Below, in pieces: positions 1-30,266 of a DNA stretch of 30,266 bases. The translations under genes were made by a program, and so were the position numbers. Below the pieces are notes generated by a model, which worked only from the letters and a program-made list of their open reading frames with translations, searched no databases and had not been told where the DNA came from. Each line of letters opens with the position of its first letter. Within the stretch, counting starts at the first letter, position 1. Source of the stretch: a virus; IMG/VR virus record IMGVR_UViG_3300000117_000146, positions 1-30,266 of that record. The stretch is one strand, 5' to 3'.

Positions 1-78
1 TATTGGGCTGATAAAGTAAAGTGGAGTCCAAGTAAAACCAAAGAGAAGAAGAATAAGAAATGGCGGAAGGGTAGTTAA
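1..78 (+). CDS. C-terminal end of an unknown basic protein (partial)
   Basis: An open frame enters from the left edge and ends at TAA (76-78), directly abutting the ATG of the next gene. Only 25 residues are visible. They are rich in Lys and Trp (ending KKWRKGS), typical of the basic tail of a nucleic-acid-binding or virion protein, but far too little to name. Direct abutment with the next gene suggests the same transcript. Confidence 0.5.
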   Translation, partial: YWADKVKWSPSKTKEKKNKKWRKGS

Positions 79-723
79 ATGCCGTTCCAGTCTTTAGAGC
101 AAGCCTACTTCTTGTATAATTACAAGCGAGTTGCATTTAATAGAATTGCTGGAGCAGGTGGAGTGCCGTTTCTTTGGCACGAATACAAAGACTTGAGAGA
201 CAAAGGTACTCCTGCTAAGGATGCAGAAAAGATGATTCATGACCCAAGAATAAAAAAGTGGCAAATGGTTCTGAAAAGAAAAAATCCTACTCCAGAAGAC
301 ATAGTATGGATAAATAACGATGAGTTAGATATTACCCAACTTAAAGAAAAATTAGATACTTTGAAAGCAGGTATTGGCCGACCTGCTAATAGGAGATATG
401 CAATACAAGAAGCAGAAAACGAATTGGCTAGAAGAAAACAAATAGAACTAAACAACAGACAGAAGGAAATAGATAGAGCCTTAGCATATAGAAAAAAACA
501 ACTTGCACAAAAAAGAAATATAAAGAGAGAAAGGGAACAGTCTGAAAGAAAAGATATTGTTGATAGAAGAAGTAAAAGAACAATAATTGACAATTATTTT
601 GAAATGTATAGAAATCAAGGTAAAGGACAACCAACTCTTGAAGATATTAAAAGAGAAGAAGGAAGACCCCTTACTGCTGAAGAAGAAAGTAGTTATTATA
701 AAAAAATTAAGGGTGAACAGTAA
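79..723 (+). CDS. Charged coiled-coil protein upstream of TerL; candidate small terminase subunit
   Basis: This 214-residue protein ends by overlapping the large-terminase start (TAATG). Residues about 1-60 are mixed and may be globular (YFLYNYKRVAFNRIAG near the N-terminus). Residues about 85-165 are an almost uninterrupted Arg/Lys/Glu/Gln-rich helix, expected to form a coiled coil. The C-terminus is acidic/polar. Position immediately before terL and a helical oligomerisation segment fit a TerS, which recognises viral DNA and loads it on the TerL motor, but no helix-turn-helix is obvious. A separate charged head protein is the alternative. The start follows GGGTAGTTAAATG, resembling the SD context of the other genes. 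Confidence 0.6.
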   Translation: MPFQSLEQAYFLYNYKRVAFNRIAGAGGVPFLWHEYKDLRDKGTPAKDAEKMIHDPRIKKWQMVLKRKNPTPEDIVWINNDELDITQLKEKLDTLKAGIGRPANRRYAIQEAENELARRKQIELNNRQKEIDRALAYRKKQLAQKRNIKREREQSERKDIVDRRSKRTIIDNYFEMYRNQGKGQPTLEDIKREEGRPLTAEEESSYYKKIKGEQ

Positions 724-2177
724 TGGAAATTGAAGCATTTAATCTAGAACATCAGATGGATTTCGAACTATCTAGAAACTCCTTCCCTTATTTCTTTCAA
801 CATGTTTGTGGCCCTGCTATGGGAATTGACCAATACTTCTATCCCCATTATATGGAAGAGTGGTTAGAATTAATGAATAGCACTCAGCGCACAGTTTTAA
901 TTTGTAGTCGTGACCACGGAAAATCTGTATTCATGCACTGTTGGGTAATATGGAATTTAATTTTTCAACCTAAAGGCTACCAAATGCTTTACATCTCTTC
1001 TAACCAAAAGCAGACTTTAGTACACATGCGAGAGATTGATAAATACTTTAGTCACCCAATGCTACAAAAATTCAAACCTATTAGGGGCTGGTCAGTAGGA
1101 CATATCAGATTAACAAATGGTAATGAACTACTAGCAAGGTCGGTAGGCTCACAGATTCGTGGACTTCACCCAAATGAAATAGTTATTGACGACCCTCTGA
1201 AAGAATTCTCAATGTCTGCTATACAGAAAGTTACTGATTGGTTTTACAGCGATATGATTCCTACTCTTCACCATTCTGCATCTCTAAGAGTAATCGGTAC
1301 TCCATTTAGTTATACAGATATTTATGCTCAACTTGCAGAGAATGATGTCTATGAAGTTAGAACCTATCCCTGCTTAAATGCACTTAACGAACCGCTTTGG
1401 CCCGATAGATGGGATTATAATTCCCTAATGCTAAGAAAGGGAGAGATTGGTACAATCGCATTCACTAGAGAATATCTTTGTGTTCCTATGTCTACGGGGA
1501 CTTCTCTCTTTAATCCTGAATATCTAAATAATGCTAAGTCAAAAGAATACATATTGAAACCTTATAGAAGAAAGGACTTCAGATATTTTGTCGGGGTAGA
1601 CCCTGCTATTTCTACTGATGGAGACTACAATGTTATCACAGTATTAGAAGTAGACGAAGATGACAATAAGACTGTAGTTTTTGTTGATAGGGCTAAGAAT
1701 GTAGACTTTAGACAAAACATAGAGAAGGTGAAAATGGTAGGTAAGATTTTCAATCCGGAAGTCGTTTTGTTTGAAACTAATACCTTCGCTAAATCCTTCA
1801 CTCAAGAATTAAAAAATGTCTCGGATATCAATGTCCATGATTTTAATACTACTAGAAAGAAGAAACAGGAGATTATTCTTAACCTACAAATGAATTTTGA
1901 AAACGGTAAAATAAGATTACCTTATGGCAATGAAGAGAGTAGGAGAGTTACTTCTACTCTAATAGAGGAATTGTCTATGTTTGCCATTACTGAAGGGGGC
2001 AAGTTTGAAGGCATAGGGGCACACGACGATATGGTAATGAGTCTAGCCCTAGCCAACTCTGCGACTTATACAATGAATGAGAAGTTTATTCACTTGGATG
2101 ACTTAGGCATATTTGATAATAAGCCCACTACTCCCAAGCCGTTTGCTGGAAAGGGAATTATGGGGCTAAACTTTTAA
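723..2177 (+). CDS. terL: Terminase large subunit (packaging ATPase-nuclease)
   Basis: The protein (484 residues, normal for the family) has the two TerL domains. The N-terminal ATPase has a deviant Walker A, SRDHGKS at about residues 62-68. Walker B is IVIDDP at about 153-158, and the coupling motif is VIGTP near 198. The C-terminal RNase H-like nuclease shows its acidic residues in GVDPAIS (about D294), LFETNTF (about E350) and AHDDMVMS (about D435). It cuts concatemeric viral DNA and pumps it through the portal into the procapsid using ATP. Its start overlaps the upstream gene stop, and the candidate TerS, LAGLIDADG protein and portal are neighbours. No catalytic residue appears to be missing. 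Confidence 0.96.
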   Translation: MEIEAFNLEHQMDFELSRNSFPYFFQHVCGPAMGIDQYFYPHYMEEWLELMNSTQRTVLICSRDHGKSVFMHCWVIWNLIFQPKGYQMLYISSNQKQTLVHMREIDKYFSHPMLQKFKPIRGWSVGHIRLTNGNELLARSVGSQIRGLHPNEIVIDDPLKEFSMSAIQKVTDWFYSDMIPTLHHSASLRVIGTPFSYTDIYAQLAENDVYEVRTYPCLNALNEPLWPDRWDYNSLMLRKGEIGTIAFTREYLCVPMSTGTSLFNPEYLNNAKSKEYILKPYRRKDFRYFVGVDPAISTDGDYNVITVLEVDEDDNKTVVFVDRAKNVDFRQNIEKVKMVGKIFNPEVVLFETNTFAKSFTQELKNVSDINVHDFNTTRKKKQEIILNLQMNFENGKIRLPYGNEESRRVTSTLIEELSMFAITEGGKFEGIGAHDDMVMSLALANSATYTMNEKFIHLDDLGIFDNKPTTPKPFAGKGIMGLNF

Positions 2178-2186
2178 GGTGATATT

Positions 2187-3542
2187 ATGGCAACTCCGGA
2201 TGAAAAAAGAGAAGCGGCTCAAAGGCTAGAGCAGGTGGCCGATTTAGAAGAAGAGGCTGAAGATGCTAAGTCTGAAATTGAGCAATCTCTAGATATTAAA
2301 CTAACTAGTTTTATTCAAGACTTGAGCATAGTAGATGAATCTGAAGCCATTACCAAAATAAGTCAAGAGTTTAGAATCAACGCTTCTCAAGCAAGAAAAC
2401 ATTTAGATATATTTCCGGACAAGTACTTAGTCCAAGATACCTATGTTCCTGATATCATCAAGACGATGAGAAAGGAAAGAAGAAAACTAAAGGGCGAGCA
2501 TAGGACTAAGATGACTAAGGCAATTGATACTTTAATTGATGGCTACTCAGACCACTTAGATAAGTGCATGAATAGCATTTATTGGCTAAAGCCCTACAAG
2601 CCCACCCTACAGAAAATGAGATTTAGTGAAGGGGATTTGTTGAAAATTCATGGCATTAAAAATATAGAGGGTAGAAGACAAATGATAGATTCGCTTTGTA
2701 AATATTGGGAGGCCGAATTAGAACAGGTAGAAACTCCATATGGAAAGCAGTATTCCACCCTACAGAAAACTATGAATAATGCAAAGAGGGAATTTAGGAA
2801 ACAGGTAACTGATTTATCTAAGGTTAGAAAAACCATAAAGGAAGAAACTAATGAATTTATTATCAAGTCAGTTTGCAACCAACAGGGGATTAGTGCTAGA
2901 GAAATCTTAGATAGAATGCCTACTAGATTATACAAGAGAACTACTATGAAAGTAATTCCCCAACTAATTAAAAAATTAGACATAACTGATATTGATGGGG
3001 CCTACTATAAATTAGATAACGAAATCAAAAAGAACATCTATGCTTATACTGCGGCCTTTATTGATTCTGATGGCTACATTACAGTGGATAGGAATATGAA
3101 TCCTAGAGTGGGTCTAGTTGCTACAGGAGATAGAGGGAAGGCTTTCATGGTTGAGATTCACAAAGCATTGGGCATAGGTAGATTACATTTAGACCAAAAG
3201 TCTCCTCAAAATACTAGGCCAGTCAACCGATTGAATTTTTATTCTCAAGCAGATGTAAGTGAACTACTTGTCAAGTGCTTGCCTCATTTTAGAATGAAGG
3301 GCAAAAACGCAGAACTTCTTTTAGAATTAATTAGAATGAAAAAATCATACAAGAAGGCTGATTGGTACAAGGGCAGATGCGATGAAATTTTTAAACTAAT
3401 GAAATATGAAAACCATAAAGACCATGTCGGCTTCGACTTTACTAAAGATAATATAGACATAGAAACCGTAGCAAAATTACATGATAATTGTAAAATGAGC
3501 CTAATGGACGAAATGGAAAACATTGGGACTTTGGTGGCGTGA
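2187..3542 (+). CDS. Unknown helical protein with C-terminal LAGLIDADG homing-endonuclease-like domain
   Basis: The 451-residue protein lies between terL and the portal gene, with a clean AAGGTGATATTATG start. Residues 1-280 are highly charged and helical. Residues about 229-280 (CNQQGISAREIL to INGAYYKLD-like pattern) look like a winged helix-turn-helix. From about residue 283 a homing-endonuclease-like domain begins with AAFIDSDGYITV, matching the LAGLIDADG helix with its catalytic Asp. It is followed by the expected beta strands (RVGLVATGD, RLNFYSQAD) and helices to about 420. Only one LAGLIDADG motif is visible, so it would act as a dimer, or be a catalytically reused DNA-binding module. 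The role of the N-terminal part is unknown; the domain sits at the C-terminus rather than as an intein. Confidence 0.75.
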   Translation: MATPDEKREAAQRLEQVADLEEEAEDAKSEIEQSLDIKLTSFIQDLSIVDESEAITKISQEFRINASQARKHLDIFPDKYLVQDTYVPDIIKTMRKERRKLKGEHRTKMTKAIDTLIDGYSDHLDKCMNSIYWLKPYKPTLQKMRFSEGDLLKIHGIKNIEGRRQMIDSLCKYWEAELEQVETPYGKQYSTLQKTMNNAKREFRKQVTDLSKVRKTIKEETNEFIIKSVCNQQGISAREILDRMPTRLYKRTTMKVIPQLIKKLDITDIDGAYYKLDNEIKKNIYAYTAAFIDSDGYITVDRNMNPRVGLVATGDRGKAFMVEIHKALGIGRLHLDQKSPQNTRPVNRLNFYSQADVSELLVKCLPHFRMKGKNAELLLELIRMKKSYKKADWYKGRCDEIFKLMKYENHKDHVGFDFTKDNIDIETVAKLHDNCKMSLMDEMENIGTLVA

Positions 3543-3546
3543 TATT

Positions 3547-3675
3547 ATGGCAACATATTGTGGAGTTTGTTATACTAGTAAGCAGAGCAATCCCTATGGG
3601 TATTGTAATGAGTGTTGGCTGAAGGCAGGAAAGCCAACAAAGGAAAACCCTCAAGGAAGCATTGATAAAAGATAG
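3547..3675 (+). CDS. 42-residue zinc-ribbon miniprotein
   Basis: A short open frame between the LAGLIDADG gene and the portal gene. It starts after CGTGATATTATGG, nearly the same 16-base start context as the upstream gene. The protein has CGVC at residues 5-8 and CNEC at residues 20-23, a CxxC-x11-CxxC zinc-ribbon spacing, followed by a Lys/Pro-rich tail. The paired cysteines, tight spacing and SD make it a credible gene despite its size. It may bind nucleic acid or protein; the next gene (portal) also carries CxxC pairs. No specific function can be assigned. Confidence 0.7.
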   Translation: MATYCGVCYTSKQSNPYGYCNECWLKAGKPTKENPQGSIDKR

Positions 3676-3701
3676 GCGGGTCGTAAGGATAGGGTGTAGA
3701 C

Positions 3702-5342
3702 ATGGCGGAAAAGCGAAGATTCTCTTTGACCAATTTATTTAGGAAGACCACACCTACTCCTACAGATAGGGAAGTCTACAATATAGGCATCCAAGAAAAG
3801 AGCCCAGCGCAGATGCTAAACGGGCCACTCATCTACAACATAGTACAGAATTCTGTAATTACTAGAACCTGCCTAACTCAATTGAAGCAAGAAGTATTTC
3901 GTAGAGGATATACTTGGGAAAAGGCATATGAGGCTAGGTGCGAAGACTGTAATAAGGAACACAAAAGACCTGTCCAAGAATGTTCTAGGTGTGGAAGTGC
4001 TAATTTAAAATTGCCAGATGTCAAACAATTAGAGTATGCAGAGAAGTTCTTAGAAGGATATGTTAATCAATCCGAGCAATTATTCATTGATGTTCTGAAG
4101 GAACTAGAAGACGATTTGAATATCATGGATGATGCCTACATCGTATTCGTAAAAGAATATTATATTGATGGTAATGGTAAGATTAGAATGCACAGAATAA
4201 AGGAAGTGTATAGAGGCGACCCTTCTACAATGCACATTTATGCAGATGAAGATGGGGTTAGAGGAACTAAAGGATTCACTTGCATACACCATAGAGAGTT
4301 TATGGCAACCGAGCCGCATGAAAATTGCGAGCAATGTGGAGACACACTTTACCCAGTACATTATGTAAATAGGGCTAAGGGCGAAGACCAATACTTCATC
4401 AAGGGAGAAGTCCTACACTTTAGTAAATATAGTCCTAGTAGATTATATGGTCTTTCACCAATACTTACTTTATACAATCACATCATGACTCTTATTGCTA
4501 TGGAGAACTATGTCAATGCCTCTTATACCAAGAGCAGAATGCCTAGAGGATTATTAGCGGTTCAGACTAGAAATATGGAATCTATGATGAGTTTTTGGCG
4601 TGGAGTTAAAGAAAGAATGGAGCAAGACCCTCACTATATTCCAGTAATGGGAATAGAAGCAGAAGGCGGAAAGGGTTCTATTGAATGGATTAAGTTCATG
4701 GATAGCCTAAAAGAAATGGAATATGTCGCAGTAAAGGATGATTTACGAGATAGAATTTCTGCGTTTTTTGGTGTTAGTAAAATTTTCATGGCAGACTCTA
4801 CTGCTAGTGGCGGATTAAATAACGAAGGTATGCAGATTTTAGTAACTAACAGAGCAGTACAAATGGCTCAGAATGTCTACAATGAATATGTATTCCCATT
4901 CTTAACTACCCAATTTGGAATTACTGATTGGGATTTGAAACTGCCACCGTCTGAAGAAGAAGATGAAATAGCAGTTCTGCGTAAGAGAGAGATAGAAGTT
5001 AATATCGCAGCATCTACTAAGAATTTAGGATTTGAAGTAGACATGGATGAAGATGGAAACTTTACCTTTAACAAGCCCGAACCTAAAGAAGAAGAAATGG
5101 GAGCAGAGGGTGGAGATGAGCCGGTGGAATTAGACCCTTATGCTGGAACTAATATCGACGCTTCCCAAATGGGACAAATGATGGAACAGCAACAACAAAG
5201 CATGGCAAGTTCTAACGAAAATGTTAAATCAACTAGAAATAAGCCGAGTATGGCCACAGGGCCGGATAAAAGGTTTAGTGGCCTACCAGCCGAAGCCGGA
5301 AATCAAAATGTAGACCAAAGAACAGAAAGAAGGGTTGGTTAA
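3702..5342 (+). CDS. Portal protein with two zinc-knuckle insertions
   Basis: The 546-residue protein is in the usual portal place after terL. It shows portal-type features: an N-terminal helical region, the central LHFSKYSPSRLYGLSPI segment near residue 245 (typical of portal families), the ISAFFGVSKIFMAD segment near residue 350, and a disordered Gln/acidic C-terminus. Twelve copies normally form the DNA channel at one capsid vertex. Two Cys clusters are unusual: C80/C83/C94/C97 (CEDC and CSRC) and C194/H196-H197/C209/C212. Both look like zinc-binding knuckles inserted into the clip/wing region. The start is ATG after AGGGTGTAGAC. Confidence 0.93.
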   Translation: MAEKRRFSLTNLFRKTTPTPTDREVYNIGIQEKSPAQMLNGPLIYNIVQNSVITRTCLTQLKQEVFRRGYTWEKAYEARCEDCNKEHKRPVQECSRCGSANLKLPDVKQLEYAEKFLEGYVNQSEQLFIDVLKELEDDLNIMDDAYIVFVKEYYIDGNGKIRMHRIKEVYRGDPSTMHIYADEDGVRGTKGFTCIHHREFMATEPHENCEQCGDTLYPVHYVNRAKGEDQYFIKGEVLHFSKYSPSRLYGLSPILTLYNHIMTLIAMENYVNASYTKSRMPRGLLAVQTRNMESMMSFWRGVKERMEQDPHYIPVMGIEAEGGKGSIEWIKFMDSLKEMEYVAVKDDLRDRISAFFGVSKIFMADSTASGGLNNEGMQILVTNRAVQMAQNVYNEYVFPFLTTQFGITDWDLKLPPSEEEDEIAVLRKREIEVNIAASTKNLGFEVDMDEDGNFTFNKPEPKEEEMGAEGGDEPVELDPYAGTNIDASQMGQMMEQQQQSMASSNENVKSTRNKPSMATGPDKRFSGLPAEAGNQNVDQRTERRVG

Positions 5343-5364
5343 TTATGAAAGCAGATTCGATAAA

Positions 5365-5394
5365 GGCCGGAAAAAAATTCCGCCGAATTTTTTG
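5365..5394 (+). terminator. Weak hairpin plus T-run after the portal gene
   Basis: After the portal stop, GGCCGGAA-AAAAA-TTCCGCC can fold into a stem with one bulged C, followed by a run of T (about 5388-5393). T-rich stretches alone can terminate archaeal transcription, so this could separate the packaging/portal module from the small-gene cassette. The stem is short and the reading is by eye. Confidence 0.3.
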
Positions 5395-5414
5395 AGAAAA
5401 ACGAGATGATTAAG

Positions 5415-5663
5415 ATGAGTTGGGATTATTACGATATTAAGAAAGAAGAAATGCTTACAAACGAAAATAAAGAAGCACTCGATAAGATAACTGAACGAGT
5501 AAAAACAGCGTTTGAAGGTATAGACCACGATGTCCTGTTGAGTGCTTTTGCTCCTCATGGCAGAACAAAGTACAAAGATAAACAAGAATTAGTGAATCAT
5601 TTAACTAAGGTTGCCATTGAGAGAATTAAGAAGATTGGTTCTAAAAATTGGGACGGTGATTAA
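5415..5663 (+). CDS. Small protein with MSWDYYD N-terminus (class A tag)
   Basis: An 82-residue acidic/helical protein. An ATG at 5406 is in frame, but ATG 5415 is preferred: GAGATGATTAAG just before it corresponds to the SD-spacer GAGGTGATTAAA used elsewhere, and this start gives the N-terminus MSWDYY. That matches MTWNWYN (8032) and MTWNYYN (8986). The rest shows a helical charged region, then a segment rich in mixed residues (DVLLSAFAPHGRT) and a basic C-terminal helix. No family is recognised. It is followed with a one-base gap by another M(S/T)W protein. Confidence 0.75.
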   Translation: MSWDYYDIKKEEMLTNENKEALDKITERVKTAFEGIDHDVLLSAFAPHGRTKYKDKQELVNHLTKVAIERIKKIGSKNWDGD

Positions 5664-5664
5664 A

Positions 5665-5970
5665 ATGAGTTGGGAAGAAATATTAAAAGGAACAGTTAGA
5701 CCAAGAGAAAAAATGAACATGAATGTATTCCAATATCAACACAGATTGTTTGATGGTATAGAAGAAGTTATGCCAGAAATAAACGGATTAACAAATCTAC
5801 ACAGACAAAAGGTTCCTGAATTCGAGGCTGATACAGAAAGTACGCTTTGGATAATAGATAAACATTTAACGAAGCGCAAAATAAACCAACCTAATGTTGA
5901 TAGTATTACTATTATAAAGCAGATTATTAAAGATTTAACAGATAACTTAAACACAAGGAGGCCGAATTAA
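5665..5970 (+). CDS. Small protein with MSWEEILK N-terminus (class B tag)
   Basis: A 101-residue protein. ATG 5665 follows a perfect GGTGATTAAA, whose TAA is the previous gene's stop, so the upstream in-frame TTG at 5611 is rejected. The first residues MSWEEILKG match MTWQDVLKE of the gene at 8370. The remainder is polar and helical with no recognisable catalytic motif. The gene belongs to the small-protein cassette between portal and ligase and ends by overlapping the next start (TTAATG). Confidence 0.75.
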   Translation: MSWEEILKGTVRPREKMNMNVFQYQHRLFDGIEEVMPEINGLTNLHRQKVPEFEADTESTLWIIDKHLTKRKINQPNVDSITIIKQIIKDLTDNLNTRRPN

Positions 5971-6197
5971 TGACAGAAGACACTAGACAAAAAGAAATAC
6001 GACTAAGAAAGGAATTGGCTAAACTTAGAACGCAGAATGCGGCTGAGTCTAGAACTGTTAAGAAAAACCGTGACTATGATATTGCCGGAATAGATACTAG
6101 AACTTCACATAAGGCTACTCATGGAAATGCAGATGTTCCCGATGTAGTCCTCTTACCTAAGATAAAGCGAAACCGAAAAGAAAATATTCCGTTCTGA
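5970..6197 (+). CDS. Small basic protein, unknown
   Basis: A 75-residue Arg/Lys-rich protein with a strong SD (AAGGAGG) and a start overlapping the preceding stop. The N-terminal half is a charged helix (RQKEIRLRKELAKLRTQ). The C-terminal half is basic and probably extended (KIKRNRKENIPF). It could bind DNA or fit against the capsid interior, but no family is recognised. Translational coupling with its neighbours indicates co-expression. Confidence 0.7.
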   Translation: MTEDTRQKEIRLRKELAKLRTQNAAESRTVKKNRDYDIAGIDTRTSHKATHGNADVPDVVLLPKIKRNRKENIPF

Positions 6198-6208
6198 GGT
6201 GGCTTATC

Positions 6209-8035
6209 ATGTCGGTTATCATAAAAAATATTGATGAACGAACTATGGAAAGTGCGAAGACTAAGAAGGAAAAAAATGAGGAAGAAATTCAAGATACCCA
6301 GAATAAAAAGTATAAGGATTGGAAATCCCTACTTACCAAACTAGGTAGAATCTCTGCCTCTAAGTCGCATAGTGACAAAAGAAAACATTTCAATTCTCTA
6401 ACCAGTTCGTATAGAGGTGCTGCTAAACCCAAAGTAAAACATGAGAGAATATTATTTTCTTTGGATAAGTTGAAAGAAAGGAGTTACATTTTCGATGAAA
6501 TTAAGAATGCCAAGGGTGACTTCGTAAAGATAAGTCCCGAAGAACTAGAAAATAAAATAAAAGATTTAGTTCTATCTAAACAAGTTACAAGCGTAGCACA
6601 CGGGATTATCTTTGAAGCAAGGCCACCCATTGTAAGAGAAGAATTATTACAAGCCTTAGATGATATTACTACTCACGAAGTAAAAATCGAAGACCAGTAT
6701 GACAAGGAGAAAGAGGGAGACGAGAAAGGACAATCGTATTTTATTTCAGTATATACCCTAGACCAGTCTGACTTGAAAGACATAGACAAGATAGTTAAGG
6801 ATAAAGTTGAGGTATTCAATTCGTTTGAGGGAGACTCTTATGATATAGAAACCACTTTACTAGAAGTGATGGTAGAATTATTTCACGATGTCTATGGGGA
6901 AGCACCAAACTATGCTATTAGAAAGGAGCCAAAATTATTAGATTATTTAGGGGCTATAACAGGAATGCTTAGGTCTAAGTCTAAGGGAGCCAAAGGCCGA
7001 GGAATACAAACTTCGGAAGGAGTTGTTCCAGAATTTATTGGTGAGAAGGTCTTACCTAAAGAAGACATCACTTCCCTACTTTCTAATATAGATAGGACTA
7101 TGGATAGATTTGTTGAGCAAAGGGTCACTATCGAAGATACCATTTCTCGCCTACAGGACATAGATATTGCCCAACAGGTAAAGGAATATAATAAGAGTAT
7201 TCAAGAAGGTATTGATTCTACAACAGAAAAAATCGAAGAATTATCTGAAAGAGGTAAAGAACTTCAGAAAAAATTAAAATTTGCTAAAAAACAAATGAAG
7301 GACTTCGACGAAGATGCAAAGGAGACGGATTCTGACGGAAACCGAACCGCCTACGGAAAAATTAAAGATGTAGTTAATCAGTCACAAAAGGCATTAGACA
7401 TAGTTGCTGAAGAATTCGATAAGGGCGTTGCACAGTTAGACAGGTATAAGGCGCAGGGAGTAGGCGACGAAAAAGAGTTTACAGACGCTATGGAGAGACA
7501 AGTATCTGAGCAGATTTCTCAACTAGATAAGTTACAAAAGAGAATTAAGGATTATACAGTTCAATTAGATATTGTCAATCCAAAAGAAAAGGGTAAGACT
7601 ATAGCAGAAGTAATGGAAGAAGTCGAATCAACTAAGCCCGAAAAAATAGAGGAATCTAAAAAACCAATCGGTTCTAGGAGTAGGACAATTAACCCGAAGG
7701 GTATGGAAGGCAGTGTCTTCAGACAACACATTTACGCCCTAACAGAATTTCAACAAGTTATGCAGAAACTTTCAGAGAAACTAGAAGTAGAAATGAAAGA
7801 AGCAGAAGAATATGCTAAAGAGCATGAACAGGGAATAGAAAGAAGACTCAAAAATGCAGCAGAGCAAGTTACTATGGAAGATGATGAAGAGTTTTCTAAT
7901 CTATTATCTCAACTAGGGATGGAAGAACCATCATCCACCGAAGACGATTTAGATGACATTCAGAAGTTGGTTTATAGGGCACTACAACTCAAAAGAAAAA
8001 TGAAGAAAATTAACAAAAGGAGTAGATTCTCATGA
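6209..8035 (+). CDS. 608-residue coiled-coil virion-associated protein, unknown
   Basis: A large hydrophilic protein with start ATG after GAGGTGGCTTATC. Residues about 280-470 and 520-600 are long Glu/Lys/Gln-rich heptad-like helices, expected to form coiled coils. Residues about 60-230 look more globular, with regular hydrophobic spacing. There is no signal peptide, membrane segment or catalytic motif. Size and location inside the late block suggest an internal head protein or an assembly factor rather than an enzyme. It ends with an ATGA overlap to the next gene. Function unknown. Confidence 0.7.
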   Translation: MSVIIKNIDERTMESAKTKKEKNEEEIQDTQNKKYKDWKSLLTKLGRISASKSHSDKRKHFNSLTSSYRGAAKPKVKHERILFSLDKLKERSYIFDEIKNAKGDFVKISPEELENKIKDLVLSKQVTSVAHGIIFEARPPIVREELLQALDDITTHEVKIEDQYDKEKEGDEKGQSYFISVYTLDQSDLKDIDKIVKDKVEVFNSFEGDSYDIETTLLEVMVELFHDVYGEAPNYAIRKEPKLLDYLGAITGMLRSKSKGAKGRGIQTSEGVVPEFIGEKVLPKEDITSLLSNIDRTMDRFVEQRVTIEDTISRLQDIDIAQQVKEYNKSIQEGIDSTTEKIEELSERGKELQKKLKFAKKQMKDFDEDAKETDSDGNRTAYGKIKDVVNQSQKALDIVAEEFDKGVAQLDRYKAQGVGDEKEFTDAMERQVSEQISQLDKLQKRIKDYTVQLDIVNPKEKGKTIAEVMEEVESTKPEKIEESKKPIGSRSRTINPKGMEGSVFRQHIYALTEFQQVMQKLSEKLEVEMKEAEEYAKEHEQGIERRLKNAAEQVTMEDDEEFSNLLSQLGMEEPSSTEDDLDDIQKLVYRALQLKRKMKKINKRSRFS

Positions 8036-8373
8036 CTTGGAATTGGTACAATGAAGATATAGCAAAGGCGGAAAGTGACATACTATCGTCGTTAGATAAG
8101 AAGCAAAAGAAGGCCTTGAAGAAAACTTTACAGGCGGCAGAGCCATCCGAGTATTTCGGTCAAGATTTTACTAGATTGGGTGAATTGTTAGACATGATGA
8201 AGGAATTGGATTTAATTAAGTCTGATGAAAAATTATCTAAGAAGATGGAGACTATGGATGAGAGCAATCTAGATATATTAGCCACAGCCAGCAAACTCCG
8301 TAAAGAGTACGAAACCCTCTACAGGCAGATTCGGAAATTAGTATATCCAAAGAAAGGAGGCGACTTGAGATGA
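8032..8373 (+). CDS. Small protein with MTWNWYN N-terminus (class A tag)
   Basis: A 113-residue helical, lysine-rich protein linked to both neighbours by four-base ATGA overlaps. The first 16 residues align with those of the protein at 8986: MTWN, aromatic, YN, then acidic residues and a lysine leading to ES. The rest is amphipathic helix without a recognised domain. The tag, not the body, is conserved between the paralogue-like proteins. This suggests a shared targeting peptide on different bodies, or very diverged duplicates. Confidence 0.75.
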   Translation: MTWNWYNEDIAKAESDILSSLDKKQKKALKKTLQAAEPSEYFGQDFTRLGELLDMMKELDLIKSDEKLSKKMETMDESNLDILATASKLRKEYETLYRQIRKLVYPKKGGDLR

Positions 8374-8750
8374 CATGGCAAGATGTATTAAAAGAAGAGA
8401 AACCAACAATAAGTTTAGAAGAGTTTATTGAGAAAAATATTTATTCGATTAAAGAAGGCTACGCATCAGCAGATTCTAGTTTTTATACAGACACTGGTGG
8501 GTTTAGAAAACCGATTAACAAACCTTATGTGGTCGATTTGAAAGACAATCATGGAAGACTACAAACAAGGGCATACGATAAATTAGAAGAAATGGGAATC
8601 AAAACTGATGGTTATGTTGTTGATATACCAAGTAGCGGAACCATAATTACTATTCGTAGAGGGACTCTTAGCGGGTATAAAGGACATAGCGACTACTTTG
8701 ATGATGAACATGGCCACGATAGCATAGACCCAAATAGGTTGGTGGAATAA
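8370..8750 (+). CDS. Small protein with MTWQDVLK N-terminus (class B tag)
   Basis: A 126-residue protein with strong SD GGAGG and an ATGA overlap with the previous gene. The N-terminus MTWQDVLKE is followed by an acidic helix. From about residue 35 a glycine-containing, beta-rich body follows (GYVVDIPSSGTIITIRRGTLSGYKGH). The C-terminus is His/Asp-rich (DDEHGHDS) and could bind metal, though no known motif is matched. The stop overlaps the start of the 76-residue tag protein. Confidence 0.72.
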   Translation: MTWQDVLKEEKPTISLEEFIEKNIYSIKEGYASADSSFYTDTGGFRKPINKPYVVDLKDNHGRLQTRAYDKLEEMGIKTDGYVVDIPSSGTIITIRRGTLSGYKGHSDYFDDEHGHDSIDPNRLVE

Positions 8751-8980
8751 TGACAGAACAAAACGAAGTATTACTCTTGCTAAAAGAATTAGTGAACCGA
8801 GTACAGCAATTAGAAAGCGTAGCATACAATAATGACAATGTTCTGATGAAATCGGGATTTGTCGTAACTAACAGCCCAACGCCGTCAATGAATAATAAGG
8901 CGGCTTCTACTTTTAACATGGATGATGTAGCGAACATGTCCTTCGATGACATGGCAAAGATTATTCAGAAGATGGAGTGA
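8750..8980 (+). CDS. 76-residue protein sharing the scaffold's C-terminal peptide
   Basis: The first ~22 residues form an amphipathic, leucine-rich helix (VLLLLKELVNRVQQLE) that probably oligomerises. A Ser/Asn/Pro linker follows. The last 20 residues carry FNMDDVANMSFDDMAKI. The same MDDVANMS occurs at the very C-terminus of the protease-scaffold (codons 13531-13554), and the DNA is also nearly identical (ATGGATGATGTAGC then AACATGTC). In many phages the scaffold C-terminus binds the coat protein, so this small protein may dock on the same coat site. It sits between two M(S/T)W-tagged genes. Confidence 0.78.
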   Translation: MTEQNEVLLLLKELVNRVQQLESVAYNNDNVLMKSGFVVTNSPTPSMNNKAASTFNMDDVANMSFDDMAKIIQKME

Positions 8981-8985
8981 TTTAG

Positions 8986-9246
8986 ATGACTTGGAATTAT
9001 TACAACGATGAAGAAATAAAAAAGAGTGAAAGTTTTAGCATGTTCATGCGAGTTAGTGTCATGTTAGAAAAAGATGGAGAAGGGATTGATATTACTCAAA
9101 CTAGAATGTCTGAAAGAAGTTTACATAGTATAGTTGAAGATATTTTAAAACAGGCAATCGGTGAAAAGTATTCTGACGAAGTAGAAGATGAAGATGAAGA
9201 GATACTCATCGAAGTAACCATTGATGATATTTCAGAAAATAGGTGA
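8986..9246 (+). CDS. Small acidic protein with MTWNYYN N-terminus (class A tag)
   Basis: An 86-residue protein with a start after GAGTGATTTAG. The opening MTWNYYND is shared with the 8032 protein. The C-terminal third is strongly acidic (about residues 64-80, mostly Asp/Glu). The body contains a short hydrophobic strand pattern (MFMRVSVMLEKDG), suggesting a small alpha/beta fold. No known family is recognised. It ends overlapping the SD of the following gene. Confidence 0.75.
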   Translation: MTWNYYNDEEIKKSESFSMFMRVSVMLEKDGEGIDITQTRMSERSLHSIVEDILKQAIGEKYSDEVEDEDEEILIEVTIDDISENR

Positions 9247-9251
9247 TTAAA

Positions 9252-9848
9252 ATGCCAACAAGAATGACAGCAGAAGAAGCAAAAATTGAACAGGCTATTA
9301 GAGCCGCTAGAATTGCAAAGCAAACTCTACTAGAAGAAACTAGGAACAGTATGCCATTAGAAGTAGATGAAGAATTAGTTAAGGTCAAAAGACCAAAGGC
9401 TGAAAATGTTACTATCAAAGTTCCTAATCAAGATAAAGAAGGATTTGGTCTTGCAGGTGTAGAAGAGGAATATAAGATTAAGAAGGCAGTAGGATATGAT
9501 ATGGTTCTTGAAGATATTAAAGGTACAAGGGATGCAGAATTAGCAATAGAATCCTTTTTAGTGGCGGCTTCAAGTCGAGTGCATTATGATAAGCCGAGCG
9601 TTCCTGTTCCTGAAAAACTAATGAGCATGGTTCGTGATTATTTGGAAACGGGTTTTGATAAGTTTAAGAAATCAATGACAGATGAAGATAAAAAAGGTTA
9701 TCCATATAGATTAGGTGTTGCATTAGAAGTTATAAAAATTGTTCGTGATTATCTTAAAAATAAATCTTCGGTAGGCGATTTAACAGATAAAGACTTTAAA
9801 AATATTAAAAGAGTTATAGATAAATATAAAGACATTTTGGATTTTTAG
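9252..9848 (+). CDS. 198-residue unknown protein
   Basis: ATG 9252 is chosen because it follows GGTGATTAAA exactly, so the in-frame GTG at 9243 is part of the SD rather than the start. The N-terminal ~40 residues form an alanine/glutamate-rich helix. The middle is mixed and the last ~90 residues are helical and lysine-rich (RDYLETGF, RDYLKNKS). No catalytic or zinc motif is seen. It is the last gene of the small-protein cassette before the ligase and is probably a virion or assembly component. Function not identifiable. Confidence 0.7.
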   Translation: MPTRMTAEEAKIEQAIRAARIAKQTLLEETRNSMPLEVDEELVKVKRPKAENVTIKVPNQDKEGFGLAGVEEEYKIKKAVGYDMVLEDIKGTRDAELAIESFLVAASSRVHYDKPSVPVPEKLMSMVRDYLETGFDKFKKSMTDEDKKGYPYRLGVALEVIKIVRDYLKNKSSVGDLTDKDFKNIKRVIDKYKDILDF

Positions 9849-9857
9849 TGATGCCTT

Positions 9858-12380
9858 ATGCCATTAACCGGCCTTCTATTTGAGAAGGAAACTGAATCCG
9901 TCTCAAGCAAAATACTCTCACTTTTTGAAAAGACTAGAGTAGCCTATCTTTCCGCTAAGAGTGACCCTAAGAACTACGGGTCTAGATGGAGAAAGGCAAT
10001 AGAAGACATTAGAGATGAATACGATAATGTAGATTACTTGGGTGGCCAACTCCAAGAATACTTAGCAAGAGATATCATAGAAAATAAAAATGCTATGAAT
10101 CCCGAAAGCCCTACTGCTTCAGAAGTCTACAACGCAATTAAAATGCTACGCTTCGAATCAGATGAAGTACAAGACCCATTTGCAAAACGCTTCAAAGGAA
10201 ATGTTTTGGAAGCCTTAATGGAAGATAGTGGAGTTATGATTAAATTTATTCACTATGCTTTGAGAACAGATGATGAAACCCTACCGGATAAATTATATGA
10301 CATCAAAGATATTGACCCCGACGACATTACAGTTGGATTGAAAGGTCTAGACTTAGACCCTAAAGATATCCCACTTTATATTACCGAACATTACGGAGAC
10401 GGTAAAGATTCTAAAAAGATTGAAAGTAAGTTTAAGAATGGCCTTTCTCTATTGAAATTATTTTTCTTATCCAAGAACACTGAAGAAGATTGGAATAAGT
10501 TACTAGGCGTACAATTAAAGAAGGCTGAGAAATCTCAAGAAGAAAAGGCTGTAGTAGATTTCATTATTCCCAACAAGCCAATGTATAGAATATTTGAATT
10601 AGAAGATATTAACGAACTACAGGGATTTAGTGGAGAATGGGTCGTACAAGAAAAATATGACGGCATGAGAATACAGATTCATAAGATAGATAATAAAATT
10701 AAAATCTATTCATATAATGAAAAAGATATTACTGATAAATGCAAGGCCCAAGTCGAAGTAATGAAAAAGAAAAACTTTGGAGATTGTATTTTAGATGCAG
10801 AGTTAATCCTATTTGATGAAGAAGAGGCACTACATAGAGCAGATACAATTGCCCATGTTTTTAAAAATCAGCATCCCGATGCAACATTAAGGGCACATGT
10901 ATTCGATATAATGAGACATGAAGAAAGAAGTATGGCAGGAGAAGAACTTAGAGAAAGAATAGATATCCTATTCAATAATTATTCTATGCACTCGGATGAG
11001 AGCCTAGCATTCCCTTCTAAGAAAGATACTAGAATTGCTGACAATCTAAAGGACATTAAAGAATATAGTGAAACTATTATGGGGATGCCCACTGCTGAAG
11101 GGGTAGTCATAAAGGACATTACTTCTACCTATTACATAGGGACTAAGAAAAACCCAAAGTGGATTAAATGGAAGAAGTTCGTAGACTTAGATTTAATTGT
11201 TTTAGATAAGAAGAAAACAAAATCAAATATGTTTTCATACACTTTAGGTGCAGGGCCAGCAGAAGGCGAAGGAAGACACATTAAAGAGTTAGACAAAATA
11301 AAATACATGGATGTTGGTAAGGCTAACAATACCAAAATAGATGTAGATACTGGAGATATTATTAGAGTTAAAGTAGATGAAGTTAAGTTTAATGGTGAGA
11401 AATATACTATTTATGGTTCCACTGTTATAGAAATACCCGAAGTAGAATACCCCGATAAAATAATTACTTTGGAAATGCTATCCAAAGAAACCAAGAAGAG
11501 TTTGAAATTTAAGACTAAGGCATTAGAAAAAGGAATTCTAGTTACAGATTATGTTCATGGAGAAGCGATATTGAAATCTATGGACGGGTTCACTTTCTAT
11601 GAATTTGAAAAGGATAACTTAATGTCTAAACATGCCATGATGAATTTAGATTCTTGGAAAACCGATGCCGAGAATATAATGAAAACTAAGCAAAGTGAAT
11701 TAACAGTGGCGGCATTTCAAGCACTAAAAGAAAAGGGCCCCATGTCAATAAAAGAATTACATAATTTCTTAGTTAAGGAACATGGAAGATTATATGATAG
11801 CGTATTAGGAGTACAGAAGGCAGGAGACATGTCTAGATTAGAGGAGTGGTTTAATTCTAGAGATGGCATAACCTACAACCATAAAGAAAAGAAGTTCATG
11901 GCAGACTCCGACAAAATCATGTTGAGTGATAGTTACAAGACCCCTTCGGAATATAGAAAAGGGGAGTTCAAAGTATATTCTAGGAAGGATGATGACCTAA
12001 CCTTAGCAATTAATCTTTCAGAAGAAACAATGTACTGGACAATAGACATTAATTCAGATGATGATATATTTGACCTATTTGGTAAGGCGGGTAAATTCCC
12101 TTCCGAAGTCTCTACTAACATTTCACCCAATTCTAAAACCATTGATGAAGGAGAGATAGAGTTAGGCGTTCAAAGAGAAGGCTACCATGAATATTTCCTC
12201 AGAGGAAATAAATTTGAAACCAAAATGCACTTTAGAGTAGTTCCTATGGATAATAAGAAAATTTGGATAGCATGGACTGGCTATAAACAAACTGCGGCAG
12301 ATAAAGATGGCGACGAAGGACTTTGGGATATTAATGAAGATAAATATTCTAAGTTAGTAATAAATAAAGAAAAACCATAA
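9858..12380 (+). CDS. ATP-dependent DNA ligase with large C-terminal extension
   Basis: All nucleotidyltransferase motifs are visible. Motif I is EKYDGMR with catalytic Lys at about residue 266, III is LDAELILF near 315, IIIa is AHVFDIMR near 345, IV is EGVVIKD near 414, and V is WIKWKK near 434-439. An OB-fold region follows to about 560. The enzyme seals nicks through a ligase-AMP intermediate. Residues 1-245 may replace the usual DNA-binding domain but are diverged. Residues about 565-840 are extra compared with ~560-600-residue archaeal ligases: a winged-helix-like part (MSIKELHNFLVKEHG, about 630) and a beta-rich part (about 700-825) vaguely resembling LigD phosphoesterase domains without the catalytic His/Asp/Arg. 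Its place just before the capsid protease is unusual. Confidence 0.92.
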   Translation: MPLTGLLFEKETESVSSKILSLFEKTRVAYLSAKSDPKNYGSRWRKAIEDIRDEYDNVDYLGGQLQEYLARDIIENKNAMNPESPTASEVYNAIKMLRFESDEVQDPFAKRFKGNVLEALMEDSGVMIKFIHYALRTDDETLPDKLYDIKDIDPDDITVGLKGLDLDPKDIPLYITEHYGDGKDSKKIESKFKNGLSLLKLFFLSKNTEEDWNKLLGVQLKKAEKSQEEKAVVDFIIPNKPMYRIFELEDINELQGFSGEWVVQEKYDGMRIQIHKIDNKIKIYSYNEKDITDKCKAQVEVMKKKNFGDCILDAELILFDEEEALHRADTIAHVFKNQHPDATLRAHVFDIMRHEERSMAGEELRERIDILFNNYSMHSDESLAFPSKKDTRIADNLKDIKEYSETIMGMPTAEGVVIKDITSTYYIGTKKNPKWIKWKKFVDLDLIVLDKKKTKSNMFSYTLGAGPAEGEGRHIKELDKIKYMDVGKANNTKIDVDTGDIIRVKVDEVKFNGEKYTIYGSTVIEIPEVEYPDKIITLEMLSKETKKSLKFKTKALEKGILVTDYVHGEAILKSMDGFTFYEFEKDNLMSKHAMMNLDSWKTDAENIMKTKQSELTVAAFQALKEKGPMSIKELHNFLVKEHGRLYDSVLGVQKAGDMSRLEEWFNSRDGITYNHKEKKFMADSDKIMLSDSYKTPSEYRKGEFKVYSRKDDDLTLAINLSEETMYWTIDINSDDDIFDLFGKAGKFPSEVSTNISPNSKTIDEGEIELGVQREGYHEYFLRGNKFETKMHFRVVPMDNKKIWIAWTGYKQTAADKDGDEGLWDINEDKYSKLVINKEKP

Positions 12381-12382
12381 AG

Positions 12383-12391
12383 TATTAAATA
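12383..12391 (+). promoter_or_regulatory. Possible archaeal TATA box before the capsid module
   Basis: TATTAAATA lies in the 40-base gap after the ligase gene, one of the wider gaps in the block. Its centre is about 34 bases before the protease ATG. An archaeal start site about 25 bases downstream would give a very short leader. The same bases form a small inverted repeat (GTATT-A-AATAC). In AT-rich DNA such matches occur by chance. Confidence 0.3.
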
Positions 12392-12420
12392 CCAAATGGA
12401 AAAAGGAAGAGTTGAGGAAA

Positions 12421-13587
12421 ATGGGGTCTGCTGTTCTATCGCATAGAGAAAATGACTTCCAAATACTCAAAAGTCAAGACGATTTAATGATTGGAGGATA
12501 TGCAAGCATAGAAATCGTTGATAAACAGAATGACTTAATCACACTCAAAGCCTTACAAGATGCAGTAAACAATTACATGGAGCAATCAAAATTTAGAAAT
12601 GTAATGACAAACCATTCAAATGTCCAAGTAGGAGAAGTAGTAAAATCATATAGAGATAAAAATGGAAAAATATGGAAAACCGAAGTAGATGATGTGGGAT
12701 TTTTTGTAGTAATAAAATTAAGAGATGACATCGAAAAAGCCAAAGAAATAAACAGGGGAATTCGCAAAGGAACATTAAGGTCTTTTAGCATAGGGGGACA
12801 GGCACTTCAAAAAGTTAAAAAGCAACATTCGGAATTAGGCGAATACAGCGAAATTAGCAAACTAGAATTACACGAAGTGACTATCTGCGAAAAAGGAATT
12901 AATCCGGAAGCGAAATTCGATATTTTGAAACAAGAAAAAGAGGGAACGAAAATGACCGACAAACTAGAAAAAGCACTTGAGGAACTTGACACTCTATTAG
13001 AGGAAGTCAATACCCTAAGGAAAGAAGACGAGGAGAAATCCCCTGCGGCTATAGAAGACGCAGAAATGATGGACTCAGAAATGGTGGACACTGAAGAAAC
13101 TATGGAATACATGGATGGCGCAACAAAGGCCCAAACCACACTACATATGGAAACTGGGGAACCAGCAGACCGTGTAGTAATTAGTGGCGGAAAGCCAGTA
13201 GGAGAAAAGCAAGCAAAGGTCGTCAAGGCTTTTGACAATGGTGAAATTACTTCACTAAACCTTTCCCCTGATGTAATCGAGAAAGCATACTCGGAATACA
13301 AGTCAGAACAACTAGAGAAGATTGCTCTAGGTAACTTAGAAAAGACTTTTGCAAACCGCTTTAAGTCTGAAGTTTCTGAAAGAAACACTATCATTTCAAA
13401 GGCTAACTATGATGCAAAGTCTGAAGTTAGCGCACTAAAGGAAGAATTGGCTGACCTACGAAAGTCATTCTCTACTGGAAAATCTGAAATTCTCAAATCA
13501 CAGCAGACACCATCTGTTGCACTACCATCTATGGATGATGTAGCAAACATGTCATGGGCCGACTTAAACAGGCTCGCTGGAAATTGA
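12421..13587 (+). CDS. Prohead serine protease fused to scaffold
   Basis: A 388-residue protein. Residues 1-165 carry the XkdF/S78-like prohead-protease pattern: GYASIEIVDKQNDLIT near 26, the likely catalytic His in TNHSN (H65), the Ser in RSFSIGG (S123), and LHEVTICEKGINPEAKF near 148. The protease matures the capsid by cleaving scaffold and coat. From about residue 178 the protein becomes an acidic, coiled-coil scaffold with the C-terminal peptide MDDVANMSWADLNRLAGN. The ATG at 12421 follows GAGG. A TTG at 12412 is an in-frame alternative. An internal ATG with an SD at 12952 could make free scaffold. The major capsid gene follows directly. Confidence 0.9.
   Translation: MGSAVLSHRENDFQILKSQDDLMIGGYASIEIVDKQNDLITLKALQDAVNNYMEQSKFRNVMTNHSNVQVGEVVKSYRDKNGKIWKTEVDDVGFFVVIKLRDDIEKAKEINRGIRKGTLRSFSIGGQALQKVKKQHSELGEYSEISKLELHEVTICEKGINPEAKFDILKQEKEGTKMTDKLEKALEELDTLLEEVNTLRKEDEEKSPAAIEDAEMMDSEMVDTEETMEYMDGATKAQTTLHMETGEPADRVVISGGKPVGEKQAKVVKAFDNGEITSLNLSPDVIEKAYSEYKSEQLEKIALGNLEKTFANRFKSEVSERNTIISKANYDAKSEVSALKEELADLRKSFSTGKSEILKSQQTPSVALPSMDDVANMSWADLNRLAGN
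12939..12954 (+). promoter_or_regulatory. Internal in-frame RBS and start for a free scaffold protein
   Basis: AGAGGGAACGAAAATG lies inside the protease-scaffold gene, exactly at the domain boundary (codon 178). The ATG is in frame and opens MTDKLEKALEEL, the first helix of the scaffold. An internal start making scaffold without protease is known for lambda C/Nu3. Here it is inferred from position and the purine-rich SD. Confidence 0.5.
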
Positions 13588-13600
13588 GGGGGAATCTTAA

Positions 13601-14962
13601 ATGGGATATATTAACACAATTAGAGACTTAGAAGCACAGACATACGGAATGGGTGGCGCATTTGGCGGCAACGATATTCTAAAGCAAGCGGGAGTAGTAC
13701 AGGGATTACATAGTGCTCACGATATTGCCGACGCTGCCGCAAGTGGCGTTACTGGAATTTCCACAACAACCGGACTTTACAATGTTCTTTACGGACAGAA
13801 AGTTTGGTCAATGCTAAACCGTGAAGTAAATGCACTTTCAATGATTTCAAAGAGGCCTTATTCTTCTTCGGGATGGAGAGTTCTAAAGAGCCGACCTTTC
13901 GGTGGCTCCGGAAACACCCTTGCAGAAGCACTTGTAAATGATTCAGATACGGCTAACTCCGGAATTGGAGACGATGCTCCTTCTGCTGATTTAATTGGTG
14001 GCGTTCCAGAAAACGCTGGACTTTCTACTGCGGCAGATGGTCTAGGTTCTATGGCTCCTACCTATGCTCAACTATTTATGAGCCCTAAAACTGTTGCACA
14101 CCAATTCGATTTCTCTGAATTGGCAATGGAAATGGCAAAGATTGACGATGGAATTGGAGATATTAGAGCGCAAATGCGTGAAGATATGGGAATTGCTCAC
14201 GCAGAAGCACAAAACATGATGCTTCTTATGCCTCTAGAACATTATGGTGAATCAACAAACCAATCTACAGGCCGTCTAGAAAACATCGAAAGAAACTACA
14301 CTTCTCTAAACAAGATTGTTACAAGTCGTGCAGAACTTTTGGCTATTGATGGTGGAGTTATTGCTACTGATACCGCAAGCGCAACAAACAACTTGGGTAA
14401 GATTTACGGAGATGAAAGGCACAGTGCAGCATCTTTCCTAGATTCTGAAGTAGACTTTGGTTCCGGATATGCTAGTGGAGATGTTCGCTCGCTAACACTA
14501 ACTCTACTTAACAACATGATTCGTAACCTACGAATTGCTGGCGGTTCTCCAAAGGTAATTCTAACAGGATATGACACAATTCAGTCTATTGCAGACCTAC
14601 TACAAAGCCAAGAAAGATTCATGGACAGAAAGGAAATAGTTCCTACTGTAAATGGTGTTCGTGGAGTTAAGGGAGCAGAAGTTGGATTTAGAGTTGCAAC
14701 ATACTACGACATCCCACTAATTCCTTGTAAGGATATGGCTTCTACAGGAAACGCAACTAGCAAACTAAGCGATTTGCTTTTCCTTGATACTGACCACATT
14801 TGGTTGGCTGTTATGAAACCTACACAATACTTCGAAGATGGTATTTCCAATGGAAACCCATTCGGTGTTGGTCGCCTAGGAAACCAAGCACTTTACCGCA
14901 CAATTGGTGAAGTCGGTTGTTCATTCTTTAAGGGACAAGGTAAGATTACCAACATTCAGTGA
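13601..14962 (+). CDS. Major capsid protein (HK97 fold)
   Basis: A 453-residue protein directly after the protease-scaffold, with SD GAGGGGG and a different codon bias from its neighbours (more GGA, GCA and CGT, fewer CTA-type choices), as expected for a highly expressed gene. Residues 1-60 are Gly/Ala-rich and may be the delta/N-arm region. About 85-110 (SSSGWRVLKSRPFGGSG) could be the E-loop. The C-terminal part has the P-domain-like helix and A-domain strands (GGSPKVILTGYDTIQSIADLLQ, DHIWLAVMKPTQYFED). It forms the icosahedral shell. The call rests on size, composition and gene order. Confidence 0.9.
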   Translation: MGYINTIRDLEAQTYGMGGAFGGNDILKQAGVVQGLHSAHDIADAAASGVTGISTTTGLYNVLYGQKVWSMLNREVNALSMISKRPYSSSGWRVLKSRPFGGSGNTLAEALVNDSDTANSGIGDDAPSADLIGGVPENAGLSTAADGLGSMAPTYAQLFMSPKTVAHQFDFSELAMEMAKIDDGIGDIRAQMREDMGIAHAEAQNMMLLMPLEHYGESTNQSTGRLENIERNYTSLNKIVTSRAELLAIDGGVIATDTASATNNLGKIYGDERHSAASFLDSEVDFGSGYASGDVRSLTLTLLNNMIRNLRIAGGSPKVILTGYDTIQSIADLLQSQERFMDRKEIVPTVNGVRGVKGAEVGFRVATYYDIPLIPCKDMASTGNATSKLSDLLFLDTDHIWLAVMKPTQYFEDGISNGNPFGVGRLGNQALYRTIGEVGCSFFKGQGKITNIQ

Positions 14963-14972
14963 GGTGTTTTAA

Positions 14973-15332
14973 ATGGCATTAGCATTTACAACAACACTTT
15001 TGGCAGACCATAAAGGAAACACAAGCCCTAAAGTTTGTGGAGACGAATATGTGGTAGATGCCCTAATTGATGTTACATCACATGTAGCAGCAGGAGCAGA
15101 AATAACTGCTTCTTCTTTGGGGCTTTCTACTATTCACTGTGTTTGTATTACAGGACATGAAGGAGCAAATGACGCTTACCCAAATGTTACTGTTTCTACA
15201 GCAGGTGCATATGAATCTACATCCTCTTTCAAGTTGATGTTTACAAACTTAGACGGTACTAACGCAACTGCGGCTGCTGACGATGCAGACCCAACTTGTG
15301 CAATACGAGTTAGAGTTTGGGGCAACATTTGA
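14973..15332 (+). CDS. Small beta-rich head protein; candidate capsid decoration protein
   Basis: A 119-residue, Thr/Ala/Ser-rich protein with a model SD (GAGGTGTTTTAAATG) right after the coat gene. Alternating hydrophobic strands (IHCVCITGHEG, FKLMFTNL, CAIRVRVWGNI) suggest a beta sandwich. Four Cys are present and could form disulfides or bind metal. Size, fold type and placement suggest a decoration/cement protein. It is similar in style, not in clear sequence, to the protein at 15795. Confidence 0.7.
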   Translation: MALAFTTTLLADHKGNTSPKVCGDEYVVDALIDVTSHVAAGAEITASSLGLSTIHCVCITGHEGANDAYPNVTVSTAGAYESTSSFKLMFTNLDGTNATAAADDADPTCAIRVRVWGNI

Positions 15333-15343
15333 GGTGAAAGGAT

Positions 15344-15745
15344 ATGGCTAAGATTTGTCTTAGTCCCGACTCGGTAATGGGTAGGTTGGCATTCGGTAGA
15401 GAAGAAATCACAAGAGAAGATTCTTGCGAAATCTCTGCGGTTAAGGGTCTTATGAAGACCCAAGACCCCAACCTACTCATTACCTTTGAGGAAGGCGATA
15501 GAGAAGAATTATCCAATCTAGACGATAGAATGGTTCTAGAAGTTTCTAGAATCCTACAATTAGAAGGTGCGTCTGCATCAGATATTGTAGACCATCTTCT
15601 ACCAAGGCCTAAAACTTCTATTCCTAAGAGTGCTAAAAGAGGGGCTAAGAAAGCCGCTAAGAAAGTAAAGGAAATTATACTTCCCGAAGCCGAAATAGTA
15701 ACTGAAGAAGTCGAAGAACCTACAGAAATAGTAGATTCTGAATAA
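15344..15745 (+). CDS. Protein with Lys/Ala-rich linker, unknown
   Basis: A 133-residue protein whose start follows GAGGTGAAAGGAT. Residues 1-85 are mixed and possibly globular, with an acidic helix (FEEGDREELSNLDDRMVLEVSRIL). About 86-108 are Lys/Ala/Pro-rich (KSAKRGAKKAAKKVKE), resembling a histone-H1-like DNA-binding tail. The last 25 residues are acidic. It lies between two candidate decoration proteins, so a head completion or DNA-contact role is possible. No family is recognised. Confidence 0.65.
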   Translation: MAKICLSPDSVMGRLAFGREEITREDSCEISAVKGLMKTQDPNLLITFEEGDREELSNLDDRMVLEVSRILQLEGASASDIVDHLLPRPKTSIPKSAKRGAKKAAKKVKEIILPEAEIVTEEVEEPTEIVDSE

Positions 15746-15794
15746 TCGACATCTTCAAGTATTATCGGCATTACGGATATATGGAGAGATTGGT

Positions 15795-16121
15795 ATGGCA
15801 GATACATGTAGGTCTAGCGGAGTTTTGGTAGCAAGCGCAGTAATAGCAGCGCATCAGTGTAGGCTAAAGAGTTTACATTTGACTGGGTTTGCAGGTGGCG
15901 GCGATGTTATCACTGTCCAAATATATGATTCTAAGGACTCTACTCTAACTAATAATACAGAGTTAGTAAGGATTATCTTTGACGGACAATCCGGAGGACT
16001 TAATCTAGAATATGACATGCATGGTGTTTTGGCTAGAGAAGGACTCTATCTAAAAATAGCAAATAGCGCAGGTAGTCCTAATGGAGATACTCGCCATGCC
16101 ATCTCCGTAGAATTTAACTGA
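15795..16121 (+). CDS. Small beta-sandwich-like head protein
   Basis: A 108-residue protein with alternating strands (LKSLHLTGFAGGGDVITVQIYD, LVRIIFDGQSGGLNLEYD, LYLKIANSAG, AISVEFN), a compact beta-sandwich pattern. The start follows GGAGAGATTGGT. A 49-base gap precedes it. It is a candidate second decoration or capsid-surface protein. Two Cys in the N-terminal third might be paired. Not recognised as a known family. Confidence 0.7.
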   Translation: MADTCRSSGVLVASAVIAAHQCRLKSLHLTGFAGGGDVITVQIYDSKDSTLTNNTELVRIIFDGQSGGLNLEYDMHGVLAREGLYLKIANSAGSPNGDTRHAISVEFN

Positions 16122-16130
16122 GGTTTTTAA

Positions 16131-16526
16131 ATGCCAGCATTAGAACACGACACACGACTAGTTATGACTATCCTTTTTGTAGGGACTGTAAGCGGAGCGA
16201 ATGTATTTTTTTACGCTAATTATGGGATTGATTTCCCATATACTACCTTAGCACACTCGGCACTATTTGGCCTAATTACCGTTGGGGCTATTATGATACT
16301 AAAGGCAGTATTTGATTTAGCACTAAACGAAAAGATAGAAATGTATCTACTAGAAAGAAGAGTAAATCATTTTTGGCATCAGAAGAGAAAGGAAGAAGAA
16401 CAGAAGGGAAAGATACGAGAGACTATGAATAAGCATAATACTAATTTCGGTTCATCCCCTGCTATGATTTCTACCATAGAAACAGAAGGCGTAGGAAATG
16501 AATTCTTAGCCGCTATCGAAAGATGA
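16131..16526 (+). CDS. Two-transmembrane protein with charged cytoplasmic-type tail
   Basis: A 131-residue protein starting after GAGGTTTTTAA. Two hydrophobic segments at about residues 10-30 and 40-63 are followed by a strongly charged helix (RKEEEQKGKIRE near 85-95) and a soluble tail. No signal peptidase site is evident. The hairpin-like topology could resemble a holin, but position among head genes and the adjacent one-TM protein and membrane-anchored GTPase argue for a membrane complex. Function unknown. Confidence 0.75.
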   Translation: MPALEHDTRLVMTILFVGTVSGANVFFYANYGIDFPYTTLAHSALFGLITVGAIMILKAVFDLALNEKIEMYLLERRVNHFWHQKRKEEEQKGKIRETMNKHNTNFGSSPAMISTIETEGVGNEFLAAIER

Positions 16527-16537
16527 GGTGAATCCTC
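16525..16537 (+). promoter_or_regulatory. SD-masking hairpin before the one-TM gene
   Basis: GAGG-TGAAT-CCTC folds the SD (GAGGTGA) of the next gene into a four-base GC-rich stem that ends directly at the ATG (16538). It could lower initiation unless the upstream ribosome melts it while terminating at TGA (16524-16526), a translational-coupling arrangement. Short; read by eye. Confidence 0.35.
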
Positions 16538-16759
16538 ATGGTTTTTACTGGCTTTGATGAAGGCGCAATGGCGTATGATTTGCAGAGAGCGCATTCTGCT
16601 GATATTTGGTTTCTAAGATTTAGAGCCTATTTTTGGGGAAGTTGTGCGGCGTTAGCGTCATTTCTAATTGGGAATATATTAGGAGTATTTGATATTAACA
16701 TATTAGGATGGTGCTTAGATGGTTTACAATCCGCATGGTCACATACTCTTGGTGGTTGA
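16538..16759 (+). CDS. Small one-transmembrane protein
   Basis: A 73-residue protein. The N-terminal ~28 residues are soluble and end in Arg-rich FRAYF. A hydrophobic helix spans about 31-53 (GSCAALASFLIGNILGVF), and a short amphipathic C-terminus follows. It is placed between the two-TM protein and the GTPase and ends inside the GTPase's candidate SD. A partner or adaptor in the same membrane assembly is the simplest reading. Confidence 0.7.
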   Translation: MVFTGFDEGAMAYDLQRAHSADIWFLRFRAYFWGSCAALASFLIGNILGVFDINILGWCLDGLQSAWSHTLGG

Positions 16760-16761
16760 AT

Positions 16762-17424
16762 GTGTCAGTACTCGCAGGTTTCGCAATTGTAATTACTGAA
16801 GCGGCGATAGCATTTTACAAAAGAATACATGCTATTCCGTTTGGCATTTATGGTGCAACAATGGTAGGTAAAACTACTTTAAACCATCAACTTAGAACTA
16901 GAGGGGAAGTACCCGATATTAAAAAAAGAACAGTGGGCTTACACAAAGGTACTAGAAAAACAATAAAGGTCGAGGGAGAAACCCATACCCTAAAGTCAGC
17001 AGATGTTGGAGGAGAATCTTTCTATTGGAAAGAATGGATTGCCGACATGAAAAGAAGAAAGGTCAAATATATTATTTTTATGATTGACCATAGACATCTA
17101 GATAGCGGGGCTAACCTAGACCATCAACTCGCTTGGAAGTTTTTAGTGGATGCCGTTTGTGCTAATACTTGGCCCAATGGAAAAAAGAAAAAGGAACCCG
17201 ACTACCCTATAGCGGTAGGAATGTGGGCGAATAAATATGATATTTGGGGAAAAAAATATAGTCACGACGGAGAGATTCAAGACCATCCTATATTCGAGCC
17301 TTTTAAATATGGAATGCAAAGGTTAAATGATAAGGGCATACCAACTTTCAAATACATCGTGTCGGCTAAATCCCAACCGGAAATGGTCTACCTAGGCGTA
17401 ACTACAATGTTAAAGGATTATTGA
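16762..17424 (+). CDS. Membrane-anchored Arf/SR-beta-like small GTPase
   Basis: With GTG 16762 as start (SD GGTGG six bases upstream), the protein is 220 residues. In-frame starts at 16708 and 16735 would overlap the previous gene. A hydrophobic anchor spans residues 2-19. G motifs are all visible: G1 GATMVGKTT (31-39), switch-I Thr in RTVGLH (T57), G3 DVGGE (81-85), G4 NKYD (157-160), G5 SAK (201-203). The D-x-G-G box plus TVG is typical of the Arf/SR-beta branch, and the N-terminal anchor resembles SR-beta. The residue corresponding to the catalytic Gln is Glu85. Likely a nucleotide switch on membrane or virion; target unknown. Confidence 0.85.
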   Translation: MSVLAGFAIVITEAAIAFYKRIHAIPFGIYGATMVGKTTLNHQLRTRGEVPDIKKRTVGLHKGTRKTIKVEGETHTLKSADVGGESFYWKEWIADMKRRKVKYIIFMIDHRHLDSGANLDHQLAWKFLVDAVCANTWPNGKKKKEPDYPIAVGMWANKYDIWGKKYSHDGEIQDHPIFEPFKYGMQRLNDKGIPTFKYIVSAKSQPEMVYLGVTTMLKDY

Positions 17425-17429
17425 TTAGA

Positions 17430-18071
17430 ATGTTTCAACAAAATATAATAGGACAAATGAATACAACTGCACCATCGGCATTTTTGCCACCGATGCAAAG
17501 AGCAAGAGCAAGTGGGCCTGTAGAAGAATACAAATGCGTCAATATAAAACCCAAGAAGCAATTGAAAGAATTAGTTAAGGTTTTAGCACCGGAAAGGAAA
17601 TCTTTTCTAAAAATTAAATACAGTTACAAGTTTAATCTAAAAGACCGTTGTGTAGTTTGCGGAATGCACCATACATGGGATAGTGGAGATTACATGAGGC
17701 CACCAATTCCCTTAACCCAAGTGACTAAAGGTAGGCCAATGCGAGGAACATATTGTCCTAAACATTCCGGAATACATAGACAAATGGAGATGCTACAGCA
17801 GCAGATTCTAGCAGAACAGCATGGCCTAGAATTCAAAGCCTTTATTCCAAAAATGCCTAAGATGATTAAAAGAGGCCCACTAAATACACTAAGCAAGGAA
17901 GATGTTAGTAGTTTAATTTCTGCCGGATGGCTTATTAAACCACCCACATTAGGAGATAATAAGTCGGCTACTCATGAAGCAATTACTATCGTTGGAGAAA
18001 TAAATATTCTGACAGATAGATTGAATCATTTAATGATTAAACAAGGTGTGACAGTAGAAGCGGAGGAATGA
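17430..18071 (+). CDS. Zinc-binding protein downstream of the GTPase
   Basis: A 213-residue protein. ATG 17430 is preferred to the in-frame TTG at 17421, which overlaps the GTPase stop. Residues 74-112 contain CVVC and CPKH, a CxxC-x31-CxxH zinc site. A helical Gln/Met-rich segment follows (about 115-130). A C-terminal region (SKEDVSSLISAGWLIKP) could be a small helical bundle. Tight linkage to the GTPase suggests it may be an effector or a structural partner. No family name can be given. Confidence 0.72.
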   Translation: MFQQNIIGQMNTTAPSAFLPPMQRARASGPVEEYKCVNIKPKKQLKELVKVLAPERKSFLKIKYSYKFNLKDRCVVCGMHHTWDSGDYMRPPIPLTQVTKGRPMRGTYCPKHSGIHRQMEMLQQQILAEQHGLEFKAFIPKMPKMIKRGPLNTLSKEDVSSLISAGWLIKPPTLGDNKSATHEAITIVGEINILTDRLNHLMIKQGVTVEAEE

Positions 18072-18074
18072 AGA

Positions 18075-18725
18075 ATGGGAATACTAGGAACCAGTAACGG
18101 TACTGTTTTAGGAGCAGTGCAACAACAAAGTGACCAACAATTCAAGAATGTAAATAATTTACTTTCTTTGCAAGATAATCATGTAGAGGAGTTTTTCCAA
18201 TATCATGGAGATAAATTCCTAAAGTCATTAGAAAAACTCATGGAAGATGTAACCGAAAGGGTAGTTAGCCAAATGCTAACTAAACTACAGTTTGTTCAAG
18301 ATAATACCACTGGTACTATTAGAATACACCCCGATGCTCTTAGAGAATATGAAAAGATTACTGCTGAAAACATAGAGTTGGATATTCTTAATCTATTGAA
18401 TTCTGCTATTGATTCAGAAGTCATCAATCAAAGAAAGATGGCCAAGTCCCAATTTTTAGAATCTCAAGGATTCGGCGGAGGACAACAACCATCTGCGGGA
18501 ATGGCAATTGCGGGATTGACAGGACAAACCCAACAATTCCAACAGATGCAAGGTGCTGCTAATAACGGAAGTGGATATCCAGTTCCTCCTAGTGGACAGG
18601 ACATGTATGGTCGCCCATATTGGTTAGATGCACAGGGACAAATGTCATATGAGCCGCCGCAAGCAGGTTTAGGACTAGGTACTGCAATTCAGAAAGGTGC
18701 TGCTTGGGCTAAGTGGCTAATGTGA
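18075..18725 (+). CDS. Unknown virion protein with Gln/Gly-rich C-terminus
   Basis: A 216-residue protein with SD GGAGG. Residues 1-130 are helical with long amphipathic stretches (HGDKFLKSLEKLMEDVTERVV). Residues 135-195 are low-complexity Gly/Gln/Pro/Ser and end in a small hydrophobic segment (GTAIQKGAAWAKWLM). The low-complexity linker between a helical core and a hydrophobic C-terminal peptide suggests a minor structural protein. Not recognised. Confidence 0.68.
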   Translation: MGILGTSNGTVLGAVQQQSDQQFKNVNNLLSLQDNHVEEFFQYHGDKFLKSLEKLMEDVTERVVSQMLTKLQFVQDNTTGTIRIHPDALREYEKITAENIELDILNLLNSAIDSEVINQRKMAKSQFLESQGFGGGQQPSAGMAIAGLTGQTQQFQQMQGAANNGSGYPVPPSGQDMYGRPYWLDAQGQMSYEPPQAGLGLGTAIQKGAAWAKWLM

Positions 18726-18735
18726 GGATGGTTAA

Positions 18736-20187
18736 ATGCCCACTAAGGTAGTGAATGCACAAAACGAATTGAGGGAATGGCCCTCTGATTTCGAAAGAAA
18801 GATTAAAGATACCATCACTGGTAAAAATAAAGGAAAGGATGGATTTAAATTAGAAGGCGTGGATTCAATACCCAATCTTGCAGATAGGTCACAGAGAAGT
18901 ACCATTATAGAATTTGACGAAGGTTCTTTTTCGGAAGAAGGTCTAAAGAAAATTGAGCAGATAGAAGATACTAAAATCTTAGATTTAGTAATGGAAGGTG
19001 GGCTGGGAGAGCAAACTAAACTAATTAGAAGTAGGATATATGATAAAGTAAAGGACTATACTTTAGAAGATATGAAAGATAAAACCAAGCGTCTAGAAAT
19101 AATAGGATATAGCCTATACGGTAAGAGGCGTTCTGATGAGGATGTTGATTTAGATTCTAGTGTGGATATCGAGGAATATATCGGGGGCTTTGAAGACATT
19201 CCCCAAAGGGCAGAAATCGGTCAAGACATTCCTCATGTACCCCTGTCTCAATATCCCGAAGTTAAAAATCCTAAAAATAATATGTCAATTAAGTTTAATA
19301 GAACTGAAGAACAGTCTACCGGAACAGTTCATATATTCGACTATACTGGGGATGTTACATTTGAATACTCTAACACAGATAATCAAAAAAAGTTTTTACA
19401 GTCGTTATATCCAAATGTTCAATATAAGAACGCCGAAAGAAATTTTACTCAAGAGAAGGGAGATGAATACCTAATTGGTACATTGGAGAAAGACATTGAG
19501 GCTTTTAATTTAGGAAGTAAGCCGACTCTTTCACATGTTGCTGGAAAACTTATTGAAGAAATAGTAAAGGAAGATGGAAGCCTTGAGAAAGAGATGGTAT
19601 CTGCCTTTGAAGAAGAAATACTAAAGAGAATAGTAGAGGCAAGTAGGGGACAAGGACTCAAAGATGAAAAGTTCAAAGTCACCATGTCACCAAAGGGACA
19701 ACTTAGAGTTATGGAATTCGAAGCCGGTGAAAGTGGCCCTATGTTTTCACTTAGGTCAGATATAAAATATGGAATTAAAATACAAAACCAACCGAAGGGA
19801 ATGTTTAGTGTAAGTCCATTTGCATACGAATATAGAGGAAAGAAAAAAGGCAATAGGTCAGAGATTGGAATACTTTCAGATTTATACGGAAAGGATGCAC
19901 CTATGTATAGGGGAGCAATTGAAATGTATAATCAGATACCCGACGAGTTAGAGGGCGAAGATAGGGAAGCAGTACTTCAAGAAATTGGAGAAAAATTTAA
20001 ACTAAAAGATGGTGAGATACAGGAGAGTCAAATCCAAGATGCCATTGCTAGGATAGAGGAAGGAATGAAAGACACAAGTGCGTCAGAAGATAACGAGTAT
20101 AGATTAAACGAACCCCTTTCAGATAAAATAGACCAAATACTTCACAATTACTTTACAGTAAAAGAACAGATAGAAGAAGGTGCTTAA
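18736..20187 (+). CDS. 483-residue unknown virion protein
   Basis: ATG follows GAGGATGGTTAA. The protein is acidic and mixed alpha/beta, with charged helices and strand-rich stretches near residues 310-380 (VTMSPKGQLRVMEFEAGESGP, MFSVSPFAYEYRG). No membrane segments, Cys clusters or catalytic motifs are visible. It precedes the head-tail connector genes, so a neck or internal head component is plausible, but nothing specific is recognised. Confidence 0.68.
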   Translation: MPTKVVNAQNELREWPSDFERKIKDTITGKNKGKDGFKLEGVDSIPNLADRSQRSTIIEFDEGSFSEEGLKKIEQIEDTKILDLVMEGGLGEQTKLIRSRIYDKVKDYTLEDMKDKTKRLEIIGYSLYGKRRSDEDVDLDSSVDIEEYIGGFEDIPQRAEIGQDIPHVPLSQYPEVKNPKNNMSIKFNRTEEQSTGTVHIFDYTGDVTFEYSNTDNQKKFLQSLYPNVQYKNAERNFTQEKGDEYLIGTLEKDIEAFNLGSKPTLSHVAGKLIEEIVKEDGSLEKEMVSAFEEEILKRIVEASRGQGLKDEKFKVTMSPKGQLRVMEFEAGESGPMFSLRSDIKYGIKIQNQPKGMFSVSPFAYEYRGKKKGNRSEIGILSDLYGKDAPMYRGAIEMYNQIPDELEGEDREAVLQEIGEKFKLKDGEIQESQIQDAIARIEEGMKDTSASEDNEYRLNEPLSDKIDQILHNYFTVKEQIEEGA

Positions 20188-20188
20188 A

Positions 20189-21310
20189 ATGCCAACAGTA
20201 TTTTCCCCTAGTGACTACACTACAATTAATGCAGATTATTCTACAGGGCAGGGATTCTATACAGACAAAACCGCAGTATCGGATTTATTACAGATACCTG
20301 CTTTCGGTGCTGGTACAAATCCTACCCAAGTACAAGTAGGTTCTATAATAAAAAGAGTAGAAGGAATGATTGACGATAAAGTAAAGCGTTCCTATAGACC
20401 CATTAGGCATGAACACGAATTCCACGATTTTAATTTTAGTAGACATCCCGCAGACGCATATTATGGAGGATATGTTGGCTTTGTGCAATTGCAACATATG
20501 AAAGTTAGAAAGATTGTAAGTTTGCAAGTTTGGCAGGGGAATTCATACAAAGAATTGGCTTCGGCACAGGCAAGTATAACCATATTGGATTATGCAAAAT
20601 TAAATACAATTGTCTTGACTTTGCCCGATGGCTCTACTACATTTACACTTACTGCTAGTAATAGCGTGGGTTCGAGTTTATCAGATTCTAATTTTAGTAA
20701 GAAGTTCGGTACTAAAACAACGGCTAAGGAAATAGTGTCTCTAATAAATGAACAATATCCCGCCAAGACCGCTTCGTTTACGGGAGCAGATAATAGAAAG
20801 AGTTTGACGGAAGATGGCTCTAGTAATTTTAACATTTCAGATTTCTTTTATGCAAGTACTGACCCCGACGATGGAACTAAAATTAATATCTCTTCTCTTT
20901 TAGAAGGGGAAGATGGTTCGGATTGCACTATTTCTGCTACAGTAACTTCCGGAGATGTTTCTGCTTCTATTAGCATTGATGCCTTTACAGATAAGCAAGA
21001 CATGAAAAGAATTGGTAGTTTTTGGAAAATCGGTAATGAAGGCAGGATATTTTTCCTACAGGACTACCCGTATCATACTAATAACTCTGTAATAGTTTCT
21101 TATATTGCTGGAGATTCTAGAGTCCCTGCGGCAATACACGAAGCGGCTACAAAATTAGTAGCGGCAGAGATTTTAAGACACGATGACCAAACCATTCTTA
21201 TTGCTGAAACTGGGGCAAACATTACCACTAAAGAAAAGTATGACATTCTAAAGAAAGAAGCAATGGAAATCCTAGATGGCAAGAAGGATTTAGTTTACAT
21301 AATTGGATGA
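20189..21310 (+). CDS. Head-tail connector (adaptor) protein with inserted beta domain
   Basis: ATG 20189 follows GAAGGTGCTTAAA; the in-frame GTG at 20180 is the SD itself. The 373-residue protein looks like a gp6-type connector split in two. Residues ~1-115 hold the N-terminal helix bundle (VQVGSIIKRVEGMIDDKVKR) and first strands. About 130-270 is a Ser/Thr-rich beta insertion. The connector then resumes (FWKIGNEGRIFF, VIVSYIAGD, VPAAIHEAATKLVAAEIL). Such proteins attach to the portal and form the ring that receives the tail. Downstream small neck/tail-completion genes support the call. Confidence 0.75.
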   Translation: MPTVFSPSDYTTINADYSTGQGFYTDKTAVSDLLQIPAFGAGTNPTQVQVGSIIKRVEGMIDDKVKRSYRPIRHEHEFHDFNFSRHPADAYYGGYVGFVQLQHMKVRKIVSLQVWQGNSYKELASAQASITILDYAKLNTIVLTLPDGSTTFTLTASNSVGSSLSDSNFSKKFGTKTTAKEIVSLINEQYPAKTASFTGADNRKSLTEDGSSNFNISDFFYASTDPDDGTKINISSLLEGEDGSDCTISATVTSGDVSASISIDAFTDKQDMKRIGSFWKIGNEGRIFFLQDYPYHTNNSVIVSYIAGDSRVPAAIHEAATKLVAAEILRHDDQTILIAETGANITTKEKYDILKKEAMEILDGKKDLVYIIG

Positions 21311-21314
21311 TAAT

Positions 21315-21524
21315 ATGTTTGGAAATCTTTCTCAGCAATTTCAAAAATATCTAGAAATAGAAAAAGAAAGAAATCTACAAATGTTAGAGATATCTAAATT
21401 ACTAAGAGTAGACTTTACATTTTCCGAAGATGAAATGCTAGCAAATGCAGAAGCCAAGATTGCTGAACATATGGAAAGAGTAATGAAAGATAGGCTAGAA
21501 GAAGCACTTAAGGGGATGGAATAG
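21315..21524 (+). CDS. Small coiled-coil protein between connector genes
   Basis: ATG 21315 (SD GGATGAT) is preferred to TTG 21303, which overlaps the previous stop. The 69-residue protein is nearly all helix, with a heptad-like pattern (FQKYLEIEKERNLQMLEISKL) and an acidic/basic C-terminal helix. It may be an assembly factor or small subunit of the neck. Its stop overlaps the GTG of the next gene (TAGTG). No family is recognised. Confidence 0.65.
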   Translation: MFGNLSQQFQKYLEIEKERNLQMLEISKLLRVDFTFSEDEMLANAEAKIAEHMERVMKDRLEEALKGME

Positions 21525-22033
21525 TGGATGAAGTTAGTCTATTAATTGACCTGTTAGATAATAATTGGTCTTCTTCTGCCACTGCTCTACAAAGCGCAGG
21601 TACAATTTCTAGTGACCATATTGGCAAACCAAATATAATTGATATTCGAAGTATGGAAGCAAACCGAGGAAGTCGGTACGATTTATCATTAAAAGACTTA
21701 ATCGTTATTTTTGAAGATAGCCAAACTGTAGATTATCCGACAGTACATTATGATGTACGCAACGAAAGTTATTCATTTACAATTCACATTCGACATGTCC
21801 AAGATGAAAGAGCCGGAACGGATGCTGACTTTGGCAAAGATAGGCTAAGGGCTTTATACTTGATTACTCGTCATGTGCTTGAGGGGAAGCGCACCGGATA
21901 TACTGCGAGCGACGGTTCTAGATTTAATCAAATTTTTGTTGGGGCTAGAAACGAATCAAATGACAGGAAGAAAAGAATTTTCGGATATAAGATTAGCATA
22001 GAAGCAAAACGATTCGCACTCTCAGTCCCATAG
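21524..22033 (+). CDS. Tail-completion/tail-terminator-like protein
   Basis: A 169-residue protein starting at GTG, since no in-frame ATG fits and the GTG overlaps the upstream TAG with SD GGGGATGG. The pattern of an N-terminal helix (VSLLIDLLDNNW), strands (YDLSLKDLIVIFED, ESYSFTIHIRHVQ), a central helix (DRLRALYLITRHVLEGKR) and final strands (IFGYKISIEAKRF) fits the small alpha/beta fold of tail-terminator/gpU-like proteins. These cap the tube and join it to the head. Position just before the tube protein supports this. Confidence 0.7.
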   Translation: MDEVSLLIDLLDNNWSSSATALQSAGTISSDHIGKPNIIDIRSMEANRGSRYDLSLKDLIVIFEDSQTVDYPTVHYDVRNESYSFTIHIRHVQDERAGTDADFGKDRLRALYLITRHVLEGKRTGYTASDGSRFNQIFVGARNESNDRKKRIFGYKISIEAKRFALSVP

Positions 22034-22058
22034 TTAGTAAGTAAGGGAGAGGAAGAAC

Positions 22059-23684
22059 ATGACAAACACAGATATATTTTTAGGAAGCGGCGCAAGTTTA
22101 ACATTCGTTCCCGAAGTGCCACTATACATTAAATTACATGCAGATACCGCAGGTGCAGATAAAACAGAAGCAAGGCTACATGGGGATTTATCTACTAAGA
22201 TTTTACTAGTTAATGACTTATATGTTGGTTGCCAAATAGATTTTTATGATAATGGAACCTACCTTTCTACCCATACAATTACGGGGAATACCGCAGAAAT
22301 AATTACTTTTACTCCTAAAGTACCTACTACTATTGTAGTAGCAGATGATTATTTTATTATTAGACCATATGGTGCGCCATGTGTCGGCCCTAAATCCGGA
22401 ACTACTGCTAGATTGAATGCAGATAACTGGTTAGGGCTTTTAGAAAGTGCGGAATTCCCTAATGTAGAAGTTGAAGTTAAGCAAATGAATCTTTCATTGG
22501 GCGGCTCAAGAAATATGACTTACCAATACAAAGGAATAGAAACTGCTAGTGGTGGAAATCTAAATGTAGTTGCTAATCATGGTGCTTGGCTCTATTACGC
22601 TTTAGGAAAATGCACTTCTATTACTGCTAGTTTAGTAGACGATGTTCCGACAGATGATTTCACAGGAAATACTGTCGGAGGATTTTACATTGATGCTGGC
22701 AATGCTGGTGGAGCATCCGACCATGTTATTGACGAAATGGTAAGTACAGGGCCATTGTTTTACAAATGCGCTTCAACTACAACTAATGGTTCTACCAAAA
22801 CTTTACTACCCCCTCTTTTGAAAGGCTCGGATGCTAGAGCAGATATGGAACTATTACGCTCTCCTATTATTAGTTCCGGAAGCATAGACCACGAAATAAT
22901 CTATACTTTCCAAGAAGCAGACGGAGAAGATTTACCTTCATTTACTTTAGAGCAAACATTGAGTAAATTGCCATCTTCTAACACATATTCTACTAGAGCA
23001 ACTTCAACTTTGGAAGATTTAAATTTTGTAAGACTTGCTAGAGGAAATAGAGTGAATAGTTTTACTATGACCGCTAATGAAAATGAAGAAGTTAAAATGA
23101 CTATGGATTTATCTACAAGGACTGTTACTAAATTGAATCAAAATGAAAATTACGAAGCGAGAGGCGGAGAACCAACTAATACTTCTTTGGTTAATTATGA
23201 CTCTGCCGAGGAATTAAGAGAACCTTTCTTCTTTTCTAGTGGTTCTTTTAGCATATTCGGACAACAATTCCTAAAGGTCACAAATATGACTTTGACAATA
23301 AATAACAATTTACAGGAAAAGAGATTTATTGGAGTTGGAAATACTTCTATTCAAGATGCTATTCCATCCAATAGAATGTACGAATTGTCTTTTACTGCTC
23401 TAGTTACAGATGATTTGCTCTTTGAAGAATTATTTAATCGAAATGAAAATACAGGAACCGACGAAATAACCAACGGTACTAACTTTGCTACTGAAGGTCA
23501 GATTGATTTACAGTTTGATAAATCAGACGGAGAAGAAATTAATATCTCCTTCAAGAATTATTTCCTAGAAAGTGCAACCTATACAATACCGGATGATAAA
23601 GGGCCAATTACTGTTGAAGCAATGGTAAAGCCTAGAGATTTAGATGCCTGTACTGTTAAGACTCATTGGGTTCTACAGGGGTGA
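22059..23684 (+). CDS. Major tail tube protein candidate
   Basis: A 541-residue, Thr/Ser/Asn-rich beta protein with SD GGGAGAGG, placed exactly where siphovirus-type tube proteins occur (after the terminator, before the tail chaperones). The length exceeds the ~200-300 residues of common tubes and suggests added domains or duplicated tube folds. The N-terminal part (about 20-110) shows strand pairs followed by a larger beta core and the ISFKNYFLESATYTIPDDKG segment near the C-terminus. An adhesive or decoration role cannot be excluded. Confidence 0.72.
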   Translation: MTNTDIFLGSGASLTFVPEVPLYIKLHADTAGADKTEARLHGDLSTKILLVNDLYVGCQIDFYDNGTYLSTHTITGNTAEIITFTPKVPTTIVVADDYFIIRPYGAPCVGPKSGTTARLNADNWLGLLESAEFPNVEVEVKQMNLSLGGSRNMTYQYKGIETASGGNLNVVANHGAWLYYALGKCTSITASLVDDVPTDDFTGNTVGGFYIDAGNAGGASDHVIDEMVSTGPLFYKCASTTTNGSTKTLLPPLLKGSDARADMELLRSPIISSGSIDHEIIYTFQEADGEDLPSFTLEQTLSKLPSSNTYSTRATSTLEDLNFVRLARGNRVNSFTMTANENEEVKMTMDLSTRTVTKLNQNENYEARGGEPTNTSLVNYDSAEELREPFFFSSGSFSIFGQQFLKVTNMTLTINNNLQEKRFIGVGNTSIQDAIPSNRMYELSFTALVTDDLLFEELFNRNENTGTDEITNGTNFATEGQIDLQFDKSDGEEINISFKNYFLESATYTIPDDKGPITVEAMVKPRDLDACTVKTHWVLQG

Positions 23685-23689
23685 TTTTC

Positions 23690-23797
23690 TTGGATAAGTT
23701 TGAGAAAAGAAAGCAGTATGCAGAGAAACTCAAGGCTCCTAAGAAAAGAGGCCGACCAAAAAAAGAAGAGGTAGTTAAAGAAGAAACTACAGAATGA
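23690..23797 (+). CDS. 35-residue AT-hook-like protein with TTG start
   Basis: A short frame after the tube gene. GGGGTGATTTTCTTG reproduces the common spacing (GGTGAT + 4 bases + start), so TTG 23690 is chosen; an in-frame GTG at 23681 overlaps the tube stop. The protein is very basic at its centre (KKRGRPKKEE), matching the AT-hook core RGRP that inserts into the minor groove of AT-rich DNA, and ends acidic. The motif and the SD are the only support for it being a gene. Confidence 0.5.
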   Translation: MDKFEKRKQYAEKLKAPKKRGRPKKEEVVKEETTE

Positions 23798-23801
23798 TAT
23801 T

Positions 23802-23841
23802 CCACCAACACCGTTTGTTCGTTTGTTGGTTTAGTAGGTGG
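23802..23841 (+). promoter_or_regulatory. Alternative hairpins masking the chaperone-gene SD
   Basis: CCAACA (23805-23810) pairs perfectly with TGTTGG (23824-23829). CCACC (23802-23806) pairs with the SD GGTGG (23837-23841) of the next gene. The two stems compete for C23805-C23806, so the element could switch between SD-free and SD-bound forms or act as an attenuator. The ~49-base gap has no other content. Confidence 0.4.
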
Positions 23842-23846
23842 AAGAT

Positions 23847-24212
23847 ATGTTAAACAAAAAAATAGTAAGTAACAAGAGTGTAATGTTTGCACTCACAGAA
23901 GCAAAGTGCCACTGGATTCAAGTAGCACCGGATAGTGATGAATACCTAAAGATTTGGATTAAGGAACCAACTTGGCTAGAAGTAGAAAAGGCCGCTAATT
24001 CCTTAATGAACATTGATTCAAAGACCCAAAGTTTTGATTTGGACTTGAACGCAATGTACCGATACATGATTGAGAACTTCATCGAAAAAACTGAACCAAG
24101 TCTATCCGCAGTTGATTTAATTAGACTCACTCCCTTTGTAGGGAATCAAATAAAAGAAGTAATGCCTAACCCTTTCGAATTAATGTCGGGGGATGAAGAA
24201 AAAAACGATTAA
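23847..24212 (+). CDS. Tail assembly chaperone, upstream frame (gpG-like)
   Basis: ATG 23847 follows GTAGGTGGAAGAT; GTG 23838 lies in the SD. The 121-residue acidic/helical protein is immediately upstream of a short overlapping -1 frame and the tape measure, the classic G/GT chaperone order of lambda-like tails. These proteins coat the tape measure during tail building. The final codons contain the slippery heptamer A AAA AAC and end GDEEKND before TAA. Sequence similarity to known chaperones is not recognised; the call rests on synteny and the frameshift signature. Confidence 0.78.
   Translation: MLNKKIVSNKSVMFALTEAKCHWIQVAPDSDEYLKIWIKEPTWLEVEKAANSLMNIDSKTQSFDLDLNAMYRYMIENFIEKTEPSLSAVDLIRLTPFVGNQIKEVMPNPFELMSGDEEKND
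24200..24206 (+). promoter_or_regulatory. Predicted -1 ribosomal frameshift site A AAA AAC
   Basis: In the reading frame of the upstream chaperone the bases split as A AAA AAC (X XXY YYZ), two codons before its stop. Slipping back one base enters the overlapping frame, which stays open (CGA TTA ATG and onward) to 24418. A GC-rich stem candidate (24214-24218 with 24258-24262) starts 7 bases downstream. The expected fusion is about 190 residues. Confidence 0.75.
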
Positions 24213-24418
24213 TGAGGCGGGGGATTAGGTCTGGTAAAACAGATGCCCAAACAGGAAGCCTCTTAGTCGTCTACACTTTGGCACAAGCGTTAGGGATAAG
24301 CCCATTAGAAATTTATCAGATGCCAGCCCAATTAGTACAGGATTTATTAGCAATACATGGAATAGTTGAAGAGATAAAGGCAGAAGAAATGGAAAAACAG
24401 ACCAAGAAAATGAAGTGA
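24206..24418 (+). CDS. Frameshift extension of tail chaperone (gpT-like)
   Basis: The frame is -1 relative to the upstream gene and overlaps its stop. An ATG exists at 24212, but no SD lies at the usual 4-5-base distance: the nearest purine block (GGGGGATG) is about 20 bases upstream. Expression by frameshift from A AAA AAC is therefore favoured, giving a ~70-residue extension. The segment is helical with SLLVVYTLAQALGISPLEIYQMPAQL and a Lys-rich end. Extensions of this kind bind the tube protein while the main part binds the tape measure. The tape measure follows four bases later. Confidence 0.72.
   Translation, partial: RLMRRGIRSGKTDAQTGSLLVVYTLAQALGISPLEIYQMPAQLVQDLLAIHGIVEEIKAEEMEKQTKKMK
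24214..24262 (+). promoter_or_regulatory. Candidate frameshift-stimulating stem
   Basis: GAGGC (24214-24218) is the perfect complement of GCCTC (24258-24262). Inside it GGG (24221-24223) can pair with CCC (24246-24248), and TCTG (24230-24233) with CAGA (24240-24243). The stem begins 7 bases after the slippery heptamer, within the normal 5-9-base spacer. Pairing was found by eye, not by energy calculation. Confidence 0.4.
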
Positions 24419-24422
24419 TATT

Positions 24423-25859
24423 ATGGCCACCGACCCTCTTCTAAATACTAAGAAAACTCTTGGCGAAATAGCCGAAATTTCCCAAAAATACGAAGGCTAC
24501 TTTACTAAAGCAGGTAAAGCGGTTTCGGGCTTTATGAGTGCTCAAGACGGGTTTAAAGGATTTGCTAAAAGTTTTCTTTATACCTTTAGAGGTAGTTTTA
24601 CAATATTAAATAAATTCAAAACCGGTCTAATTGTGACAGGGAAGGTTTACGATACTACTATGGGACAAATAATGAAAAAGAATTCCCTACTAGGAAAAGG
24701 TATTAAAAAACTCAATGTATTAAAAATGCCTAACTTTGCAGAACGACTAAACCTACCCTCGTTTAAAAGCATGGGTAAAGGGATGAAAAACCTGTTGAAT
24801 CAGATGGACTCCATTGGTGTTGATGGAGGAAAGGGGAGAGGATTAAGGGGAGTGATGTCAGATGTCGGTACTCTAACTAAACTTAAGGGTGGGCAATTCC
24901 TTGATAAGCGTCAAGAAGCATTTGGGGAAAGACTTGACCAAATTAAATCCTTTGGAAAGGGTGCTAGAGAAAAGGGTGGAGCAGCCCTTTCTTGGCTGAA
25001 AAAAAATAAATTTAAATGGATTGGTAAAAGTGCTGGTCTAATTTTAGGAGTTATGAAACTAGCAAGAACGATATTAGCCAAGGCGTTTAATTTCTTCATC
25101 ATTTCTATGTTAGTTATAATGGCAGTAGGCACATTCCTCAAAGTGTTTTGGAGTACGGTTCAGTCTCTATACACCGGATTCATGAAACCATTTGAAGGAT
25201 TTTATGCGGGAATAGAAACCGCTTTACATACTATTTGGGATAGTTTCTCTACAATAATAGATTTCTTTATGGGAGATGCTTCTCTTCTAGATGTAGCATA
25301 TGCCCTGTTAGATTTAATGGTGGCTAGCGCATATGTCCTTTTGAAATTTGCATATACTATTGGACTGGCGGGCCTTTCTGCTCTTTTCCAAGTCGGCATG
25401 GATTTAGGAGAATCTATATTGGATTTCTTTTCTAGCCTAACTTGGGAAAAGTGGGCCTTGGGTGCTTTAGTGGCTTTAGGTGCTATGGTATTATGGATGT
25501 ATGGATTCCCAATTATTGTACCTGCTCTCATAACTGCTGGAGTAATGATAGTGGCAAAGTGGCTTTGGGATAAATTATCTGACTGGGATGTATTTCATGC
25601 CGGAGGTACTTCTCATGGAGGCATGGCCCTTGTAGGGGAAAAGGGGCCAGAATTCGTAAATCTTCCAGCAGGTTCTAAAGTACATTCTAATAGAAAAAGT
25701 AGGACTATGGTTGGCGGTGGCGGTGGAGTTACTAACATCAATATTACCATTAATGCTAGAGATACTTCTGATGGAGAGATGAGAAGAATCGCAAGTAAGA
25801 TAGGAGATATGGTAAATAATAAAATTAATAGAAGTACTTCTTCTAGGACAATGGGGTGA
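24423..25859 (+). CDS. Tail tape measure protein
   Basis: A 478-residue protein after AAGTGATATT. The N-terminal half is helical and basic (Lys/Gly/Phe). Hydrophobic segments lie at about 220-245, 290-322 and 345-382 (LGALVALGAMVLWMYGFPII), typical of tape measures that may open the cell membrane. The C-terminus carries the hallmark GGMALVGEKGPEFVNLPAGS at about 398-417 and a Gly-rich linker. Tape measures set tail length at roughly 0.15 nm per residue, suggesting a tail of about 70 nm. Order after the frameshift chaperones confirms the call. Confidence 0.93.
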   Translation: MATDPLLNTKKTLGEIAEISQKYEGYFTKAGKAVSGFMSAQDGFKGFAKSFLYTFRGSFTILNKFKTGLIVTGKVYDTTMGQIMKKNSLLGKGIKKLNVLKMPNFAERLNLPSFKSMGKGMKNLLNQMDSIGVDGGKGRGLRGVMSDVGTLTKLKGGQFLDKRQEAFGERLDQIKSFGKGAREKGGAALSWLKKNKFKWIGKSAGLILGVMKLARTILAKAFNFFIISMLVIMAVGTFLKVFWSTVQSLYTGFMKPFEGFYAGIETALHTIWDSFSTIIDFFMGDASLLDVAYALLDLMVASAYVLLKFAYTIGLAGLSALFQVGMDLGESILDFFSSLTWEKWALGALVALGAMVLWMYGFPIIVPALITAGVMIVAKWLWDKLSDWDVFHAGGTSHGGMALVGEKGPEFVNLPAGSKVHSNRKSRTMVGGGGGVTNINITINARDTSDGEMRRIASKIGDMVNNKINRSTSSRTMG

Positions 25860-25863
25860 TTAA

Positions 25864-26490
25864 ATGAGTTTCGTGTATCTAAAAACTAAGGCCAATCAAG
25901 GAAGCCTCACTAAAAATGTAATCCCATTACTTGTCACTAGCGTTAGCATTTCTACAGATAAACAAATACCTGCTTTACCAGTCCCTCTTAGTGGATTAGC
26001 AACAGGGGAAGCGGTAACTGCGGCCCTAGATTTAGGAATGTCTAGTAAATCAATTAGTTTACAAGGTTTCATTATGGAGTCTGCGATAACTAAAGACGGG
26101 TCGGGCGGGCATAATGGCGCAGCACTAACATTTACTGCACACGAAATTGCACAGATGATTGCATCCGGAGTAGATTCTACTGGGGCAGCACTTCACCAAG
26201 CATTTGATGAATTAGTATTTTTAATTCCATCTAATGTAGATGAAAACTACAAAGATAGAGATGGCGATGGAAGCGGTAGTAGGGGGGATTTAATCCCTTG
26301 GACTTTTACTTCTAGAGGTGGGCGCAATGAACTAGATAATTACAGAGTCCCTCTTAGCGACTCCTTTCCTACTTCTTCTACTTCAGAAGGAGTTAAGGGG
26401 TTTATTAGACAGTTTAGTTGCGATTTTACTTCTGATACTGTAGAGGTTTCATTTAATATGTCCTTCGAAGTAGCAACAGTATTCCCTTGA
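25864..26490 (+). CDS. Tail protein downstream of tape measure, unknown
   Basis: A 208-residue protein with SD GGGGTGATTAAATG. It is Ser/Thr-rich and beta-dominated: N-terminal strands VIPLLVTSVSIS and ISLQGFIMES, a flexible charged loop with DRDGDGSGSRGD near 130, and C-terminal strands VEVSFNMSFEVATVF. The Asp-rich D-x-D-x-D loop could bind Ca2+, but this is unproven. Placement after the tape measure fits a distal tail or baseplate-hub protein. Confidence 0.68.
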   Translation: MSFVYLKTKANQGSLTKNVIPLLVTSVSISTDKQIPALPVPLSGLATGEAVTAALDLGMSSKSISLQGFIMESAITKDGSGGHNGAALTFTAHEIAQMIASGVDSTGAALHQAFDELVFLIPSNVDENYKDRDGDGSGSRGDLIPWTFTSRGGRNELDNYRVPLSDSFPTSSTSEGVKGFIRQFSCDFTSDTVEVSFNMSFEVATVFP

Positions 26491-26500
26491 GGTGGTTAAA

Positions 26501-27661
26501 ATGTATGAAGTATTGGCAGGAAAACAACGCTCTTTGGTCTTTCCAATTATGTGTAATGGCCATGTAGTTCTTCCCTATGCTTTGAATGTAGCAGATACAG
26601 AAGGGGATTCTGATACTAGCAATGATGTAGCATATGGATTATGGGCGCATGAAGGGTCTTTTACATTCGAGACAATAATTACTCCCTATGAAATAAATGG
26701 TCATGGAACTTATTCTTCTTTGAGTGCCCCTGCGAATACTAGCGTAAATAGTATGAAAGTAATGCCAGCACTATCTCAATCTGTCTATACCGCCGGTAAT
26801 GAAAACCTTTACCAAAACGAGAAATATCTTTCTAGAACTGCTAGACTAACTCACGAAATGATGCTGTTTTATAATACTAATTTCCAAATATCCTTAATTA
26901 ATTCTACACTACATAATGAAAATGAACCTGCTAGATATAAGATTAGAGTTAGATTAAAATTGGGAGCCAGTACTGAAACCTACACTACAGATGAAATGAT
27001 TACACCGGTTTCTTTTGGTAGGCAGTTTAGATTAGGTAGCGTACTTGCCCTACCTACTCGACTAGTGGATTCTAATGGAAGGCAGAAATATAGACAGGTT
27101 GCTACCATTAGTAGCCATAGCGGGACTAATTTTACTACTAGTAAAGCAGACTATCTTTTTGCCGGTAATAAGCAAGAGGTATTTATTGCTCCTGCTGGAG
27201 AAATTATTTCCCTAGGAACTATAAACACTGTAGCAGGTTCAACCGGAAGTCAAGCAGTTGCCTTAACTAGTTCTTATTCTACTTCTATTTCCGACGGAAC
27301 TCCTCTATATGTTAAAGATGAGCAAATGGCGATGTATACAGAAAATACATCTCATATCGCTTGTACCTTTAACGAATCAAATAGAAGGCTAACTATTTAT
27401 TTTAATGGTAGTGAAGTTAAAGCAGATATACATGCTACAGATAGTACCTTCTCTTTTGCTAGAGAACATTCTTACTTGGGTGCAAATGGAACTGGTTCTA
27501 CTGGGCCTAATTCAGCAACTACCAATAAACAATTCATGGGGGAGATTCATGAAATGTCCATGATGGGGGTTAGAAGAAAAGAATTCAAGGGAATACACAA
27601 TCTCCTTCCTAATTATGATGACACCTTATTTTATTTTAGATTCGAGGAGGTTGACTTATGA
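26501..27661 (+). CDS. Tail-tip protein with concanavalin/LamG-like domain
   Basis: ATG 26501 follows GAGGTGGTTAAA; the in-frame GTG at 26492 is the SD. The 386-residue protein shows strands typical of a concanavalin-A/LamG jelly roll: WAHEGSFTFETII near 47, HIACTFNESNRRLTIYFNGSEV near 284-305, and the closing FMGEIHEMSMMGVRRKEF near 345-362. The fold appears interrupted by a ~150-residue beta insertion. Such domains bind glycans or glycoproteins, so a receptor-recognition role is likely. It overlaps the next gene by ATGA. Confidence 0.75.
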   Translation: MYEVLAGKQRSLVFPIMCNGHVVLPYALNVADTEGDSDTSNDVAYGLWAHEGSFTFETIITPYEINGHGTYSSLSAPANTSVNSMKVMPALSQSVYTAGNENLYQNEKYLSRTARLTHEMMLFYNTNFQISLINSTLHNENEPARYKIRVRLKLGASTETYTTDEMITPVSFGRQFRLGSVLALPTRLVDSNGRQKYRQVATISSHSGTNFTTSKADYLFAGNKQEVFIAPAGEIISLGTINTVAGSTGSQAVALTSSYSTSISDGTPLYVKDEQMAMYTENTSHIACTFNESNRRLTIYFNGSEVKADIHATDSTFSFAREHSYLGANGTGSTGPNSATTNKQFMGEIHEMSMMGVRRKEFKGIHNLLPNYDDTLFYFRFEEVDL

Positions 27662-30266
27662 GTGATAGAATAGTAGTACTGACCAACGAAGGCAAATATA
27701 CTAATTTAATTAAGTCGGGGACAGCCAATTCCACCGCCACTGTTACAGGCATATCCACAACTAACTTACAGGCAGGTATGCTAGTTACTGGAACTAATAT
27801 ACCGGACAACACCTTCATGAAGAGTTTTGATAGCAGTAGCCAAATAACTTTATCTCAGGCTACTACAGGAAACGCAAGTTCATTTAAATTTACTTCTACT
27901 AACTACCAAGTTCCTACAAATCCCCACATAAATATAGTAAAAACCCTATCTTCTACAGATAGACTTTACACTGCAATATTTCCCGATGATAGCAACACCG
28001 CACTAACTATTGATGAAGTAGGTACTAGCACTGCTAATACAGAAAGGCAGAACCTAGCAAATACAGAGGGATATAAAATAAAATGCTACGATTCTGCTAC
28101 TGATGAAGGAGTCAAATTAATTGATGCTACTTCTAACTATAGCGATGCCGATTTTACAAACTACCACTACTTCATATTATTACATTCTGACGACCATAAC
28201 AAACACCATTTTGCTAGAGTAACTCAAGTTACTTCTGACGATACAGCAGGAGACTCATTTGAATTTGAGCCAAGGCTAGGAACAGAAATAACAAAGGGCA
28301 CTAAATTTATGTTATTCAGAGGCCCTGCTAAAGACACTTACCCTCTTGTAGTTTCAGCAGGAATAAAAATGAATTTGCAATATGAACTATTTTGTTCTAG
28401 ACCTTTATTTTATTTCTTTGATGAGTACATGGATAAAGATGGACAATTGAATCATAGCACCAAATACTATTCCCATTGCCAAACTACTAATACTAATGGT
28501 GCAATTAATTTATATTCTGGATTAACTCATACTTTTACAACTATTACTTCCTACGCAGAAGATATTGTAGATTATAGCAAATATAATTTAAAGGCGCAAG
28601 TAGTAGATAATTTAGTGACTTTAGATGACCCTCATACTAATACTTCTAATGAAGGACTAAGTTTGAATAGTGCTGATTGGGCTGACTATGACGATGTATT
28701 CCCTAACGCAAGAAGAGACAGCGACGACTTGTCTAGCACTTGGGCATTTACTGGGCCTAAAAGATACTTACATTATAGAAATTCTCCCGATAGGGCTAAT
28801 ATAGTATTTGGCGTTTATGATAATATCGTATATGAATCGTATGGACAAAGAGGAGGCTATGGAGAAACTAAGATTGCCGACTTATTCAGAATACAAAATA
28901 AAAAGATTACGGAAAATATGCCATATAGAGTTAGGCATAAAGTACACAGGGCTAATTTAGAAGATTGGTTTGATTTAGAAGTGGAGGTTCTTTCGGCATC
29001 TTCCCCGACTTACACTTTTACTACTACTCACGATTTGAACAGTTTCCTAAATGCTAATGACGAAATAAAAATTGGAGATGTATTGTTTATTATAGATTCT
29101 ATAGGAACCTTTACTGCTGCTACTGCATCTTCCCCTGCAAGCCAACCTATGACTTTAGAAGTGAGTGGCTCCAATAAATATCATAAGACAGATGGAGTAG
29201 CAGGGCTATTTTCTGTTTCATCTAATCCTACTATATCCGTAGGAGATAAACTATACCGTAGGGCATTTAATAGACAGGACAGTACAATACTTACAGATTT
29301 CCCATTAGTAGACAATAGAATAAATAATCTTTTTATCAACATTATTTCTAAAGACTATGGCTATATTAAATTAAATGTTACATCTGTAGATGTAGATAAA
29401 AAATTAATGACCGTTAAATTCGTAACTAAAACATATGGCACTGGGACTAATAGTGGCCTACAGTGGCTTAATGGAGATTACGAAATAGAGATAGAGAAAC
29501 TAAATGGCACGATAGAAACCATAGACTCCTATCAAGAAAGCGGTCAAAGGATTTTACAGATAAGTGGCAGGAATAGTTATAGTAAATTATTATCACCTTC
29601 TGTAAATAAAAATACTCTTCATTCTAAAGATATTATTTATTCTAGTAATAGTCCCTTTAACAATGTAAAATTAATTACCGGTAGTCCATTTTTGACATGT
29701 TCCTTCAATAGCAAAATTGTAGAGTTTGATTCCGATAATTACTTTGATGCTACTGCTGATGTTGGCACTCATGTTTATGCTTATCATGTAGACCATGCTA
29801 ACACTTCTTATGTTGGAAAAATCGCTACCGTTGATAGCAGTACAAGAGTCACTTTAGAAAATTATGCTTTAGTAGAAAGTGACCCTACTAGTAGCCCATC
29901 GAGTGCGGCAGTAGGGGCGGAAGCAACTTCTAAACACTATGTTTTCAACAAGGCACTTTCTACTAACTCATTCCAAAATACTAGTACTGACTTAACTGCG
30001 GCTTCCGATAAGGGGATAATCTTCGAGAGTGGACAAAGCCTAACTAGCACTGGTGCTGAATCTGCCACCTTGGTAGGGACATCTGCAAGTCAAGATTCTA
30101 GAGCATTGGGATATTATCTTAGTGATACTGTAAGAATAAAAAGTGATTCTGCATTCCAAGCAAGGCTAGATGATAACGCAGCGAGCAAAACATTCCAAAC
30201 CTTCGATACCATAAATACGCTAATTGACTTTTCTATACTAAGTACTAAAGAAGCAGATGGAAAAAC
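27658..30266 (+). CDS. Large beta-rich tail/baseplate protein (partial, runs off window)
   Basis: An ATG overlapping the previous stop, with SD GAGGAGGTTGACTT, opens a frame that continues for at least 869 residues to the window end. It is rich in Ser/Thr/Asn/Asp. Several segments resemble short beta-domain units: an N-terminal module about 20-85 (TVTGISTTNLQAGMLVTG), a second near 440-500 and a third near 645-705. Very long, repetitive beta proteins at this place are usually tail tip, fibre or hub components. C-terminus unseen, so no domain-level name is given. Confidence 0.8.
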   Translation, partial: MSDRIVVLTNEGKYTNLIKSGTANSTATVTGISTTNLQAGMLVTGTNIPDNTFMKSFDSSSQITLSQATTGNASSFKFTSTNYQVPTNPHINIVKTLSSTDRLYTAIFPDDSNTALTIDEVGTSTANTERQNLANTEGYKIKCYDSATDEGVKLIDATSNYSDADFTNYHYFILLHSDDHNKHHFARVTQVTSDDTAGDSFEFEPRLGTEITKGTKFMLFRGPAKDTYPLVVSAGIKMNLQYELFCSRPLFYFFDEYMDKDGQLNHSTKYYSHCQTTNTNGAINLYSGLTHTFTTITSYAEDIVDYSKYNLKAQVVDNLVTLDDPHTNTSNEGLSLNSADWADYDDVFPNARRDSDDLSSTWAFTGPKRYLHYRNSPDRANIVFGVYDNIVYESYGQRGGYGETKIADLFRIQNKKITENMPYRVRHKVHRANLEDWFDLEVEVLSASSPTYTFTTTHDLNSFLNANDEIKIGDVLFIIDSIGTFTAATASSPASQPMTLEVSGSNKYHKTDGVAGLFSVSSNPTISVGDKLYRRAFNRQDSTILTDFPLVDNRINNLFINIISKDYGYIKLNVTSVDVDKKLMTVKFVTKTYGTGTNSGLQWLNGDYEIEIEKLNGTIETIDSYQESGQRILQISGRNSYSKLLSPSVNKNTLHSKDIIYSSNSPFNNVKLITGSPFLTCSFNSKIVEFDSDNYFDATADVGTHVYAYHVDHANTSYVGKIATVDSSTRVTLENYALVESDPTSSPSSAAVGAEATSKHYVFNKALSTNSFQNTSTDLTAASDKGIIFESGQSLTSTGAESATLVGTSASQDSRALGYYLSDTVRIKSDSAFQARLDDNAASKTFQTFDTINTLIDFSILSTKEADGK

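Follow-up and report, generated by a model that had tools for sequence, protein, structure and literature searches.

A known case of a small protein that borrows the tail of a scaffold is that of phage 80alpha and the satellite SaPI1, in which the 80alpha scaffolding protein (SP) and the 72-residue CpmB have a common C-terminal coat-binding peptide that was seen by cryo-EM (PMC5644958). A second related system is that of the T4 capsid-targeting sequences (CTS), in which proteins of diverse kinds begin with a short address whose key residues are at positions 4 and 7 (PMC9026906). The first-pass annotation of the DNA considered here, which described a scaffold's C-terminal peptide on a separate small protein, knew of no named equivalent; the pair 80alpha SP and SaPI1 CpmB is one (PMC5644958). 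A scaffold-tail peptide on a small protein is therefore already known, and of more interest in the present work is that the motif recurs throughout the late region. Magroviruses, the group to which this DNA may belong, infect marine Poseidoniales (PMC10160649, PMC12999244), and in one of them the morphogenesis and replication genes were reported to be transcribed in opposite directions (PMC12999244).

The window, that is, the whole stretch of 30,266 nucleotides analysed here, holds the head and tail module of a tailed virus, with terminase, portal, DNA ligase, S78 protease-scaffold, SU10-like major capsid protein (MCP) and tail tube. The genes and peptides on which the comparison turns are the following.

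8750 to 8980, + strand: 76-residue protein, with an N-terminal helix (residues 2-28), a conserved DN-x-LMKSG-x-VV core, a variable linker and the C-terminal tag
8918 to 8977, + strand: C-terminal tag of the 76-residue protein, MDDVANMSFDDMAKIIQKME
12412 to 13587, + strand: S78 prohead protease fused to a coiled-coil scaffold (Pfam Peptidase_S78, 4.4e-9; exact start codon uncertain)
13531 to 13584, + strand: C-terminal tag of the scaffold, MDDVANMSWADLNRLAGN
13601 to 14962, + strand: MCP (Pfam SU10_MCP, 1.1e-5; matches halovirus MCPs)

The haloviruses matched by the MCP are Druskaviridae, at 23-24% identity, and its near relatives are viral metagenome records. Membership in the Magrovirales was considered on a genome near 90-110 kb, a relation to tailed haloviruses and a Poseidoniales host. 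Given the halovirus-like MCP and the long relatives of 82-103 kb, the window appears to fit a magrovirus-like head module, a name that we take from the MCP matches and the size of the relatives. Magroviruses are uncultured. An ATP-dependent DNA ligase of 840 residues (9858-12380), which does not carry the tag, is encoded within the head module, after the small protein and before the scaffold, and has homologues at the same place in three related loci (L119, L120 and L322). A GTPase-like protein (16708-17424; weak Pfam Roc match, P-loop GATMVGKTT) is encoded amid the structural genes and is conserved in L322. This last contig (NZMJ01000101.1), filed under a bacterial Maricaulis MAG, holds a magrovirus-like head module that is complete, from portal and tagged genes through small protein and ligase to scaffold and MCP, and is probably a misbinned viral contig. 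Another record, IMGVR_UViG_3300021958_000021 (G029, 184,733 bases), has small proteins at both 76561 and 167418 and scaffold matches at both 71827 and 163272, and looks as if two related genomes had been joined or co-assembled.

The protein that precedes the MCP has the features of a prohead protease-scaffold, namely the S78 domain, the position directly upstream of the MCP and a coiled-coil C-terminal half. Its C-terminus had been noted to share the peptide MDDVANMS, followed by W/F-x-D, with that of the 76-residue protein, and the coordinates were confirmed: in the small protein the peptide covers residues 57-64 of 76, starts at 8918 and is followed by F-D-D, and in the scaffold it covers residues 374-381 of 391, starts at 13531 and is followed by W-A-D. 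It is the only 8-mer common to any two of the 34 proteins of the window, and a shared 8-mer of any kind arose in 0.7% of 300 shuffles. Near-identical DNA over about 22 bases had also been put forward as evidence; the two genes are indeed identical at 22/24 positions, but two independent codings of the peptide with the codon usage of the window agree at 19.8/24 positions on average and reach at least 22 in 15% of trials, so the DNA match is expected from codon usage and adds nothing to the peptide itself. A DNA duplication as the source of the 8-mer is, for the same reason, unneeded. Pfam had no match for the window member of the small family, and PHROG none for any of 25 members.

Relatives were gathered by scans with the MCP and with the small protein. 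The C-terminal motif, M-[S/D/E]-[W/F]-x-[D/E]-[I/L/M/V] with the first M rarely replaced by L or I, is present in 139/139 small-protein records (93/93 distinct) and in 156/156 scaffolds (122/122 distinct), all of the distinct scaffolds having the W. Among the loci fetched with the MCP, the small gene was found in all 52 that reach more than 5.5 kb beyond the scaffold on its upstream side, and every one of the 52 carries both tags. A variable stretch precedes the peptide in the small protein while the peptide itself is constant, and full-length profiles of one family match the other through the C-terminus. The proposal that a separate small, helical protein reuses a scaffold peptide is thus borne out, with both copies conserved, and the search for relatives whose small protein lacks the peptide returned none. 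As for co-evolution of the two C-tags beyond phylogeny, the partial Mantel correlation after removal of coat distance (r 0.23) is weak and indistinguishable from that of a control pair (0.26), so we claim a shared constraint and not co-evolution.

The motif extends beyond the two C-termini that had been noticed, to the N-termini of dozens of other late-region proteins. Scanning of ORFs revealed the N-terminal pattern M-[ST]-W-x-[DE]-[IV]-[LI]-K, and the form M-[ST]-W-x-D-I-L-K opens the proteins of about 67 clusters, which have their first 8 residues in common and are mostly encoded on the strand of the scaffold, upstream of it. A second form, M-x-W-[NDE]-[WFY]-Y-[NDE], is represented by 51 distinct examples. 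An unbiased test was made with a profile built from 115 C-tags only and run against 6,119 other ORFs, and 47 of its top 50 matches were at N-termini on the + strand. Upstream of the scaffold, 271/812 ORFs have tryptophan at residue 3, versus 32/954 downstream, and control positions have it in about 1-6%; the highest of these, residue 6, is probably explained by the many ORFs called from a start three codons upstream (e.g., MIKMSW). Across 20 long genomes, all 78 matches of the N-tag pattern fall on the strand of the head module, 74/78 of them within 25 kb upstream of the small gene, and the reversed pattern had no match in the same genomes. Six outgroup virus records gave no match to the N-tag pattern either, and the motif is absent from the scaffold C-termini of the haloviruses HCTV-1, HVTV-1 and HCTV-5. 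The scaffolds of these three haloviruses (L168, L171 and L172) have KSWEEED or KSWEQED some 25 residues before the C-terminus, which by sequence may faintly recall the S-W of the tag, without the I.

In a separate set of records, chosen only by the N-tag DNA pattern, 37/49 held the small-protein family, the 49 being the matches listed for that pattern and not a random sample; the other 12 among the matches listed included two with a related terminase and several with tags near the contig end. A profile search of these 49 listed records found no third gene with the C-form. One apparent match (L119, 5065-5235) was discarded as probably another frame of the MCP gene, since it is located downstream of the scaffold, where the MCP is expected. 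The N-arm of the MCP itself (residues about 20-35), G-N-x-[IVL]-[LM]-K-[QSA], is kept in most relatives; it was rejected as a tag, having a conserved ILK/LLK stretch but no W, and the shared 6-mer DILKQA is within chance. We found no paper in the literature that mentions MSWEDILK.

Five genes of the window carry the N-tag or a variant of it.

5415 to 5663, + strand: N-tagged protein (MSWDYYDIKK, second tag form), proposed cargo
5665 to 5970, + strand: N-tagged protein (MSWEEILK), proposed cargo; 3/3 homologues tagged
8032 to 8373, + strand: conserved 113-residue late protein with the N-terminal tag MTWNWYNEDIAK; 79/80 distinct homologues start with a W tag
8370 to 8750, + strand: N-tagged protein (MTWQDVLK), proposed cargo
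8986 to 9246, + strand: N-tagged protein (MTWNYYNDEEIKK, second tag form), proposed cargo; W tag kept in 6/6 homologues

The homologues of the 8032-8373 protein were matched on the body only, the first 20 residues being left out, and the W tags appear among them in varied forms, such as MTWDFYDNGEEFILK, MSWQSILK and MWERILK. Neighbouring families are tagged in 1/83 (5970 family) and 0/54 (9243 family) cases, which, set against 79/80, indicates that the tag belongs to particular proteins and not to the region. Most N-tagged proteins have no known domain, and single members match PAP2, EF-hand or a PHROG of head maturation proteases; the latter is a 174-residue protein (L095:6646-7170) that matches PHROG 976, and the usual protease is found elsewhere in its locus. 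No conserved residues were seen at positions 9-14, nor a conserved cleavage site just after the N-tag.

The pattern M-[S/T/D/E]-W-x-[D/E]-I fits what we take to be a capped helix start, with M...I as a hydrophobic staple, S/T/D as N-cap and D/E three residues on. The core of the tag reads as presenting W and I/L on one face of a helix. Models of both proteins, which are weak overall, start the last helix exactly at F65 in the small protein (after S64) and at W382 in the scaffold (after S381). The AlphaFold model of the 76-residue protein is of low confidence (mean pLDDT 61), the weak scaffold model has helices at 286-364, and the linker before the last helix is poorly predicted in both. The two forms of the tag differ, since in C-tags position 7 is mostly H and a [DE]x[IV]A-like lead-in is present, whereas N-tags have L/I at position 7, begin at M and have no lead-in. 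The difference between H and L/I could tune affinity or mean different sites, and together with the lead-in it implies that the two forms may have different partners.

Our preferred reading, which we regard as reasonably probable, is that the tag forms an N-capped amphipathic helix and serves as a short docking motif by which proteins are directed to the interior of the procapsid, being C-terminal on the scaffold and the small protein and N-terminal on cargo. Following the 80alpha precedent, the scaffold tag would most likely bind the inner face of the coat. The 76-residue protein, whose independent helical body ends in the same peptide, would use the binding site of the scaffold and, by analogy with the way CpmB shares the tail of the 80alpha SP, would act as a minor internal scaffold or adaptor. 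The carriers of the N-form (MSWxDILK or MTWDYYxIKK), which comprise the one conserved family at 8032-8373 and a changing set of mostly small proteins, would travel into the head as the T4 internal proteins do. The observations behind this reading are conservation, motif similarity, genomic distribution and the placement of the helix in low-confidence models; against it stand the haloviruses without the motif, the difference between C- and N-forms, the lack of a conserved cleavage site just after the N-tag, the weakness of the structural models and a C-tag covariation not above control. From these observations we infer packaging, the coat as receptor and one receptor for both forms, the product of the 13601 gene being the most likely receptor. 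The earlier idea that the shared peptide docks to the coat is plausible.

A narrower explanation, which we consider rather unlikely, holds that the coat is a receptor common to the two C-terminal peptides alone, with the small protein as a CpmB-like minor scaffold or size regulator, and that the N-terminal MSWxDILK is separate, convergent and of other purpose. It would account for the systematic H versus L/I difference at position 7 and for a lead-in confined to C-tags, and the precedent of CpmB requires no N-tags. A profile made from C-tags alone, however, picks N-termini in 47 of its top 50 matches, and the records chosen by the N-tag hold the small-protein family in 37/49 cases among the matches listed. 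The tag could instead dock to the prohead protease, the scaffold core or the portal and not to the coat, so that the protease would receive its substrates or the core its cargo, as might be suspected from a scaffold that is here itself fused to the protease and from the T4 CTS, which attaches to core proteins and which the prohead protease cuts off (PMC9026906). We find this distinctly improbable: the tag is at the far C-terminus of the scaffold, the end that contacts the coat in 80alpha, and the N-tag is not followed by a conserved cleavage site.

Hardly credible, finally, is a nucleic-acid origin, in which the N-terminal motif would mark start codons as a signal in DNA or mRNA, and the 8-mer shared in the window would be a recent DNA duplication. 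The serine at codon 2 of the N-tag is encoded by AGT in 67/75 cases, compared with 15% in scaffold genes, but AGT is raised at codon 2 elsewhere too (35/45 Ser in small proteins and 58/133 in other ORFs). The Leu, Lys and Glu/Gln codons vary within the tag, the C-tags use the same peptide far from any start codon, and codon usage accounts for the DNA match in the window, so that this explanation is largely refuted by synonymous variation and the C-terminal copies. The AGT use of the N-tag (67/75) is above the already raised codon-2 level of other genes.

Extending the docking-motif reading, we tentatively suggest, with a little less than even confidence, that in one virus order a single docking peptide serves as a general address code for the head, placed C-terminally on the scaffold and a dedicated small adaptor and N-terminally on fast-changing cargo, such that reading the tag would list the head proteins. 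If this holds, sequence alone could reveal the head cargo of an abundant group of marine archaeal viruses, dozens of genes of no known function would become candidate internal or injected proteins, and one motif would join the coat-binding tail of a scaffold (80alpha) and the address peptide of cargo (T4).

Among known systems, encapsulin targeting peptides resemble the tag by role: according to the available portions of PMC10960027 and others, a short cargo peptide leads there to loading inside an HK97-fold shell, as is proposed here, although encapsulins are cellular compartments without scaffold or maturation. Phage P1 DarA and Hdf, as far as the accessible part of their description goes (PMC12810830), are extra proteins on the inner capsid surface, a location predicted here, and were proposed to aid scaffolding; they are large folded proteins, unlike those studied here, and that part does not describe a short tag shared with the scaffold. 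Like CpmB, the 76-residue protein is small and mostly helical (76 vs 72 residues) and ends in the C-terminal peptide of the scaffold on a body of its own. Unlike CpmB, it has no RIIK, the 80alpha/CpmB helix-and-hook, in the C-tag columns of 93 distinct small proteins; CpmB is a satellite product that redirects capsid size, but the gene studied here belongs to the virus's own head module in 52/52 suitable loci, and coat binding, solved for 80alpha and CpmB, is here a prediction. For these reasons the 76-residue protein may at most work like CpmB, and we do not class it as one. With the T4 internal proteins (PMC9026906, PMC3012670) the N-tagged proteins share a short N-terminal address on many unrelated, fast-changing proteins, and the key residues 4 and 7 of the T4 CTS have the same i,i+3 spacing as W3 and I6 of the tag. 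The T4 CTS binds the core and is cleaved by the prohead protease; unlike in the T4 internal proteins, a version of the tag is found here on the C-terminus of the scaffold itself.
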